The notes beneath the pieces were generated by a model. That model saw nothing but the letters and a program-made list of their open reading frames with translations, was not told where the DNA came from and ran no database searches. The translations under genes and the position numbers were made by a program. DNA of 64,000 nucleotides from Gudongella oleilytica (GTDB lineage: Bacteria; Bacillota; Clostridia; Tissierellales; Tissierellaceae), in the NCBI RefSeq assembly GCF_004101785.1, contig NZ_CP035130.1:2046001-2110000 (forward strand). Reading direction: 5' to 3'. Positions 1-64,000 of the stretch are shown here, piece by piece (positions within the stretch are counted from its first letter, which is position 1; every line of letters begins with the position of its first letter).

Positions 1-1
1 G

Positions 2-160
2 GAGTACGTCATTCCGGATGATGTCAAGTCAATGTCCATTCCCGTACTTTCCCACAGGATCTCAATAACCGGAGAAGCGAGGATTGAACGAAAGAAGATC
101 GAGGACATATTAAGAGGAGTTCTGAACAGGGTCACTGTTCCGGTGATATCCAATGAATAA
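2..160 (+). CDS. MoxR-family AAA ATPase, C-terminal end (partial)
   Basis: The window opens inside a gene whose last 52 codons read in frame from base 2 to a TAA at 158-160. The residues (YVIPDDVK, then VLSHRI, then a helical tail ending VPVISNE) match the C-terminal lid region of MoxR-type AAA+ ATPases. In that family the gene usually precedes a DUF58 protein and a transglutaminase, which is the order seen here. It overlaps the next start codon by 8 bases, so the genes are translationally coupled. Only the tail is visible, so the Walker motifs cannot be checked. The call rests on the tail sequence plus gene order. Confidence 0.75.
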   Translation, partial: EYVIPDDVKSMSIPVLSHRISITGEARIERKKIEDILRGVLNRVTVPVISNE

Positions 161-1358
161 CAGATTCAGGCTGCTGTTGCCGGCTGGAATGATTTTGATA
201 ATTTTTGCGCTGATTGTTGGAGGAAGGATCCCTTACTTCCTATTGTATTTCTATGCCCTTTTTCTTGTTCTGCCTCTGTTATTCGGATATATATCACTTA
301 GCAGGATATCTGGCACCATTGCTATACCTTGCAAGGAATTTAAAAAGGGCGATAGGATTACTTTGGAATACTCTGTCAAAAACAGGTCTCCCCTGTCAAT
401 GCCGAGTCTTATTGTAATAAATAATACTTCTAAGGCCATCACCGGAAGGGACACCCAGCCAATAGAGATATCACTTAAGGGCGGTGCAATTCATACCGTT
501 AGAGAGCATATTACAGCCAATAAGAGGGGATACTATACTACAGGTGAAATAACCCTTATATCCACAGATGCCTTTGGATTATATTCCCTGAGACGCCAAA
601 TAGAAAGCTCAGCTGAGCTTTTGATATACCCTGATCCCAAGAAGCTTTCAATCTTCAGGATATCTGCCAGCCGTGAGGCTGGTGATTTAATAATAAACAA
701 TCTAAGCTTCAGAGATTTCGGCAGGATAAATTTTTTAAGAGAATTCAGGGATGGGGATAGCTTAAAGGCAATTCACTGGAGGCAATCTGCAGCCAAGGAT
801 TCAATGATAGTAAAGGAGTTCGAAAAAAGAGGGGACGCCAATGCCGTCATATTTATTGATAACAGCAGAGAGGTACTGTCAAAGGATGTAGATCGGAGAC
901 TCGAGGATCTTGAGGTTGATATCGCCCTGGGAATAATCGGTCATTGTCTCGAGCATGGGGTAAAGGTATCTCTCATCCATCAGGAGGGAAGTGTCATAAA
1001 CAGAGCTGAAGGGTCTCAAATTAGTGACATGAAACCTTTTCTGAAGATCCTTGCAAAGCTTTCCGCAAACGGTGCTCACGGTATTAAGGATCAGCTGGAG
1101 GCAGAGTCCAGTCTTCTCTCCAGGGGGTCCAATATAGTTATAATTACCCCGATGGTAGACCCTGGTTTAGGAAGATTGGTGCTTGATCTGGCAGTACAAG
1201 GTCTGAATCCGATAGTTATTGGAGTATCTGATTATCGTAATAATATCGGCCTCATTGACGGGTCCGTCGAAAGCAGACTGAAGCACGAGTATATACCTGT
1301 AATACTGCTTGATTACTCCTCTGATTTTGAAAAAACTCTGGAGGAAGCCTATGGATAA
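153..1358 (+). CDS. DUF58 domain protein
   Basis: 401 residues. Two hydrophobic segments lie in the first ~55 residues, followed by a beta-rich region and the DUF58 core at about 190-225 (REFRDGDSLKAIHWRQSA), which is the family signature. The C-terminal half resembles a von Willebrand A-like fold (VIFIDNS motif near 235). DUF58 proteins travel with MoxR ATPases and TgpA-like transglutaminases and are thought to act at the membrane in assembly or maturation of protein complexes; the exact substrate is unknown. The gene overlaps the MoxR tail upstream by 8 bp and the transglutaminase gene downstream by 8 bp, so all three are surely one operon. Confidence 0.85.
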   Translation: MNNRFRLLLPAGMILIIFALIVGGRIPYFLLYFYALFLVLPLLFGYISLSRISGTIAIPCKEFKKGDRITLEYSVKNRSPLSMPSLIVINNTSKAITGRDTQPIEISLKGGAIHTVREHITANKRGYYTTGEITLISTDAFGLYSLRRQIESSAELLIYPDPKKLSIFRISASREAGDLIINNLSFRDFGRINFLREFRDGDSLKAIHWRQSAAKDSMIVKEFEKRGDANAVIFIDNSREVLSKDVDRRLEDLEVDIALGIIGHCLEHGVKVSLIHQEGSVINRAEGSQISDMKPFLKILAKLSANGAHGIKDQLEAESSLLSRGSNIVIITPMVDPGLGRLVLDLAVQGLNPIVIGVSDYRNNIGLIDGSVESRLKHEYIPVILLDYSSDFEKTLEEAYG

Positions 1359-3615
1359 AACATCAGATCGCATCCAGAGATCAATAAATTGGACTCTATA
1401 TTTTTCAATTGTGTTTGTACTTTCTCATATGCTGGGAATTGGTATTACCCTTACAAAGGGTATTCTCCATGAGCTGGTGGTTGTAGCATCTGCAGCAATA
1501 ATTGCTAAATATATTCTATATAATCCTATTTCACTTTACTTTGCTTCTGTGGCAACAGTATTTGGATCGCTTATAGCAAACAGATACTTCAACGATGCTC
1601 TGATTGGATTATATTCCTGGCTGATTGGACTTTCTGACAATATTATCAATAACATTATGGGCAGGGAGAATATCCTGACAGATTATCAGTTGCCTTTCAT
1701 ATTTATACTGGCATTTATGATATCAATGCTCACTGCGTCAGTAGTTTTTAAGGGTAAAAGCATTCTTATATTGCTTCCACACAATCTTTTTGCTTACATC
1801 ATGTATTGGTACAGCTTCAGAAACGAAGCGCTGTGGCTTTTAGCTGCATTTCTGGTTCTTTTTTTAATGCTTTTAAGCAACAGAGCCTTTATGCCCGGAA
1901 AAAGAGAATCGTTTCAAAATCCCAATAGCTCCGCTGAAGGCCAGCTATTAAGGTTCAGAACGGGAGCTAAATACTCTGTATTGATCGTAGTGATTGCACT
2001 CTTGCTGCCTAAAACAGATCGGCACCTGAAATTTCCCTGGTTGGAAGCCAAGGTTAATGAGACCTTTCCTTTTGTAGAAGATCTAAGATCAACCGGCGAG
2101 GGAAGCAGGGGCGTCGGTGAGGCAAGAGGCTTTGATTTCTCAGTGACAGGTTTTCAGTCCGACGGCTCCCGCCTCGGCGGCCCGGTCAAGCAAAGAAGCG
2201 ATCAGGTAATGACAGTTAAAAGCAGTCGCTCGCTTTATTTAAGAGGGAATGTCAAACAAATCTATACCGGCGAGAGCTGGGAGGCAATTGCTGAACCTTC
2301 AAATATTTACAGGCTTGGAGACGATATAAGCGGAGTGGAAGAAAATTTGAAGGATCTTTTGTATGACAGGGTTGAAGCATTAATAACCTTCAGAGATTTT
2401 TCTTCTACAACTCTCTTTAGTCCTCTATTCCCTGAGAAGCTGAACTCCTTCCAATCTAAGGCTTTCATTATGGGAAGAGATGGTTATCTGGTCACCCCAG
2501 GAGGGTTGTATGACGGCGAGAGCTACTATTTAAGTGTGCTCGTACCCAAGCCCTATGGTATTGCGCTGGCAAACGGAGCAAATGAAACTCTTGAGGAGCT
2601 GGATGATATTGAGCTCTACTTAAGCCTGCCAGGATCAATAACTCAAAGGACCTTAGAGCTTACTAACAGCATTATTGAAGGTATGGAATCTCCCTATGAA
2701 AAAGCTGCTGCAATTGAAGAGTATCTCAGGACAAGCTATACTTATCGTCTGGATGTGGGTCAGGTTCCTGAGGAAATAGAATTTGTGGATTATTTTCTCT
2801 TCGATGGGAAAGAGGGCTATTGCACTTATTATGCAAGCGCTATGACTGTCATGCTAAGAATAGCTGATATACCCTCAAGGTATGTAGAGGGATTCATAGC
2901 AAGAGGACCTGCTGATGAAGGGGTATATAGTGTAACCTATAACAATGCTCATTCCTGGGTTGAGGCATTTATTGAACCAGTCGGCTGGATGACATTTGAA
3001 CCTACGCCAGCGCTTCCCTTGCCTTTAAGACTTGAGGATTACTCACCCGACAAATACGGAACGACTGATCCAAATAGCCCCGAAAGCTTTGGAAGGGATC
3101 CGGATGACATGGGAATGTCTGATGAGCTTGTAAATGAAGACACTGAAGGTGACCTTGATGTTACAAATGCTGATTTTTACATTATTTTTTCTCTATCTGC
3201 TGCGGTAATATTGTTGGCTGTCTTGCCTGGACAACTGATTCTTGGTTTTATGAGATACCAGAGAAGAAAACGATCTATAGAGTCTATGGGACCTCAGGAT
3301 AAGATCATCCACTATTATGATGATATAGTCGATATGCTTGGGATATTAGGTTATCCAAGTCTCTCAGGTGAAACTCACTCCGACCACGCTAAGCGTATAG
3401 CTTACAAGTTCAACGATATAAACGGATCAGGAATATTGAAGATTTCCGATGCTTTTGTGAAGGCTAAATATGGGGATATAGCTCCTGATAATGACATGAT
3501 AAAAACCACGCTGGAATTTCTGCATACTTTGGAGGATAAAGCAAGGAAAGACCTCGGAAAACCAAGATTCCTTTATTTGAAGTATATCAAGGGAATAAAA
3601 GACAAGGGACGATAA
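1351..3615 (+). CDS. TgpA-like membrane transglutaminase-domain protein
   Basis: 754 residues from the ATG at 1351, chosen because GGAGGA lies just upstream; an in-frame ATG 42 bp earlier has no such site. The N-terminal third carries about six membrane segments and a DUF3488-like region. It is followed by an extracytoplasmic transglutaminase/protease-like domain with Cys in EGYCTYYAS, His in NNAHSWVEA, and GWMTFEPTPA at the third catalytic position (Glu where many members have Asp). One more membrane helix (near residue 610) and a cytoplasmic DUF4129-like tail follow. Its partners MoxR and DUF58 precede it. Substrate and reaction are unknown; the active-site residues suggest a working enzyme. 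Confidence 0.85.
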   Translation: MDKTSDRIQRSINWTLYFSIVFVLSHMLGIGITLTKGILHELVVVASAAIIAKYILYNPISLYFASVATVFGSLIANRYFNDALIGLYSWLIGLSDNIINNIMGRENILTDYQLPFIFILAFMISMLTASVVFKGKSILILLPHNLFAYIMYWYSFRNEALWLLAAFLVLFLMLLSNRAFMPGKRESFQNPNSSAEGQLLRFRTGAKYSVLIVVIALLLPKTDRHLKFPWLEAKVNETFPFVEDLRSTGEGSRGVGEARGFDFSVTGFQSDGSRLGGPVKQRSDQVMTVKSSRSLYLRGNVKQIYTGESWEAIAEPSNIYRLGDDISGVEENLKDLLYDRVEALITFRDFSSTTLFSPLFPEKLNSFQSKAFIMGRDGYLVTPGGLYDGESYYLSVLVPKPYGIALANGANETLEELDDIELYLSLPGSITQRTLELTNSIIEGMESPYEKAAAIEEYLRTSYTYRLDVGQVPEEIEFVDYFLFDGKEGYCTYYASAMTVMLRIADIPSRYVEGFIARGPADEGVYSVTYNNAHSWVEAFIEPVGWMTFEPTPALPLPLRLEDYSPDKYGTTDPNSPESFGRDPDDMGMSDELVNEDTEGDLDVTNADFYIIFSLSAAVILLAVLPGQLILGFMRYQRRKRSIESMGPQDKIIHYYDDIVDMLGILGYPSLSGETHSDHAKRIAYKFNDINGSGILKISDAFVKAKYGDIAPDNDMIKTTLEFLHTLEDKARKDLGKPRFLYLKYIKGIKDKGR

Positions 3616-3629
3616 ATTCGTCCCTGTTC
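3602..3629. terminator. Hairpin between convergent genes
   Basis: AGGGACGA (3605-3612) pairs perfectly with TCGTCCCT (3618-3625) across a 5-nt loop that holds the stop codon of the transglutaminase gene. It lies between converging genes and may end both transcripts. The U-tract is poor, so efficiency is uncertain. Confidence 0.45.
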
Positions 3630-3631
3630 CA

Positions 3632-3994
3632 CTATAGATTCTCAACAAATTGTATCTTATAGCCATCAGGATCCTTCACGTAAAAAAATCTGATTCCCGG
3701 ATTGGGTTGAAAAGGCCCGCTGTGGACCTCGATTCCTTTTCTTTTTAACTGCTCTATCATCGATTCTGTTGAATCGACTATGAATCCCATTGATATGCCT
3801 TCGTTAGTGCATTCAGGCCTTAGCTCCAAGTCGGAAATCAACTCAATTTGGGTGTCTCCATCCCCAAGAAAACATATCTCAGTCTCAGGACCGGCTTTTA
3901 TTCGTCTGGTTATTGGCAGTCCAATCACACCATTATAAAAATCCAGTGATTTGCTCATATTATTTACTGTCAGTGTCGTCCAGCAGTACTTCAC
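3632..3994 (-). CDS. VOC-family (glyoxalase/bleomycin-resistance fold) protein
   Basis: 120 residues from a GTG at 3994 preceded by a G-rich site. The sequence has the paired beta-alpha-beta-beta-beta layout of the vicinal oxygen chelate family: an N-terminal module starting YCWTTLTVNNMSKSLDFY and a C-terminal module ending FYVKDPDGYKIQFVE, where the Glu is the usual last metal ligand. Members include lactoylglutathione lyase, but the substrate cannot be read from the sequence. It is followed 15 bp later by an alpha/beta hydrolase gene on the upstream side, possibly co-transcribed. Confidence 0.8.
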   Translation of the reverse strand: MKYCWTTLTVNNMSKSLDFYNGVIGLPITRRIKAGPETEICFLGDGDTQIELISDLELRPECTNEGISMGFIVDSTESMIEQLKRKGIEVHSGPFQPNPGIRFFYVKDPDGYKIQFVENL

Positions 3995-4009
3995 ACTATT
4001 ACCCCCTTA

Positions 4010-4759
4010 TCATCTATCGCCAAGGAAATCGATCGTTTTTCTGAAGACCTGTTCTCTGTCCTCTGAAAGGATAGAAAGGTGTCCCCCGGTTGATGGCCGG
4101 AATATCTCCACGTTGCTTTTTACCAGCATACTTGATATTATGTCCACACTTCCAGGTTCCGCAATATCATCATTTTCTGAATGTATTAACAGCGCCGGAC
4201 ACTTGACTTCAGAAAGAACGGCTTCATCAACTACAATATCCATAAGCCTTCTAAGCTCGTCAAAAATCCTGACTGCGATCCTCTCGTAGTGAATATGATA
4301 TTTTTTGAATATTCCTGTCTTTCCTTCAAGGGGTCTGATCAGAAACTCTGACTTATCAGCATAATCAACTGAGATAAACGATCCCGGAACAAGCTCCGCA
4401 GGAGCAGCAATGGATACTATCCCCTTGATCTCAGGATAAATACTTGCAAGCATAAGGGACAGCAATCCACCGGTAGATATTCCACCAACATATACAGTGT
4501 CGTGATACTTTCTTAGATTCTCATAATCATATTTTGCCTTAAGCACCATATCTTCAGCAGTTGTTTTAGTGAGGTCCTCAGGATAAGTACCGTGACCTGC
4601 TAAATTTACACAGCAGACTGTATACCCGTAATCGTTAATAAATCTTGCCATCGGGATCATTTGCGCTGCGCCCGACGTCAATCCATGCATCAATAGAACT
4701 GCCTTTCCATTATCACCCTGAAGATAGATTTGGTAATTTGCCTTCACATTATCCACCAC
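4010..4759 (-). CDS. Alpha/beta hydrolase, carboxylesterase/lipase type
   Basis: 249 residues. Oxyanion-hole motif HGLTSG at 25-30, nucleophile elbow GISTGG with Ser95, an acid in the SENDD region near 195, and catalytic His in STGGHLSIL near 227. This layout and length fit the Est30-type carboxylesterase / monoacylglycerol lipase group. No signal peptide is present, so it should be cytoplasmic and act on short acyl esters; the natural substrate is unknown. The start is a GTG at 4759 (two GTG codons in a row), which is not certain. It lies 15 bp upstream of the VOC gene in the same direction. Confidence 0.8.
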   Translation of the reverse strand: MVDNVKANYQIYLQGDNGKAVLLMHGLTSGAAQMIPMARFINDYGYTVCCVNLAGHGTYPEDLTKTTAEDMVLKAKYDYENLRKYHDTVYVGGISTGGLLSLMLASIYPEIKGIVSIAAPAELVPGSFISVDYADKSEFLIRPLEGKTGIFKKYHIHYERIAVRIFDELRRLMDIVVDEAVLSEVKCPALLIHSENDDIAEPGSVDIISSMLVKSNVEIFRPSTGGHLSILSEDREQVFRKTIDFLGDR

Positions 4760-4823
4760 CCAGATATATTTTAAGCCCTCATTATGATTGTACCACTTAT
4801 TTCAGACCAGGGAGCGCATAAAA

Positions 4824-4855
4824 ATAAAAAAGCCAGCTAAAAGCTGACCTTTTTA
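4824..4855 (-). terminator. Rho-independent terminator of the repeat lipoprotein gene
   Basis: Read on the minus strand, GTCAGCT pairs with AGCTGGC around a short loop and is followed by TTTTTT. It lies just after the stop codon of the lipoprotein gene. Confidence 0.8.
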
Positions 4856-4865
4856 AGTTATTTAA

Positions 4866-6005
4866 TTATCTAGCCATTTCGAAAGCTTCAGTAACAACTG
4901 CCAGATAGCCTTCAACTGTTATAGTAACTGATGAAGTAAGTTCTGCAACGTCAGGTACTGATGGGTGAGAAGCATCTCTCTCAACAACCTTCATGCCATT
5001 GATCTCGTCAATTGTCTTGCCAACCATCCAAGCTTGAAGAGCTTCGATTTGCTCAAACCACTCTTTGCCAATGCCTGAAGCTTTAGCCATTCCGTAGTCA
5101 GGACCAAGTTCAACCTTTGTTTTACCTTCAACTGTCTTGTCAGTAGCTACTTTGCCTTCTGCATCGTAAGGAACTTTTACTTGTGCACTGTCGATGATAG
5201 CTGCTACAACCTTGCCATCCTTGTCGAATGCAGTTGCTGCCATGTAAGTATCAATCTGAGCCTGAGCTGTTACAGCATTGCCGTTGGCATCTGTGCCAGC
5301 ATCTCTTGACTTGTTGATATGAGTTTCAACTCCAAGGCCTACAGTTTCTGCTCCTGTAGCATCAACTGAATTGTTCCAAGCTTCTTCAACAGCAGCTATA
5401 TAGCTTTCAACTGTAATTGTTACTGATGAAGTCAATTCTGGAACGTCTGGAACGTTTTTATGTGACTCATCTCTTTCCTTAACCTTAAGAGCTTTTATTT
5501 CGTCTACAGTTTTACCGATCATCCAATCTTCGAACGCTCCCATTTGCTCGTACCATTCTTTTCCGATTGATGACGCTTTGATCATTCCGTACTCTGCTCC
5601 AAGATCCTTCTTGGACTTAACTTCTGATTCCTTGTCTGAAGTAACCTTCATGTCTGCGTCGAAAGCTACCTTCGTTTGAGCAACGTCTATAGTGACGCTT
5701 GCTACCTTACCATCTGCATCAAAGCCTACAGCAGCGATAGTAACATCAGCCTGAGCTGTTGCAAGTACTTCGTTGCCATTAGCGTCAACGCCTTTGTCCT
5801 TGGACTTAGCAATTGAAATGTTTTGTCCAAGACCAACCTTTGCGATTTTGCTTGCTGCTGGTTCTGCAGGTGTTTCTGCAGGAGTCTCAGCTGGTGTTTC
5901 TGCTGGTGTTTCTGCAGGAGTCTCAGCAGGTGCTGCTGGTGTACAGCCTGCAAGTAAGCTGATACTCAAGACAAGTACCAATAGTAGTGCCAGTAATCTT
6001 TTCAT
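4866..6005 (-). CDS. Lipoprotein with a Pro-Ala-Glu-Thr linker and two tandem ~155-residue domains
   Basis: 379 residues. The signal peptide ends in a lipobox, LLAGC, with the acylated Cys at 21. A low-complexity linker of repeated ETPA units follows (about 24-49). Two homologous domains come next, about 55-213 and 221-376. They share the landmarks DxGxDANGN, FDxDGKV, KxxLGxxYGM, IGKEWxEQ, GKTxDEI, ERDxSHxxVPDV and LTSSVTITVE. The domain pattern resembles uncharacterised lipoproteins common in Clostridia; a link to FMN-binding-type domains is only a guess. It should sit on the outer face of the membrane. A strong promoter (6051-6079) and its own terminator mark a single-gene unit, probably well expressed. 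Confidence 0.8.
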   Translation of the reverse strand: MKRLLALLLVLVLSISLLAGCTPAAPAETPAETPAETPAETPAETPAEPAASKIAKVGLGQNISIAKSKDKGVDANGNEVLATAQADVTIAAVGFDADGKVASVTIDVAQTKVAFDADMKVTSDKESEVKSKKDLGAEYGMIKASSIGKEWYEQMGAFEDWMIGKTVDEIKALKVKERDESHKNVPDVPELTSSVTITVESYIAAVEEAWNNSVDATGAETVGLGVETHINKSRDAGTDANGNAVTAQAQIDTYMAATAFDKDGKVVAAIIDSAQVKVPYDAEGKVATDKTVEGKTKVELGPDYGMAKASGIGKEWFEQIEALQAWMVGKTIDEINGMKVVERDASHPSVPDVAELTSSVTITVEGYLAVVTEAFEMAR

Positions 6006-6050
6006 TTTAACCCTCCATTTATATGTATTGATATGTGTTTCACATAGATG

Positions 6051-6079
6051 ATTATAACACTTTGTATTTTTTATGACAA
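6051..6079 (-). promoter_or_regulatory. Sigma-A type promoter of the lipoprotein gene
   Basis: On the minus strand TTGTCA (6079-6074) and TATAAT (6056-6051) are separated by exactly 17 bp. They lie about 45 bp upstream of the lipoprotein start codon. Near-consensus. Confidence 0.8.
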
Positions 6080-6201
6080 TACTTTTCAGACAAAAATATT
6101 CACTGATTCAAATCTATTCATTCATATCATATGCTCTTTATCCTGAAATTGTTCAAATCACTTGAATTACATCATTTTATCAGTTCTTCACCAATTTAAA
6201 G

Positions 6202-6228
6202 GAGCTTGCCTTTTTGTTAAGCAAGCTC
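6202..6228 (-). terminator. Hairpin after the GGDEF/HD-GYP gene
   Basis: GAGCTTGC (6202-6209) and GCAAGCTC (6221-6228) form a perfect 8-bp stem with an 11-nt loop. It is downstream of the gene ending at 6275, with only a weak T-run. Confidence 0.55.
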
Positions 6229-6274
6229 ATTTGTCTGAATTATTTTGAGTTTATATTGATACATTTCAATCAAT

Positions 6275-8284
6275 CTAATCGTTTCCGCGTTCCAGCAATA
6301 TACCTATGAAAATATCTGCAATTTTAGGGTCGAATTGAGTCCCGGAATTATCCTTGATCTCATCGAGAGCCTTCTCCTTTTCCATCGCTTTTCTGTATGC
6401 TCTTGTTTCTGTCATTGCATCATATGCGTCAACAACTGATAAAATTCGTGATAAGAGAGGAATCCCTTCTCCTGTCAATCCCTGAGGATACCCTTTACCA
6501 TCCCATCTCTCGTGGTGACAAAGTATAAATTCAGCTATGGGTGAAAGTTCAGGCGATGAAGCTGCTATCCGATAGCCGATCTCAGGATGTTTCTTCATTT
6601 CGATCCATTCTTCAGGCGTCAGCTTGTCCGGTTTATTTAATATCCTGTCAGGAACGGCTACCTTACCGATGTCATGAAGCATTGAAAGCAGCTCAAGCTG
6701 ATCAAGCTCGAGCTGGCTCAAACCCATTTTCTCCCCTATTGCTCTTGCCATGGTTGCTATCCTTCTTGCATGTGCCTCGGTCTCATGGCTTTTTTCTATC
6801 ATCGTGGCCTGCATGGAAGAAATTATTGAGCTGTGTGAGCTCTTCTTCTCCAGAAGTTTTCTCTGGTACATGTTATATTCAGCATCTCTTATTATCTCTG
6901 ATATGTTTTGATCTGATCTTTCCTTTGTGGCTACTCCCAGCGATAAATTCACATTTATGACATCATCTCTTGAATTGTTATGCTCTGTTATCTCTTCGTT
7001 TAATTTTTTGATCAAACCTCTTGCTTCTGAGTAATCAGTATTTGGCATGATCACAGTAAACTCATCGCCTCCGGTCCTTGAGAGCAAATACTCTTCCTTC
7101 ATGCATTTTCTCAGAATTTCGGAGGTATCGGTTATCAGAGTATCGCCAAAGGAATGTCCCAGAGTATCGTTGATAAGCTTGAGTCCATTTATATCACCCA
7201 TAAGTATGGAAAGTGGCAGATTCTCTTTTGAGTCGAGCCTTACCAGCTCTTCTTCAAAGTACCTCCTGTTAAAAAGCCCTGTAAGGTAGTCATGGAAGCT
7301 TATATAAACCAGATTTTCTTCAGCCTTTTTCTTTTCTGTGACATCTCTTACGATGCAATGAGTATTTTTAAAGCTTCCATCTACGTCATAGTTTATTCTG
7401 CCTTCGACGCTTACATTGAGATGGATTCCTTCCTTGGAAATCATAACAAGCTCAGAAATTATGCTCCCTTTTTCCTTAAATACAGTAAATCTCTCAGCAA
7501 AACCAGTCCGCCCATCCAAATCCAGATAATCTGGAAACCATGTCCCCAGGACATCTTCCTTTCTGTCGTATCCCATCATTTCAAGCCACTGCTGATTTAT
7601 GTCGAAAATATATCCATCCTCGTCCAATGACTGATAGGGCAATGGGGCTTCGTCAAACAAAGCTTGATATCTTTCCTCTGAAAGCTTTAGCTGATTCTGG
7701 TATTCTCTAAGCTCTTTTTGCCTGCTAAGAAGCAGCGCCAATATCAAGGATCCTGCAGGGTAGATCGTAAGGACCGGAAGGCCGATTGCTCTGACTATTT
7801 GAAGGTTTGTAGGATCAGGAAACATCAACCACATGGTCATAAGCATTGCTATGTGAACAATAAAGCTCATGATCAAAATGTTGATCCAATTGTGATTCTT
7901 ACTGAGCTTCAAAGGATCCCTTCTCCAGAATAACCCAATTACTGCACTAAGGACTATTACCATAACTCCAGGTGCTGCACCGAGACCGCCCATATACAGC
8001 CGGTATATTGATGCAACTATTGCTGTTATTATAGTAGGAAGGGCTCCAAATATATATCCTGTGACGCTTATCAATATCGAACGGGTATCAAATACTATCC
8101 CACCATCCATTCTGAAGGGTACCATCATGATCGCAATACAAATAGCAGCCACAAAGATTCCATTTATATAAGGCCTTACAGCCCTTTTGTTCTCTGGAAT
8201 ATAATATGTGACCTCATAGATTATTGATAATATTAAGAGGAGTGCTGCGTTTTGGATCATTGAATTTACTGTTGGATTAGCCAT
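6275..8284 (-). CDS. Membrane PAS-GGDEF-HD-GYP c-di-GMP turnover protein
   Basis: 669 residues. About five to six membrane helices (1-185, resembling the 5TM-5TMR sensor of LytS-like proteins) are followed by a PAS domain (~195-310), a GGDEF domain with an intact GGDEF motif in RTGGDEFTV (~405), and an HD-GYP phosphodiesterase domain. The last contains HDIGK (~545) and HHERWDGKGYP (~595). Both catalytic signatures are intact, so the protein could both make and break cyclic di-GMP, or one domain may be regulatory. The membrane module probably senses an extracellular or membrane signal. It is transcribed alone, bracketed by hairpins at 6202-6228 and 8363-8397. Confidence 0.9.
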   Translation of the reverse strand: MANPTVNSMIQNAALLLILSIIYEVTYYIPENKRAVRPYINGIFVAAICIAIMMVPFRMDGGIVFDTRSILISVTGYIFGALPTIITAIVASIYRLYMGGLGAAPGVMVIVLSAVIGLFWRRDPLKLSKNHNWINILIMSFIVHIAMLMTMWLMFPDPTNLQIVRAIGLPVLTIYPAGSLILALLLSRQKELREYQNQLKLSEERYQALFDEAPLPYQSLDEDGYIFDINQQWLEMMGYDRKEDVLGTWFPDYLDLDGRTGFAERFTVFKEKGSIISELVMISKEGIHLNVSVEGRINYDVDGSFKNTHCIVRDVTEKKKAEENLVYISFHDYLTGLFNRRYFEEELVRLDSKENLPLSILMGDINGLKLINDTLGHSFGDTLITDTSEILRKCMKEEYLLSRTGGDEFTVIMPNTDYSEARGLIKKLNEEITEHNNSRDDVINVNLSLGVATKERSDQNISEIIRDAEYNMYQRKLLEKKSSHSSIISSMQATMIEKSHETEAHARRIATMARAIGEKMGLSQLELDQLELLSMLHDIGKVAVPDRILNKPDKLTPEEWIEMKKHPEIGYRIAASSPELSPIAEFILCHHERWDGKGYPQGLTGEGIPLLSRILSVVDAYDAMTETRAYRKAMEKEKALDEIKDNSGTQFDPKIADIFIGILLERGND

Positions 8285-8362
8285 TATAATTCTCCGTAAG
8301 ATGTGGTTTTGATCTAATATTTATCGTATAGGATATGCCATCGGATCGGTGCCCCCTGACTA

Positions 8363-8397
8363 ATATCGGCAGGCTTAACCATAAAGCCTGCCGATAT
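8363..8397 (-). terminator. 14-bp perfect hairpin after the thioesterase gene
   Basis: ATATCGGCAGGCTT (8363-8376) and AAGCCTGCCGATAT (8384-8397) form a perfect 14-bp stem with a 7-nt loop. It lies downstream of the gene ending at 8427. No T-run follows on the minus strand, so termination is inferred from the stem alone. Confidence 0.6.
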
Positions 8398-8426
8398 ATT
8401 CTAAAGTTTATGCTTTAGTATTGTTC

Positions 8427-8843
8427 TTAAGGTTGTGACGCTCCGGGGAATCTATCATACGCATGCTGCATAAGACGATTCTTGTTGACAATATGCCTCT
8501 CATATTTTCCCATAAATACTCTTCCTGATGTATCAAATCCTTCTATAGATAAGAATATCCTACTATTCTCAACCCTGTCAACTCTTACTCTTACATTGAT
8601 TGGCTCTCCCACAAGAGTGGGTTGTTCATGGAAAATCTCAATATAAGTACCGACTGTAGTATATTCCTTGGGCAGGAGCTTGTCCAGCATTTGACCAGAG
8701 CCTTCAATTACCATGTCCAGTACAGCTCCGGTAGATACCAAATAATACAATTCCTCTGTACCAGGACCCTTAGCAGCATCATTTGGACCTGTTACTTTCA
8801 TGAAATCATTTACTAAACCAACTTCGATCCTGTGCTCAATCAT
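8427..8843 (-). CDS. FlK-like hot-dog thioesterase
   Basis: 138 residues with the start at 8843 behind AAGGAGGT. The sequence is of the hot-dog fold, and the segment STGAVLDMVIE...TTVGTYIEIFHEQPTLVGEPI resembles fluoroacetyl-CoA-thioesterase (FlK)-like proteins, with Thr/Glu/His residues in the region where FlK has its catalytic triad. In ordinary Clostridia this family is not tied to fluoroacetate and probably hydrolyses a small acyl-CoA in housekeeping or proofreading; that is inference. It stands alone between two hairpins. Confidence 0.7.
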   Translation of the reverse strand: MIEHRIEVGLVNDFMKVTGPNDAAKGPGTEELYYLVSTGAVLDMVIEGSGQMLDKLLPKEYTTVGTYIEIFHEQPTLVGEPINVRVRVDRVENSRIFLSIEGFDTSGRVFMGKYERHIVNKNRLMQHAYDRFPGASQP

Positions 8844-8951
8844 CGCAGATACCTCCTTAACAGCAACATTGGAAGAACTATCATCTCACTATGATTTATA
8901 CCTTTAATTTATCGCGTTAAACAAGCGATGTTAGCCATTTTCCCTGGCAAT

Positions 8952-8979
8952 AAAACAAAACCTGCCCACACAGGCAGGT
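8952..8979 (-). terminator. Terminator of msrA
   Basis: CCTGCC (8961-8966) pairs with GGCAGG (8973-8978). On the minus strand the stem is followed by a T-rich TTTTGTTTTA run. Confidence 0.75.
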
Positions 8980-8990
8980 AGCAGATCATT

Positions 8991-9551
8991 TTATTCCTCT
9001 TCCTCCATAAGCTCCCAGAACTCATTTCCCCAATACTTCTCAATGAATTCATCTCTTCCTGATATTTTTCTGTCTTCTTTATAGAGCTTTGGCTCTTTTT
9101 TATGAAAATCCTGATGGTAATCCTCTGCATCGTAAAAGGTTGGTGCAGGCATTATTTGAGTGACCACAGGCCCTGGGAGCCTTCCGCTCTCGTCAAGCTC
9201 TCTTTTCGATTTTTCTGCAGCAGTTCTCTGTTCCTCTGTGGTATAAAAAATGCCTGTCCTGTATTGAGGTCCTCTGTCCTGGAATTGTCCCTCGTCGTCA
9301 GTCGGGTCAACCTGCATCCAAAATGCCTTAAGCAGCTTCTCATAGCTTATTTTTTCAGGATCATAAATTATTTTAACCGCTTCATAGTGTCCAGTCTCCT
9401 TCTTTTTTACCTCTTCGTATTTGGGATTTTCAACGTGTCCTCCTATATAGCCTGATTTGATTTCAACTACACCTTTGAAAACCTCAAACGGTGAAACCAT
9501 ACACCAAAAACATCCGCCTGCAAATATTGCCGTTTCATATCTTTTTTCCAT
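8991..9551 (-). CDS. msrA: Peptide-methionine (S)-S-oxide reductase
   Basis: 186 residues from the ATG at 9551, which has GGGAGGT 8 nt upstream; the open frame runs 32 codons further but without a ribosome site. The catalytic motif AGGCFWCM carries the nucleophile Cys14. The downstream SGYIGG, DPTDDEGQFQDRGPQYRTG and AEDYHQ segments are all diagnostic of MsrA, which reduces methionine-S-sulfoxide in proteins with thioredoxin. The active site uses Cys; some clostridial relatives have selenocysteine here. The gene stands alone with its own terminator. No msrB is nearby. Confidence 0.95.
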   Translation of the reverse strand: MEKRYETAIFAGGCFWCMVSPFEVFKGVVEIKSGYIGGHVENPKYEEVKKKETGHYEAVKIIYDPEKISYEKLLKAFWMQVDPTDDEGQFQDRGPQYRTGIFYTTEEQRTAAEKSKRELDESGRLPGPVVTQIMPAPTFYDAEDYHQDFHKKEPKLYKEDRKISGRDEFIEKYWGNEFWELMEEEE

Positions 9552-9678
9552 GGTGTGATACCTCCCATAATTATTGTCCTGAAATACTGAACCCTTCATA
9601 AGAATATTATACTCTAAACCAGCTTCTTGCACTAAGGATATTTGCATCTATTTTTCTTTGAATGATAGTTAAAGGAAA

Positions 9679-9705
9679 GACAGCACCAGATTAAACGGAG
9701 CTGTC
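9679..9705 (-). terminator. Hairpin after the gamma-lyase relic
   Basis: GACAGC (9679-9684) and GCTGTC (9700-9705), extended by flanking A/T pairs, form a stem with a 15-nt loop just after the last codons of the pseudogene. The T-run is short. Confidence 0.45.
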
Positions 9706-9715
9706 TTATTATTTG

Positions 9716-10298
9716 CTAATCCTCCAGTCCTTGCCTAAGATCTGCAATAATATCTTCTATATCTTCTATGCCTACTGAAAGCCTCACCAGACCATCTGTA
9801 AGGCCCGCAGCTATCCTCTCTTCCCGAGGTACAACTGCATGGGTGGTTGAGGCCGGATGTTCTATCAGGGTATCCACATCTCCCAGACTTATGGCATTTG
9901 CATTATCTGGATCAAAAAGTCACTGGCTGTACCATACAGGCTGTTATCTGCAAGTATATGATCTCCCGGTTTAACAATCAACAAAAAACAGACGATATTG
10001 CTGCCATACCTGAGCTGAAGGCAAGGGCTGCCTCACCTTTTTCCAATACAGCCACCTTTTCCTCAAGTGCATTTTGTGTAGGATTTCCAAACCGTGTGTA
10101 TATATATCCATCAGTGAGCCCAATCTCAGGGGTGAATGCATCACTAAATAATTTGGCTCCGTGATCCACATCTTTAAAAGCATATGTAGTAGTCTGATAA
10201 ATAGGTGTATTATGTGCTCCCGTCAAAGGATCACACCTTTGTCCTGCATGACAACACTGAGTTGCAAAACCCATTCCTCTAATTTTATCGTCGACCAT
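9716..10298 (-). pseudogene. Methionine gamma-lyase / Cys-Met metabolism PLP enzyme, disrupted
   Basis: The first ~105 codons (10298 down to 9978) encode a normal N-terminus of the cystathionine/methionine gamma-lyase family, with YTRFGNPT and SSGMAAISS. The frame then stops at TGA. If one T is restored in the T6 run near 9985, it continues as VKPGDHILADNSLYG. After that the sequence jumps to the family's extreme C-terminus ([14 protein letters not shown] to the TAG at 9716). Roughly 200 central residues, including the PLP-binding lysine, are missing. A frameshift plus a large internal deletion make an enzyme impossible. The intact protein would be about 400 residues. It lies head-to-head with another broken PLP gene. 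Confidence 0.85.
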
Positions 10299-10332
10299 TT
10301 AAATACCCCCTGTTATATTTGTGAGACCTTGA

Positions 10333-10361
10333 TTGACCTCCTGTCAACTCAATTATATACT
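10333..10361 (+). promoter_or_regulatory. Promoter of the D-threonine-aldolase-like relic and nitrilase
   Basis: TTGACC (10333-10338), a 17-bp spacer and TATACT (10356-10361), placed 27 bp before the start codon at 10388. It would also serve the nitrilase gene downstream. Confidence 0.7.
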
Positions 10362-10387
10362 ATTTACAAGGAATGGAGGTTTTTTGG

Positions 10388-11226
10388 ATGAAATATTTTC
10401 AACTCGATACGCCTTCCCTGCTTGTAAATAAGGAGAGGATGCTTGAAAACCTTAAGACTATGCAGGATTTTGCTGACAAAAATGGAGTCTCTCTCAGACC
10501 TCACACGAAGACTCATAAGATGCCTTCAGTTGCTCTGATCCAGGAAGAAATGGGTGCAAAAGGGATCACAGTTGCCAAGGTTGAGGAGGCAGAAGTGAGC
10601 TCCAATTCCTGGGAGTATTTTCACATGACGGTCACTCTTATAGGGCCAAGGATCCGGATGAATGCTTAAAGATTAGCCTTGAGAGCCAGAGAAGAACTCT
10701 AAGGTTTGCTGAAATAGCTGAAAATATGGGTATGGATCCCCGGGTCGTCAGTATTGTATCAACTCCATCAATGCTCGTAAATACTCCTATCCTGCCTGGA
10801 GTAACGGAGATTAGACTGGGAACATATGTCTTTCTTGATGCATCTCAGGCAAACATTATCGGTTGCTTCGATAAGAATGCTGCTATTGTTCTTACGACCA
10901 TAATTAGCAAGCCAACTGACGAAAGAGTCGTTACGGATGTCGGTGCGAAGGGACTGACTATACAGAGAAGGGCCGTTGGAATTACAGCTACTGAAGGTCT
11001 TGGTGCGGTAAGGAACTATGAAGGGGTTTTCATCTCCAGAGTTTACGATGAACACGCATTGATCTATAACAAAGAATTCAGAGAGAAAATCTCCATAGGA
11101 GACAAAATTGAAATCATCCCTAACCATATCTGTCCTGTAGTAAATCTGTATGATAAGGCTTTTCTGGTATCCGGTGATGAGGTGGTAGGGGAACTTATAA
11201 TTGAGCGCAGAGGGAAGCTCAGGTAG
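10388..11226 (+). pseudogene. D-threonine aldolase / alanine-racemase-like PLP enzyme, internally deleted
   Basis: The first part (start ATG at 10388 after GGAGG) reads MKYFQLDTPSLLV and RPHTKTHKMP, the PLP-lysine region of the D-threonine aldolase/D-serine dehydratase-like alanine racemase N-domain family. Near 10600-10612 the frame changes. The other frame resumes at HDGHSY, then AEIAENMGMDPRVVS, and ends with the beta-barrel domain at 11226, including a family-like metal-site region (NHICPVVNLYDKA). About 100 residues between the pieces are lost and the junction is out of frame. The substrate of the ancestor is unknown. The nitrilase gene follows 53 bp downstream and was probably co-transcribed. 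Confidence 0.8.
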
Positions 11227-11279
11227 TAATCACGTTAATGTAGTGATAAGATATAAACCAGGAAGAGGAGGAGGAGAGA

Positions 11280-12209
11280 ATGATAAATACGGAAAAAAAT
11301 CTCAGGGTAGCAGTGGTACAGGCTGCACCTGTTATTATGGATCTTAGGGCAACTGTGGAAAAGACCAGACATCTCATTAGAGAGGCTGCCGACAATGGAG
11401 CTAAGCTGGTTGTTTTTCCGGAATCATTTATACCGGCTTATCCGAGGGGATTTACATTTGGATTTGTAGTTGGCAGCAGAACTATGGAAGGAAGATCTGA
11501 CTGGAAAAGATATTACGATAACTCAGTAGCTGTACCTGGTCCCGTAACAGAAATCCTTTCTGATGCTGCCAGAGAATCTGAAATCTATTTGTCCATAGGT
11601 GTTACTGAGAAGGACGGGGATGGTAGGACTGCATCATTATATTGCACCAACCTTTTATTCGGCCCGGACGGAAGCTTCCTCGGCAAGCACAGAAAGCTCA
11701 AGCCTACAGGATCAGAGAGGTATATTTGGGGAGAGGATGACGGAAGTACGCTGACAGTTGTGGATACTCCATACGGCAGGATGGGCTCTCTAATTTGTTG
11801 GGAAAACTATATGCCACTTGCCAGGGTTGCAATGTATTCCAAGGGAGTTACAATCTATCTTGCACCAACAGCGGACTCAAGGGATGAGTGGCAGAGCACT
11901 ATGAGACACATTGCCCTTGAAGGGAGATGCTTTGTGATCGGTTGTAATCAATACGTAGAAAAAAGCATGAATCCCCCTGATATGAATTACTACCACGAGC
12001 TTAAAAACCAGCCTGAAATAATGTGCCCAGGAGGCAGCTGCGTAGTAAGTCCATATGGAAAGTATCTTGCCGGTCCGGTGTTTAATAAGGAGGATATCCT
12101 CTATGCAGACCTGGATCTTGATGATGCTATCTCAAGCAGGATGGATTTTGACCCTATGGGTCACTATTCAAGGCCTGATATCCTCGAGTTTAAGCTCCAC
12201 GAAAAATAG
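11280..12209 (+). CDS. Nitrilase / carbon-nitrogen hydrolase
   Basis: 309 residues behind an extended GGAGGAGGAG site. The Glu-Lys-Cys triad is visible: Glu in VVFPESFIPAYPRG (~47), Lys in GKHRKLKPTGSERYIWG (~139), and Cys in SLICWENYMPLAR (~173). The CWENYMPL form is that of true nitrilases, which turn R-CN into acid plus ammonia, rather than of amidases or ureidopropionases. It is the only intact gene in a decayed cluster and shares a promoter with the D-threonine-aldolase-like relic. The natural nitrile substrate is unknown; amino-acid-derived nitriles would fit the neighbours, which is speculation. Confidence 0.88.
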   Translation: MINTEKNLRVAVVQAAPVIMDLRATVEKTRHLIREAADNGAKLVVFPESFIPAYPRGFTFGFVVGSRTMEGRSDWKRYYDNSVAVPGPVTEILSDAARESEIYLSIGVTEKDGDGRTASLYCTNLLFGPDGSFLGKHRKLKPTGSERYIWGEDDGSTLTVVDTPYGRMGSLICWENYMPLARVAMYSKGVTIYLAPTADSRDEWQSTMRHIALEGRCFVIGCNQYVEKSMNPPDMNYYHELKNQPEIMCPGGSCVVSPYGKYLAGPVFNKEDILYADLDLDDAISSRMDFDPMGHYSRPDILEFKLHEK

Positions 12210-12232
12210 GGATAGAAAAATAGAGACAGTAT

Positions 12233-12275
12233 AAAGCCAAGGAATCATATAATCGTGACCCTTGGCCTTTTATTC
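12233..12275 (+). terminator. Terminator of the nitrilase gene
   Basis: GCCAAGG (12236-12242) pairs with CCTTGGC (12260-12266), followed by CTTTTATT. The minus-strand relic ends inside the loop. Confidence 0.65.
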
Positions 12276-12522
12276 TGCTTTTTACACCAATCTTCAGGAC
12301 TTAAAATAAACTCATCGCCATTGCCAACTTCCATGTATGTATAGTCATTGCCATAATAATGCTGGAGAGCATAGATAAAAAGGTTCTGGTTTTTTTGTGA
12401 ATTCATCAGAGTGACTTGCGTCACCTCTTAGACAGTCGCTCATAAAAACATACCTGGAGCTGTCATCGAAGTATTCCATTCGTGCATTTTAAAACCTTAT
12501 CCAATCTCTTCTGAGTCTTCAA
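12245..12522 (-). pseudogene. Metallophosphoesterase N-terminus, frameshifted relic
   Basis: This gene-free stretch on the minus strand holds a recognisable N-terminus. After GGAGGTG and a TTG start at 12522 comes KTQKRLDKVLK, then in a second frame MEYFDDSSRYVFMSDC, then after a further shift at an A7 run NQNLFIYALQHYYGNDYTY and EVGNGDEF. That is the start of a clostridial calcineurin-like phosphoesterase with its SDxHRGD and GDGDE metal motifs, here degenerate (SDCLRGD, GNGDEF). The reading ends at TGA 12245. At least two frameshifts and loss of the C-terminal part make it non-functional. Confidence 0.75.
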
Positions 12523-12568
12523 GGAAACGCACCTCCATATGATCATTCAATCCCAAATATATTTTAGT

Positions 12569-13264
12569 CTACTCTTCCAGGAATCTATACCCGACTCCAA
12601 CTTCAGTAGAAATGAGGTGGCATCCTGAATCACCCTTCCCGATCTTTCTTCTGAGGTTGGCCATGAAAACCCTTAAGCTCTTATTGTCACCCGCTGCTTC
12701 ATAGCCCCATATCTTTCGTATAATGTAATTATGAGTCAGCACTTTCCCCTGATTCTCTATCAGTAACAAGAGGAGCTTATACTCAAGAGGAGTCAAATGT
12801 ACTTCATTTTCATCCACAAGTACTTTCCTTTTCTCATAATCCACTGTAAGGTAATCGAATTTATATATGGTCTCCTCTGCGTTTCCTCCTCTTAGGGATA
12901 ATGCTCTTTCAGCTACTCTGATCCTTGCCATGAGCTCACCCATGTGAAACGGCTTTGTAACGTAATCACTTGCGCCCATATCCAGTGCTTCTATTTTATC
13001 ATTTTCCTGTCCCCTTGCAGATACTACTAATATCGGGATCTCAGTAAACTGTCTTAGTTCTTTTATTATTTCAAGTCCGTCCTGATCTGGAAGGCCTAAA
13101 TCAAGAAGGATTATATCGGGTCGATAGGATGAGAACATAAATAATCCGTCAGCAGCAGATTGCGAGATGTATACTTCATAGTCTTCCTTCTTAAGTGATA
13201 CGGCTATGAAATTGGAGATATATTTATCATCCTCGATGACCAGTATTTTAGTTTTAGTTTCCAT
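12569..13264 (-). CDS. OmpR/KdpE-like response regulator
   Basis: 231 residues. Receiver domain with acidic pocket EDD (11-13), phospho-acceptor Asp55 in IILLDLGLPD, and Lys in VTKPFHMGEL. A winged-helix DNA-binding domain (~130-228) ends in GVGYRFLEE. The closest type is KdpE, the regulator of potassium uptake. It lies 3 bp after the sensor kinase gene in a five-gene unit that encodes a Trk-type potassium channel. It therefore probably controls this operon in response to K+ or turgor, instead of a KdpFABC pump, which is not in the window. Confidence 0.88.
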   Translation of the reverse strand: METKTKILVIEDDKYISNFIAVSLKKEDYEVYISQSAADGLFMFSSYRPDIILLDLGLPDQDGLEIIKELRQFTEIPILVVSARGQENDKIEALDMGASDYVTKPFHMGELMARIRVAERALSLRGGNAEETIYKFDYLTVDYEKRKVLVDENEVHLTPLEYKLLLLLIENQGKVLTHNYIIRKIWGYEAAGDNKSLRVFMANLRRKIGKGDSGCHLISTEVGVGYRFLEE

Positions 13265-13267
13265 TAG

Positions 13268-14674
13268 CTACCCCTCCAAAGGCAATCGGAATACGAACCT
13301 GCTACCCTTAGGTGTGTTTGGTTCGACGCGAATATCCCCCATATGTGCACTTATTATTGCTTTGCAAATTGCCAAGCCTAATCCAATTCCACGTTTACTG
13401 TCCGTAATTCCAGTATCCAGTGTTACAAACTTCTCAAAAAGCCTGTTCTGGATGCTTTTATCTATACCCTCTCCTGTATCGGAAACGGAAACTACAAGAT
13501 AACCCTCTGATATATTAGCCTCCAAAGATATCTCAGCTTCAGGAGGTGTATGTCTTACTGCATTCTCCAATAGATTTACTATTACCTGCACTATGAGTTT
13601 CCCATCCATAGGGACTGAGATCACTTCTTCAGGAAGCTTAACTGTAAGTACTCTGTCTCTCATGAACCTCTTTATGTGATTGACCGCTTCACTTATTACG
13701 TCGTCGATTACTTCCTCTTCTTTTTTCAGCAACAATTGTGAGTCATTGATCCTTGTCATATTCAGTATATTCTCCACAAGATTTGTCAGCCAGGTTATCT
13801 CCTCGCTGATGTCTCCTGCAAGGTGTCTTCTTTCTTCATCAGAGAGGTTATAGTAATTTTCGTACAACAGCTCCCCTGCACCAGATAAAGCCGTCAAAGG
13901 ACTCCGAAGATCGTGAGATACGGACCTGAGAAGAGTAGCCCTAAGCTGCTCTCTTTCCATCGCTACCTTGATCTTTTCCCTTTCAGTATAAAGCTGTTCT
14001 CTTTCAAGTGCAATTCCCATTTGCATTGCAATGGACTGGATGATGATCTCCGCTTGACTATCTTCAGCTTTCTCGAACCCATATACAATTATTCTTCCCA
14101 GTTTACCTGTATTACTTATTATATCAAAGCTGCAGCATAGCAGTTCATCATCTGATAGTTCAGTGATTGCTGATTCGTCTGCCAGCTCCACAACGCATTC
14201 ATGACCGGTATACTCTTTAACAAAAGATGCACCTCTTTTAACAATGCTTTTCGTACCGCTTATAGGTAAAAATCCTGAAGCTATCTTATACAGTATCAGC
14301 GTAGTTCTCTCGTTCTTTTCCGTCAGCTCGATCTGCTTCTGGAGCCTGGATGTTATCTTGCCAGAAACTCCAGCGGTTATAAGGAAAAATACTAAAAGGA
14401 TAATGTCATTACTGTTTGAAATTACAAATGTAAATCTTGGCTCTGTAAAAAGAAAATTGACCAGCATAATGCTAGCTATAGATGATACTATCCCCCATAA
14501 ATAGCTGCTGGTTAAAACTGTCGAAAATAAAACTCCAAGTAAAAAAACCAATAGAATACTTTCTTTGCCTACCCCAAGGTAGTTGATGCCGACAGAAGTA
14601 ATAGAGGATATTGAGAATATCAGGAGTGCCTTAAGACCGTTTAGGATATTTCTGTCCATTTGTTTCTTCTCCAT
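13268..14674 (-). CDS. KdpD-like sensor histidine kinase lacking the KdpD/Usp N-domains
   Basis: 468 residues from the ATG at 14674, which has AGGAGG 7 nt upstream; a TTG 18 bp earlier overlaps that site. Four hydrophobic helices (~10-105, DUF4118-like) are followed by a GAF-like region (~125-225), HisKA with His in SVSHDLRSPL (~253), and HATPase with N-box NLLENAVRHTP and G-boxes DTGEGID and GIGLGLAI. E. coli KdpD has a ~370-residue cytoplasmic N-terminal region (KdpD and Usp) that is absent here. With the regulator and Trk genes alongside, it should sense potassium or osmotic state and drive the KdpE-like regulator. Confidence 0.85.
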   Translation of the reverse strand: MEKKQMDRNILNGLKALLIFSISSITSVGINYLGVGKESILLVFLLGVLFSTVLTSSYLWGIVSSIASIMLVNFLFTEPRFTFVISNSNDIILLVFFLITAGVSGKITSRLQKQIELTEKNERTTLILYKIASGFLPISGTKSIVKRGASFVKEYTGHECVVELADESAITELSDDELLCCSFDIISNTGKLGRIIVYGFEKAEDSQAEIIIQSIAMQMGIALEREQLYTEREKIKVAMEREQLRATLLRSVSHDLRSPLTALSGAGELLYENYYNLSDEERRHLAGDISEEITWLTNLVENILNMTRINDSQLLLKKEEEVIDDVISEAVNHIKRFMRDRVLTVKLPEEVISVPMDGKLIVQVIVNLLENAVRHTPPEAEISLEANISEGYLVVSVSDTGEGIDKSIQNRLFEKFVTLDTGITDSKRGIGLGLAICKAIISAHMGDIRVEPNTPKGSRFVFRLPLEG

Positions 14675-14698
14675 TCCAGATCCTCCTGACAAATTAAT

Positions 14699-15349
14699 CT
14701 AATTTCCTTCCACAAGAAGCAGGATATCCTTTTTACTTCCGGCTATGAGAATATGTTCATCGCCATTGAATTTATACCCTGCATTAACGATTGGAGTCAC
14801 ATGGTTGTTGTTCTTGTAGCCAATAATATTTATATTGTGATTCATCCTTACATCCAGTTCTTTGATCGTCTTCCCGATCCATTCCTCCGGTACAAACATT
14901 TCTGAGATAGCATACTCCGGTGTAAGCTCTATATAGTCAAGAGCCAAATTGGAGCTGTACTTGACAGCTGCTCTCTGAGCCATATCCCTCTCCGGATAAA
15001 TGACATCATCTGCACCAATTTTCAGCAGGAATTTAGCATGGATGTCCCTGTCTGTTTTTGAAACCACATAAGGTGCCCCCAAGTCCTTTAGTAGGGAGGT
15101 TATCTCCAGTGATGATTGAAAGTTATTGCTAATGCATACAAAGCATATATCAAAATTGCTTACACCCAATGACCTCAATACATCTTCGTCCATACAGTCT
15201 CCAATGTGTGCCCTGGTTACTATTCCTGTTATTTTGTCGACTGCATCTTCATTGGTATCAACTACCATTACTTCATTTCCCAATTCAGTAAGTTTTATTG
15301 CAAGATGTCTTCCAAATCTTCCAAGTCCGATCACAAGAATTGACTTCAT
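14699..15349 (-). CDS. trkA: Trk/Ktr potassium uptake regulatory subunit (RCK domain)
   Basis: 216 residues from the ATG at 15349 (site GGTAGGAG). The N-terminal Rossmann domain reads ILVIGLGRFGRHLA, with acidic residue VDTNEDAVD at strand 2 for nucleotide binding. The C-terminal TrkA-C domain (~135-216) is the regulatory ligand-binding part. The single RCK unit and size match KtrA/TrkA of Firmicutes, the cytoplasmic gating ring on the TrkH/KtrB channel; ligands in relatives are ATP/ADP, NAD(H) and c-di-AMP. It lies 11 bp after trkH and 25 bp before the sensor kinase gene. Confidence 0.9.
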   Translation of the reverse strand: MKSILVIGLGRFGRHLAIKLTELGNEVMVVDTNEDAVDKITGIVTRAHIGDCMDEDVLRSLGVSNFDICFVCISNNFQSSLEITSLLKDLGAPYVVSKTDRDIHAKFLLKIGADDVIYPERDMAQRAAVKYSSNLALDYIELTPEYAISEMFVPEEWIGKTIKELDVRMNHNINIIGYKNNNHVTPIVNAGYKFNGDEHILIAGSKKDILLLVEGN

Positions 15350-15360
15350 ATACACCACTC

Positions 15361-16698
15361 CTACCCAATTATTATTTTATCCTCAGGATTTCTAAGCTTC
15401 CTGATGCATCTTTTCTCATTTACTGCCATAAACACTGTAAGGCTGCCCAGTCTACCGCTATACATCAATGCTATGATCACCAGCTTGGATATACCCGACA
15501 GACTCTGCGTCACTCCCTTTGTCAGTCCTACTGTTCCTATTGCTGATGAGGCTTCAAAGAGTGCGTCCTCAATTAGAATGGTTTGGGAGCTTACTATGAT
15601 GAAGGTTCCTGCCAACATAAGAAATAAATAGAATGTAGCACTGAAGAAAGCTCGTCTGACGATTGCAGGATCAAGTCTTCTGTTAAATACATTTACGTCA
15701 TCGAATTTCCTGAAGTAGGTTATTAAGGATAGTCCTATGATTACGAAGGTAGTTATCTTTATCCCTCCTGCAGTTGAACCCGGGCTGGCTCCAATTATCA
15801 TCAGAAACATTGTGTAAAGAGATCCCGCTTCGCTTAGAGCTGCAGTATCTATCGTATTGAATCCGGCTGTTCTTGGAGTTATAGATTGAAAAAATGACGC
15901 TAATAGCCTTTCCCCAAAATCCATCCCTTTCATTGAAGCCTCCGACTCTATCATAAAAAATATTATGGTGGACACTGCAATCAATGCTGCTGTCGAAATC
16001 AAGACTATTTTTGTGTGCAGACTATAATTTTTGTGGTCAAGCTTGTTTCGGAACAAATCATCCCAAACGACAAAGCCTATACCACCTATAACGATCAGCC
16101 CCATAATTGTAAGATTGACAACAGGATCTGACTGGAAGGGTACAAGGGATGTGTAAGGCTCGATCCTGCCCATCAAGTCAAAGCCTGCGTTACAAAATGC
16201 AGAGACTGAATGAAAAATACCAAACCAGATCGATTCCCACAAACCGAACTCCCCGTAAAATCTTGAGCTTAACAGCACAGCTCCAAGAGCTTCGAACATC
16301 AGAGTCCCGATCAGGATGTGCTTTACAAGTCTGACTACACCGCTTATTTGCATGGAATTCACAGCCTCCATGAGAAAGGACCTCTCTCTCAAACCTATCC
16401 GTTTACCCAGAACCATGGAAAACAATATGGCAATAGTCATAAATCCCAGGCCACCTGTTTGAATCAATATTAGTATTACAAGCTGTCCAAAAAATGTAAA
16501 CTGGCTCCAGGTATCAAAGACTACCAGCCCTGTTACACATGTCGCAGAAGTAGATGTAAACAGCGCATCCAGGAAATGAATTGAGTCTCCGGATTTGTTA
16601 GATATTGGCAGCATCAATAAAAGTGCTCCGCTTAATATGATCACTATAAATCCGACCGCCAATGTTTGCTTAGCACCAAGTCTTATACCTTTAAGCAT
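15361..16698 (-). CDS. trkH: Trk/Ktr potassium transporter, membrane subunit
   Basis: 445 residues from the ATG at 16698, overlapping the upstream gene by 8 bp. It has eight to ten membrane helices and four pore-loop repeats with their selectivity-filter glycines: TCVTGLVV, AFCNAGFDL, TPRTAGFNT and GTVGLT. These are the hallmarks of the TrkH/KtrB/HKT family, which imports K+ (with Na+ or H+ in some members). The adjacent RCK-domain proteins should form its gating ring. Confidence 0.92.
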   Translation of the reverse strand: MLKGIRLGAKQTLAVGFIVIILSGALLLMLPISNKSGDSIHFLDALFTSTSATCVTGLVVFDTWSQFTFFGQLVILILIQTGGLGFMTIAILFSMVLGKRIGLRERSFLMEAVNSMQISGVVRLVKHILIGTLMFEALGAVLLSSRFYGEFGLWESIWFGIFHSVSAFCNAGFDLMGRIEPYTSLVPFQSDPVVNLTIMGLIVIGGIGFVVWDDLFRNKLDHKNYSLHTKIVLISTAALIAVSTIIFFMIESEASMKGMDFGERLLASFFQSITPRTAGFNTIDTAALSEAGSLYTMFLMIIGASPGSTAGGIKITTFVIIGLSLITYFRKFDDVNVFNRRLDPAIVRRAFFSATFYLFLMLAGTFIIVSSQTILIEDALFEASSAIGTVGLTKGVTQSLSGISKLVIIALMYSGRLGSLTVFMAVNEKRCIRKLRNPEDKIIIG

Positions 16699-17149
16699 TT
16701 TTACCACTTTCCTTAAGTAATTGTCTAATTGAGTCCATCATTGTCATGGTTGTTACGATCTTTGTTACTCCAGCTTCTCTGAAAATCTCAAGGTTCAAAT
16801 TGTTGTTGCATCTTGCTATGGTAGTGATTCCAGCTTTCGTATGCTTCGCCTTAACACACAGCATTAGGTTATCTGCGTCATTATCAGAAATTGCAACTAT
16901 TGCTTTGCACCCTCTTAACTCATAATCCTCGTAGTCATTGGCAAATACCAGGCTTTTATCATTAATATCTACCGTTTCCAAGAGCATCGAAACATCAGTA
17001 TCGCCTTTATAAACAAGGATTGATTGAGTTTCATCCTGATTGGAAACCTTCATAACTTTATCACTGGCTAAAAAGGTATCAAGCCTATCCATGAGGATAT
17101 AGCCTGCAGCCATAAGAATCAGCATTATAATTGTCAGAATCAATTCCAT
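16691..17149 (-). CDS. Membrane-anchored TrkA-N (Rossmann) domain protein
   Basis: 152 residues from the ATG at 17149. One N-terminal membrane helix (~3-22) is followed by a region similar to a TrkA-N nucleotide-binding domain (SILVYKGD, AIVAISDNDADNLMLCVKAK, REAGVTKIV). The usual GxGxxG loop is not evident, so nucleotide binding is doubtful. It is the first gene of the K+ operon, before trkH, and is distinct from the conventional trkA further down. A membrane-tethered, degenerate second RCK-like protein may adjust channel assembly or sensing; no precise role is known to me. Confidence 0.7.
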   Translation of the reverse strand: MELILTIIMLILMAAGYILMDRLDTFLASDKVMKVSNQDETQSILVYKGDTDVSMLLETVDINDKSLVFANDYEDYELRGCKAIVAISDNDADNLMLCVKAKHTKAGITTIARCNNNLNLEIFREAGVTKIVTTMTMMDSIRQLLKESGKNA

Positions 17150-17189
17150 TATGATCACCTGCCTTCCTTAATCCAATCATATGGCGAAT

Positions 17190-17218
17190 TGTATAAATAT
17201 AGTGCTTATTTCTGTAAA
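17190..17218 (-). promoter_or_regulatory. Likely promoter of the K+ uptake operon
   Basis: On the minus strand TTTACA and TATACA are 17 bp apart, about 40 bp before the first gene. Moderate match to consensus. Confidence 0.45.
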
Positions 17219-17241
17219 ATACAGTTAATTTTTTGTTAAGA

Positions 17242-17272
17242 CAAAAAAGATCTGAAGTTTACCCTCAGATCT
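17242..17272 (-). terminator. Terminator of proC
   Basis: AGATCTGA (17248-17255) and TCAGATCT (17265-17272) make an 8-bp perfect stem, followed by TTTTTTG on the minus strand. Confidence 0.85.
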
Positions 17273-17299
17273 CAAACTTTATACTGTTTTGACTTCTTT

Positions 17300-18115
17300 T
17301 TATTTCCCTGCTTCGCTTTGCATCCTTAAAAACTTGGTTACCGATGCTTCCACAGCATCTATAACTATTCCATTAAGCCCTGATTTTTCCAAGGCAGCGA
17401 CTCCTTCTATGGTTGTACCGCCAGGTGAGCATACCTCGTCTCTTAGCTTAGCCGGATGCTTTTCAGTTTTACTGACCATTGCGGCTGAGCCCTCTACAGT
17501 AGCAGCTGCAAACCTGTATGCATCCTTAGCGGGTACGCCCAACTTGATCCCAGCTTGCGCCATGGCTTCGATGAACATGTACACAAAGGCTGGTCCTGAA
17601 CCGCTAAGAGTACCGACAGCTGCCATAAGCTCCTCCCTGATCTCGATCCCTTCCCCAAAGCTGTTAAAGAAGCTAAAAACTATATCCTTATCAGTGTCGT
17701 CCATATTGCCCGAAAAGCTTATTCCTGCAATTCCCTTTCCCACCAATGCAGGTGTGTTAGGAATTGATTTTGCTATCTTTACATGTTGGTTGTCTATAAG
17801 TTTTTCCAGCTTTGATATACTATATGCCGGTGCTATTCCAAGAACTATAGCTCCATCCTTGATCTTATACTTTATCTCCGATATCACACTTTCGTACACT
17901 ATCGGTTTTACTGCAAGGATAATAAAGTCAGCTTCCCTTGCAACATCTGCATTGCTCTTCGAGGTTACAATACCATACTTCTCCTTCAGATCTTCCGTCC
18001 TGGATACCGTCTTTGTATGAACAATCACCTTTTCCGGACTGATCCATCCTGATGATAAAGCTCCGGAAAGCATAGCCTCACCCATATTACCGCATCCAAT
18101 AAATCCCAGAATCAT
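17300..18115 (-). CDS. proC: Pyrroline-5-carboxylate reductase
   Basis: 271 residues, start ATG behind AGGGAGG. The N-terminal dinucleotide fold reads GFIGCGNMGEAM. The C-terminal dimerisation domain carries the P5CR signature (GSGPAFVYMFIEAMAQAG and DEVCSPGGTTIEG). It reduces pyrroline-5-carboxylate to proline with NAD(P)H, the last step of proline synthesis. The first two enzymes, proB and proA, are in this window at 38-40 kb, so the pathway is complete but split. carB lies upstream with a 29-bp gap and may be co-transcribed. Confidence 0.95.
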   Translation of the reverse strand: MILGFIGCGNMGEAMLSGALSSGWISPEKVIVHTKTVSRTEDLKEKYGIVTSKSNADVAREADFIILAVKPIVYESVISEIKYKIKDGAIVLGIAPAYSISKLEKLIDNQHVKIAKSIPNTPALVGKGIAGISFSGNMDDTDKDIVFSFFNSFGEGIEIREELMAAVGTLSGSGPAFVYMFIEAMAQAGIKLGVPAKDAYRFAAATVEGSAAMVSKTEKHPAKLRDEVCSPGGTTIEGVAALEKSGLNGIVIDAVEASVTKFLRMQSEAGK

Positions 18116-18144
18116 TAAATCAGCCTCCCTATTTATTGCTTTAA

Positions 18145-21100
18145 TCAGTCTAATGTTTCGATCTCTTTATGATACTCCTGCAGGGATTTCTTCACATTCT
18201 CAGAGAAATCGTTGCTTATATAAGCCTCTATACCCTTTGCACTGGCTCTTGCTGCAGGCATTACTGTTATATATGGTATTTTGTTCTTGATTGCTATCTT
18301 CCTGATATAGGAGTCATCCATAGAACTGAGTTTGCCTATAGGCGTATTGATAATAAGGTCTATCTTCCCATTCATCATATCGTCAGTTATATTAGGCCTG
18401 CCCTCATAGACCTTTTTGACCTTCTCGCAGGGGATCTCATTTTCTCTGAGGAAATTTGCTGTCCCTTCTGTAGCCTTTATCTTAAATCCAATTGCAAAGA
18501 ATCTTCTAGCTGCCTCAAGAACATCCTCTTTGTCAGGATCGTTGACGCTTATAAAAACGGTACCTGAGGATGGCAAAGTATCCTTAGATGCTTCCTGCGC
18601 CTTAAAATAAGCAATCTCAAAGGAATCAGCAAGACCAAGCACCTCTCCTGTTGACCTCATCTCGGGTCCTAATGTGGGGTCTACTTCAGGAAACATGTTG
18701 AATGGAACAACTGCTTCTTTGACTCCGTAGTGCTTGATCAGCTTTTTCTTTAGCTTATCCATTTTGTATTTATTGCCTTCGTGGTCGGCTATCATAATTT
18801 CAGTTGCGATCTTTGCCATTTGAACATTGCAGACCTTGGAAACAAGCGGAACCGTTCTTGAAGCTCTGGGATTTGCCTCAAGCACATACACTTTTCCATC
18901 TGATATAGCATATTGCATATTCATAAGGCCGATAACCTTCATCTCTTTTGCTATTGCCTTTGTGTAGGCCTCTATGGTCTCTATGGAGTCCTTGGGGATG
19001 CTGACCGGAGGGATCACGCAGGCTGAGTCTCCAGAGTGTACTCCAGCATATTCAATGTGTTCCATAACAGTTGGAACATAAGCCTCATCTCCGTTGGATA
19101 TTGCATCCGCCTCACATTCAAGGGCGTGGTGCAGGAATCTGTCTATGAGTATTGGGCGCTCAGGAGTTACCCCGACCGCCTGTGTCATATACTTTTTAAG
19201 CATCTCCTCGTCGTGTACGACCTCCATTCCCCTGCCCCCAAGCACGTAGGAAGGTCTGACCATCAAGGGATATCCGATTCGGTCTGCAATCTCGACTGCT
19301 TCCTCCACATCAACAGCTATTCCGGATTCAGGCATCGGAATATCAAGCTTTTCCATGATCCTCTTAAACTGATCTCTGTCCTCTGCCAGGTCAATTGTCT
19401 CCTTGGACGTTCCGAGGATCTTGACTCCAGCAGCCTCAAGCTCGCTGGCAATATTCAAGGGGGTCTGCCCACCAAATTGAACTATTGCCCCTTCCGGCTT
19501 TTCCTTCTCGTATATGCTAAGAACATCCTCCACAGTCAGGGGCTCAAAGTACAGCTTGTCAGAGGTGTCATAATCAGTTGATACTGTTTCAGGATTACAG
19601 TTTACCATTACTGTTTCATAACCAAGATCCTTCAATGCGAATGCAGCATGAACGCAGCAGTAATCAAACTCAATTCCTTGCCCAATCCTGTTCGGACCCC
19701 CTCCCAGGATCATTACCTTTTTCTTATCGCTGACATTTGTTGAGTCAGGTGCATTATATGTTGAAAAGTAGTAAGATGCATTGTCAACACCACTTACCGG
19801 CACCGCCTCGTATCCTTTCACTATATTAATACTTTTTCTTCTGCCTCTAATACCTTCCTCTGTAGTATCAAGAAGCTTAGCCAGATATTTATCGGAGAAG
19901 CCATCCTCTTTGGCTTTCTTTAGGAGCTCTGCCGGCAGGTCTCCGCCTTTGAATTTAATTATCTCTTCCTCCAGCTGGACTATTTCCTGCATTTCTTTCA
20001 GGAAATATGGTTTAATATAGGTAAGCTTATAAAGGTGGTCTATGTCAGCACCCTTTCTTAATGCTTCATATAAGATAAACTGTCTCTCACTTGTAGGCTC
20101 CTTTAACATAGACAGCAATTCTTCAAGAGAACGAGAGTTAAAATCCTTGGCAAAACCAAGTCCATGCCTTCCTATCTCCAGAGACCTTATTGCCTTTTGA
20201 AGTGCCTCTTTGTAGGTCTTTCCTATGCTCATAACCTCTCCGACAGCTTTCATCTGAGTTCCGAGCCTGTCAACTGCTCCAGGAAATTTTTCAAATGCCC
20301 AACGGGCAAACTTTACTACTACATAGTCTCCAGAAGGGATGTATTTATCAAGTGTCCCCTCCTTCCAGTAAGGGATCTCGTCGAGAGTCATTCCCGATGC
20401 GAGAAGAGCTGATATATATGCAATTGGAAGTCCTGTCGCCTTGGATGCCAGCGCAGAGGATCTGGATGTTCTTGGATTTATTTCAATAATAACGACTCGT
20501 CCCGTGCTTGGATCATGGGCGAATTGGACGTTGGTCCCACCAATAACTTCAATGGATTCAACAACAGAGTAGGCATAACGCTGAAGCTTTTCCTGGAGTT
20601 TTTTACTTATTGTAAGCATTGGAGCAGTACAGAAAGAATCTCCGGTGTGTACTCCGATAGCATCGACGTTTTCAATAAAGCACACTGTAATCATCTGATT
20701 CTTGCTGTCACGTATGACCTCAAGCTCCAATTCTTCCCACCCTAAAACTGATTCCTCAACAAGAATTTGTCCGATCATGCTTGCACTTATTCCACGGCCT
20801 GCGATGACCCTCAGCTCCTCAAGGTTATATACAAGACCTCCTCCAGTTCCGCCCATAGTGAAAGCAGGCCTTATGACTACTGGATACCCCAGCTCCTCAG
20901 CAATTCTTTCAGCTTCCTCAACCGAGTATGCAGCAAGGCTTTTTGGCATATCTATACCAAGTTTTTCCATGGTTTTCTTGAATTCTATACGATCCTCTCC
21001 ACGCTGGATGGCATCGATCTGCACTCCAATAACCTTTATCCCGTACTTTTCCAGCACTCCACCCTTATGAAGATCAAGACAAAGGTTTAAGGCTGTTTGA

Positions 21101-21375
21101 CCACCAAGGTTTGGAAGCAAAGCATCGGGCCTTTCCTTAGCAATAATCTCCTCCAGGCTTTTTTCATTCAGAGGTTCAATGTAGGTTACATCAGCAATTT
21201 CTGGATCTGTCATAATGGTCGCGGGATTTGAGTTGACCAGCACGATTTTGTATCCCAGGCTCTTTAAGGCTTTGCAGGCTTGCGTCCCGGAATAGTCAAA
21301 TTCACAGGCCTGACCGATTATTATCGGGCCGGACCCGATGATGAGAATCTTGTCGACATCAGCTCTCTTTGGCAT
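18145..21375 (-). CDS. carB: Carbamoyl-phosphate synthase large subunit
   Basis: 1076 residues from the ATG at 21375 (AAGGAGG upstream); the frame runs 12 codons further without a site. Two homologous ATP-grasp synthetase halves begin with GSGPIIIGQACEFDYSG and GGGPNRIGQGIEFDYCC. The metal/ATP motifs EINPRTSRSSALASK and EANPRASRTVPLVSK are intact. A C-terminal MGS-like regulatory domain (~935-1070) is present. It makes carbamoyl phosphate for arginine and pyrimidines using ammonia delivered by CarA. No carA lies beside it, which is unusual because carAB are normally adjacent. Confidence 0.96.
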   Translation of the reverse strand: MPKRADVDKILIIGSGPIIIGQACEFDYSGTQACKALKSLGYKIVLVNSNPATIMTDPEIADVTYIEPLNEKSLEEIIAKERPDALLPNLGGQTALNLCLDLHKGGVLEKYGIKVIGVQIDAIQRGEDRIEFKKTMEKLGIDMPKSLAAYSVEEAERIAEELGYPVVIRPAFTMGGTGGGLVYNLEELRVIAGRGISASMIGQILVEESVLGWEELELEVIRDSKNQMITVCFIENVDAIGVHTGDSFCTAPMLTISKKLQEKLQRYAYSVVESIEVIGGTNVQFAHDPSTGRVVIIEINPRTSRSSALASKATGLPIAYISALLASGMTLDEIPYWKEGTLDKYIPSGDYVVVKFARWAFEKFPGAVDRLGTQMKAVGEVMSIGKTYKEALQKAIRSLEIGRHGLGFAKDFNSRSLEELLSMLKEPTSERQFILYEALRKGADIDHLYKLTYIKPYFLKEMQEIVQLEEEIIKFKGGDLPAELLKKAKEDGFSDKYLAKLLDTTEEGIRGRRKSINIVKGYEAVPVSGVDNASYYFSTYNAPDSTNVSDKKKVMILGGGPNRIGQGIEFDYCCVHAAFALKDLGYETVMVNCNPETVSTDYDTSDKLYFEPLTVEDVLSIYEKEKPEGAIVQFGGQTPLNIASELEAAGVKILGTSKETIDLAEDRDQFKRIMEKLDIPMPESGIAVDVEEAVEIADRIGYPLMVRPSYVLGGRGMEVVHDEEMLKKYMTQAVGVTPERPILIDRFLHHALECEADAISNGDEAYVPTVMEHIEYAGVHSGDSACVIPPVSIPKDSIETIEAYTKAIAKEMKVIGLMNMQYAISDGKVYVLEANPRASRTVPLVSKVCNVQMAKIATEIMIADHEGNKYKMDKLKKKLIKHYGVKEAVVPFNMFPEVDPTLGPEMRSTGEVLGLADSFEIAYFKAQEASKDTLPSSGTVFISVNDPDKEDVLEAARRFFAIGFKIKATEGTANFLRENEIPCEKVKKVYEGRPNITDDMMNGKIDLIINTPIGKLSSMDDSYIRKIAIKNKIPYITVMPAARASAKGIEAYISNDFSENVKKSLQEYHKEIETLD

Positions 21376-21505
21376 TAAATTTTCCTCCTTAGTATGGCAT
21401 CTCTGTACCAATTTAACTCTAATTAATTATGATATCACATAAGGGTATACAATCAAAGTGGTTTATAAATCTGGAATAAAAAATATCAATTGTATTACAA
21501 AGTTG

Positions 21506-21534
21506 TTGACGAAGGAGATAAATGAGAGTATATT
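21506..21534 (+). promoter_or_regulatory. Promoter of the TetR/membrane protein operon
   Basis: TTGACG (21506-21511), a 17-bp spacer and TATATT (21529-21534). The twin operator begins at the last base of the -10 box. Confidence 0.8.
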
Positions 21535-21564
21535 TAACTTAGTTAATTTTTTTAACTAAGTTAA
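21534..21564. promoter_or_regulatory. Twin palindromic operator of the TetR-type regulator
   Basis: TTAACTTAGTTAA (21534-21546) and TTAACTAAGTTAA (21552-21564) are exact inverted copies separated by TTTTT. Each 13-mer is itself a palindrome around its central base (TTAACT-W-AGTTAA). The pair covers the expected transcription start and sits 12 bp before the TetR gene, so it is the likely autoregulatory operator. Confidence 0.75.
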
Positions 21565-21576
21565 AGGAGTGATCAG

Positions 21577-22167
21577 ATGAATAGAAAAAACATTTCAACA
21601 AGGCAATATTATATAGAAGCAGCTGCAAAAATCATAAGAGATGAAGGCTATGAAAATATAACAGTGCGTAGGCTGTCTGAAGCAACAGGCTATACTTTTC
21701 CCACTCTTTATCATCATTTTAAAGACATGGGCAATCTTATGTGGTACGCAAGGAATCATCTGATCTCAAACATGGTATCTGATCTGTCAGGCTTTTCATC
21801 TCAGTCGAACGATATTGCAGGCATCAAAAAGGCATTCGGAATATACATGGATTATTACCTGGATTATCCCAATGTTTTTCGTTTTTTTTACTATTACCAG
21901 CACCAGCCTGATTTAAATGACTTGACCTCGCAGGAACTTGGCTTCTCTGATTTATGGTTTGATACACTTGGTTTTTTGGTTAAGGAGGGTCGTCTGTCAC
22001 CTGATGATTTAGGAGTCGTTGCGAAAACAATAATTTATAGTATACACGGCATGATCTCACTTTACTTATCAGGCAGTGGTGAAATCAATAGGGATGGATT
22101 GAATAAGGAATTAGATGCGATCATTGATATTTTATTAAAGGGGAGGATTGAAAATTATGGGAACTGA
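21577..22167 (+). CDS. TetR/AcrR-family transcriptional regulator
   Basis: 196 residues. The N-terminal helix-turn-helix (~10-55) reads AAAKIIRDEGYENITVRRLSEATGY and FPTLYHHFKD. The C-terminal part is a ligand-binding helical domain. The start has AAGGAG 7 nt upstream. The gene overlaps the downstream membrane protein by 11 bp, so the two are coupled, and a double palindromic operator covers its own promoter. It most likely represses this two-gene unit; the inducer is unknown. Confidence 0.88.
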   Translation: MNRKNISTRQYYIEAAAKIIRDEGYENITVRRLSEATGYTFPTLYHHFKDMGNLMWYARNHLISNMVSDLSGFSSQSNDIAGIKKAFGIYMDYYLDYPNVFRFFYYYQHQPDLNDLTSQELGFSDLWFDTLGFLVKEGRLSPDDLGVVAKTIIYSIHGMISLYLSGSGEINRDGLNKELDAIIDILLKGRIENYGN

Positions 22168-22858
22168 TCAATGGAAACCACTATATAAACTGGCAGGATG
22201 GTGTGCTTTGGCAATGTTTGCTCTCGTGCCTTTGCAGATAGTATTATACATAGTCTTCCCTCCGCCGTCCACTGTCGAAGGTTTTTTCGCGCTTTACAGA
22301 AACAACTGGCTGCTCGGTTTATTGAGCCTTGACCTTCTATACATCATCAACACTATCGTATTGATACCTATTTACATTGCTCTGATAATGTCCCTAAGGG
22401 ATGTGTCATTTTCTGCAGCACTTTTGGCTGCGGTTCTTGGAGTCATTGGCATTTCAGCTTATTTCCCATCCAATGTAGCATTTGAAATGCTTAGCTTAAG
22501 CGAAAGGTATTTCTCAGCTGATACTGTAATACAAGGACAAATAATAATAGCAGCCGGTGAGGCTGCTATTGCAAGATATACAGGGTCAACCTTCAATGTT
22601 TATTATATTTTGAATGCAATAGTTTTAATAATCATATCTGCACTGATGCTGAGATCAAACATCTATGCCAGGGTAATTGGCTGGTCAGGACTAATATCTG
22701 GCATACTCATGTCGATACCCTCTTCATTTGGTATGATAGGTTTGATTTTTTCACTCCTATCCTTGATACCTTGGCTTATTTTCACTTTCTTTCTGATATT
22801 TAAATTCAAAAAACTGGGGTCAGAGATCACGATTACCGATGTTGGGCCAATATACTAA
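22157..22858 (+). CDS. DUF4386-like multi-pass membrane protein
   Basis: 233 residues from the ATG at 22157 (GGGGAGG 10 nt upstream); a TTG three codons earlier is too close to that site. Six hydrophobic segments are visible, starting at LAGWCALAMFALVPLQIV and ending in LIPWLIFTFFLIF, with little charge between them. The layout fits the uncharacterised DUF4386 family. No transport or enzymatic motif is seen. It depends on the TetR gene for translation coupling, so it is probably its target. Its last four bases overlap the end of the convergent MBL gene. Confidence 0.65.
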   Translation: MGTDQWKPLYKLAGWCALAMFALVPLQIVLYIVFPPPSTVEGFFALYRNNWLLGLLSLDLLYIINTIVLIPIYIALIMSLRDVSFSAALLAAVLGVIGISAYFPSNVAFEMLSLSERYFSADTVIQGQIIIAAGEAAIARYTGSTFNVYYILNAIVLIIISALMLRSNIYARVIGWSGLISGILMSIPSSFGMIGLIFSLLSLIPWLIFTFFLIFKFKKLGSEITITDVGPIY

Positions 22859-23733
22859 TCAGCTTTCCATAACAGCTTATTGTCAATAAAATCTACAGTT
22901 ATTTTACTGTTATCCTTAAGGTAAGCCAAATAGGATCTTATAGTGCTGCCGACGAGGACGTACTGGTTAAAATCCATTCTAAGCCCATAATGGTCGAAAA
23001 CATCCTTTAAGATGTCCTCAAAGCACTTTGATTCTTGTACTATACTCAAGAGAAGCTCTATTATCTCTTTAACTTTTCTTCTGTTAAGCTCAACCAGTGT
23101 TCTTATATCATCAATCGGTTCAGAGTGAGAGGGGATAAACAGCTTTCCCTCAAGCCCTTCCACCTTATCAAGGGTATCCAGAAAGCCCTGCAGGTCGTAT
23201 AGATAGAATATATGGTATTTCTCCAGGATCTGGGCATTGGTGACACAGTCGGCGAGGAACCAGACACAATCAGAGGTTTTGATTCCTGCCATTGAAAATG
23301 AATGCCCATCGAGCCTTGTCATTTCAAGTCCTTCAGGCAATATCTCCGGGACCAGCTCTGATACCTCGCTTTCAGAGGCAAATAGAAACTTGTTCCTTAG
23401 CTCCTTTACCGGATAACCACCGTATAAATAGGATGGTTCAAGTATTGGATTTTCTGCAAATACTTTGTCTATCCCCGGACAGTATGCGGGGACACCAAGT
23501 CTTTGCTGCAGCAGATTGTTTCCTCCAATGTGGTCAGCATGCGAATGGGTGTTAATGATCATACGGAGTTTCCATCCGTTTTCTTCTATTGTTTTCTGGA
23601 GCTTTCTCCCTGCGTCCTTATCGTTCCCGGTGTCGATGAGTACTACCTCATTATCATTAAGCTTATAAAGCCCCATTTTTGCTGGACTATTTATGTAGTA
23701 GGTTCTTTCTCCAACCTGAATCAGCTCATACAT
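22855..23733 (-). CDS. MBL-fold metallo-hydrolase
   Basis: 292 residues from the ATG at 23733, which has CCGGAGGT upstream. The metal-binding motif NTHSHADHIGGNN (HxHxDH) lies near residue 70, further ligands near LADCV (~160) and IPSHSEPID (~200). A helical C-terminal extension (~215-290) resembles those of glyoxalase-II/beta-lactamase-like proteins that carry a winged-helix-like tail. The hydrolysed substrate is unknown. It ends tail-to-tail with the DUF4386 gene, overlapping 4 bp. Confidence 0.82.
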   Translation of the reverse strand: MYELIQVGERTYYINSPAKMGLYKLNDNEVVLIDTGNDKDAGRKLQKTIEENGWKLRMIINTHSHADHIGGNNLLQQRLGVPAYCPGIDKVFAENPILEPSYLYGGYPVKELRNKFLFASESEVSELVPEILPEGLEMTRLDGHSFSMAGIKTSDCVWFLADCVTNAQILEKYHIFYLYDLQGFLDTLDKVEGLEGKLFIPSHSEPIDDIRTLVELNRRKVKEIIELLLSIVQESKCFEDILKDVFDHYGLRMDFNQYVLVGSTIRSYLAYLKDNSKITVDFIDNKLLWKAD

Positions 23734-23813
23734 TACACTTACCTCCGGATCCATTTATATTAGTTTGTTCCTTACCACATGCTGCAAGAGTTTTAAGTGC
23801 TGGGTCAAGTCTT

Positions 23814-23909
23814 TCACCACTCACCGTCAACTGGTAATCCACACTGGGCACAGATCTCCATGTTAACACTTATTCCTTCCTTATGACAGTAAATATTGCA
23901 TACCTGCAT
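23814..23909 (-). CDS. Possible 31-residue cysteine-pair mini-protein
   Basis: An uninterrupted frame (ATG at 23909, stop TGA at 23814) encodes 31 residues with CNIYCH at 4-9 and CAQCG at 20-24. This is the spacing of a small zinc ribbon. There is only a weak purine-rich site before it. It may be a true small metal-binding protein, a fragment of a larger lost gene, or chance. Nothing else is visible in this 236-bp gap. Confidence 0.25.
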   Translation of the reverse strand: MQVCNIYCHKEGISVNMEICAQCGLPVDGEW

Positions 23910-23969
23910 CTATCTTCCCTGCTGATACAATTGTATCATATGAAATTTGACTAAGAAAGGATGGTTTTG

Positions 23970-24543
23970 ATGAATATTAAATACTCAGTTGTCCCAGAGT
24001 CAGAGGTCATATGCATAAGGGAACTGGTCAATAGTCTTATGAGCTATCAAAAATCCGTTGCAGGTATACACCCTGAGTTTTTGACGGTATGAGCTTTGAC
24101 ACGCGTATACCTCCTGCATTAAGAAGCGCACGATTTAATCATATAATTGTTGACAGGGATGGTGAAGAAGTCATTGGATATGCTTACAGTACAATAGCTG
24201 ATAAAAAATTTACTCCGGAGGTTTTGCAACACTTCAATGCGATGCTTTCTTTGATTTCGATTCAGTCGAGGGACAAGAAGTAGGCTCACTATCTCAATTT
24301 TTCATAAAGGATGAATATAGAAATTCAGGTATTGGATCAGATCTATACAACAGATCTATGGATTGGCTAAATTCATTTGAGAAAATAAAGGATATCTTCA
24401 TTTTTGTATCAAATGGAAATGGTAATGCTCTCAGTTTCCGTCTCAACAAAGGCTTAATGGAAAGCCACAAAATACTCGAAGGATTTATAACAGTTCTAAG
24501 AAATACACTGAGCCAATATAAAATAAGGGCAGTAATATTTTAA
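23970..24543 (+). pseudogene. GNAT-family N-acetyltransferase, two frameshifts
   Basis: Three frames are needed to follow one GNAT protein. MNIKYSVVPESEV to GIHPEF stops at 24090 unless one T is added to a T5 run. SFDTRIPPALRSA to LQHFNA comes next. The frame then shifts near 24240 to DAFFDFDSVEGQEVG, with the acetyl-CoA loop region EYRNSGIGSDLYNRS, ending at 24543. An intact product would be about 190 residues. Two independent indels argue for real decay. The start has AGAAAGGATGG upstream. Confidence 0.8.
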
Positions 24544-24580
24544 TGCTCAAATATTAAGCATGTAAAATATTGCTGTCTTT
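24527..24580 (+). terminator. Long terminator hairpin
   Basis: GGCAGTAATATTTTA pairs with TAAAATATTGCTGTC (one G-U), with an inner ATGCT/AGCAT pair, followed by TTTTTC. It includes the stop codon of the relic. Confidence 0.75.
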
Positions 24581-24582
24581 TT

Positions 24583-25014
24583 CTAAGTTGATTTTAAATC
24601 TATATAGTTCTGCTCCAAGCCCTTAATCGTCTTGATAATAGCTTTACTTACAAGTATCCTTACTAAAAGGCCATAGATGAGATTTCCTGCCTTATAATCC
24701 CCTGTCCAGACGATCCTGGTCCCATCTTCAGCATCAAAGAATTCCGCCCTTCCTTTATAGTACTTTACAGGCATACCGCTTAGTATCTCATATTCAAAAT
24801 GCTCTTCTCTTTTAGCACTTATGATCCTCTCATAAACTTTTACGTTTCCGCTGTATAAAATCCTTTCTGTTCCAATGCCTTCCTTATCCGGATCACCATG
24901 CTTGCTTATTTCAAGTCTATAGCTTTTTGACGGCGATTTGTCGAAGCTCCCCACTATACTCCATATATAACTTCTTGGTACAGGTATTATTCGCTCGATT
25001 TTAATATTCCCCAT
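24583..25014 (-). CDS. SRPBCC-family (START-like) protein
   Basis: 143 residues from the ATG at 25014 (GAGGTG upstream). The open frame extends upstream through the tRNA-Pro gene, which is not credible coding. The sequence has the polyketide-cyclase/START-like pattern: RIIPVPRSYIWSIVGSFDK at the N-terminus, central strands, TRIVWTGDYKAG, and a long C-terminal helix (SKAIIKTIKGLEQNYIDLK). Such proteins bind hydrophobic ligands; the ligand is unknown. It is just downstream of the tRNA terminator. Confidence 0.7.
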   Translation of the reverse strand: MGNIKIERIIPVPRSYIWSIVGSFDKSPSKSYRLEISKHGDPDKEGIGTERILYSGNVKVYERIISAKREEHFEYEILSGMPVKYYKGRAEFFDAEDGTRIVWTGDYKAGNLIYGLLVRILVSKAIIKTIKGLEQNYIDLKST

Positions 25015-25069
25015 CTTATTCACCTCAGAAGATGTATACCCAGAGAGTCTGTTTACTTTAAAGCAGAAG

Positions 25070-25101
25070 TAAAAAAAGCCACCGGCAGTTTGCTGGTGAC
25101 A
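25070..25101 (-). terminator. Terminator of tRNA-Pro
   Basis: On the minus strand GTCACCAGC pairs with GCCGGTGGC (one mismatch, one G-U), followed by TTTTTTT. Confidence 0.75.
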
Positions 25102-25109
25102 GTATCTGG

Positions 25110-25186
25110 TGGTCGGAGTGAGAGGATTTGAACCTCCGGCCTCATGGTCCCGAACCAAGCGCTCTACCAAGCTGAGCCACACCCCG
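25110..25186 (-). tRNA. tRNA-Pro (CGG anticodon)
   Basis: The 77-nt gene folds fully: acceptor CGGGGTG/CACTCCG, with one C-T or G-T style imperfection in the stem; D-arm GCTC...GAGC; anticodon loop TTCGGGA giving CGG; T-arm GGAGG-TTCAAAT-CCTCT; and encoded ACCA. The anticodon stem CTTGG/CCATG has a T-T mismatch at its second pair, which is unusual. The minus-strand terminator follows directly. CCG codons would otherwise be read by tRNA-Pro(TGG). Confidence 0.92.
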
Positions 25187-25254
25187 ACTGTATATCATTA
25201 TAATTCAAGCGATATTTTTTTTCAAGCATTTCGATTGCCAGTACAACAGAAAAT

Positions 25255-25290
25255 ATCGGACCCATCTTCCTATATAATGGTGGGTCCGAT
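25255..25290 (-). terminator. Terminator of the DUF1846 gene
   Basis: ATCGGACCCA (25255-25264) and TGGGTCCGAT (25281-25290) form a perfect 10-bp stem, followed on the minus strand by ATTTTC. Confidence 0.7.
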
Positions 25291-25298
25291 TATCTGGA

Positions 25299-26804
25299 TC
25301 ATACGTAATATAGATTTTCTGAGGGATAAAATGGATCACAGGTTATATCAATTCCAAGCTTTCTAAGTATCTGATCGTCGACATCATTCAGCATGACTGT
25401 GGAATGTGCCTGAGCCCCCTTAAGCTCCTGTAGCTTGTCCAGTGCCAGCTGTGCAGTTGGATTAGTTACAGCACCTATACTTAGTGCAATAAGTACCTCA
25501 TTTGCATTCAAAGTAGAAATTTTACTATGGAACCCTTTGGTCTTAAGCTCCTGTATTGTCTCAATTATCACAGGCGACAGCAACAATATCTCATCAGCAA
25601 TATTTGCCAGTGTCTTAACTGAGTTCAAAAGGGCCGCAGAACATGCATCCATAAGTCCTGAAGCTCTTCCTGTTATTATCCTTCCATCCAGAAGCTGGAT
25701 AGCTATTACTGCCGGTACATCACTGTTTCCGTTATTGTCTTTCAGTTTTCCGGAGTATTCCCTGGCAGGTCCAACACAGGCTCTATCCTCTTTCTTGAGC
25801 TGAAGTTCCTCCATTATTATTCTCATTCGGTTAAGGATCTCTTCATCGACAAGTCCTTTTTTATAATCACACTCTGTGGCAAAGCTCCTTCTTATGATCT
25901 CTTGCCTCGAAGCTTCTCTAACTACCTCATCATCCACTATGCCAAAGCCTATCCTGTTAACTCCCATATCTGTGGGCGACTGATACAGAGATTCTCTCCC
26001 GGTTATCTTCTCTATTATCCTTTTTATAACAGGGAACATTTCAATATCCCGGTTGTAATTGACTGCAACCTCGCTGTATCTTTCAAAATGGAAATAGTCT
26101 ATCATATTTACATCCTTCAGATCTACTGTTGCAGCCTCGTATGCAATATTCAAGGGATGCTTCAACGGAACATTCCAAACAGGGAATGTCTCAAATTTTG
26201 AATATCCGGCAACCCTGTTCAATTTATGCTCATGATAAAGCTGGTTCAGGCATGTAGCAAGCTTTCCACTGCCAGGTCCAGGTGCTGTGACTACGACTAT
26301 TGGCTTTGTGGTAGGGATATACTCATTTCTACCATATCCTTCCTCGCTGACTATCTTGTCTACATCGGAAGGATATCCCTCAATGGAAGAATGGGTGAAT
26401 ACCTTTATTCCTCTTCTTTCAAGCTTGTTTATAAACAGCTTTGCTGCCGGTTGTCCATTGAACCTAGTTATTACAACGCTGTTTACCTCAAGCCCAAAAT
26501 CCCGCAATTCATCTATTTGTTTAAGAACATCCATATCATAGGAAATACCATAGTCACCTCTGATCTTGTTTCTTTCGATGTCGCCTGCAAAAACGCAGAT
26601 TATAATTTCAGCCTTGTCCCTCAGCTTTTGAAGAAGCTTGATCTTGGCATCCTCATCGAAGCCTGGTAGGACTCTCTGAGCGTGCTTATCGCCTATAAGC
26701 TTTCCTCCAAATTCAAGATAAAGCTTATCGAAATTGTTTACTCTTTCGAGGATGAATTTTGATTGCTCTTCGATGTAGCGTTGAGGATCAAAGCCTGCTT
26801 TCAT
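25299..26804 (-). CDS. DUF1846 domain protein
   Basis: 501 residues. The whole length matches the DUF1846 family: N-terminal [19 protein letters not shown], the central [23 protein letters not shown], and C-terminal conserved blocks. The GPGSGK stretch resembles a phosphate-binding loop, so nucleotide binding is plausible, but no activity is established to my knowledge. The family is widespread in Firmicutes and always about 490-505 residues, so the gene is complete. It has its own terminator and stands alone. Confidence 0.9.
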
Positions 26805-26978
26805 AGTTTAAGTCTCCTTTGTTATTAATATTAGAACATAAAAAATCAAATATCCTGAAGTCCATTCAGGATACCTATTGTTGAAATCCAAAATTAATTA
26901 TACCACATACTATAAGCTGTGCACCATCAATTAGCATAATTGTTTGATCTTTATGGCATGCTGCCTTTTACTTTTATA

Positions 26979-27875
26979 TCAGACTCCCTCATTGTCAAAG
27001 GGAGGAATGAAGCTTTCCTTAGCAGTTTCTCCTTCCTGGATGTAGCCATTAGAGATCCCCAGCTCCAGGGCATAATCAATCACCTGCTGGTATTCCTCGT
27101 CATCAAGTACTCTATTTATCTCAGGCCAGGAAATAAGAGGAGCTGAAGGGGTAAATTGATTCATTATGCTTATGAGTATAGAATCACCATACCTCAGATA
27201 CAAATATTCAAGGATTTTTTTCGAATCCTCCTGCTGACCAGGTAAAACCAAGTGTCTTGCTATTACACCGCTTAAAAGAATCCCATTATCGTTAAATACC
27301 AGTTCAGGCTGCTGACTTATCATCTCATCAAAGGCCTTAGAAGCTATTTCAGGGTAGTCAGGTGCATTTGAATATTTCTTTGCCAGTAGACCATCAAAAT
27401 ACTTGAAGTCTGAAAGATAAATATCCACTACCCCAGCAAGGTCTCTAAGGCTCTCCACTGTCTCATAGCTGCTTGTGTTGTAAACTATAGGGATATTTAA
27501 CCCCTTTGATTTAGATCGAATAATGGCCTGTTTAATTTGGGGTGAAAAATGAGTTGGAGTAACAAGGTTTATATTTGCCGCTCCCTTGTCCTCAAGCTCC
27601 AGATAAATTTCTGAAAGCCTTTCTATTGTTACTTCTTTGCCTCTACCCTCATGAGCTATATCATAATTTTGACAATACACACAGCCAAGATTGCAGCCTG
27701 TAAAGAAAACTGTACCAGATCCTGTATCCCCTGATATGCATGGCTCCTCCCAGAAATGAAGCGCTGCTCTTGCAATTCTGATCTTGTCTGTCTCTCCACA
27801 ATATCCCTTTTCACCAATGTTCCTGTTGACACCACAGCTTCTGGGACAGATCATGCAGCTTCCCATCTTATCCAA
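26979..27875 (-). CDS. PflX-type radical SAM protein
   Basis: 298 residues. The radical SAM cluster motif FTGCNLGCVYCQNYDIA (CxxxCxxC) lies near residue 60. An N-terminal cysteine-rich stretch CMICPRSCGVNR...GYC is characteristic of the PflX (COG1313) group, relatives of pyruvate formate-lyase activase. The target is unknown. The likely start is TTG at 27875, spaced 6 nt from GGAGGT; an in-frame ATG three codons later is 15 nt away. The next upstream gene on this strand is the putative selenoprotein, 23 bp away, so the two may be co-transcribed. Confidence 0.85.
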   Translation of the reverse strand: MDKMGSCMICPRSCGVNRNIGEKGYCGETDKIRIARAALHFWEEPCISGDTGSGTVFFTGCNLGCVYCQNYDIAHEGRGKEVTIERLSEIYLELEDKGAANINLVTPTHFSPQIKQAIIRSKSKGLNIPIVYNTSSYETVESLRDLAGVVDIYLSDFKYFDGLLAKKYSNAPDYPEIASKAFDEMISQQPELVFNDNGILLSGVIARHLVLPGQQEDSKKILEYLYLRYGDSILISIMNQFTPSAPLISWPEINRVLDDEEYQQVIDYALELGISNGYIQEGETAKESFIPPFDNEGV

Positions 27876-27898
27876 TCACTTACCTCCATCTTACAAGC

Positions 27899-28183
27899 TT
27901 ATATGATCCTTATTCCATCTACATCAATTCTTTTGATCAGGATACCCACCTCGATGATTTGAAACCCTTTTTCCTGGATTTCCAGTCTCTTGCTGATATA
28001 TATATCCAAACCCTCTACGCTCTCAATATAATACTCGTCAGCATTCATCGGTCTTCCCAAAGAAACCTTTGGTATAGTTGCCCTGCCTCAACACATTTTT
28101 GTCATGTAGGCTCCGATTGTTATTGAGTCAATTGACTTCATTTTTATGTGTTTTCTTGCTTTTTCAGTTATCTTTATATTCAT
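27899..28183 (-). CDS. HesB/IscA-like selenoprotein (CC/Se motif family), UGA at codon 32
   Basis: From ATG 28183 (AGGAG 10 nt upstream) to TAA 27899-27901 the frame has 95 codons with a single in-frame TGA, at 28088-28090, immediately after a TGT (Cys31). Read as selenocysteine, it gives a 94-residue protein with MNIKITEKARKHIK at the start, TKMC-Sec-GRATIPKVSLG in the middle, and ISKRLEIQEKG then IKRIDVDGIRII at the end. This matches the small HesB/IscA-like CC/Se-motif family, in which the motif is Cys-Cys or Cys-Sec followed by Gly. A SECIS-like hairpin sits at 28057-28072. The sequence after the UGA keeps the family pattern, arguing against decay. Function is unknown; a redox or metal role is inferred. 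It lies 23 bp upstream of the PflX gene. Confidence 0.75.
28057..28072 (-). promoter_or_regulatory. Bacterial SECIS-like hairpin
   Basis: On the minus strand CCAAAG-GTTT-CTTTGG forms a perfect 6-bp stem with a GUUU loop. It begins 15 nt after the UGA codon, and the loop begins 21 nt after it. Bacterial SECIS elements place a short stem with a G among the first loop bases about 16-37 nt beyond the UGA, which fits. It lies inside the coding sequence, as required in bacteria. Confidence 0.65.
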
Positions 28184-28222
28184 ATCCCTAAATCTCCTAT
28201 CGATAGCTACTCACATACTGGA

Positions 28223-29443
28223 TCAACTGTGCCTTCTCAATCTCAGACCTCTCCTCAGACTACTTAGCCTTCCTTCCTTTTTGTCAGCAATATCGTTATG
28301 CTTATTTAAGACTCTCGAGTATAACTCCTCGACACTATCGGCAAAAATCCCGGTAGAGTAACCAAGTGAGTTTTCAACAGCTCTTCCGGACATTTCAGTT
28401 CTTTTTGTCTCATCTGAAAGGAGCTCCTCCACTCTGGATTTAAATTCCTCGAAGGTATCGTATTGATATCCATTTATACCGTCGTTTATAACTCCCTCGA
28501 GAGCAAGATCTCTTCTGCATATAGGCGGGACTCCACATGCAAGTGCCTCTATATAAGTCAGTCCCTGCGTTTCGCTAGTTGAGCAGCTTACAAATATATC
28601 TCCCAATTTATAATATTTGTGAAGTGTTGAAGGCTCCACTAATCCTACAAAAATAACCCTGTCTGTAAGTTCCATCGCGTCAACCAGCTCTTCAAGCCTT
28701 GATCTGTATGGCCCGATCCCCGTTATCAGTAAAACGGTATCATTTCTATCGAGACGCTTATAGTAATCCAGTAATTCATCAAGATTTTTTTCCTTTGCAA
28801 GCCTTCCTACATAGACCAATACCTTTTTATCAGGTGCTATGCCCAGATGACTCTTAAGTTCTTTCTGCTCAAGGTCATTAGTCTTTTGATAGAATGAATC
28901 CAGTCGGATACCTGACGGAATAACTGATATCCTCGGAATTACTCCATAGCCTTCTAACAGTCTCTTTACTTTGGCAGTTGGCACAATAACCTCATCCAGT
29001 GCATCGAGAAGTCTTCTTGAAAGGTAAGCAACTGTTTTTTTCCCTATTTGCTCGTTTATTGAGAAATAATGAGTATAATCCTCGTAAACAGTATGGTAGG
29101 TATGAACATGAGGTATCCCCAACGCTTTAACGATCCTCTTTGCAAATATGAAGGTTGTGAATTCTGCCTGCGTATGGATAATATCCGGTGCCCATTTAAG
29201 GATCTCGTCGTATAGCTCCCCAAACAGGTAAATAGAAGCTCTGGCACCGGGATAAAGCTTGTCTGCCGAAACTGATTTTATATAGTATACATTACCTTCT
29301 TTTCTTGAATGAAGGCTGTTTGAAAGAGTCAATATCCTTACGTCATGCCCTTTTGCCAACAGCTCTCTTTCAAGATTGGTAACAGATGTTACCACTCCGT
29401 TGACAATTGGCTTATACCAATCTGTTGCAATTAATATTTTCAC
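28223..29443 (-). CDS. Family-4 glycosyltransferase
   Basis: 406 residues from a GTG at 29443 (GAGGTG upstream). The GT-B fold is clear: N-terminal ILIATDWYKPIVNGVVTSVTNL, an acceptor-side HTYHTVYEDYTHY, then the donor domain VYVGRLAKEKNLDELL and the nucleotide-sugar motif TSETQGLTYIEALACGVP. It resembles 1,2-diacylglycerol 3-glucosyltransferases and related glycolipid enzymes of Firmicutes, which work at the cytoplasmic membrane surface; the exact sugar and acceptor are not determined. It is downstream of the threonine aldolase gene on the same strand, about 130 bp away. Confidence 0.85.
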   Translation of the reverse strand: MKILIATDWYKPIVNGVVTSVTNLERELLAKGHDVRILTLSNSLHSRKEGNVYYIKSVSADKLYPGARASIYLFGELYDEILKWAPDIIHTQAEFTTFIFAKRIVKALGIPHVHTYHTVYEDYTHYFSINEQIGKKTVAYLSRRLLDALDEVIVPTAKVKRLLEGYGVIPRISVIPSGIRLDSFYQKTNDLEQKELKSHLGIAPDKKVLVYVGRLAKEKNLDELLDYYKRLDRNDTVLLITGIGPYRSRLEELVDAMELTDRVIFVGLVEPSTLHKYYKLGDIFVSCSTSETQGLTYIEALACGVPPICRRDLALEGVINDGINGYQYDTFEEFKSRVEELLSDETKRTEMSGRAVENSLGYSTGIFADSVEELYSRVLNKHNDIADKKEGRLSSLRRGLRLRRHS

Positions 29444-29577
29444 TCCATTGCACCTCTTACCTATTTATTGGTGAAACTGTAACACTCTTGGACTTTGTCA
29501 TTCCCTTGGGTATTCACATATGTCGCCCATATTTTAACATAAAGGATCGCATGAGTAAACCGGTTGATACATTCGGT

Positions 29578-30612
29578 TTATAATTCTTTAATATCCCTTA
29601 AGAGCTGTTCAACCTGCTCTCTCCTGGTTGCCCAGCTTGTACAGAACCTTACAGCTGATCGTCCCTCATCAACCTTCTGCCAATACTGGAAAGAGTATTT
29701 CTTACTTAGTTTATCAATTTCATGGTTAGTCAGGATAGGAAATTGCTGGTTTGTGGGAGAATTGATCAGGAACTCGTATCCCTTAGATTTAAAAGCATTC
29801 TTTATCGCCATTGCATATCCTATTGCTTCACCGGCTATCTCCATGTAAAGGCCATCCTCAAACAAGGTCTCGAACTGGATCCCAAGGAGCCTTCCCTTCG
29901 CAAGCATGCCTCCTCTTTGCTTTATGTTGTATCTGAAGTCCTTCTTAAGCTTATCTGATGATATTACAACAGCTTCTCCAAACAGGGCACCAACCTTTGT
30001 CCCTCCTATGTAGAAAACGTCACAGAGCCTTGCAAGGTCTGGCATCGCTATATCATTTCCCTCTGCCATCAACCCATAGCCCAGTCTCGCACCATCCATA
30101 AAAAGCGGCAGCTCTATATTCCTACAGACTACACTAAGCTCCTCCAGTTCCTTTAATGAGTATATAGTTCCGATTTCCGTAGGATTTGATATGTAGACCA
30201 TCCCCGGCTGGACCATATGCTCATGGGTACCGTCGCTCCAATGTGTATCATACGCTACCATAACCTGCTTTGCTGTAAGTTTTCCATCCAGGCTTTCCAA
30301 GGCAAGTACTTTATGACCAGTTGCTTCTATAGCCCCTGTCTCATGAACATTGATATGTCCTGAAGATGCGCTGATAACTCCCTGGTATGGCTTAAGAATG
30401 GAAGCTATTACAGTTGTATTTGCCTGAGTCCCGCCAACTAAAAAATGGACATCAATTGCTGGATCTGCACAGATCTCCTTTATGTATTCCCTGGCTTTTT
30501 CTGTATGATGGTCAGTTCCATAGCCTGGGGTTTGCTCAAAATTTGTTTCTAATAAGCGTTCCATTATCCTGGGATGGGCCCCTTCAAGGTAGTCGTTTTC
30601 AAATCTTATCAT
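29578..30612 (-). CDS. Low-specificity L-threonine aldolase family PLP enzyme
   Basis: 344 residues behind AGGAGGG. Fold-type I: substrate/PLP segment VGGTQANTTVIAS (~60-72), Asp in LFMDGARLGYG (~170), and PLP-binding Lys in DVFYIGGTKVGALFGEA (~205). These match the beta-eliminating lyase/threonine aldolase family, which splits threonine or allo-threonine to glycine and acetaldehyde. A small hairpin overlaps its end. It sits beside another PLP enzyme, the aminotransferase at 30724. Confidence 0.88.
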   Translation of the reverse strand: MIRFENDYLEGAHPRIMERLLETNFEQTPGYGTDHHTEKAREYIKEICADPAIDVHFLVGGTQANTTVIASILKPYQGVISASSGHINVHETGAIEATGHKVLALESLDGKLTAKQVMVAYDTHWSDGTHEHMVQPGMVYISNPTEIGTIYSLKELEELSVVCRNIELPLFMDGARLGYGLMAEGNDIAMPDLARLCDVFYIGGTKVGALFGEAVVISSDKLKKDFRYNIKQRGGMLAKGRLLGIQFETLFEDGLYMEIAGEAIGYAMAIKNAFKSKGYEFLINSPTNQQFPILTNHEIDKLSKKYSFQYWQKVDEGRSAVRFCTSWATRREQVEQLLRDIKEL

Positions 30613-30680
30613 TGTGTCCCTCCTGTCATGTAAATCTTTCCAACATAATTATACCACTTAAAAGTATATTTCACCTAAAT

Positions 30681-30712
30681 AAAGGTCTGTCGAGTAGTTT
30701 CGACAGACCTTT
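30681..30712 (-). terminator. Terminator of the aminotransferase gene
   Basis: AAAGGTCTGTCGA (30681-30693) and TCGACAGACCTTT (30700-30712) form a perfect 13-bp stem with a 6-nt loop, followed on the minus strand by ATTTAGG. Confidence 0.85.
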
Positions 30713-30723
30713 TAGTACAGCTG

Positions 30724-32040
30724 TTATCTGCTTTCTTCGTATTGTCTAAGAAGCTTGATAAACAGCTCAGGAACCTTTGCCATCTTTTCAGGGGTCTCAA
30801 CAAAGGAAATCCTAAATTGAGTGGTCCCTGGGTTCTTGGCAGGATCCTTCTCGTCGTAGAAGCCCTTCATTGGAGCTACCAGGAGTGTGGTTTCAACTCC
30901 GTCGATGATCGCGGAGCCTTCGCTTGCACAGTATAAAACGAAATCAATTGAATCAAATCCCGGCTTTACTACCTTTCTGACGTCGATTACAGAGTATATA
31001 GCCGCATCAGGGCTAGAAACCACCAGGTTTGGCTCAAGAGCCTTAAATCCGTTATATACATTTACTATAACATCTTTATAGTAGTCTCTTTGCTGCTTGC
31101 ACCATGCCAACAGGCTTTCCTTGCTTTCATGAGCCAGTGCTCCGAAGACATACTGACCAATCGCATTGGCACATAGATTGGCAGTGTATTCAGCAACTGA
31201 TCTGTTGTGAAATTCAGGATTGTCTGTTACCACTGCACCAATTCTCAGTCCGCAGGCATTCCATACCTTAGAGGTTGTTTCTATGCTGATCCTTCTTCCT
31301 TCTATCCCTGGTACCTCAGCATCTGTAACTCCCCAGATGCTTATTAGCTTATCCTTTTCAATATAGTAAAGCTCACGGTACGCCTCGTCACTTACAAACC
31401 AAATATTGTATTTTACACACAGTTCTGCAAGGCCGATTAGCATTTCATAGTCATAAAGCTGTCCGGTTGGATTGTCGTATGGAATTATAAGCAATGCTCC
31501 AGGGTTGTTCTTCTTTATGCTCTCTTCGATCTCCTCAAGACTTGGGAGGTTGAATTTGCCATCATCACCCATATGTCTCTTTACAGTTACAGTCTTCCTT
31601 CCCAATCTTTCTGCAAAGGAAATGTAATTGGTGTAAGCCGGATCGATCATCATCAATGGTTTTTCTGATGAACCAGCAGGTCCGCATACTCCAAGGATCA
31701 ACAGTTCCATCCCTGCTGAGCCGCCTTCTGTTATCTGGACGTAAAGGTTGTCAGTATTGAATCCTCCACTCCTTAATATGTTTTTTACAGCCTCCTGTGC
31801 TTCTGGTGTTCCAGCTGTACCTGTGTACTTTACTACTCCTTTATTAAACGGACTATCTGGAGCATCCAGATTAAACATCCTTTTTTGCATAGCTGGGTTT
31901 GTAGGAAGGGAAACGTTGCCAATACCGACATTGATTACCTCTTGTGGTTTTACCTTTCTTTCGTCATATTTCATTTGCGCCAATCTGACGTCAGAAGGTT
32001 TTCTGGATTCAAAATGTGCTGACAAAACAGGTTTACTCAT
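30724..32040 (-). CDS. Class I/II pyridoxal-phosphate aminotransferase
   Basis: 438 residues behind AAAGGAGAG. Class I/II features: GGSAGMELL near 110, the IPYDNPTGQLYDYE block (Asn that contacts PLP), FVSDEAYRELYY, and the Schiff-base lysine in IETTSKVWNACGLRIGAV near 260. The length and opening (LSAHFESRKPSDVRLAQMKY) suggest a clostridial aminotransferase subgroup of uncertain specificity, perhaps aromatic or branched-chain. It has a strong terminator of its own. Confidence 0.85.
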   Translation of the reverse strand: MSKPVLSAHFESRKPSDVRLAQMKYDERKVKPQEVINVGIGNVSLPTNPAMQKRMFNLDAPDSPFNKGVVKYTGTAGTPEAQEAVKNILRSGGFNTDNLYVQITEGGSAGMELLILGVCGPAGSSEKPLMMIDPAYTNYISFAERLGRKTVTVKRHMGDDGKFNLPSLEEIEESIKKNNPGALLIIPYDNPTGQLYDYEMLIGLAELCVKYNIWFVSDEAYRELYYIEKDKLISIWGVTDAEVPGIEGRRISIETTSKVWNACGLRIGAVVTDNPEFHNRSVAEYTANLCANAIGQYVFGALAHESKESLLAWCKQQRDYYKDVIVNVYNGFKALEPNLVVSSPDAAIYSVIDVRKVVKPGFDSIDFVLYCASEGSAIIDGVETTLLVAPMKGFYDEKDPAKNPGTTQFRISFVETPEKMAKVPELFIKLLRQYEESR

Positions 32041-32262
32041 TTTATCTCTCCTTTGTAAAATAATATTTAAAAATTCTCCTGGATATTTTTGAAAACTATA
32101 TATGACAGAACAATTTTACCATAATGAAGATTTAATTTCATCCATAATATATATTTCCTGTGACATACTATTCCCATAATTTGGAGTCGATTTACATAAC
32201 GCCTTCATTTTTGTTTCAAGAGGATCAAATCTTGTGTATAATAGTCCAAAGGAGGTGAGAAT

Positions 32263-32880
32263 ATGTCTATGGTCAAGAATATAATCGGTGCAGTTTTTGG
32301 AAGGTCGATACTTGATCACGCCTCCAGGTTGGATGATCATCCAAGGCTTTTACATATATCGGATACGCCCAGCCAGTTTTACCCTGAACTTAAGCGGATA
32401 ATAAAGGCGCTTGAGCCTGATTATATTATCCATACTGGAGATCTGGCGGATAATATAAAGATCGGTTTATATCAAAGCTCATTTCACAGATATAAGCACG
32501 AGGTAAGGATTATACTTAAAATTCTTCAGGATTCCAAAGCAAAGAAGATCGTATTATCCCTTGGAAACCATGATGATTATGATTTTGTAAGGAAACACAG
32601 CGGCAGGCTGATGGTTTTTGATGGCTGGGGCAAGATGGAATTTGAAGGTGTCGATGTAGCATTTTCTCACTATTACTCAGATTTGAAGGACTTGACTGCT
32701 GATTTAAGGCTATACGGCCACGATCTTGATTCTGCAGATGACGACAGAAACAAAGAGAAAGACTTAAATGGTATTACATCAATGAGCCTGATCGATTTGG
32801 TTACTCTGGATGTTAAAAGAATCGAATACCCCTTTGGAACCAATAATTCCAGATTAAACAGAAATAAACTTGGGATATAA
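32263..32880 (+). CDS. Calcineurin-like metallophosphoesterase
   Basis: 205 residues behind AAAGGAGGTG. The metal motifs appear in order: HISDTPSQ (where HISDTH is usual, near 32), HTGDLAD (~58), LGNHDD (~103), FSHYY (~135) and YGHD (~152). The order and short length indicate a single-domain YfcE-like phosphodiesterase, although a first-motif His is replaced by Pro. It overlaps the frame of the next gene, which starts 10 bp after its stop, so the two form a pair. The substrate is unknown. Confidence 0.78.
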   Translation: MSMVKNIIGAVFGRSILDHASRLDDHPRLLHISDTPSQFYPELKRIIKALEPDYIIHTGDLADNIKIGLYQSSFHRYKHEVRIILKILQDSKAKKIVLSLGNHDDYDFVRKHSGRLMVFDGWGKMEFEGVDVAFSHYYSDLKDLTADLRLYGHDLDSADDDRNKEKDLNGITSMSLIDLVTLDVKRIEYPFGTNNSRLNRNKLGI

Positions 32881-32890
32881 GGAGGTCATT

Positions 32891-33898
32891 ATGGTATCCT
32901 TGATAAGAAGTGGAAGCAGAGCGATATATATAACCACCTCAGACAGAGAAGGGCTGTCAGATTTCCTGCTAACGAGCTTTAAGTCCGAACGTGTTGATTC
33001 AAAAAAGATACTTGATGAGAGTACCGAATATCAAACCGTTGTATTCTTTATAAATAGGGAAAACCCGGAGTCGAGCATATTTTCAATATCAGATTCCTTC
33101 CTGGTCTACGAGGAGGCTCTTGCTTTTGCATGTGAGCTTATGTCCTCGGAATCAAAGGACAATATCCTTTCGATAAAATCGGGGCCTCATATGATAATAA
33201 TGAGGGCAGTGGGTGACCTGGATAAAGTACTCAAGCGAATCCAGGATGACTTTGGAGGGGATATCGTCCCTTATGAAGATTACCTTGGAGAATTGTCAAG
33301 TGATTACATTTTTATAGGTCTGACGGAAAAACCTTTGAACAAACGCATAATACTTTCCGATCTGAAGCCTGGTTATTTGAGGCTTGATGGGGATTTCGGC
33401 GTTATCAAGCGGGAATTAGGGATGCATGCATTAAAATACCTCAATATTGGGATAGGTAACAAGGATTGGCATGAGGTGGAGATCAGGATATACGATAAAT
33501 ATGGAGCATATAAGCTTCACTATGACCGTATGATGGAGGTACTTGAGGATCTTGAGTTGGGTCTTGTTCTTGGGGAATCATGGTCCAAGGACTACCCAAA
33601 GGCGCTTCTTGCAGTCGAGATCTATAGAGTAAGATTGCTGACCTTCAGAGAGCCATCAAGGATCAAGAAGCTTTTATTCGGCCTTGAATACCTGCCAGAT
33701 GGAACCAGGATAGTGGATTATGATCTGTATTTCAATAACGAAAAGGTTGCATGGAATAAGAATGTTAAAAACAGAAAGCGGGAAGACAGGTATCAGGATG
33801 CCCTTGAAGCACGAAAAGAGGTAATGGAAAAGCTTTCTCCATATACGATCAAAGAACTTGAAAGACTGGAGGAGGAAATCAAAAAAACAAGGTTTTAA
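32891..33898 (+). CDS. Conserved-looking protein of unknown function
   Basis: 335 residues from the ATG at 32891, which has AAGGAGGT 4 nt upstream. I do not recognise it. There is no signal peptide or membrane segment. The N-terminal ~150 residues look like alternating strands and helices, including a RAVGDLDKVLKRIQDDFGGD segment. The C-terminal third is very charged and helical (about 265-335, rich in Lys, Arg and Glu, ending EELEKLEEEI-like). It is coupled to the metallophosphoesterase gene, so they may act together. A hairpin at 33900 ends the unit. Confidence 0.6.
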   Translation: MVSLIRSGSRAIYITTSDREGLSDFLLTSFKSERVDSKKILDESTEYQTVVFFINRENPESSIFSISDSFLVYEEALAFACELMSSESKDNILSIKSGPHMIIMRAVGDLDKVLKRIQDDFGGDIVPYEDYLGELSSDYIFIGLTEKPLNKRIILSDLKPGYLRLDGDFGVIKRELGMHALKYLNIGIGNKDWHEVEIRIYDKYGAYKLHYDRMMEVLEDLELGLVLGESWSKDYPKALLAVEIYRVRLLTFREPSRIKKLLFGLEYLPDGTRIVDYDLYFNNEKVAWNKNVKNRKREDRYQDALEARKEVMEKLSPYTIKELERLEEEIKKTRF

Positions 33899-33899
33899 T

Positions 33900-33930
33900 A
33901 AGGAGCCTGCGAAACAATCACAGGCTCCTT
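33900..33930. terminator. Bidirectional terminator
   Basis: AAGGAGCCTG (33900-33909... start of arm) and CAGGCTCCTT (33921-33930) form a perfect 10-bp stem between two converging genes, with A/T-rich flanks on both sides. Confidence 0.8.
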
Positions 33931-33935
33931 AAATA

Positions 33936-35672
33936 TTACATTTTGGTTCTTTTTACATAGTGGGTGTGCAGATACTCATGAGCTGTCTCTCCATAGGGCT
34001 CTCCCAGGAATTCCTCATAAATCTGTTTGATCATTGGATTCTCGTGAGATTTTCTTATGGGCTTCGAGCGATCCTCCGAATAGATGCCCTCGATTCGCTT
34101 TTGCAGGATCTCGAGATTTCCATGGTGATAGGGTTGTCCTCCTCCTCCAATACAGCCTCCTGGACAAGCCATTATCTCAATGGCGTGGTAATTAGCCTCT
34201 CCTCTTTTGATTTTCTCAAGCAAAGCTCTGGCGTTGCCCAATCCATGAGTAACGGCAATGTGTATGTCCTGACCATTTATATTTACTGTAGCCTCCTTGG
34301 TACCCTCAATACCTCTTAAGGCTTCAAATTCGACATTCTCAAGAGTTTCCTCCGTCAGCCACTCATATGCAGTTCTTAAAGCCGCCTCTATAACTCCACC
34401 CGTTGCTCCAAATATTACTGATGCGCCGGTGGACTCCCCAAGAGGATTGTCGAATTCTTCGTCCTCAAGAGCCAGGAAGTCGATTCCAGCCTCTCGTATC
34501 ATCCTGGCAAGCTCTCTTGTGGTTATTACTATGTCTACGTCCTTAGTGCCTCCATGTCCCAGCTCAGGTCTTGCAGCTTCATACTTTTTCGCTACGCATG
34601 GCATTACTGAAACAACAGTCATATTCTTTGGATGAATGTTGATTTTCTCTGCCAGGTATGATTTAGCTATTGATCCAAACATTTCATGGGGCGACTTACA
34701 GCTTGATGGGATATCCAGCATGTCGTTGAATTGATGTTCGAAGAACTTTACCCAGCCAGGACAACAGCTGGTTAGAATAGGAAGCTTGCCACCATGCTTC
34801 AGTCTGTGAACAAATTCCGATGCTTCCTCAATTATTGTAAGGTCTGCAGCAAAGTCAGTATCATAAACCATGTCAAAGCCCATTTGTCTAAGTGCAGCTA
34901 CCATCTTCCCTGTAACTACTGTGCCTGGCTCAAGCCCGAATTCCTCTCCAAGAGCCACACGAACTGCAGGGGCAGTTTGAACTACTACTGTTTTCCTCTC
35001 GTCATTTATCGCGTCCCATACCTTGGGTACGTTGTTGACCTCTGTCAAAGCAGCTGTCGGACAAACTGCAAGACATTGGCCGCAGAAGGTACAGTTGGTT
35101 TCATGCATCGGCAGATCAAATGCTGAACCAACAACCGTTTCAAATCCTCTGCCGGTACCTGACAAAGCATGTACAGTCTGGACCTCGTTGCACATGGTCT
35201 CGCATCTTCTGCACATGATGCACTTATCCATATTTCTTACGATAGACAAGCTGCTGTTGTCGATGGGATATGTTGACATTTCCCCTTCGTACTTAATATG
35301 TCTTATTCCAAGCTCTGCCGCAAGGCTTTGAAGTTCACAGTCTGTATTCTTCTCACATATCAGGCAATCGCTGGGGTGGTCTGACAGAAGAAGCTCAACA
35401 ACAGTTCTCCTTGCCTTAACAGCCTTCTTGGTATCTGTTCTTACTATCATTCCCTCAAACACAGGTGTTGAACATGCAGGAGCGAGTGTTTTTCTCCCTT
35501 CCACCTCAACGACACAAACTCTGCAGCTTGCAGCCTTGTTTACCATTTTTATATCGTGAAGATCCAGGTGACAGAGAGTCGGGATCTTTACGTTGACGGT
35601 CTTTGCAGCCTCGAGAATAGTCGATCCTTCGGGAACCTTTACTGCCTTATTGTTGATAGTTAAATTTATCAT
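33936..35672 (-). CDS. hydA: [FeFe] hydrogenase, electron-bifurcating type, catalytic subunit
   Basis: 578 residues. In order: an N-terminal 2Fe-2S domain (SCRVCVVEVEG, PACSTPV), a His-Cys3 cluster (HPSDCLICEKNTDC), two 4Fe-4S motifs (KCIMCRRCETMC and NCTFCGQCLAVCP), then the H-cluster signatures TSCCPGWVKFFE, MPCVAKKYEA and MACPGGCIGGGGQP. All cysteines are present. With NuoF-like and NuoE-like partners directly upstream it is the group A HydABC enzyme. That complex oxidises NADH and reduced ferredoxin together to make H2, or runs in reverse, in the cytoplasm. Confidence 0.95.
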   Translation of the reverse strand: MINLTINNKAVKVPEGSTILEAAKTVNVKIPTLCHLDLHDIKMVNKAASCRVCVVEVEGRKTLAPACSTPVFEGMIVRTDTKKAVKARRTVVELLLSDHPSDCLICEKNTDCELQSLAAELGIRHIKYEGEMSTYPIDNSSLSIVRNMDKCIMCRRCETMCNEVQTVHALSGTGRGFETVVGSAFDLPMHETNCTFCGQCLAVCPTAALTEVNNVPKVWDAINDERKTVVVQTAPAVRVALGEEFGLEPGTVVTGKMVAALRQMGFDMVYDTDFAADLTIIEEASEFVHRLKHGGKLPILTSCCPGWVKFFEHQFNDMLDIPSSCKSPHEMFGSIAKSYLAEKINIHPKNMTVVSVMPCVAKKYEAARPELGHGGTKDVDIVITTRELARMIREAGIDFLALEDEEFDNPLGESTGASVIFGATGGVIEAALRTAYEWLTEETLENVEFEALRGIEGTKEATVNINGQDIHIAVTHGLGNARALLEKIKRGEANYHAIEIMACPGGCIGGGGQPYHHGNLEILQKRIEGIYSEDRSKPIRKSHENPMIKQIYEEFLGEPYGETAHEYLHTHYVKRTKM

Positions 35673-35686
35673 ATCCTTCTTCCCTC

Positions 35687-37564
35687 CTATCCCTTAGTTA
35701 TTGCACTGACCGGGCAAACATCGAAGCAAGCTCCGCATTTTATACATATATCCTGATCGATTACATGAACCTCTTTGACCTTGCCGCTTATTGCATTTAC
35801 AGGGCAGGCCTTGGCACAACGCGTACACCCAATACATTTTTCCGGTGTTATGAAGTATCTTAATAGAGCCTGACATACACCTGCAGGACATATCTTTTGC
35901 TCTACGTGTGCAAGATATTCATCATAGAAGTAGTTCAGTGTAGATAAAACTGGGTTAGGAGCAGTCTGACCAAGCCCGCAAAGAGCAGTTAGCTTAATGG
36001 TTTCTGCAAGCTTTCTCATGGTTTCAAGATCTTCGACTGTACTCTTTCCTTCGGTTATTGCTGTCAGCATCTCATATAGCCTTTTATTGCCTACACGACA
36101 TGGAGTGCATTTACCACAGGACTCCTCGACAGTAAACTGGAGATAGAATTTTGCGATATCGACGATACAGTTATCGTCGTCTATCACTATCATTCCACCT
36201 GAGCCCATCATTGATCCTATCCCGTAAAGAGACTCATAGTCTATCTTGACATCAAGATTTTCACTGGTGATACATCCACCTGAAGGGCCTCCCGTTTGCA
36301 CTGCCTTGAAGCCCTTCCCATCTTTTATGCCTCCACCGATATCATATATGATTTCCCTTAAGGTAATACCCATTGGGACTTCAACAAGTCCAACGTTATT
36401 GATCTTGCCCGCCAATGCAAATACTTTTGTTCCCTTCGATGTATCACTGCCCCTCTTATTGAACCAGGATGCACCGTTCGTCAGTATTGCAGGCACATTT
36501 GCTAAAGTCTCAACGTTATTTACTACTGTTGGCTTGCCCCAAAGCCCGCTTTCAGCCGGGAAAGGAGGTTTTGTGGTAGGTTCTCCCCTTCCACCCTCTA
36601 TAGAGTGTATAAGCGCGGTTTCTTCACCGCAGACAAATGCTCCTGCACCATATTTGATCTCAATATCAAAGCAGAAGCTGGTCCCCATTATATTGTCTCC
36701 AAGAAGTCCTGCTTCCCTTGCCTGCTTAAGCGCTGTCTTAAGTCTTTTTATTGCAAGAGGATATTCCGCTCTGATATAAACAAATCCCTTCTGAGCACCT
36801 ATTGAGTAGCCTGCTATCATCATTGCTTCAATGATACTGTGAGGATCTCCCTCAAGGATGGATCTATCCATGAATGCACCGGGGTCGCCTTCATCAGCAT
36901 TGCAGACTATATACTTTACTTCTGATTTATTTTTACTTGCATACTCCCATTTAAGACCAGTTGGGAATCCTCCGCCCCCTCTTCCCCTCAAACCGGATAG
37001 CTTGACCTCGTGGATGACCTTCTCTGGCTTCATTTCAGTTATGCATTTCCCTATTGCCTCATATCCCCTGTTTGCTATGTACTCTTCGATCAACTCCGGA
37101 TTAATCAATCCACAGTTTCTAAGTGCAATACGCTCCTGCTTCTTATAGAACTCCATCTCGTGTTGAGTATTTACTTTCTTCTTTAATGTTGGCTCTTCAT
37201 ACAAAAGCCGCTCAACACGATATCCGTCCATAAGATGGGATTTTACGATTTCAGCCGCATCCTCAGGTTTAACATTAACGTAGAATACGTCCTCAGGAAA
37301 TACCTTTACGATGGGACCCTTTTCACAGAAGCCGAAGCATCCTGTGATCGATGCTCTAACCTTATCTGAAAGCCCATTTTTCTCTATTTCACTATTGAGG
37401 TTTTCAAGCAGCTTTTTGCTTTGAGATGACATGCAGCCTGTTCCACCGCAAATGAGAAGCTCTTTGTATTCAGTGTCTCCAGATTTGGCTTTTCTTATAT
37501 CCATTACATGGACCAGTTCCTTTTGCATCTCCAATAGGCTCTTGTAGTCTTCAATTCTATTCAT
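35687..37564 (-). CDS. hydB: Bifurcating hydrogenase/NADH dehydrogenase flavoprotein subunit (NuoF-like)
   Basis: 625 residues. An N-terminal thioredoxin-like 2Fe-2S domain (CGGTGCMSSQ, TGCFGFCEKGP) is followed by the NuoF core with the NADH/FMN sites GLRGRGGGGFPTGLKWE and CNADEGDPGAFMDRS. The 4Fe-4S motif ESCGKCTPCRVG comes next, and then a C-terminal double ferredoxin domain (KCIGCTRCAKACP, ICIKCGACFDVCP). This four-part layout is that of HydB of trimeric bifurcating hydrogenases, site of FMN and NADH binding. It lies 14 bp upstream of hydA. Confidence 0.94.
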   Translation of the reverse strand: MNRIEDYKSLLEMQKELVHVMDIRKAKSGDTEYKELLICGGTGCMSSQSKKLLENLNSEIEKNGLSDKVRASITGCFGFCEKGPIVKVFPEDVFYVNVKPEDAAEIVKSHLMDGYRVERLLYEEPTLKKKVNTQHEMEFYKKQERIALRNCGLINPELIEEYIANRGYEAIGKCITEMKPEKVIHEVKLSGLRGRGGGGFPTGLKWEYASKNKSEVKYIVCNADEGDPGAFMDRSILEGDPHSIIEAMMIAGYSIGAQKGFVYIRAEYPLAIKRLKTALKQAREAGLLGDNIMGTSFCFDIEIKYGAGAFVCGEETALIHSIEGGRGEPTTKPPFPAESGLWGKPTVVNNVETLANVPAILTNGASWFNKRGSDTSKGTKVFALAGKINNVGLVEVPMGITLREIIYDIGGGIKDGKGFKAVQTGGPSGGCITSENLDVKIDYESLYGIGSMMGSGGMIVIDDDNCIVDIAKFYLQFTVEESCGKCTPCRVGNKRLYEMLTAITEGKSTVEDLETMRKLAETIKLTALCGLGQTAPNPVLSTLNYFYDEYLAHVEQKICPAGVCQALLRYFITPEKCIGCTRCAKACPVNAISGKVKEVHVIDQDICIKCGACFDVCPVSAITKG

Positions 37565-37575
37565 ATCTTCGCCCC

Positions 37576-38055
37576 CTACTCAGAATACTTGGCAATAATT
37601 TTTGGAATGTCTTCTACCTTGACCTTGCCGTAGACTTCATCATTCACCATGACGACAGGAGCAAGTCCGCATGCACCTACGCACCTCAGGCAATCGATAG
37701 TGAACATACCATTGCTGGTGGTTTCACCGGTTTTTATGCTAAGCCTCTTCTCAAGTTCCTTGACTATGGACTCGGCATTCCTTACAAAACAAGCAGTACC
37801 GGTGCATACATTGATAACGTTCTTGCCTTTCGGTTTAGTTGTGAAATAGGAATAGAAGCTCACTACACCATAAATTTTTGATGCTGGAACATTTAGCTTT
37901 TCACCAATGAAAAGCTGCACTTCCATCGGCAGGTACCCAAATAGGTTTTGGGCCTGGTGTAGGACCTCGATGAGGGCTGTTTCCTTTGTTTCGATGGTGT
38001 CGATATATCTCTCGAGTTCATCAAAAAGCTCTTGGTTCAATTCTACAGCTTGCAT
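37576..38055 (-). CDS. hydC: Bifurcating hydrogenase 2Fe-2S subunit (NuoE-like)
   Basis: 159 residues from the ATG at 38055 (GAGGAG upstream); the frame is open 26 codons further in a hydrophobic, unlikely extension. Thioredoxin-like 2Fe-2S cysteines: VCTGTACFVRNAE and DCLRCVGACGLAPVV. It is the third subunit of the complex and the first gene of hydCBA, 11 bp before hydB. The 295-bp AT-rich gap upstream should hold the promoter, but I see no clear -35/-10 pair or Rex-type site there. Confidence 0.92.
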   Translation of the reverse strand: MQAVELNQELFDELERYIDTIETKETALIEVLHQAQNLFGYLPMEVQLFIGEKLNVPASKIYGVVSFYSYFTTKPKGKNVINVCTGTACFVRNAESIVKELEKRLSIKTGETTSNGMFTIDCLRCVGACGLAPVVMVNDEVYGKVKVEDIPKIIAKYSE

Positions 38056-38321
38056 AATATCACTCCTCGTTAATTTATAAACGATATATATCATGAAAAA
38101 TATACCATATAAAAACATAATTTTAAATAGCAACTTTTATAATAATTTAATATTGTCTATTGATAAAACTCCTATGTAACTATAAGTATTGAATATCAGC
38201 CGTTTAATGTTTCTGAGGATTAACTGATTTTATAAAATAATTTAATTTACTTGTCAAGAATGTTTCTGGATAATCATGGCTTATATTGTTAATTTCATAT
38301 CATTTTAGTGTGTTATAGCCT

Positions 38322-38351
38322 AAAGAAAAACACCGGGATCAATCCCGGCGT
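38322..38351 (-). terminator. Terminator of proA
   Basis: On the minus strand CGCCGGGA pairs with TCCCGGTG around a 4-nt loop, followed by TTTTTCTTT. The stem starts right at the proA stop codon. Confidence 0.85.
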
Positions 38352-39631
38352 CAGTTTCTGATTTGCCCACTTCCATAGACAATATATTTATTTGTAGTAA
38401 GAGCCTTAAGTCCCATAGGGCCTCTTGCATGGAGCTTTTGGGTGCTGATTCCTATTTCAGCTCCAAAACCGAATTCACCTCCATCAGTGAAACGGGTGGA
38501 GGCATTGACATATACTGCAGCTGAGTCAACGAAGTCCAGGAATTTTTGGGCATTGTCATAATTTTTTGTCAGTATCGCCTCAGAGTGGCCTGTGCTGTAT
38601 TTATTTATGTGTTCTATGGCATCCTCCATAGTATTTACTACCTTAACGGCAAGTATCAGGTCAAGAAATTCAGTCTCCCAGTCTGACTCAGTTGCCTCTC
38701 TGCAATGCTCCAGTTCAAGGCCCAGCTCATGGCTTATCCGGAAGGAAGATTCACACAAAGCTAATGTTACTCCAGCGGCCTGCATTGATGGAACAAGTGA
38801 TTTAAGGAGCTTACTGGCACAATCACTGTGTACTAAAACAGTCTCTACGGCATTACATGCACCAGGTCTTTGGGTCTTGGCGTTAATGATTATTTCAACA
38901 GCATTCTTTACGTCATAGCCTTTATCCACAAAGATATGACAGTTGCCGGTTCCGGTTTCGATTATTGGTATTCTTGAATTATTTGCAACAAAGTTAATAA
39001 GCCCCTTGCTTCCCCTAGGTATCACGCAATCTATTTGGTCTCTTGCAGAAAGTAGCTGACCTGTGAATTCCCTGTCTGTGGTTTCCACAAGCTGTGCAGT
39101 GCCTTCCGGAAATCCTTTGATCTCAATCGCCCTCCCCACAGCCTTCATTAAAGCGATATTTGTGTTAAGTGCGTCCGAGCCCCCTTTAAGGATAACCGAG
39201 TTGCCCGTTTTTATGCATAGAGCTGCAGCGTCTATGGTCACATTTGGCCTTGATTCATAGATCATTGCAATAACTCCCAGCGGTACTCTCCTTGAGCCAA
39301 TTTTAAGACCGGAGGTATTTGTCCACATAGAGTCGACATCACCAACAGGATCCTTTAGAGAAGCGACCTGTAGCAGCCCTTCCCTCATTTCTGAAAATCT
39401 CTTTTCACCTAGTGCAAGTCTTTCCACGAGAGATTCCTTTATGCCACTTTCCCTTGCCCTTGTAACATCCAGTTCATTTGCTTCCAAAATCGCTTCCTTG
39501 AATATACCAAGCTGGTTGTAAAGCTCAATCAGGAATGCATCCTTATCCGAAGAGCTCTTTGTTCTTAACAGCCTTGCTGCATCCTTTGCCTTGGACCCCA
39601 TTTCCAGGATTTCATTGGAATAATCCTTCAT
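38351..39631 (-). CDS. proA: Gamma-glutamyl phosphate reductase
   Basis: 426 residues from the ATG at 39631 (GAGGAGGGGG upstream). Aldehyde-dehydrogenase-fold enzyme: cofactor region IGSRRVPLGVIAMIYESRPNVT, catalytic Cys in KTQRPGACNAVETVLVH, and the C-terminal signature ASTRFTDGGEFGFGAEIGIS. It reduces gamma-glutamyl phosphate with NADPH to glutamate semialdehyde in proline synthesis. It follows proB by 16 bp and ends at a strong terminator, so proBA is one operon. proC lies 20 kb away in this window. Confidence 0.95.
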   Translation of the reverse strand: MKDYSNEILEMGSKAKDAARLLRTKSSSDKDAFLIELYNQLGIFKEAILEANELDVTRARESGIKESLVERLALGEKRFSEMREGLLQVASLKDPVGDVDSMWTNTSGLKIGSRRVPLGVIAMIYESRPNVTIDAAALCIKTGNSVILKGGSDALNTNIALMKAVGRAIEIKGFPEGTAQLVETTDREFTGQLLSARDQIDCVIPRGSKGLINFVANNSRIPIIETGTGNCHIFVDKGYDVKNAVEIIINAKTQRPGACNAVETVLVHSDCASKLLKSLVPSMQAAGVTLALCESSFRISHELGLELEHCREATESDWETEFLDLILAVKVVNTMEDAIEHINKYSTGHSEAILTKNYDNAQKFLDFVDSAAVYVNASTRFTDGGEFGFGAEIGISTQKLHARGPMGLKALTTNKYIVYGSGQIRN

Positions 39632-39647
39632 TTGACCCCCTCCTCGA

Positions 39648-40436
39648 TTAGTCTCTGAAGTCAAAAAATGTTCCACATTTTCGACCGTTCAATAGTTCAT
39701 TTAACACCTCATGATGGCCACTGTTCACGATCAGCATAGTCCCTTTGGCCTCTGCTATAATTTGCGCTGCTTTCAGCTTAGTCTGCATCCCGCCCGTACC
39801 AACATTTGATCCCGCATCTCCAGCATCGATCTCATCCAGCTCTGAAATGTTCTTAATTTCATTTATCATATAGGCATCCTTGTGTTTTCTTGGATCCTTA
39901 TTATATACTCCCTCAATATCAGACAAAATTGTAAGGTTTTCAAATCCTATCATTTTGCATACCTCAGCAGACAGGGTATCGTTGTCTCCCACCTTTATTT
40001 CATCAATGGCAACCACGTCATTCTCATTTACAATTGGTATTATCCGGTGTTTAATTAAAGCAGAAAAAGCATTTATACTATGCTCACGTCTTATGTCCTG
40101 GTACATATCCTCCTTAGTCAATAGAACCTGCGCAACAGTAATGCCATATTCAGAAAATAATTTCTCGTACATATACATCAAAGTTCCCTGCCCTACTGCT
40201 GCAGCCGCTTGTTTTTCCGGAATGGTTTTTGGCTTCCCAACGAACTTCATCTTTCCCATTCCAGCGGCTATAGCTCCTGAGGAAACGATTACGATGTCTT
40301 TCCCGCTGTTGTAAAGATTAGCTATTTGCTTTACCAGGCTCTCCATCTTCCAGAGATCAAGAAGTCCGCTTTGATGTGTAAGTGATGATGAGCCGATTTT
40401 TATGACTACTTTCTTAAAATCCTTCAGCGATCCCAT
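39648..40436 (-). CDS. proB: Glutamate 5-kinase, short form without PUA domain
   Basis: 262 residues. Amino-acid-kinase fold: KIGSSSLTH at the N-terminus, VSSGAIAAGM, IPIVNENDVVAIDEI, GDNDTLSAEV and GTGGMQTKLKAA. It phosphorylates glutamate with ATP as the first step to proline. The C-terminal PUA domain found in the ~370-residue E. coli form is absent, as in many Clostridia. Feedback inhibition by proline resides in the kinase domain and may still operate. First gene of proBA. Confidence 0.94.
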   Translation of the reverse strand: MGSLKDFKKVVIKIGSSSLTHQSGLLDLWKMESLVKQIANLYNSGKDIVIVSSGAIAAGMGKMKFVGKPKTIPEKQAAAAVGQGTLMYMYEKLFSEYGITVAQVLLTKEDMYQDIRREHSINAFSALIKHRIIPIVNENDVVAIDEIKVGDNDTLSAEVCKMIGFENLTILSDIEGVYNKDPRKHKDAYMINEIKNISELDEIDAGDAGSNVGTGGMQTKLKAAQIIAEAKGTMLIVNSGHHEVLNELLNGRKCGTFFDFRD

Positions 40437-40524
40437 TAAAATAATCCTCCGCTCGTAGCATCCTCATTCTTATTAGGATACAGTGTTATTAATATCATTT
40501 TTAACACATTATCAGGCAAAAGTA

Positions 40525-40546
40525 AAGACGGAAACATATCCGTCTT
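40525..40546 (-). terminator. Hairpin in the proB/GNAT gap
   Basis: AAGACGGA (40525-40532) and TCCGTCTT (40539-40546) form a perfect stem downstream of the relic at 40566. Flanks are only moderately T-rich. Confidence 0.5.
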
Positions 40547-40565
40547 GTAATGTGCCTTAGTAACT

Positions 40566-40640
40566 TTACTTCTGCTTATCCATATTTTCAACGACTCTGA
40601 ATTTCACGATCCTTTTTATCAGTTCGATAGGCAATGGTTA
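40566..40640 (-). pseudogene. C-terminal scrap of a DUF1801-like protein
   Basis: The minus strand reads LPIELIKRIVKFRVVENMD to a TAA at 40566, the typical end of small DUF1801 (YdhG-like) proteins. Upstream the frame breaks. Nothing else of the gene remains in this 239-bp gap. Confidence 0.45.
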
Positions 40641-40675
40641 GTCGTGCTGTATCTCCTGAGGACATTCGAAATATA

Positions 40676-41254
40676 TTAGTCTATGGGATCACTTGGTTTA
40701 ATTCTGCTATCTCCAATCCATTCTTCCTCCAAAACTGCGTATATAACATCATCAGCCCAGCTTCCATTTATAAGTAGACTCTTAATAAAATGAGCCTCCT
40801 TTCTCATCCCAAGACTTTCACATAGTCGTATCGATTTATAATTGTCTGGGTCTATGGAAGCTGTGACCCTATGTTTCTTAAGATCCCAGAATAGATAATC
40901 AATCGCAGCTCTTACTGCTTCTTTTCCATATCCATTCCCGTGATATAATGGGTGGATTGTGTAACCGATCTCCACCTGCTTCCCATCCTCAAGAAATCTC
41001 AACCCGATATCACCAATAAGTTTCCCTGTTTCTCTTAAGCATACTGCAACCTGAAACCTGGTGTCTGGAGTATCAGGCTCTTCAGAACTCATTCTTACAA
41101 ACTCAACTGCGTCATCAGCTGTTTCCGGTCTGAAGCCCTGGTAAATGTAAACCTCAGGCATGCTGCGATACTCGAACACACTCTTTGCATCTGATTCTTC
41201 AAGTCTTTTCAATAACAGCCTTTTTGTATAGATATGCTTGAAATCAGCCATCAT
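40676..41254 (-). CDS. RimJ/RimL-type GNAT acetyltransferase
   Basis: 192 residues. GNAT landmarks in order: YTKRLLLKRLEESDAKSVFEYRS (motif C/D start), GDIGLRFLEDGKQVEIGY, the acetyl-CoA loop YHGNGYGKEAVRAAIDYLF, and RVTASIDPDNYKSIRLCESLGM. The pattern is that of the RimJ/RimL N-terminal-amine or aminoglycoside-like branch. It overlaps the ArsR-type regulator gene by 4 bp (ATGA), so they are translationally coupled, and its role is probably set by whatever that regulator senses. The acceptor molecule is unknown. Confidence 0.87.
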   Translation of the reverse strand: MMADFKHIYTKRLLLKRLEESDAKSVFEYRSMPEVYIYQGFRPETADDAVEFVRMSSEEPDTPDTRFQVAVCLRETGKLIGDIGLRFLEDGKQVEIGYTIHPLYHGNGYGKEAVRAAIDYLFWDLKKHRVTASIDPDNYKSIRLCESLGMRKEAHFIKSLLINGSWADDVIYAVLEEEWIGDSRIKPSDPID

Positions 41255-41559
41255 TCTTCTCCGGTTCTCTCTAATTTATTCTTAGTTATGGATAGTCCTG
41301 TTATGATTTTCATAGCGACCCTAAATCCCTCTGGATCCAATGAGTAGTGGACCCACTTTCCCTCGCTTCTTCCCTTGACGAAGCCACTTTCCTGAAGAAG
41401 CTTCATGTGATGAGAAAGTGTTGATTGTGCCATATCAAATCTCTCAAGTATCATACATGCACAAAGCTCGCCATTTTGAAGCATCTCGAGGATCATGATC
41501 CTTCTGGGGTCACCCAATGCCTTGAAAATCTTTGCCCTTCTGTTGTAATTGTCAACCAT
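41251..41559 (-). CDS. ArsR-family regulator with a CxC motif
   Basis: 102 residues behind GGAGAAGG. Winged-helix ArsR fold: IFKALGDPRRIMILEMLQNGELCACMILERF, the recognition helix MAQSTLSHHMKLLQESG, and the wing GRSEGKWVHYSLDP. The ELCAC pair at the start of the DNA-binding unit is the site that binds arsenite or antimonite in ArsR proteins, so a metalloid sensor is plausible. The following gene is a GNAT acetyltransferase, overlapping by 4 bp. No ars efflux or reductase genes are present. Confidence 0.85.
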   Translation of the reverse strand: MVDNYNRRAKIFKALGDPRRIMILEMLQNGELCACMILERFDMAQSTLSHHMKLLQESGFVKGRSEGKWVHYSLDPEGFRVAMKIITGLSITKNKLERTGEE

Positions 41560-41578
41560 GGATCCTTCTCCCTTCAGC

Positions 41579-41944
41579 TTAACGAATTATTTCAAAACCA
41601 GTTTCCTCTAATTTTAAGTCTATTATTTTGCTTTCCACTTTATATACTTTAGCCCTTCGCAATGAGCTCATGAAATTAATGAGGAACCTTATCCTCAATT
41701 CCTCACCTTGTATTTCAGCCTCAACGCTGCCCTGCTCATTATTTTTGACCCATCCAGTCAACCCAAGTTTAGCAGCAAGTAGATAAACCTCTCGTCTGAA
41801 CCCGACATTTTGTACTTTTCCCGAAAATACTACATACTCCCGGATGTGTCTGCTTTCCTTAAATACTGGAAGCTCGAGCTTATCAACCTGTTTGATTATG
41901 TAGCCGTCACTTGCTTTTTTTAATAGTTTCTTAATGCTCACCAA
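41579..41944 (-). CDS. Acylphosphatase-like protein
   Basis: 121 residues. The conserved acylphosphatase core is clear: YVVFSGKVQNVGFRREVYLLAAKLGLTGWVKNNEQGSVEAEIQG. The catalytic Arg lies in VGFR and the Asn in KNN. There is a ~35-residue N-terminal extension not usual for the ~90-residue enzyme, and the C-terminus lacks the normal IPxGYGxF-like stretch. It hydrolyses acyl phosphates in relatives. The start is uncertain (TTG at 41944 or GTG one codon later). Confidence 0.72.
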   Translation of the reverse strand: MVSIKKLLKKASDGYIIKQVDKLELPVFKESRHIREYVVFSGKVQNVGFRREVYLLAAKLGLTGWVKNNEQGSVEAEIQGEELRIRFLINFMSSLRRAKVYKVESKIIDLKLEETGFEIIR

Positions 41945-42016
41945 GATTTATTCCCCATTATAAATATACTATAAACCTATTGAGTAACTATTGATCAATT
42001 TTCGACCAGGATTTAT

Positions 42017-42250
42017 TTACTGATCCAATATTATATCGAATTTCGAAATATTGTCGTTGATCTCCTGAAGCCTTTCATTAGCCTCATTGTAAATTACCCC
42101 AATCGCATATACACAAAGCTGTTGAAGCAGCCGTTTCGTTTTCTCAATAACTAAATTCCCATCCGGAGCAGCCCAGAAGTCAGAGCCATTTGAGTATCTA
42201 ACTGAAAGCAACTTTTCAAACTGACTATTTATTGTTTGGCGAGTTTTCAC
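42017..42250 (-). CDS. Small hypothetical protein
   Basis: 77 residues, start GTG at 42250 only 5 bp after the VOC gene's stop and without a good ribosome site (GAAGAG). It shows a basic N-terminus, an FWAAPDGNL patch and a helical second half. I do not recognise a family. It could be a fragment. It is included because it lies in frame-compatible, operon-like spacing and no other gene fills this place. Confidence 0.35.
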   Translation of the reverse strand: MKTRQTINSQFEKLLSVRYSNGSDFWAAPDGNLVIEKTKRLLQQLCVYAIGVIYNEANERLQEINDNISKFDIILDQ

Positions 42251-42255
42251 TTTAA

Positions 42256-42660
42256 TTACTCTTCTTTATCAGAGGTTTTTTTCAAGTATCCCTCAATCTC
42301 CTGTTTAACCATTTTCAGATATACTTCCTCATAGGGCTCCCAAAGCTCGATTAGATTCCCGAAGGGGTCCACGAACTGCATAAATTTACCATACTCATAT
42401 TCATCTATCTGCTTAACATCAACACCCTGTTTCTTGAGCTTGTTTGAGAAAGCCTCCAGATCATCGACACGAAAGTTTATAATTGGTGCATCCTCGCTAT
42501 CTCTCTTAAAGGAAACAAGCAACAGCTGTTTTCCTTCAAGAAATCCAGTTCCATAGTCTGTCATATCCAGTCCAAGAGTCTTGTGATACCATTCATGCAA
42601 CATATCCTTTTCTCCGGCAAAATTTAGAAAAATACCACCTATCCCTGTTATACCTGCCAT
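42256..42660 (-). CDS. VOC-family (glyoxalase-like) protein
   Basis: 134 residues behind AGGGGTGAG. It has one VOC unit with MAGITGIGGIFLNFAGEKDMLHEWYHKTLGLDMTDYG at the start and the family's metal-ligand end MQFVDPFGNLIELWEP (Glu). It resembles lactoylglutathione-lyase-like/bleomycin-resistance-like proteins, but without evidence for a specific substrate. A ~20-residue charged tail (KMVKQEIEGYLKKTSDKEE) follows the fold. It is the second VOC gene in the window, unrelated in detail to the one at 3632. Confidence 0.8.
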   Translation of the reverse strand: MAGITGIGGIFLNFAGEKDMLHEWYHKTLGLDMTDYGTGFLEGKQLLLVSFKRDSEDAPIINFRVDDLEAFSNKLKKQGVDVKQIDEYEYGKFMQFVDPFGNLIELWEPYEEVYLKMVKQEIEGYLKKTSDKEE

Positions 42661-42710
42661 TGTATCTCACCCCTTCTTAGGTTTAGCAAATTATATACCG
42701 GTAGAGTTCA

Positions 42711-43106
42711 TCATATTAATGACTCAATTTCGACTACGCATTGGGTCTTGATCCTTTCAACCAGAAATTGTAAACCATCGACGACATTTGGTCTGATATC
42801 ACCGCCGATAAGCACATACATTATGTCCTCACCAACATCCAGAGTCCCCTCATTTAGCCATGCCTTTACATAAAATATTCCCTCTCTTTCAAGGGTCTCT
42901 TCAGTTGCCCTATCGACCTTAGCCTGATCAAACGTGAAATCAAGCTTCTCAACAATGGTTCCATCATCGATACCCATTCTAACCTTGGCCTTTGGGGTTT
43001 CTCTGACTACTCCATTGTGAAAAAGATACATACCTACCCTTGCTGCGGATGGGTGCTCCTTGGCTTCCTTTATCCATTGGTCCATGGATGGGGATTTTTT
43101 GCTCAT
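42711..43106 (-). CDS. MoaE-like (molybdopterin synthase large subunit family) protein
   Basis: 131 residues behind AGGAGGAAG. The MoaE fold is recognised from HPSAARVGMYLFHNGVVR near the N-terminus, AWLNEGTLDVGEDIMYVLIGG, and IRPNVVDGLQFLVERIKTQCVVEIE at the end. The HR-x-AF segment of true MoaE reads DIRPNVVD here, and several catalytic residues look changed, so it may be a divergent paralogue. MoaE joins MoaD to put sulfur on precursor Z of the molybdenum cofactor, but no moaD or other moa genes are nearby. It lies 19 bp downstream of a GNAT gene on the same strand. Confidence 0.72.
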   Translation of the reverse strand: MSKKSPSMDQWIKEAKEHPSAARVGMYLFHNGVVRETPKAKVRMGIDDGTIVEKLDFTFDQAKVDRATEETLEREGIFYVKAWLNEGTLDVGEDIMYVLIGGDIRPNVVDGLQFLVERIKTQCVVEIESLI

Positions 43107-43125
43107 ATGACTTCCTCCTATGGTA

Positions 43126-43695
43126 CTATACCAGTGATCTGACCTTTACTGACGTATCGTAGCCTAGCTCATAATAGTTGTTATTGTTGAATACGAAATT
43201 CTTGATAACCTCCAGCCCAAGCTTTCTTGTGTGGGCTTCGAAGGACCTTGGGTTTATATGGTTTATAAAGGTTATTAGTATGGGATACCTGTCCATCATC
43301 TGTTCCCTGGAGAAATCAAAGAGTCTTGGTAAAACCTCTGTCCCTCTATAAGACTTGTCTATGCAAATAGGTCCATACTGATATGAATTTTCTGTTGTAA
43401 GTATCTGACCCAGGTACTCAGTGTTTGGCAGGTCCTTTATCATGTGCTGGAACAAAGGCCATTTGGACCAATAATCCCAGGATGCTGCCATAGCATAGCC
43501 GATTACCTTGTCTCCATCACAGGCCAATGCCACTCCATTCTCTTTCTTAATAAGCTCAGCAAACTGCTCCTCGGTAAAAAGCGTAGTAACAAATCCGTTG
43601 GGCTTGTCTTCTTCGCTTATTGTCAAAACATGATATTTCTTTTGAAGCTCAGAGATCAATGGGATATCCTTAAGCTCAGCATTTCTGTAAATCAT
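43126..43695 (-). CDS. GNAT-family N-acetyltransferase
   Basis: 189 residues behind CGGAGGTG. It starts MIYRNAELKDIPLISELQKKYHV, followed by ALACDGDKVIGYAMAASWDYW and the acyl-CoA site region YGPICIDKSYRGTEVLPRLFDFSRE. The C-terminal segment FINHINPRSFEAHTRKLGLEVIKNF fits the GNAT fold. The acceptor is unknown. It is the first gene of a two-gene unit with the MoaE-like protein. Confidence 0.83.
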   Translation of the reverse strand: MIYRNAELKDIPLISELQKKYHVLTISEEDKPNGFVTTLFTEEQFAELIKKENGVALACDGDKVIGYAMAASWDYWSKWPLFQHMIKDLPNTEYLGQILTTENSYQYGPICIDKSYRGTEVLPRLFDFSREQMMDRYPILITFINHINPRSFEAHTRKLGLEVIKNFVFNNNNYYELGYDTSVKVRSLV

Positions 43696-43828
43696 TTGAA
43701 CACCTCCGGTTTATTTGGCATCGTGCAAATTATTATGAGTATATTTTATCATACTTATGGACTTGTAGTTTAATTCAATGAGGATTTATAAGGCATGTTT
43801 GTTGACTTAAAAATATTTCAAAAAGCTA

Positions 43829-43857
43829 TATACACCCCCTAGGTATAGTGCTATAAT
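43829..43857 (+). promoter_or_regulatory. OsmC promoter with a CsoR/CstR-like palindrome in the spacer
   Basis: TATACA (43829-43834), 17-bp spacer, TATAAT (43852-43857), about 33 bp before the GTG start. The spacer holds ATACACCCCCTAGGTATAG, a C-run followed by a TAGG step with flanking ATAC/GTAT. This resembles operators of the CsoR/CstR family of thiol- and copper-sensing repressors. That resemblance is by eye. Confidence 0.5.
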
Positions 43858-43890
43858 TCATATGTCAATAAATTTGAATGGAGTGATATT

Positions 43891-44265
43891 GTGGCTTATA
43901 TGAATGTAGAATTTCCAGGTGGTTTGAGAGTTGATGCCAGAAGTTCCAGGCACCTTATAAAGACTGATCAGAATGGAAGTGATCCAACTCCCTTTGAGTT
44001 GTTCTTAGGGTCTATGGCGACCTGTGCGGGAATCTTTGCACTTGGTTTTTGCAAGAACAAGGGGATAACTACTGAAGGATTGAATATTTCTATGGATCTT
44101 GATGTAAACAGGCAAACAGGCATGATAACTGATGTAATATTCGACGTTAAACTTCCCCAGGGATTCCCTGAAAAGTACAAGGAAGCATTGGTAAGATCAA
44201 TAGAGCTTTGCTCTGTTAAAAAACACATGATGGAGCCTCCAAATTTCCATATAAATACACATTAA
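43891..44265 (+). CDS. OsmC-family peroxide/persulfide-type redox protein
   Basis: 124 residues from a GTG at 43891 (GGAGTG 6 nt upstream). The OsmC fold is clear: PFELFLGSMATCAGIFALGFC near 34-54, with the reactive-site Cys45, and a second Cys in SIELCSVKKHM near 110. Members reduce organic hydroperoxides or handle persulfides with two cysteines in the dimer. The single-gene unit has a near-consensus promoter and a palindromic element in its spacer, so it is probably induced by thiol or metal stress. A 20-bp repeat palindrome ends the transcript. Confidence 0.85.
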   Translation: MAYMNVEFPGGLRVDARSSRHLIKTDQNGSDPTPFELFLGSMATCAGIFALGFCKNKGITTEGLNISMDLDVNRQTGMITDVIFDVKLPQGFPEKYKEALVRSIELCSVKKHMMEPPNFHINTH

Positions 44266-44273
44266 GGGACGTC

Positions 44274-44341
44274 GGGGACGGTTCTTTTTGTCCTGAAATG
44301 TTTCGTTTTTGTAACAATTCGGGACAAAAAGAACCGTCCCC
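44274..44341. repeat. 20-bp perfect inverted repeat (REP/MITE-like element)
   Basis: GGGGACGGTTCTTTTTGTCC (44274-44293) and its exact complement (44322-44341) enclose a 28-nt spacer. GGGGACGGTTC...TTTTTGTCC sequences of this type recur between genes in many bacteria and are often linked to Y1-type REP transposases. The element sits exactly where a GNAT gene is truncated, next to the OsmC stop codon, so it may also act as the OsmC terminator. Confidence 0.65.
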
Positions 44342-44516
44342 AATGTCTTATGCAGCCCTGCGGTTCTGCATATTTCCCTGGCAGAATGTCTAACTCCTCT
44401 TCGAAACCCTGAAAGGAAAGATCAACACCCAGCGATTGTGCGTATTCAATAAAGAGTTCTTTGACAATAACAAGATTCTTATCTGAACCCACGCTTTTAA
44501 AGGTTATTAAATCTAC
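44342..44516 (-). pseudogene. GNAT acetyltransferase N-terminus, truncated by a repeat
   Basis: The minus strand encodes IVKELFIEYAQSLGVDLSFQ, GFEEELDILPGKYAEPQG, the characteristic start of a small GNAT family. It then runs straight into the 20-bp repeat palindrome at 44341. The acetyl-CoA part is lost, so this cannot be a working enzyme. The upstream end is uncertain because there is no clean start codon. Confidence 0.65.
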
Positions 44517-44562
44517 CTTATCAATTTCATCTCCACGAATAAATTAAAGCAGGATGTGAGCT

Positions 44563-45549
44563 TTAATCTAATTGATATACTATCTGGTTTTTCCCATTCC
44601 TCTTTGCCTTATATAGATTTTCATCAGCAAAATGGACGAAATCTGCCATTGTTTCACCTGAATATTGCCATAAGCCGCCGCTGATAGTTATTTTCAGACC
44701 ATCTATGATTACATTGTTCTCAACAGATTTTCTAATTCTTTCCGCTACATTAATCGCATGGGACAACTCAGTATTTGGAAAAATAACGAGAAACTCCTCT
44801 CCTCCATACCTACCTGCATGGTCAGTGCCCCTTATGTTCTTCATCATAATAGCAGCAGTATCTCTCAAAACCTTATCTCCATTGACATGACCCATTGTAT
44901 CATTTACATTCTTAAAATCGTCCAAATCAAACAATGCTATAGTTAGTGGCTGATTGTTTATGTTTGAATTAACCACTTCTCTTTGCAGGTGGTCAATTAT
45001 TGCCCTGTGATTATTTATTTTTGTTAGACCGTCAGTCACTGATTCAACTGCAAGGATCTGATTTTCCCTTTCCAGCTCAAGCTGCATTTCTTTCTTTTCA
45101 GTAATGTCAAATACTATCCCGGCAAGAAATTGAGGTTTCCCATTATCACCCTTCTGAGTCACTTTCCCTCTGTCATAATACCATCTATATGATCCATCTT
45201 TTGCTTTTATCCTGTACTCTACCTCATAAACCTCTGCTTTTCCGTAGAGATGGTCCATCATAGCCTGCATTGCCTTGGAGTGATCCTCCGGGTGAAGCTT
45301 GTCCGTGAAGAATTGATATGTAACCTTTTCAGGGAGCTCATCCATTTGATATCCAAGTGTAATTACCTTAAGCGGATTGAACGTCACTGTATTCGTTCTA
45401 ACATTCCAATACCAGTGCCCCAAATTGCCTGTCCAGGCAAAGTCAAGCCTGTCCTCCTGCTCTTTCTCGTCCAGTAGTTGTCTGTTTAACATCTCCAGCT
45501 CTTCGATTCTTTGAATAAGCTGCTCTTTTGAATAATTGTTGTATTCCAT
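44563..45549 (-). CDS. PAS-GGDEF diguanylate cyclase
   Basis: 328 residues behind AGAGAGGAG. A short coiled coil (1-25) precedes a PAS domain with PAC motif (~40-150; YRIKAKDGSYRWYYDRGKV, GIVFDITEKKEMQ), then a GGDEF domain with an intact active-site loop GRYGGEEFLVIFP (~245). It makes cyclic di-GMP in response to a signal sensed by PAS; no membrane segment is present. An I-site (RxxD) is not obvious to me. It is not adjacent to the larger GGDEF/HD-GYP protein at 6275. Confidence 0.9.
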   Translation of the reverse strand: MEYNNYSKEQLIQRIEELEMLNRQLLDEKEQEDRLDFAWTGNLGHWYWNVRTNTVTFNPLKVITLGYQMDELPEKVTYQFFTDKLHPEDHSKAMQAMMDHLYGKAEVYEVEYRIKAKDGSYRWYYDRGKVTQKGDNGKPQFLAGIVFDITEKKEMQLELERENQILAVESVTDGLTKINNHRAIIDHLQREVVNSNINNQPLTIALFDLDDFKNVNDTMGHVNGDKVLRDTAAIMMKNIRGTDHAGRYGGEEFLVIFPNTELSHAINVAERIRKSVENNVIIDGLKITISGGLWQYSGETMADFVHFADENLYKAKRNGKNQIVYQLD

Positions 45550-45670
45550 GGACTGTGGCTCCTCTCTGAGGTAAGGGTTATACCATGTTAAAGTATAATA
45601 TGATTATATACTCTTTATTCTGTAAATGACTTGATTTTAATGTTAGTGGATATAGCTCTCAATATAACCT

Positions 45671-45823
45671 TTAGAATCCAAATATCTTTCTGCATATATC
45701 TCGACCAGATGCAGTCCTGAATATTTTGTCATAGGTGCTTTTTACAGCCTCCAAGCTGCTGTTCTCCTCGTATAGATTAACCAAAAAGTCAGCCTCTATA
45801 AGAATTTGATAGGCTATACCTTT
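45671..45823 (-). pseudogene. C-terminal scrap of an HD-domain phosphohydrolase
   Basis: In this gap the minus strand reads IAYQILIEADFLVNLYEENS, then EAVKSTYDKIFRTASGRDI, ending at TAA 45671. This is the end of small HD-domain proteins common in Clostridia (the helix-rich tail with EADFLVNLYE). The rest of the gene, including the metal-binding HD, is gone. It abuts the end of the M20 peptidase gene at 45824. Confidence 0.6.
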
Positions 45824-47047
45824 CTATCTCTGTATAAGTATGGTGATGTTATTTGCTACTAACATCTTTTCAAGGAAATTATATATCACTTCACTTGTCT
45901 TTACCACACTATCAATCTCCACGTATTCATCTGAAGAATGAAAATTATCCCCTGAAGGTCCGAAGACAAAGGTAGGGATTTTTAACCTAGTCCCAAGGTA
46001 ATTAAAGTCTCCAATACTTGAGAAGTAATCTATCGCTGCCTTTCTGCCAGTAACCTCTTCAATTGAATTCTGGAGAATAGTTGCATAATGGTCATTTTCG
46101 TCGATGACATAGGGCATAAAACCATCGTTTAAGCTATGGGGCGAGTCTCTGAACACTACCTTTATTTCTGCCCTTATGCCAGCTCTTTCTGCTGCCTCAT
46201 GGACCTCCTTGATGAGATATTCTTTTGTTTCTCCTCTTACTACATGCCTGAATACAGTGAAGCTGGCCAACTCCGCAACACTGCAGGCGGCTCCTCCTCC
46301 CTCGATGGATATCACTGCAATATCTCCTTTTCCCAGCTTATCATCCTCGATAAGTTCTGATTTTTCCAGCTCCACAATAAGCTTTGAGGCCTCTGATATC
46401 GCATTTATCCCCTTCTCGGGATTAGCAGCGTGGGAAGCTTTACCCTTAAGGTATACAGTGTAGTTATACCCTCCCCTTGCTCCCAGGCAAAGCACAGGAA
46501 ATCCCTCTCCTGTAAAACCGCTGCTTGGCTCAGTTACAATGGCACAATCAGCATCATCAGCTAAGCCGTCCAATATGACAGCATCTGTACCTAGACCATA
46601 GGGCCCTTCCTCATCGGATACTATAGTATATATTACTTCACCGGCAAACTCCTTATGGTTATTATGAAACGCCTCAATTGCTGCCATAATAGCTGCGACT
46701 CCGGCCTTCATATCCAAGGCCCCCAGACCGTAGAGCCTTCCATTCCTGGAATGAGCTTTCAAAGGGTCAGTTGACCAGTCTAATGTCTTTTCCACAGTAT
46801 CTGCATGACCATTCAGCAGAATAACAGGACCTGGCCGATTGCCCTTTAGCCTTCCAACTACATTTGTTCCATCATATTTTAGTATTTTATGAACCGAATA
46901 GCTATGTAGTTCAGCCGGAATACTACGAGACTTGAACCAGTTAAAAATATACTTCATTATTTCCTCTTCTCTAAAATATGGACTATAGATGGATACTAAT
47001 TCTGATAATAATTCAATGACATTTTTCGGATCAAATCTTGTCTCCAT
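45824..47047 (-). CDS. M20-family peptidase/deacylase
   Basis: 407 residues from the ATG at 47047 (AGGAGAGG upstream). Metal-site motifs: NGHADTVEK (~77), LGALDMKAGVA (~107), SDEEGPYG (~140), TEPSS and the terminal FGPSGDNFHSSDEYVE. The M20 group includes ArgE, DapE and various aminoacylases; the substrate here cannot be told apart. Its C-terminus runs to a TAA at 45824. It precedes the relic of an HD gene. Confidence 0.86.
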   Translation of the reverse strand: METRFDPKNVIELLSELVSIYSPYFREEEIMKYIFNWFKSRSIPAELHSYSVHKILKYDGTNVVGRLKGNRPGPVILLNGHADTVEKTLDWSTDPLKAHSRNGRLYGLGALDMKAGVAAIMAAIEAFHNNHKEFAGEVIYTIVSDEEGPYGLGTDAVILDGLADDADCAIVTEPSSGFTGEGFPVLCLGARGGYNYTVYLKGKASHAANPEKGINAISEASKLIVELEKSELIEDDKLGKGDIAVISIEGGGAACSVAELASFTVFRHVVRGETKEYLIKEVHEAAERAGIRAEIKVVFRDSPHSLNDGFMPYVIDENDHYATILQNSIEEVTGRKAAIDYFSSIGDFNYLGTRLKIPTFVFGPSGDNFHSSDEYVEIDSVVKTSEVIYNFLEKMLVANNITILIQR

Positions 47048-47103
47048 GCAGTTTCCTCTCCTATTTTTGTAGGTCTGGATTTTTAATAAACACGCCTCAA
47101 GTA

Positions 47104-47141
47104 TCAAAAAAGCAGGATAAGGTCAGCTCCCCTATCCTACT
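47104..47141 (-). terminator. Terminator of the CDGSH gene
   Basis: On the minus strand AGTAGGATA pairs with TATCCTGCT (one G-U type pair), followed by TTTTTTGA. Confidence 0.7.
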
Positions 47142-47188
47142 TTGCTTTCATCATAAAAGAATAATCAACATTATGTATACTTTACTTT

Positions 47189-47431
47189 TTATTCCAAGGT
47201 TAAATGTGTTCCATCACAGAAAGGTGGAGTCTTAGTTTGTTTACAGGTGCAGAAATAAGCTGTTTTGTCTTCTTCAGCTGTATATGCCACAGGATTAAAC
47301 TCAGTCCCCACATGTGAGCCGTCGCAGAACGGTTGGTTCGAGCTTCTACCACATGCACACCAATAATATGTTTCCCCTTTCTTTACATCGACTGCTATTG
47401 GCGCTTTCCCTGCTATTTTGGGCTTTTCCAT
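47189..47431 (-). CDS. Double CDGSH iron-sulfur protein
   Basis: 80 residues from the ATG at 47431 (AAGGAGG 9 nt upstream). Two CDGSH motifs are visible: YWCACGRSSNQPFCDGSH near 27-44 and YFCTCKQTKTPPFCDGTH near 59-76. Each has C-x-C-x9-C-D-G-S/T-H and binds one [2Fe-2S] with three Cys and one His. Bacterial twin-CDGSH proteins of this size are thought to move electrons or clusters. No partner gene is adjacent. It has its own terminator. Confidence 0.88.
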   Translation of the reverse strand: MEKPKIAGKAPIAVDVKKGETYYWCACGRSSNQPFCDGSHVGTEFNPVAYTAEEDKTAYFCTCKQTKTPPFCDGTHLTLE

Positions 47432-47600
47432 GGACAACATCCTCCTTAATATTTAATTATATACCGCTATTATATACTACCCATAATTTAATAACAGTAA
47501 TCAGGAGCATACAATTACTTATATTTTCCATGAATTGACTGATGGTTAAAATGTAGTATATTGCTCTATTGCAACAAAATAATTGTCAAAAATGCCCGTT

Positions 47601-47620
47601 TTCATGTTGCGAATTAATCA
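47601..47620. repeat. Left inverted repeat
   Basis: Half of the 19/20 inverted pair with 54877-54896. A weak -35/-10 pair (TTGCGA at 47608, TATGCT 17 bp on) overlaps it and would drive the transposase. Confidence 0.5.
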
Positions 47621-48239
47621 TATTTTTGCTATGCTGATAGTGTAAATATTTGAACCGCTAATTAACTATTGTGGAGGCACTATGAGCACAAAATCTTTTA
47701 ATGAAAAAGATCTTCGAGATATTGTAGTAGGCTTATCATTTCCACAAGTCAAAGCACTACTGGATTATTATTCAGTAAATAATGGTGTTAATTTTGATAA
47801 AGAAATTAATCAAATCATTACAAATAGCCATCAACGAAAGCTTGAAGAATACGAAATAAACAAGGTCTGCCGTAAGTGTGGATCAGTAACAATAGTGAAA
47901 GATGGGAAAAGAGCTGACGGAGTACAGAAGTATCTCTGCAAGGATTGTAACTCAAGATTTACTCTTTTCAGCGGGACTATACTTGAAAAGACCAATTGGC
48001 ACTGGGATGCTTGGGTCAAAACTCTTGAAATGACAATAAACCATCGTCCTCTTGAGACTATGCAGAATGTGCTCGTTGAGGATTATGGATGTGCTGGTAT
48101 TAACCTAAAGACAATTTGGTTATGGAGATTAAAACTAATACATGCACTTGCAACGATGGAAACACCTATGTTAAGTGGTATTGTGCAAATAGATGAGACA
48201 TTCATAAGAGAGAGCCAGAAGGGCAGCAGGAAGCTTGAA

Positions 48240-48246
48240 ACATATC
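48240..48246. repeat. Target-site duplication, left copy (ACATATC)
   Basis: ACATATC at 48240-48246 is repeated at 50386-50392, on the two sides of the 2139-bp element. Confidence 0.8.
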
Positions 48247-48273
48247 CTTAACTTCCTGAAAAAATTAACTCTC

Positions 48274-48293
48274 AAACCCTATTTTAGGGTTTT
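48274..48293 (+). terminator. Insulating hairpin at the left end of the element
   Basis: AAACCCTA (48274-48281) and TAGGGTTT (48285-48292) form an 8-bp stem, followed by a T on the plus strand. It also overlaps the stop of the small gene. Confidence 0.55.
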
Positions 48294-48508
48294 TCATCCT
48301 CGTTTTCACTCATAAATGCCAAAATTTCATCCAGACTTTTGCTGGTGTTTACGAATGCATTTAGGAGTTCTTTTCCTTGCAGTTCCTGTTTCTTTTTCAT
48401 CAAAACATTCAACTCGTTAAGCGCTGAATCGTACTTATCTTTCAACTGGGAAACCACCTTTTTTTGCTTAGCGATTTTTTCATCAATGGATATACTTCGT
48501 CTGCCCAT
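48284..48508 (-). CDS. Small coiled-coil accessory protein of the insertion sequence
   Basis: 74 residues behind GGGGG-like site. Basic start MGRRSISIDEKIAKQKK, then a heptad-rich coiled coil (about 14-45, QLKDKYDSALNELNVLMKKKQEL), then an acidic tail ending MSENEDEKP. Short proteins of this style occur next to transposases and in other mobile elements of Clostridia. It lies 12 bp downstream of the transposase gene on the same strand, so it is probably co-expressed and could modulate transposition. No function has been shown to my knowledge. Confidence 0.65.
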   Translation of the reverse strand: MGRRSISIDEKIAKQKKVVSQLKDKYDSALNELNVLMKKKQELQGKELLNAFVNTSKSLDEILAFMSENEDEKP

Positions 48509-48520
48509 CTGCCTACCCCC

Positions 48521-50227
48521 TTACAATCCTTCAATCATTTTTAGTTGACTGTTAATGCTTATCGCTTGTTCACGAATGTTTCTTTCAGTCAGATCAAATG
48601 CCTTAAGTATTTCCTTTTGTGTTGCGGTCACGGCATGATCCAAACGGTAATTGCCATCACTCTGACGAATCATCTCTATTTTTTCCAGTTCCCTAAGAGC
48701 TGCTGGAACAGTCATGTAATTCTCGCTTTTGTTGTTTTTCTTCATCTGATCTTTCAAATAGGTGTAAAACTTGTTGCGTATGATCAGTGCGACAAACTCA
48801 ATGAATATCTTGCTATTGACCGATTCACTTCCATGTACCCTGAAGCTTTTGTTGCCCAGATATGACTTGTCTCCTCGGAAGAGTTTCTCAGAACCGTCTC
48901 TACTTTTATAGAGTTCAAGCGCTTCTTCTGCTGTCATTTTTTCAGATGTGATTATTATGAAATATCCGCACAGCTTAATTTCCCTATCAATCACGTCTTG
49001 GCGCTCTCTTGCGAACATAAAGATTCTTTCATCCCCCTGACCATGATAAAAGGGTTCAAAGTAATGGCATAAAGCACTCGGACATTCATATCCCATCTTC
49101 CCTTCTTGGGATTTTAGATATGAGACCATCCTGTCGATTTTTTCTTCCAGCTGTTCGCGTTCGCTTGTTCTCTTGCTTTCGTTAAAGTATATGTGAAAAT
49201 ATCTGTCTTTCTCATCAGAAGGGAACAGTCTCCCTTTCACGGTGGTTCCGCTTACTTTATAGTCCCGAATACTGTGTTTTCGGCTCTCTTCAAAAGTTCC
49301 TTTATTCTCCATCACCAGACTATGGGCATACTTTTTCATACCTTTCATCATGATGACGAAGTCATAACCGCATTTGTCCATATACCGGATGTTTTCTTTA
49401 CTGAAATACCCTCGATCCAGAATGAATCCAACGTGTCGATAGCCATAGCCTTCTGTTTTTTCAAGCATGTACTGTAGCTGTGACACATCTACTATGCTTC
49501 CGGGATACATTTCATAAAATAACGGTTCTCTATTGTTCTTATCGTATGCTATGGAGTAATTCAGTATCGGTTTGTTTTGATCATCCTTGGCATGGCCAAA
49601 TTCAACAAAATCCACATCGCCAGCCTGACAATTTTTGTTCGTCGAATCATAGGATATGTAGATTTTTTCTCTGTGATCCCGATTTTCATTCCATCTGTTG
49701 AGAAATTCAACGCTTTGATCTTTCTTGATTGAAGCTATGAAATCAGACACTTTAGAATCGCTGTACATTCTCATTTTACTGGTAAATAGCGGATGATTGT
49801 ATGCATAATCAGGATAGTACTGACCAGCATTGTTTTCAGTGATGATGGTATAAATCGCGAGATCCAAAAAGAGTCCACCGTCTTTTCCTATTAGATCTCC
49901 CAATAGATCATCCAAGTGATATTCGGCGATGATTCTTTTCAGAACCATATGTGCGCCGACTCTTAAGCAAGCACTTCTACGGGAGGATTTCTTTTCTTCA
50001 GGAAGCTTTGCTTCCGGATAAAAAATCAAGTATTTTTCGTTCGGAATCATCATAGTTGGATCGTCTTCACAGAGCTTTCCGATAGGTGTACTTTTAGGAA
50101 TACTATACTTTTTTTCCGGGTCATAAATGCGATCTGTTTGATAATAAATGTAGGTAGTTCCTCTGATTTTCTTCCTCGTAACTTTTCCTTTTTCCTCAGG
50201 TATTTTCACTCTCACATCAGCGTACAT
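48521..50227 (-). CDS. IS4/IS1634-like DDE transposase
   Basis: 568 residues. The catalytic acids appear as IYISYDSTNKNC, FILDRGYFSKENI and the C-terminal E in YKSRDGSEKLFRGDKSY. That last block fits the Y-(2)-R-(3)-E-(6)-K signature of the IS4 superfamily exactly. The N-terminus (KKIRGTTYIYYQTDRIYDPEKKY) resembles IS1634-type proteins. It should cut and join the element's ends. Promoter TTGATT/TATTAT and a 26-bp palindrome lie directly upstream (50238-50292). Intact frame, so the element may be active. Confidence 0.9.
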   Translation of the reverse strand: MYADVRVKIPEEKGKVTRKKIRGTTYIYYQTDRIYDPEKKYSIPKSTPIGKLCEDDPTMMIPNEKYLIFYPEAKLPEEKKSSRRSACLRVGAHMVLKRIIAEYHLDDLLGDLIGKDGGLFLDLAIYTIITENNAGQYYPDYAYNHPLFTSKMRMYSDSKVSDFIASIKKDQSVEFLNRWNENRDHREKIYISYDSTNKNCQAGDVDFVEFGHAKDDQNKPILNYSIAYDKNNREPLFYEMYPGSIVDVSQLQYMLEKTEGYGYRHVGFILDRGYFSKENIRYMDKCGYDFVIMMKGMKKYAHSLVMENKGTFEESRKHSIRDYKVSGTTVKGRLFPSDEKDRYFHIYFNESKRTSEREQLEEKIDRMVSYLKSQEGKMGYECPSALCHYFEPFYHGQGDERIFMFARERQDVIDREIKLCGYFIIITSEKMTAEEALELYKSRDGSEKLFRGDKSYLGNKSFRVHGSESVNSKIFIEFVALIIRNKFYTYLKDQMKKNNKSENYMTVPAALRELEKIEMIRQSDGNYRLDHAVTATQKEILKAFDLTERNIREQAISINSQLKMIEGL

Positions 50228-50237
50228 ATTGGCCCCC

Positions 50238-50263
50238 TATAGAGAGTTAATTAACTCTCTATA
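50238..50263. promoter_or_regulatory. 26-bp perfect palindrome before the transposase gene
   Basis: TATAGAGAGTTAA joined to TTAACTCTCTATA. It sits between the -10 box and the start codon at 50227. The same GAGAGTTAA/TTAACTCTC motif occurs near both ends of the element (48265-48273 and 50360-50368). Likely a repressor site for the transposase itself. Confidence 0.65.
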
Positions 50264-50292
50264 ATAATACCATATTTCACTGGGAAAATCAA
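50264..50292 (-). promoter_or_regulatory. Transposase promoter
   Basis: On the minus strand TTGATT (50292-50287) and TATTAT (50269-50264) are 17 bp apart, immediately upstream of the palindrome. Confidence 0.65.
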
Positions 50293-50385
50293 TAAAAATC
50301 TGCTTTTCCCGTTGAAAAACAGACGTTTTCAGAGCATCAAAAACACTATTCGAATCCCTGAGAGTTAATTAGATTGGAAGTTCAG

Positions 50386-50392
50386 ACATATC
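50386..50392. repeat. Target-site duplication, right copy (ACATATC)
   Basis: Identical to 48240-48246. Confidence 0.8.
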
Positions 50393-51345
50393 TACCCAAG
50401 CCTAATATACGAAAACCCAGATACGGCGCTCATCCGTCCAAATTGGGCGTCATGGGTCCTGAATTTGCTACGGTAGTCACTGCCATAGATAACAGAGGGT
50501 ACTGTGTTTGTGAGGTCTCTGCGCTTGGAAAAATAACAGAAGATGTGATTGTAGACTTCGTAGAAAAACATGTGAATAATCCTGCTTTCATATGTTCAGA
50601 TGCAAATACTGTTTATAACAAAATATGCAGCTTACTCGACATTCCACATTATATCAAGCCTTCTAACTATGACGACATTCTAAAGAAAAGTGGATATGAG
50701 GAACCTGATGATACCGATCCAACGAAGGCAGCTATTACGAGGACTAACAATGAAAGACTTCTGGAAAAGCTTTATTTTGCAGAGAAGATCGACTATATAA
50801 GTAATAGGGGGAATCTTTCATATCAAGAATTGCTTCAATTAAAAAGAGCAAATGGGCTAAATCTTGCCCGTGTGAACGAGCTGCATAAAGACATTAAGAA
50901 CTTTATCAATAGAGGAATGACGAATGTATCAACAAAATATCTTCAGGATTATATTGGATTTTTCACTTACATTAGGAATTGGAGAGTCACCAATGGAAAG
51001 TATCCAACTTCCATCAAAGATGCTGAGGAGATTTTTGTTGAGATCTTAAGGAAAAATGTTAACTATACCATAGGTGATGCCAGGGCTCAACAAATAGAGA
51101 TACCAAAGCCAAGTACCAGATATGTGACACTCCTTGATCTCAATACCGAAAAGGCAAGAAATGCCAGCAATAATAAGTATTTTAAATTTAGTGAAGAAGA
51201 TGGGGTTAGAACATTTAATAAGAGAGAGTATCTTTTAGACCAGCCAAAATCAAAGCTCTATGCAATATGTAAAGAGAGTAAATTAACGAAATACAGGAAA
51301 TTAGCCCTTTATTCGCTGGTTAGTTTGATATTGAAGCAACCAAAC

Positions 51346-51410
51346 ATTGAAGATATAATCTATAAGTTAATTTCCGAGGACCAACATATTAAAATATCGC
51401 AAGAGGATTT
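51346..51410 (+). repeat. 65-bp direct repeat, left copy
   Basis: The 65 bases are identical to 53441-53505 and encode IEDIIYKLISEDQHIKISQ of the interrupted transposase. They flank the second insertion sequence. IS1634 is known to create long and variable target duplications. Confidence 0.9.
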
Positions 51411-51456
51411 CCTGACTTTGGAAGGAAAACAAATAAAAATAAATAGCATAACTTCT

Positions 51457-51490
51457 AAAACCTTGAATTCTCAAACGAATTCAGGGTTTT
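51457..51490 (+). terminator. Insulating terminator at the left end of the element
   Basis: AAAACCTTGAATTC pairs with GAATTCAGGGTTTT (one T-G) and is followed by ATTTT. It lies upstream of the transposase promoter region, so it shields the gene from outside transcription. Confidence 0.7.
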
Positions 51491-51572
51491 ATTTTGGAAA
51501 AACATGGTTTAACTATGTACACTTATAATCACTTATGATATAATATAAGTAAATAGGTGTTGGAGGTGCCAG

Positions 51573-53360
51573 ATGTATATCACAATCAGCGGAAAAGGAA
51601 GTCATCGCATTGTCCAGTTGCGTGATGATCGACGAGTTCCAGGCACAGATAAAAGAAAAGCGGTCATCGTAAAAAATTATGGTAACTATGAAAAGTTGCT
51701 GGCAGAAAACCCTCATATCATTGAGGAACTGAAAGAAGAAGCAAAGCGCTTAACACGGGAAAAGAATGCTGAGTCTGCTCCAATTACCTTAACTGTGCCC
51801 ACAAAAGAGATTACCTCCGCCGAAGACGTGACGTCTTCGTTCCGTTTCGGACACGCCCTGATTCAGAACCTCTGGAGAGAACTGAAATTGGAGAAGTTCT
51901 TTGAACGATATGCTGGAAAAAGAGATCCTGAAGAGCTAATACAAAGCATCTTCTACCTCTTGGCTAGGAGATGTACGGATCCCGGCAGTATTTACAGCTG
52001 TTATCAAGTACAGAGCCAATATGCTGGTCATACGGAACAGACTTTGGATGCACTCTATGGAGTTTTGGATATCCTAGCAGAGTCTAAAGAGGATCTCATT
52101 GAATTCCTATCTGTTTTCTTCCAGAAGAAAACGAAACGAAAGAATGGTTGCGCCTATTACGATGTCACCACTCATTCCTTTGAGAGCACCAAATGGGGTG
52201 AACTGAGAATGTTTGGTTTCTCAAAATCCCACAAAAACAATGAAGTTCAAGTAGTTATGGGACTTCTAATTGATAACAATGGGATTCCTGTAACCTATGA
52301 ACTTTTTCCTGGAAACACTATGGATCAGTCAACTTTAACGAAGTCAGTGGAAAGACTGAGAGAGTTATATCGTTTAGAGAAGATCACAGTAGTCGCAGAT
52401 AGAGGACTTAATAGTGGTACAAACCTAGGCTACCTATGCTCACAGGATCATAACTTTGTAATCAGCTATACGCTGAAACGATCCACGCAAGAGTTTAAAA
52501 AACTGGCCTTGAATCCAGAGGGATGGAAAGTGACTTCGGTAAACAAAGAGAGCGGCGAGGTTCTGACCATGGAGAAAGTGGTGGAACAAACATTGGAATA
52601 CAAGACAGAAGGTCTAGCGCTGGACGCACCGGAGGGTGCGGAAGAAGGCATAAAGAAGAAGCGTGGACGACCTAAAAAGTATCAACACCATACTGTTCCG
52701 GTGAAGATCCATCTGACATGGAGCGCTAAAAGAGCGTCGAAAGACCGCGGTGATCGGCAACGAATGCTTGAAAAACTGATGAAAAAAATGGATAAGCCTT
52801 ATCAGATGAAAGCAGCGGTGAAAAGAGGGGTAAACCAGTTCTTGGAGATGGAACTGGAGACAGAAAACTGGAAAATCAGCGAAGAGAAAATTAGGGAATC
52901 TGAAAAATATGATGGATATTACGCTATCATCACGAACAATCTAGAGTTATCAACCCTTGAAGTAGTTGAAATCTATCGTGGTTTGTGGAGAATCGAAGAG
53001 AGTTTTAGGATCATGAAGACAGATTTACAGGCGACCCCTGCTTTTGTTTGGACCGATAAACACATCGAAGGACACTTTGCATTGTGCTTTTTAGCCTTAA
53101 CTATTATGAGATATCTACAGTATAAGATTGCAGATCACACTGGAGCGCAGGTATCCGCTGCAAATCTCATGGAAGCTTTGTCAGGACCTACCGTTATTAC
53201 GCAGGGAACTTATCCCAGTATTACCGTAACCCCGATCAATATAAACCAGACATACCTGGACATCAGTAAGATTCTTGGCATGGCCGCACTCAGACAGAAT
53301 ATGACTTTGACTCAGTTTCGGAGTGCAACAAAATTGAATTTAGTGAAGAATCTAGAATAA
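51573..53360 (+). CDS. IS1634-family transposase
   Basis: 595 residues behind GGAGGTG. N-terminal DNA-binding region (to ~110), first catalytic Asp in CAYYDVTTHSFES (~195), second in TVVADRGLNSG (~270), and Glu in YRGLWRIEESFRIMKTDL near 475. A basic, Gly-Arg-Pro hook-like insertion (KKRGRPKKYQHH, ~363) lies between the second Asp and the Glu. The arrangement and length fit IS1634-type enzymes of the IS4 superfamily. The frame is intact. Confidence 0.92.
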   Translation: MYITISGKGSHRIVQLRDDRRVPGTDKRKAVIVKNYGNYEKLLAENPHIIEELKEEAKRLTREKNAESAPITLTVPTKEITSAEDVTSSFRFGHALIQNLWRELKLEKFFERYAGKRDPEELIQSIFYLLARRCTDPGSIYSCYQVQSQYAGHTEQTLDALYGVLDILAESKEDLIEFLSVFFQKKTKRKNGCAYYDVTTHSFESTKWGELRMFGFSKSHKNNEVQVVMGLLIDNNGIPVTYELFPGNTMDQSTLTKSVERLRELYRLEKITVVADRGLNSGTNLGYLCSQDHNFVISYTLKRSTQEFKKLALNPEGWKVTSVNKESGEVLTMEKVVEQTLEYKTEGLALDAPEGAEEGIKKKRGRPKKYQHHTVPVKIHLTWSAKRASKDRGDRQRMLEKLMKKMDKPYQMKAAVKRGVNQFLEMELETENWKISEEKIRESEKYDGYYAIITNNLELSTLEVVEIYRGLWRIEESFRIMKTDLQATPAFVWTDKHIEGHFALCFLALTIMRYLQYKIADHTGAQVSAANLMEALSGPTVITQGTYPSITVTPININQTYLDISKILGMAALRQNMTLTQFRSATKLNLVKNLE

Positions 53361-53369
53361 GTGTACAAA

Positions 53370-53417
53370 AAAACCGTTGGAAACGAGGTGTAAACCAGGT
53401 GTTTCCAACGGTTTTAT
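53370..53417 (+). terminator. Terminator of the IS1634-like transposase
   Basis: AAAACCGTTGGAAAC (53370-53384) and GTTTCCAACGGTTTT (53401-53415) form a perfect 15-bp stem followed by ATT. Confidence 0.85.
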
Positions 53418-53440
53418 TAATATTAAGTTCTAAAGTCAGG

Positions 53441-53505
53441 ATTGAAGATATAATCTATAAGTTAATTTCCGAGGACCAACATATTAAAATATCGCAAGAG
53501 GATTT
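53441..53505 (+). repeat. 65-bp direct repeat, right copy
   Basis: Identical to 51346-51410. The transposase frame of the older element continues right after it as LDAMTADRFRH. Confidence 0.9.
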
Positions 53506-53542
53506 AGATGCAATGACAGCAGATCGCTTCAGACATTAAGAG

Positions 53543-53574
53543 AGCCACCAGGATGACCCTGATGGCTTTTTATT
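53543..53574 (+). terminator. Terminator of the interrupted IS1595 transposase
   Basis: GCCACCAGG (53544-53552) pairs with CCTGATGGC (53558-53566), one mismatch, followed by TTTTTATTT. Confidence 0.7.
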
Positions 53575-53653
53575 TAGCTATCTTTACTATGTATCATTGT
53601 TTTCCCCTTTTTAGACTCTGTATGAAGATATTGTGGATTTTTGGCAAAATTTT

Positions 53654-53677
53654 AGGGAACTCGTTAGAAAGTTCCCT
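53654..53677 (-). terminator. Terminator of the lipoprotein gene
   Basis: AGGGAACT (53654-53661) and AGTTCCCT (53670-53677) form a perfect 8-bp stem. On the minus strand AAAATTTTG follows. Confidence 0.65.
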
Positions 53678-53691
53678 ATCAAAATACTGTT

Positions 53692-54093
53692 CTATTCTAT
53701 TGGTATGTAACCAATAACTTCGAAGCTATCACTATCACAAACAATACGTGCAAAGTCGTGGCCTGACCTTTCACCAATAGTAATAATCCAGTCAGTAGAA
53801 TCAACAGAATTTTCATCTGCTTTGGAGTTTACTAAATGTACAAACTCCCATGTTTTTTCATCTGCATTTTCTATTGTTATTATGTTTGTGTCTATACGGT
53901 CTTTTGAAGCAAACTCTGAGTTTTTAATAAAGTTTATACTGTTATTGACAGCCTTCTGTTGTTCAGGTGATAATGAAATCTCATTATTTGAATCAGCTAC
54001 GAGAGTTGGAATGTCATTGTCATCAACTGATGAGCACCCCACCGTAAATAATAGAGTACAAAGGATGATGAATACTAATTTGTTTATTTTCAT
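53692..54093 (-). CDS. Small lipoprotein inside the mobile block
   Basis: 133 residues behind GAGGAGG. Signal peptide with lipobox LLFTVGC (Cys20). The mature part is acidic and soluble, with a repeated-looking ITIENADEKTWEFVHLVNSKADEN / DWIITIGERSGHDFARIVCDS pattern of strands and one extra Cys. I do not recognise a family. It lies inside the inverted-repeat-bounded block and may be a passenger of the IS1595-like element, or host DNA caught between insertions. Confidence 0.65.
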   Translation of the reverse strand: MKINKLVFIILCTLLFTVGCSSVDDNDIPTLVADSNNEISLSPEQQKAVNNSINFIKNSEFASKDRIDTNIITIENADEKTWEFVHLVNSKADENSVDSTDWIITIGERSGHDFARIVCDSDSFEVIGYIPIE

Positions 54094-54159
54094 TTTTACC
54101 TCCTCAGAAATTATGATTTTGATATTATAATTTGATGAGTGTCATGTATTAAAAGTTGC

Positions 54160-54452
54160 TTATCTTTCAAAGATCTCTTCTCGCTCTTGAAAAACTCCAG
54201 CCATTAAAACCAGTGTAGATAGTTGGCTAAATATTTAGTTAAGACACCTTTAAACCTCTGCATTCATACTCTTAAATTTCCATGGGAAAAATTAATGTTC
54301 TGTATGTGATAGATTCCTTCTTTAAATTTTCCGTTCTCAATCTGAACAAGAGATATGTCACCTTTCTTGGCATATTTTTGCAGCTGGCAACGGAATCAGT
54401 GCATAGAATTGAATCTTCCTCAATTCTGTCATCAAAAAACTTCTCTAAGTGT
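54160..54452 (-). pseudogene. IS1595-family transposase C-terminus, decayed
   Basis: The minus strand encodes HLEKFFDDRIEEDSILCTDS, then after an extra A near 54385 YAKKGDISLVQIENGKFKEG, IYHIQNINFSHGNLRV, and after a TGA in place of Trp MQRFKGVLTKYLANYLHWF, then TAA and WLEFFKSEKRS. This is the conserved end of an IS1595/ISXO2 transposase. One frameshift and two stops show decay. It lies opposite in strand to the larger IS1595 gene and is a different copy. Confidence 0.75.
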
Positions 54453-54475
54453 GTATTGCTTATTCTTCCTTATAT

Positions 54476-54751
54476 TTATCTGTTACTCATCTGCATCAAG
54501 TGAAGCACTTTCAAACCCTTATCTGTGATTTCGTACTTCCCACGCTTGTTTTGGTATGGAAGTACACACCCGAAAGCTATGAGCTCATTAATTATCTGAT
54601 TCGTCTTAAGCTTCGAGAAGTGAGCCATATCAGCTATTTCTTGCTGAGACAATGGCACAAAGAAGTCATCTTTAACCTTGACCCGATTCTCATGCATCAG
54701 CTTAAGTAACTTATATCTGTCATTTGCGAAAAACTCTAAGTTATATTCCAT
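54476..54751 (-). CDS. Winged-helix DNA-binding protein
   Basis: 91 residues from the ATG at 54751 (GGAG 10 nt upstream; a GTG three codons earlier is also possible). MEYNLEFFANDRYKLLKLMHENR is followed by a helix-turn-helix FVPLSQQEIADMAHFSKLKTNQIINELIAFG and a wing VLPYQNKRGKYEITDKGLKVLHLM. It resembles the DNA-binding part of MarR/Crp-type regulators without a ligand domain. It is inside the mobile block and could regulate the lipoprotein or the element. Confidence 0.7.
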   Translation of the reverse strand: MEYNLEFFANDRYKLLKLMHENRVKVKDDFFVPLSQQEIADMAHFSKLKTNQIINELIAFGCVLPYQNKRGKYEITDKGLKVLHLMQMSNR

Positions 54752-54876
54752 GGTCAACACACTCCGTAGTTTACAGTATTTACCTTCTTATAATATATAT
54801 AACATTGTGGTTTGAATTATTCAACTACAAAAGTGTATCAAAACTAAATAATATTTAGAATATTTAAAGATTTTTT

Positions 54877-54896
54877 TGATTAATTCGCAACTTGAA
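54877..54896. repeat. Right inverted repeat
   Basis: Pairs with 47601-47620 (19 of 20 bases). Confidence 0.5.
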
Positions 54897-54986
54897 GCAC
54901 ATAAAAAACATAAAAAATAGCACATATTGTATTACGAACATACAACATATGCTATAATTTAATATTTAATATACAAGATGTGGTGT

Positions 54987-55068
54987 ATTAATGCTTATCA
55001 GTCACTAAACGGAAAATATAAACAATTACATTGACCGTTTCATCCCAAACTGAGCTGTATGCATTAAT
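54987..55068. other. Collinear three-helix hairpin, possible structured RNA or cruciform
   Basis: Three nested pairs share one axis: ATTAATGC/GCATTAAT (54987-54994 and 55061-55068), TCAGT/ACTGA (54998-55002 and 55049-55053) and AAACGG/CCGTTT (55007-55012 and 55035-55040). No coding frame is present. Function unknown. Confidence 0.35.
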
Positions 55069-55116
55069 CGAGTTAACTCTAATACGCAATATATCAGTTA
55101 AATCAGTCTTATATTG

Positions 55117-55147
55117 AAAACCTGCAGTAGACTTGACTGCAGGTTTT
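55117..55147 (-). terminator. Terminator of the flavodiiron gene
   Basis: AAAACCTGCAGT (55117-55128) and ACTGCAGGTTTT (55136-55147) form a perfect 12-bp stem with a 7-nt loop. Confidence 0.85.
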
Positions 55148-55158
55148 CACTTTACTTC

Positions 55159-56382
55159 TTACTCCACTATTTTTCCCTTCATCTTCCCGATAAGCTGAAG
55201 GATCCCTTCCTCTATCTTCCTAAGGTCTTCCTCCTTTGGTGAACCTTCAAATTCAACTGAAGGTACAAAGTCCCATTTCATCTTGTTTCTTTCAATTATT
55301 TCTGCTAACTCCTTTTCAGCCCCTCCAGACCATCCGAATGAACCGAATCTAAATGCTGCCTTGTTGCTTACCTTCTTTCTTCCCAGCTCATCCAATGCAG
55401 TAGCTACTGGAGGGAACAGCTTGTACTCATAGGTTGGAGCTGCTATTATAACCCCTGCAGATTTAAATACTGTAGCTACCATTTCACTTTCGCTCTCAAG
55501 AGGCATCTCAAGCTTGTTGTACTTGATGCCTTCTCTTTCTAGTATTGTTTCAGCATGAGCTATTGCTTTTCCGGTCATTCCATACATGGATCCCCATAGA
55601 ATCGTGATCTCATTCTTCCCGGCCCCTTCAGCATACTGTGAATATCTGCTATAGTCATCCATTATTTTCTCTACATTGTTTCTGTACAACGGACCATGCC
55701 CTGGTGCGATCGTCGTAATATCCAGCTCCCTTGCCTTCTGAATAGCTTTCCTAAGCATAGGTGTAAAGGTTGTCATAACGTTTGAATAATATCTTATTGC
55801 TTCACATTCGAAGAAAACATCTTCCTCCGGTGTCATTTCGTCATCGAATACATGGTCCCCCATCTTCCCGAAGGATCCGAACATGTCACATGAGAATAAG
55901 GTTTTGGTGCTTTTCTCATAGGTATACATAGTGTCAGGCCAATGTACATTTGGTACCAGGTGGAAGCTGAAAACCTTGCCCCTGCCAAGATCAAGAGTAT
56001 CTCCTTCTTTTACGACCCTTATCCTGTCTTCTCCGTAAAACGAAGAAACCATCTTTGCCGCCTTATCAGTACATACTATAGTGAAGTCATCCTTTATTTT
56101 CATAAAATTGGATATCCAACCGGAATGGTCGGGCTCCATGTGGTTTACAATAAGATAGTCAATTCCCTTTGGATCTACACCTATCTCTCCAAGACTTTTA
56201 TAAAGCGTCTCAGGTACTCCATCCCAGCCTATGACACCATCGATAATTGCAGTTTTTTCACCTTGAACCACATAAGAATTTAGCGTTACCCCGCTTGCAA
56301 GCTCCCAGATCCCCTCGAAGAGAACATTGTCAACATTCAGTGTAAACATATGAACTCCATCTGCTATTTTAACCTTCCTCAT
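55159..56382 (-). CDS. Flavodiiron protein (FprA family)
   Basis: 407 residues. The N-terminal lactamase-like domain carries the diiron ligands HMEPDHSG (~84), HWPDT (~147), CDMFGSFG (~166) and APGHGP (~227). The C-terminal flavodoxin domain (~253-400) has WGSMYGMTGKA for FMN phosphate and TYEYKLFPP. Such enzymes reduce O2 to water or NO to N2O with rubredoxin as donor, protecting anaerobes. No rubredoxin gene is adjacent. The gene has a strong terminator at 55117. Confidence 0.93.
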   Translation of the reverse strand: MRKVKIADGVHMFTLNVDNVLFEGIWELASGVTLNSYVVQGEKTAIIDGVIGWDGVPETLYKSLGEIGVDPKGIDYLIVNHMEPDHSGWISNFMKIKDDFTIVCTDKAAKMVSSFYGEDRIRVVKEGDTLDLGRGKVFSFHLVPNVHWPDTMYTYEKSTKTLFSCDMFGSFGKMGDHVFDDEMTPEEDVFFECEAIRYYSNVMTTFTPMLRKAIQKARELDITTIAPGHGPLYRNNVEKIMDDYSRYSQYAEGAGKNEITILWGSMYGMTGKAIAHAETILEREGIKYNKLEMPLESESEMVATVFKSAGVIIAAPTYEYKLFPPVATALDELGRKKVSNKAAFRFGSFGWSGGAEKELAEIIERNKMKWDFVPSVEFEGSPKEEDLRKIEEGILQLIGKMKGKIVE

Positions 56383-56562
56383 TTATAACCCTCCTTCTGA
56401 TTGTCACTATGGAACTTTTACCCATTTACGTAGATTATACTACAGCATGAATTCCATTTCAGCTATCCTTAGTATATTTGAAAATTTCGCTCCTTATTAA
56501 ATTGATGCTGACAAATACCAGTTATATGCAAAAAAGTTAAAAGCAAGGCTCCACCTTCCTTT

Positions 56563-56907
56563 TTACTTATACTGCGATGCGATATCACCGGCTGTTTTTA
56601 TAAAAAGCTTAAAAGTACTGCCTTCAATCAGGTCGTCCAGGAGTTCAATCACCTCTCTGCTATTTCTGGCTACCTCGATTACATAGTATAAGAATGATGC
56701 AAAAAGCAGCATCAGCATCAGACCATCTCCCCTTGAAATGACAATATTGCTATTTTGATCAATGACGCTGTCGACTCCATGAGCAAATAAAGACAAAGCA
56801 GAGAGTATCATAAACGGAATTTCTTTTTTTATAGTTTGCCTTTCAACGGAAAGTGGAAATATGATGGCAGCAGCTCCCAATATTATCAGCTTATGATCCT
56901 TGAGGTG
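56563..56907 (-). pseudogene. Na+/Ca2+-exchanger (CaCA) family fragment
   Basis: The minus strand encodes LIILGAAAIIFPLSVERQTI, KKEIPFMILSALSLFAHGV, a Gly-Asp turn, and LFASFLYYVIEVARNSRE. These are the middle helices of a YrbG-like exchanger. The tail that follows (VIELLDDLIEGSTFKLFIKT) is out of family, and both the first half of the protein and the second alpha-repeat motif are missing. It is therefore a relic between two intact genes. Confidence 0.65.
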
Positions 56908-56949
56908 AAAGCCTAACCTATTTGAATATTAAAAAGTCCCTATACTCTT

Positions 56950-57225
56950 TCAGAAATTATAACCTTTACCATGTCTCCCGGACCCTTTTTTTATTTTTTC
57001 TCGAATATCGTTCCTCATGCCTATGATATAACAGACAAAACCATCAGGATTCTTTATGCCCATATTTACTATGCTCCCATCATAGGGCTCTCCATCAAAG
57101 GTGTCATGGACATTAACTCTTTCCTTGCCAAATTCCGATTTGACATCATATGGAAATACAGCAAAAGCTCCATCGATAACAGGCACTTTCTTGATTTTAG
57201 CATTGAATTCATATACTCTATTCAC
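56950..57225 (-). CDS. DUF1905 protein with a frameshifted C-terminus
   Basis: 91 residues from a GTG at 57225. The main body matches DUF1905 proteins (YEFNAKIKKVPVIDGAFAVFP, DVKSEFGKERVNVHDTFDGEPYDGSI, MGIKNPDGFVCYIIGMRNDIREKI). The last dozen residues do not. Removing one base in the AAAAAAGGGT tract restores the family's end (PGDMVKVIISERV) with a TAG at 56940-56942. It is therefore either a recently broken gene or one with a slightly altered tail. Function unknown. Confidence 0.65.
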   Translation of the reverse strand: MNRVYEFNAKIKKVPVIDGAFAVFPYDVKSEFGKERVNVHDTFDGEPYDGSIVNMGIKNPDGFVCYIIGMRNDIREKIKKGSGRHGKGYNF

Positions 57226-57252
57226 CTATTGTCACCTAGGTTCATTTGATAA

Positions 57253-58212
57253 TCATATCTCAATATTTTCAAATTTGGCAAATTGATCCATTCCAATATT
57301 GCCGCCAGAAATAAAGAAGACTACCTTATCCTCAGGCTTGAATTCTAACTCCCCTTGTAAGACTGCTCCCAAAGTGATACAGGATGATATCTCCGCCAAT
57401 AGCTTACCCTCTGTAAGGAATAATTTAGTGGCTTTCAGAATACTCTCTTCCTCTACTGTTACTATCTTATCCACGTACTTCTCCACTATCGGGTAATTTA
57501 GCTCCCCCGGGCATAGTGTCTGCAGCCCGTCTGCAACTGACTTAGAATCTGGTTCCAATGTGATTGGGTGTCCGGCATCAAAACTTTTTGTATATCTTGA
57601 TACAGCATCCGGCTCTACTCCAATGACCTTGATTTTTGGATCCGTCTCTTTGATTGCAGTGGAGATTCCGCTTATTAATCCACCTCCGCCTATTGGAACT
57701 ACGACATAATCTACATCAGGAAGCTGTTCGAGGATCTCCAGACCTGCAGTCCCCTGGCCTGCCATGATATCGTAGTCATCAAACGGAGATATGAAGCTGA
57801 GATTTTTCTCCTCACTTAGTTTCTTTGCGACATTAAATCTCTCTGATGGAATACTGAATACTATCTCTGCACCGAAGGACCTTATCCCTTCAACTTTTAT
57901 CCTTGGAGCTGTCTCAGGAACAACTACATATGCTTTTGTACCCAGCTGTGTCGCAGCAAATGCTATAGCCTTGCCATGATTTCCTGAGGATGCTGTAATG
58001 ATTCCATTTTTAAGCATCTCATCAGACAGCGACATTGCAGCATTAAGTGCTCCACGGACTTTAAATGAGTTGGTTTTTTGAAATGACTCCAGCTTGGTAT
58101 AAACCTTACACCCTAAATATTCATCGAGATTATTTAGTCTAAGTAATGGTGTTTTGTAAATAAAAGGCGAAATCCTTTTTTGTGCCTCATGAATAGTTGA
58201 CAGTGTTAACAT
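57253..58212 (-). CDS. Threonine/serine ammonia-lyase, catabolic type
   Basis: 319 residues from the ATG at 58212 (GGAGG 5 nt upstream). Fold-type II PLP enzyme: PLP lysine in FQKTNSFKVRGALNA (~50), SSGNHGKAIAFAA (~74), GGGGLISGIS (~176) and VFFISGGNIG near the end (~305). The C-terminal ACT-like regulatory domain of biosynthetic IlvA is absent, so this is the short, catabolic form (TdcB-like), which turns threonine to 2-oxobutyrate plus ammonia. It overlaps the upstream DODA-type gene by 7 bp. Confidence 0.9.
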   Translation of the reverse strand: MLTLSTIHEAQKRISPFIYKTPLLRLNNLDEYLGCKVYTKLESFQKTNSFKVRGALNAAMSLSDEMLKNGIITASSGNHGKAIAFAATQLGTKAYVVVPETAPRIKVEGIRSFGAEIVFSIPSERFNVAKKLSEEKNLSFISPFDDYDIMAGQGTAGLEILEQLPDVDYVVVPIGGGGLISGISTAIKETDPKIKVIGVEPDAVSRYTKSFDAGHPITLEPDSKSVADGLQTLCPGELNYPIVEKYVDKIVTVEEESILKATKLFLTEGKLLAEISSCITLGAVLQGELEFKPEDKVVFFISGGNIGMDQFAKFENIEI

Positions 58213-59027
58213 ACATACCTCCAAAGGAATGCAACTGCTCTTTTCCCCAGGATATAGTCGTCAAATGCCTTTTCTGCGATACCTGTTGAGAGTCCAACGC
58301 AAACATGCAGCGGAAGAAGATGCTCCTCCCGTGGATGACAGTACCTTGCATTAGGTAATTTGTCCCAATCCTTGAATTCATTAAACCTCTCTTCTTCATC
58401 CAGTTCATCACAGCATATTTCTATGAGTCTATCCTGAAACTCATTATTTCTGGGATCCTCTATCTCCCTCCCGGCAAAATCAAAGGCTCTCATGTTATGA
58501 AATGAGAATCCGGAACCTATGATCAAAATGTTATCCTCCAACAGTTTTCTTAAAGCCTTGCCTATTTTGAGGTGAGTCAAAGGATCAAGGTTATGGTTAA
58601 GTGATATCTGTATTACAGGTATGTCGGCATCCGGGTACATCATCCTCAATGGTATGTAAGAGCCATGGTCATAAGGTCTGTTATTGTTTAACTTAGCCTC
58701 GATCCCACTATCCTGAAGCAGCTTCGCTACTCTTAATGCCAGCTCTGTGTTACCCTTGCACGGATATTTGATTGAATACGCTTCTTCAGGAAAACCATAA
58801 TAATCATACAGGATCTCAGGTGCATTCCCACTTTGAACAGCAACTATATTTTCTTCCCAATGAGCACTGAACACTATTATCGATTCCGGTTTATGAAGCT
58901 TTAGAGGAAGTGCTTCCATAAAATCGATCATCTTTTTGTGTGATGGATCACCCAATACTGGAAGCGGTCCGCCTCCATGCGAAAAGTATACGACTTGTCC
59001 CCTTTTATTTGATTCTTTATTATCCAT
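58206..59027 (-). CDS. DODA-type extradiol dioxygenase family protein (YgiD-like)
   Basis: 273 residues behind AAAGGAGA. YgiD/DODA motifs: SHGGGPLPVLGDPSH near 16, HWEEN (~58), PYDHGSYIPLRMMYP (~120) and GSGFSFHNMRAF (~175), the His ligands of the mononuclear metal. Relatives open aromatic rings such as 4,5-DOPA with O2, odd in a presumed anaerobe, so the substrate may differ. It overlaps the threonine ammonia-lyase gene, so the two are coupled. Confidence 0.88.
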   Translation of the reverse strand: MDNKESNKRGQVVYFSHGGGPLPVLGDPSHKKMIDFMEALPLKLHKPESIIVFSAHWEENIVAVQSGNAPEILYDYYGFPEEAYSIKYPCKGNTELALRVAKLLQDSGIEAKLNNNRPYDHGSYIPLRMMYPDADIPVIQISLNHNLDPLTHLKIGKALRKLLEDNILIIGSGFSFHNMRAFDFAGREIEDPRNNEFQDRLIEICCDELDEEERFNEFKDWDKLPNARYCHPREEHLLPLHVCVGLSTGIAEKAFDDYILGKRAVAFLWRYVC

Positions 59028-59070
59028 ATTTGTTCTCCTTTCAATTTCTATTATTTAGTATAAGTAAAGA

Positions 59071-60075
59071 TCACTCTAACCCCTTCCTGATTTTAGGTGC
59101 CAGAAGTAAAAATACCGCTACACTTATCAGCAGGACCATTCCTGAGTACTTCAATATTTCCAGGAGCGAACCACTATTTGTCAGCACCAGATCATTGCCT
59201 TTATAGGTCCAGTAGAATGGTATCCAGTAAAACAGGACCTGCCACTTATCAGATAAAAGCTCTTCGCCTGCAATACTTCCAAATAGAGGAAGAAAAAGTA
59301 TTTTCATATTCCCGGCAGCATTCATTACATCGTCATTGTTGATACCTTCAAAAAATCCTACAAGTATGCTTATTATACAAGAGGTGCTTACCATCAGAAG
59401 TGCATGAAAGTAGTTGATATCTCTGAAACCTGTAATCAGCAGGATCAGTAAAGATCCAACAATTGGGACAAAGACTCCTATTAAGCTTTTACCTGCGATA
59501 AACTCAAGTCTGGAAACAGGTGAAAGATGTATAGCACTTATTGTGTCCTCAGTTTTTTCTTCGACGATATTCAAGGCAATGATCATACCTCCCAGTGCTG
59601 ATGTTAATATCATGGAAACATTTACCATTATTTTCTTAAGTGGCGGGATATCCCTTCCATAGTCCAGTATTTCAGCTAATGAATCGTCTACACCAATATC
59701 GTAATGATGAAAGGTTATCAGCTGCTTCACAGGATCCACGACATATTGAGGCTCATTACCCTGATTAAGTACGTAGTATTCATTATTTTTACCTGGTAAT
59801 ACGCCTATTATATTATCTCTTTTCCTTACTCTTGTCTCGATTTCATCTATCGAATCCATCAATTCCACCTTAGCAAATTGCTGAAAAAATTCACTTTGCC
59901 CCTGGTTTTCACCCTTCAGCAATACTACTTCAACAGTTGTATCATTTATTCCAGGAGAAAATACATTAATCATTATCGCAAACAATATCGGTGCGATCAG
60001 TATGTACAAAATCAGGAAGTTCCTTATACCTATCTTCAGATCCCTCTGGAATATCAAGAGTATCCTTTTGATCAT
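59071..60075 (-). CDS. ABC exporter permease (ABC-2 type), second subunit
   Basis: 334 residues from the ATG at 60075 (GAAGGAG 7 nt upstream); the frame extends three codons more but overlaps that site. An N-terminal membrane helix (~12-35) is followed by a ~130-residue extracytoplasmic loop and about five C-terminal helices, the ABC-2 transporter layout. It pairs with the permease gene just upstream (13-bp gap) and the ATPase before that. Confidence 0.85.
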   Translation of the reverse strand: MIKRILLIFQRDLKIGIRNFLILYILIAPILFAIMINVFSPGINDTTVEVVLLKGENQGQSEFFQQFAKVELMDSIDEIETRVRKRDNIIGVLPGKNNEYYVLNQGNEPQYVVDPVKQLITFHHYDIGVDDSLAEILDYGRDIPPLKKIMVNVSMILTSALGGMIIALNIVEEKTEDTISAIHLSPVSRLEFIAGKSLIGVFVPIVGSLLILLITGFRDINYFHALLMVSTSCIISILVGFFEGINNDDVMNAAGNMKILFLPLFGSIAGEELLSDKWQVLFYWIPFYWTYKGNDLVLTNSGSLLEILKYSGMVLLISVAVFLLLAPKIRKGLE

Positions 60076-60088
60076 TATTAACACTCCT

Positions 60089-61204
60089 TCATAGGGTCAG
60101 GGTCTTATTGAATCTATCGTTTGCAAGAATAAATATATTGAGCCCCAGCACTGCAAAAGCAAGTGATGCTACCATCACATAGGCTATATTCCCATTAACG
60201 GTAATTATTTCCTTAAAGCTCTGAAGCATGATGTAGCTTGGTATGATCTTCACCCAGTCCGGATCCCAACTCGGTGTAAAATATGAGATATTAGGCATTA
60301 TCATTATAACGATCAGAATGTACATTACACCAAATGCTTCGATTATATCCTTATAGAAGCTTGTAAGATATAGTCCCAGAGAAGCAGCGAAAAAACCTGA
60401 TGTTACAAGGAACAAAAGCAAAGCAGGGTAATTGGGCTGAAGTCCCATTATTGGTATTGTGATCACCAGAGATGTTAATATGGATGTCATGATTATAACC
60501 CCTATTTTACTCAAAAGATACTGCCAGACAGTAGAGGCTGTAATGGCATAAGCTTTGATTATGCCCTCGTTTTTATCCAGGAATATGTAAGCAGCAATAA
60601 CAAACATGCTCATTAAGCTCCCATTTAATGTCAAGAAAACAGGAAGCATGCTTTGTCTGTCGCTTAATGGCTCCGACTCCCGGAACAAGCTTCGGACCTG
60701 AATATTGTCAGAGTACTCCTCAATGATTTTATTGCTTGCAAATCTATTGTTGTATACCATCAGTAAATTCTTCAGCTTTTGAGTCTCATATCCCTGGAGA
60801 TAGTAGGTGTGCACGATTTGGTATTTTTCATTCACCCGGATATGTACCGCAGGTACTCTTTCTGCGTTTGAAAATGCATTCAGTGCATCTATGCTGTCCA
60901 ACAGATAGATCTCTGATTCCTCAGTCTCATAAAGCTCTGCCATGAAAAAGCTACCATTTGCCTTTACCTCCACTATCTTGACAGTCTCATCCAAGTCCTC
61001 ATCGAGAAGACTATCCCTGTATTTTTCTTCCAACGCCTTCGGCAATTCCAAATATATGTACTCCTTGCTTGTGTTGTCGAAGTTTTCAGGAACAACAAAC
61101 AACAGTATCATGAGCAGTACTACCGACATCCCAATCTCTATATAAAAATACCAGCTTTTCGACGATAAAATGATTTCTTTTGAAAAACTGTACCATAATT
61201 TCAC
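60089..61204 (-). CDS. ABC exporter permease (ABC-2 type), first subunit
   Basis: 371 residues from a GTG at 61204, overlapping the end of the ATPase gene by 2 bp or abutting it. Membrane helix near 20-40, a large extracytoplasmic domain (~45-185), then about five helices (~190-365), again ABC-2 like. The two permeases are not close copies and probably form a heterodimer. Confidence 0.85.
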   Translation of the reverse strand: MKLWYSFSKEIILSSKSWYFYIEIGMSVVLLMILLFVVPENFDNTSKEYIYLELPKALEEKYRDSLLDEDLDETVKIVEVKANGSFFMAELYETEESEIYLLDSIDALNAFSNAERVPAVHIRVNEKYQIVHTYYLQGYETQKLKNLLMVYNNRFASNKIIEEYSDNIQVRSLFRESEPLSDRQSMLPVFLTLNGSLMSMFVIAAYIFLDKNEGIIKAYAITASTVWQYLLSKIGVIIMTSILTSLVITIPIMGLQPNYPALLLFLVTSGFFAASLGLYLTSFYKDIIEAFGVMYILIVIMIMPNISYFTPSWDPDWVKIIPSYIMLQSFKEIITVNGNIAYVMVASLAFAVLGLNIFILANDRFNKTLTL

Positions 61205-62059
61205 TTAAACCAATCCCCTTCCCGTGACTTTAATGAATATCTCCTCAAGGGTGGCTTCTTTGGTATGCATGGTTTGAATATCATATTTTTTTATTACTTC
61301 AATCAGCTTGTTCTTATCCTCCTCAAATACCGTAGAAAACTTTTCAATTGTCTGCTCTCCGTCTCTTATATATTCTACCTCCACGAGTTTTTCACCATAC
61401 TTTAATTTTAGTTGCTTTGGCGAATCAATCAATCTAATTTTGCCGTCCACTATAAAGGCTACTCTATCGCACAATTCATCAGCAATGAACATGTTGTGAG
61501 TGGTCAGAAATACTGTTACACCCTTTTCATTTTCAGCCTTGATTATATCCTTTATTATTGATGCTATCGCCGGATCAAGACCAGTTGTAGGTTCATCAAG
61601 AAACCATATTTCAGGGTTATTTATCATTGATCTTGCAAAGGTCAGTCTATGCTTCATCCCCTTTGAATACTTCCCTGCCTTGATGTTTTCCTTTCCATCC
61701 AATCCAACCAATTTTATCAATTCCATGGGATCTCTTGTCTCAACATCAAACAGCTTCCTATAAAATTCAAGGTTTTCAAGGCCTGACATCTTATTGTATA
61801 CATTGGATTGCTCGAAGGACATTCCTATCTTATTGAACATTTTATTCTTAATATGTTTGATATCATATCCAGCGACCTCAACCTCACCTTTTTGAAACTC
61901 CAGGAGACCAACAAGTATGTTTTGTGTTGTTGACTTTCCAGCTCCTGAAGGACCCAGGAATCCAAATATCTCACCCTTCTCTATTTCAAAGCTGACGTCG
62001 TTTACTGCATAATTTTCATCATTGCTATATGAGTGATAAAGGTTCTTAACTTTTATCAT
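61205..62059 (-). CDS. ABC exporter ATP-binding protein
   Basis: 284 residues. Walker A GPSGAGKSTT (~36), signature YSKGMKHRL (~130, in place of LSGGQ), Walker B IWFLDEPTTGLDP (~155), H-loop TTHNM (~187). A C-terminal extension (~215-284) follows the core. It energises the two ABC-2 permeases and is directly preceded by an HlyD-type adaptor gene. The exported substrate is unknown (drug, peptide or lipid). Confidence 0.93.
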   Translation of the reverse strand: MIKVKNLYHSYSNDENYAVNDVSFEIEKGEIFGFLGPSGAGKSTTQNILVGLLEFQKGEVEVAGYDIKHIKNKMFNKIGMSFEQSNVYNKMSGLENLEFYRKLFDVETRDPMELIKLVGLDGKENIKAGKYSKGMKHRLTFARSMINNPEIWFLDEPTTGLDPAIASIIKDIIKAENEKGVTVFLTTHNMFIADELCDRVAFIVDGKIRLIDSPKQLKLKYGEKLVEVEYIRDGEQTIEKFSTVFEEDKNKLIEVIKKYDIQTMHTKEATLEEIFIKVTGRGLV

Positions 62060-62108
62060 TTTTTCCCTCTTTTCATAGGATTACTCTAAGTGCGAACTGC
62101 TCTCAAGC

Positions 62109-63311
62109 TCAGTTGTCCTGATAGTTCAGAATAACGAGATCGCCTTTACTTAGACCCGACTTTACCTCCACCTGATTATCCATCTCCAGGCCAATGGTTA
62201 CTTCTCTCTCAGCAGGCTTTCCATTTTCAAGTATCTTAACATAGTTTCTGGAATCCATTTGGTATACTGAACCCTTTGGAATTAATATCGCTTCTTCTGA
62301 TTCCTCAATAACCACCCTTGTATTTACTTCAATTCCATAAGAAACCTCATATTCTGTTTGTGGCAAATCGATCTCTACGGTTTGGCGGTTTTCCTTTTCA
62401 CCAAGCACAGAAATCGTAGTGAACGCCTTGGGATATTTCTTGCCTACCTTTAAGTCGTCGATGTGGATGTCGAGTATTGAGTCATCTATTGAAGCCTTCA
62501 TGCCTTCATTGATCTTCAGGGCATCCTCAACAATAAAATCCACTGACACGACTTTATTATTTGGATCCTGTATCTCCAATACCAAGGATCCAGGGTATGG
62601 CATATCTCCCTCAAAAGTATTTAGTTCAGTTATTACCCCATCAATATCAGTAACAATGGTAGAGTTATCTCGACTTCTCTCAAGTGCTTCCAGTGTTAAC
62701 AGCAAAATATCGATTTCAGCCTCGTATTTCTCACGAGAGCTTAAAGAAACACCCTTTGTAAGCTGGTTATAGTTATTTTGAGCTATAGCCAATGCGCTGC
62801 CAAGCTGATCATAGTTATTGACTGCACTTTCAAGCTCCACAAGTGATACAGCACCATTTTTATATAGTTCTTCAATCCTTTCTTTATTCTTCATTGCCAA
62901 GTCCAGATCGCTTCTTATCCTTGATATTTCAATCTTTGCGTTGTTTACACTTTGTATATCCGTTCCATGTAGTATATCTTTGTATGTAGCTTCCAAAGCC
63001 TCGATTTGTTTTTCAACTTTTTGGATCTCCAAATCCATATTATCTTCAAATTTAACCAATATCTGCCCCTTATTGACTTTATCACCAAGCTCAATGGCTA
63101 CAGCTTCAACCTTGCCCGATCCATTGCTATAATATTGCCTTATGTTTTTTGATCTTATAATGCCGACCTCTTCCACATACTTCTCCAATGATCCTCTTTT
63201 TACTTCAACTGTGTTGTACTTGGTTCCGATATTGCCCTTAGTCAAAAAATATACTATGGCTATACCAACAACTGATAGAATCAATACTGGAATCAAAATC
63301 TTCTTTTTCAT
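62109..63311 (-). CDS. HlyD/MacA-type membrane-fusion-like adaptor
   Basis: 400 residues. One N-terminal membrane helix (~5-23), then a lipoyl-like half, a long coiled coil (~85-160, EKQIEALEATYKDILHG...), the second lipoyl half, a beta-barrel and a membrane-proximal region ending SKGDLVILNYQ. First gene of the ABC operon. In Gram-positives such adaptors help ABC exporters release substrates or antimicrobial peptides outside. Confidence 0.87.
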   Translation of the reverse strand: MKKKILIPVLILSVVGIAIVYFLTKGNIGTKYNTVEVKRGSLEKYVEEVGIIRSKNIRQYYSNGSGKVEAVAIELGDKVNKGQILVKFEDNMDLEIQKVEKQIEALEATYKDILHGTDIQSVNNAKIEISRIRSDLDLAMKNKERIEELYKNGAVSLVELESAVNNYDQLGSALAIAQNNYNQLTKGVSLSSREKYEAEIDILLLTLEALERSRDNSTIVTDIDGVITELNTFEGDMPYPGSLVLEIQDPNNKVVSVDFIVEDALKINEGMKASIDDSILDIHIDDLKVGKKYPKAFTTISVLGEKENRQTVEIDLPQTEYEVSYGIEVNTRVVIEESEEAILIPKGSVYQMDSRNYVKILENGKPAEREVTIGLEMDNQVEVKSGLSKGDLVILNYQDN

Positions 63312-63681
63312 AGTGACACCCCATCCCCATTGATTTTGATTAATCGCTTCAATGATAAGAATTCACAAAGTCAAATCGAGCTTTGAAAATTCGATGAAAT
63401 AAATAAATTCCAATACATAAGTACCCTTATCAACAAGGCGCAAATCCTTTAGTTATTAAGGCTAAATCCCTAATCTTATAAGGTTGAAGCTATTTGGTTG
63501 CTATTTGCAGCTAAAAAAACTAAAAATACAGCCTACATTCCTTTGAGTTTGTACAATTTAGTATTTTCCAATAGATTTATGTATCTTGTCCTTCTAAAAT
63601 GCAGCTCATCCTCTATCTGTTGTTTTAGCATTATTACGGTTCTATACTCAAGGTAGAATCTAAATCGGGGAGGTTTTTTAT
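63312..63681. other. 370-bp divergent intergenic region with a possible structured leader
   Basis: Between the ABC operon (minus) and a membrane-protein gene (plus). No frame is convincing. At 63420-63530 the plus strand has CCTT/AAGG and GCAGC/GGTTGC-type pairs, with GCAAA, CTAA and GGTTGC motifs that weakly recall c-di-GMP-I riboswitches, but the consensus AGGCAAACC and GACGCAAA parts are absent. The start codon has GGGGAGG at 63667-63673. Confidence 0.3.
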
Positions 63682-64000
63682 ATGATCATTTTAACACTTG
63701 TTGTTTTGTTATCAATTGAGGGTATGTTTTTTACCTGGTCCATATTGACTAAGCAAACGCATTCGGAGGAGAAAGGTGTAGTCAATTTATCTATTTTGTT
63801 TCTGTTCGGAATACTTGTTTACTCAGGAGTATTCGTATGGAGTTTCAGGTATATTATGCTTTTTCTTTTACTGATTGCCCAATCAGCGTATTCAATTTTT
63901 GTTTTATTAAAAAGAGGTAAGAGGGAATATAGCATAGGGAAGAGTATTACCTGCCTGGTATCCAAAATTACACTTATATTAGTCTCTCTTTTGCCTTTAT
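63682..64000 (+). CDS. Membrane protein of unknown function, N-terminal part
   Basis: The frame from ATG 63682 (GGGGAGG upstream) runs 106 codons to the window edge without a stop. Three to four hydrophobic segments are seen (LTLVVLLSIEGMFFTWSIL, LFLFGILVYSGVFVW, IMLFLLLIAQSAYSIFVLL and one starting at the edge). No family is recognised. It is divergent from the ABC operon. Confidence 0.6.
   Translation, partial: MIILTLVVLLSIEGMFFTWSILTKQTHSEEKGVVNLSILFLFGILVYSGVFVWSFRYIMLFLLLIAQSAYSIFVLLKRGKREYSIGKSITCLVSKITLILVSLLPL

Follow-up and report, generated by a model that had tools for sequence, protein, structure and literature searches.

A UGA-containing gene of Gudongella oleilytica probably encodes a selenoprotein of the CC/Se motif family with a predicted IscA/SufA fold

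The 64,000-nucleotide stretch of the Gudongella oleilytica genome analyzed here (the window) carries on its reverse strand a short gene whose frame contains a single UGA. Does this codon end translation, or is it read as selenocysteine (Sec), and if so, what kind of protein results? The flanking frames on both sides of the gene terminate in TGA, and UGA is therefore an ordinary stop in the G. oleilytica genome too. As read from the sequence, the gene starts with an ATG at 28183, 10 nt downstream of the end of an AGGAG; its codon 32 is TGA, preceded by TGT (Cys31) and followed by GGC (Gly33), the residues after Cys31 read U-G-R-A, and the frame is closed by a TAA at 27901-27899. An earlier note on this DNA had described a 95-codon frame with one UGA directly after a Cys codon, which agrees with our reading once the TAA is counted. 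Cys31 is the sole Cys of the protein, and the computed mass of the product with Sec is 10.8 kDa. The features of the locus are collected in Table 1. We consider it highly likely, with a probability of roughly 0.92, that the gene encodes a selenoprotein of the CC/Se motif family (NF041239); the figure covers the selenoprotein claim alone and excludes function. As far as sequence can settle the matter, UGA32 is a Sec codon.

Table 1. Features at and around the putative selenoprotein gene, in positions of the window
Feature	Positions	Strand	Remarks
Radical SAM protein gene (PflA-like)	26979..27875	minus	Begins 23 nt past the selenoprotein stop
CC/Se motif family selenoprotein gene	27899..28183	minus	94 codons plus TAA, single in-frame UGA; NF041239, 57.2 bits
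SECIS-type hairpin	28057..28072	minus	6-bp stem, loop GTTT (Val40 codon and next base), 15 nt after the UGA
In-frame UGA at codon 32, presumed Sec codon (Cys31-Sec32-Gly33)	28088..28090	minus	Six residues ahead of the conserved Pro
Glycosyltransferase family 4 gene	28223..29443	minus	39 nt upstream of the selenoprotein gene; ends in TGA

The protein matches the NCBIfam profile NF041239, 'CC/Se motif family (seleno)protein' (short name Moor_selen_rel), well above its curated cut-off of 40 bits (E 1.3e-15), with residues 1-90 on positions 1-90 of the 91 in the profile. Along with this full-length match, the size of the protein, the Cys beside the Sec and the conservation past the UGA place it in the family. 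Taken alone, the 62 residues after the UGA still match the profile at 28.7 bits (E 1.1e-6, profile positions 34-90), while the 31 residues before it match more poorly (15.6 bits, E 0.012). The family pattern thus continues beyond the UGA up to a real TAA, as had been claimed, and the loss of conservation after the UGA that would have spoken against a selenoprotein was not seen. No Pfam family was found for the protein at E up to 1. Table 1 of a recent review (PMC13188914, May 2026) lists NF041239 as 'CC/Se motif family selenoprotein (hypothetical protein predicted in Moorella thermoacetica)' with the motif CxxU, apart from the HesB-like family TIGR01911 with the motif UxGP. Within the open literature searched, no other paper mentions NF041239 by name. 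As the family is already in print there, the gene in the window is a further member of a known family, though with an adjacent C-U instead of the CxxU given in that table. Of the earlier label, 'HesB/IscA-like CC/Se-motif family', the CC/Se part therefore stands; HesB/IscA-like names a separate NCBIfam family, with which the fold alone is common. Similarly, the warning that stop-based gene callers will miss or truncate the gene has to be narrowed, since the NCBI model itself names the family a (seleno)protein, and annotation with that model need not miss it.

The G. oleilytica genome, a single contig (C1) of 2,356,157 bases, encodes the machinery for Sec. All four genes that the earlier note had proposed to look for, selC, selB, selA and selD, are clustered within about 5.2 kb (C1:1393240-1398456), with profile scores of 384.6 bits for selB, 620.7 bits for selA and 395 bits for selD. 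The tRNA-Sec of the cluster has the anticodon UCA and is the only tRNA with that anticodon in the two stretches of the genome scanned with ARAGORN. The selD gene (C1:1397530-1398456) itself contains one in-frame UGA, and the selenophosphate synthetase of G. oleilytica is therefore probably a selenoprotein as well. G. oleilytica encodes three CC/Se family members, all of which contain a single UGA: the copy in the window and a tandem pair starting at C1:278825 and C1:279152. The pair (C1:278825-279430) sits between a YibE/F-like gene and the gene for ribosomal protein L25, neighbors that recur in three loci of the same genus. Two HesB-like matches, again with one UGA each, lie in tandem at C1:312298 and 312763 (span 312298-313014), and neither reaches the cut-off of TIGR01911 or that of NF038090. 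Upstream of them is a 417-residue frame (positions 682-1935 of the stretch around the pair) that, judged by eye, we take to resemble a group II intron reverse transcriptase.

Relatives of the protein are found in about half of the genomes of the order (123 of 249, with 87 over the cut-off), including Tissierella praeacuta and T. creatinophila. Closest to the window copy is a relative encoded in a genome of the same genus; it is 43% identical and keeps C-U-G-R, with 16 of 31 aligned residues conserved before the UGA and 24 of 62 after it. The UGA form goes together with selA, which is present in all 66 genomes with a listed UGA form versus 21 of the 51 with only non-UGA forms listed (Fisher p 1.6e-14, a statistic that ignores shared descent). 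This comparison covers the 117 genomes with listed stop content, six of the 123 being set aside, and its counts rest on the listed matches, leaving aside any unlisted weak matches in the same genomes. Among the matches listed for the order, no member has an internal TAA or TAG. Of 398 genomes drawn evenly across the phylum, 90 have a match, and the matches listed there include one with an internal TAA and one with an internal TAG, both from one genome. Several weak matches across the phylum carry two in-frame TGA codons and are perhaps double-Sec relatives. A search of phages found no relative, and in viral contigs none of 53 candidate stretches was confirmed as one.

For a closer reading of the motif, 63 members (40 with the UGA and 23 without) were hand-picked from the longer order-wide match list. 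In 27 of the 40, including the window copy, the UGA precedes the conserved Pro38 by six residues, in 12 by seven and in one by nine; Sec holds its position within one residue in 39 of the 40 UGA members, and the partner Cys does not. The latter occurs only at +1 relative to Sec in 12 members, only at -3 in nine and only at -1 in another nine, among them the window copy, with rarer placements at both -3 and -2 (two members), at -2 (one) and at both -1 and +2 (one). Altogether 34 of the 40 have a Cys no more than three residues from Sec, and the other six have none within four. In the members without UGA, a Cys stands five to eight residues before the Pro in 18 of 23 (exactly six in eight of these), and five have no Cys in the whole protein. 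Given these varying spacings, UGA and Cys correspond as parts of a motif, not always as one alignment column. The idea that Cys-Cys or Cys-Sec falls exactly at codon 32 in this family is accordingly right in that the motif of the relatives contains Sec or Cys, but the codon varies, and only eight of the 23 non-UGA members have the Cys at the exact place. Four family matches beside uppP lack Cys entirely, so the motif has seemingly been lost in that branch.

The hairpin downstream of the UGA pairs a 5' arm CCAAAG (28072-28067) with a 3' arm CTTTGG (28062-28057) around the loop at 28066-28063, and all six of the pairs that had been claimed for it were confirmed. The folding energy is ordinary: for a 56-nt stretch z was 0.27, with 109 of 200 shuffles folding as well, and across members the mean z of -0.89 with UGA versus -0.72 without gave no separation (window copy, 0.09). 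As energy failed to split the two groups, a pairing test was used in its place, and the case for the hairpin rests on comparison, not on stability. In this test the stem pairs were set against synonymous recoding (5000 draws), with each locus supplying the codon usage through all its long open frames, including spurious ones; after four UGA members had been removed for a repeated 16-mer, 36 distinct ones remained. These form 4.56 of 6 pairs versus 3.34 (sd 0.15) expected, a value reached in none of the draws, whereas the 23 non-UGA members show no excess (2.35 versus 2.18 pairs expected, reached in 866 of 5000 draws). The tested register came from the window's own fold and was scanned afterwards, and neither the test nor the scan corrects for descent. 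Among the 132 registers scanned, the highest z (7.9) belonged to the same helix displaced outward by a single pair, and the tested register came second (z 6.8); the third (z 4.9) also leads among the non-UGA members (z 4.0).

Changes on both sides of a pair are found at positions 3,12 (TA in 18 members, AT in seven), 1,14 (CG in 18, TA in six) and 4,11 (CG in 20, AT in three, TA in two). All six pairs are present in the window copy, formed by its own set of bases, and four are present in its nearest relative. The stem begins 15 nt after the UGA in 27 of the 40 UGA members, 18 nt after it in 12 and 24 nt in one. The loop opens with G in 34 of 36 UGA members versus nine of 23 without UGA, though this G also opens the conserved Val codon and is thus not independent evidence. 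The spacing, the loop G and the covariation in the family are consistent with the bacterial SECIS geometry that had been proposed; the folding energy is not distinctive. When positions 27600-28500 were searched against Rfam, four matches came up, all below threshold and none of them a SECIS. For the hairpin of this family, as for an IscA fold, the openly accessible parts of the literature searched yielded no description.

Given the above, SelB with Sec-tRNA would read UGA32 as Sec, and the hairpin would steer the readthrough. That a recoded tRNA inserts some other residue such as Cys or Trp, as the Cys in the motif stretch of 18 of 23 non-UGA members might suggest, is exceedingly improbable, because the sole UCA tRNA in the two scanned stretches is the tRNA-Sec beside selA, selB and selD, because UGA ends the neighboring frames, and because of the selA link and the hairpin. 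Termination at the UGA, leaving a decayed copy or a 31-residue peptide, is likewise very unlikely. It would fit a genome in which UGA is the normal stop, ending the frames next door, and a hairpin of unremarkable folding energy; it does not fit a protein that is conserved beyond the UGA, the fact that 40 of the 63 members sampled carry UGA in this motif, internal stops that are TGA in all the order's listed matches (with the TAA and TAG across the phylum confined to a single genome), the restriction of the UGA form to genomes with selA, and a hairpin that covaries. A pseudogene was rejected on account of the selA association, the excess of hairpin pairing and the conservation after the UGA.

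The glycosyltransferase, selenoprotein and radical SAM genes likely form an operon, and the radical SAM gene is probably co-transcribed with the selenoprotein gene. Open frames in the window with 100 or more residues were set against those of 53 further stretches, one being the sel cluster and the other 52, several of which overlap, surrounding family members; the one match, an aminotransferase, was weak; nor did the four nearest neighbors in the window share a cluster with the neighbors of 62 other members. As the neighbors do not recur beside the other members sampled, the radical SAM gene was dropped as evidence of function. Around the 63 members, with neighbor groups named by profile from one representative each, a Rex-type repressor (by Pfam domains) lies downstream in six, UppP is a neighbor in five (all without UGA), CstA in four, and YibE/F is upstream in four and downstream in one. 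An SDF-family symporter gene lies upstream in five members, with the CC/Se gene beginning 1-27 nt past it, and in two of these five loci a cysteine-synthase-like gene comes next, a context that possibly ties the family to cystine or cysteine. Because the family adjoins differing genes across its members, no single pathway follows.

An AlphaFold2 model (15 sequences, Sec modelled as Cys) has a pLDDT of 89.1 and a pTM of 0.78, and puts residues 31-32 where the chain turns from strand 20-30 into strand 33-42. In Foldseek the best match is SufA (2d2a, E 4.5e-4), the only one below 0.001; the ten best, with moderate TM-scores on the query of 0.43-0.61, comprise IscA, SufA, HI1723, AQ_1857, a model with YneR, and DsrR, all of which we take to be of the IscA/HesB type. 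VIA-align gives IscA (1x0g) at Z 8.0 over 87 residues (rmsd 3.1), where a Z under 8 can mean merely a common arrangement; its ten best entries read as IscA/HesB type, and the first other one has a Z of 2.1. The protein is thus predicted to share the IscA/SufA fold, and 'HesB/IscA-like', which does not hold as a family name, holds as a description of that predicted fold. IscA carries a C-terminal Cys pair (CxC). With Cys31 as its only Cys, the window protein lacks this pair, and it also lacks a match to the A-type carrier family PF01521, so that it may share the predicted fold of the A-type carriers without belonging to them.

Sequence comparisons with these proteins are weaker. A profile comparison with Escherichia coli IscA (8% probability, E 0.004) aligns codon 32 with IscA Cys35, and one with HesB-like selenoproteins (24%, E 8.1e-4) puts their Sec column on Cys31, one residue off. 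In an alignment of 26 members (the window protein and 25 of 32 others, the seven left out being mostly near-duplicates), 12 match the IscA/HesB profile NF038090 and 11 match PF01521; the window protein itself matches neither. A sequence-profile search of solved structures gave four matches, the best at E 1.7 and none of IscA type. The HesB-like selenoproteins of TIGR01911 resemble the protein in being IscA-type by family name and in having Sec in the same loop region, but TIGR01911 was not listed for it at E up to 1 (HMMER filters drop most matches above 0.1), and the UxGP motif that PMC13188914 tabulates for that family is absent from the window protein, which has U-G-R-A in its place.

What might a Cys31-Sec32 pair do on such a fold? 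In the model it would lie at the tip of a beta-hairpin, in the loop that in IscA holds Cys35, with IscA's C-terminal cysteines missing. One answer is that the pair serves as a ligand of a metal or an Fe-S cluster, in the manner of an A-type carrier or another metal-binding protein, and not as a redox pair. The predicted fold, the members that match NF038090 or PF01521, the alignment of Sec32 with IscA Cys35 in a weak profile comparison, and single members that adjoin an ArsR-type regulator and an arsenite methyltransferase are in line with this. There is no second pair of ligands, however, with Cys31 the only Cys; the window protein has no Pfam match, and a fold alone shows no function. We regard such a metal or cluster site as rather unlikely, though it ranks next after a redox role.

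The function that we tentatively rank first, at somewhat less than even odds, is a selenol redox site formed by Sec32 and Cys31 rather than an Fe-S cluster scaffold. Sec32 would be the reactive residue and Cys31 its partner in a reversible Se-S bond. An adjacent Cys-Sec pair is also found in the C-terminus of mammalian thioredoxin reductase (G-C-U-G); the folds are unrelated, and the likeness would be a chemical analogy only. Toward a redox pair points the Cys close to Sec in most UGA members (34 of 40); against it are the shifting place of that Cys, which may stand at -3, -2, -1 or +1, and the six UGA members that have none nearby.

In a wider and more speculative view, which we hold to be possible though doubtful, the IscA fold would have given rise to the CC/Se family as a Sec-rich side branch, in which the C-terminal cluster ligands were lost and one loop site was kept, with Sec six or seven residues before the Pro (39 of 40) and the Cys wandering from -3 to +1. 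The stem and loop of its SECIS would be drawn from the conserved P-S-V-x-M-G codons, where demands on protein and RNA would fall together. The five IscA-fold selenoproteins of G. oleilytica (three CC/Se and two HesB-like) might then be small selenol redox or metal-sensing proteins placed across many operons.

The approach taken here provides a control that can be reused for other candidates, as pairing of the hairpin exceeds synonymous recoding in the relatives with UGA and not in those without. For the family, a hypothetical selenoprotein is now tied, through the predicted structure, to the IscA/SufA fold, and the loop with Cys31 and Sec32 is singled out as its candidate site. Should the family turn out to be of IscA type yet free of a cluster, the contribution of selenium to the IscA fold would become apparent.
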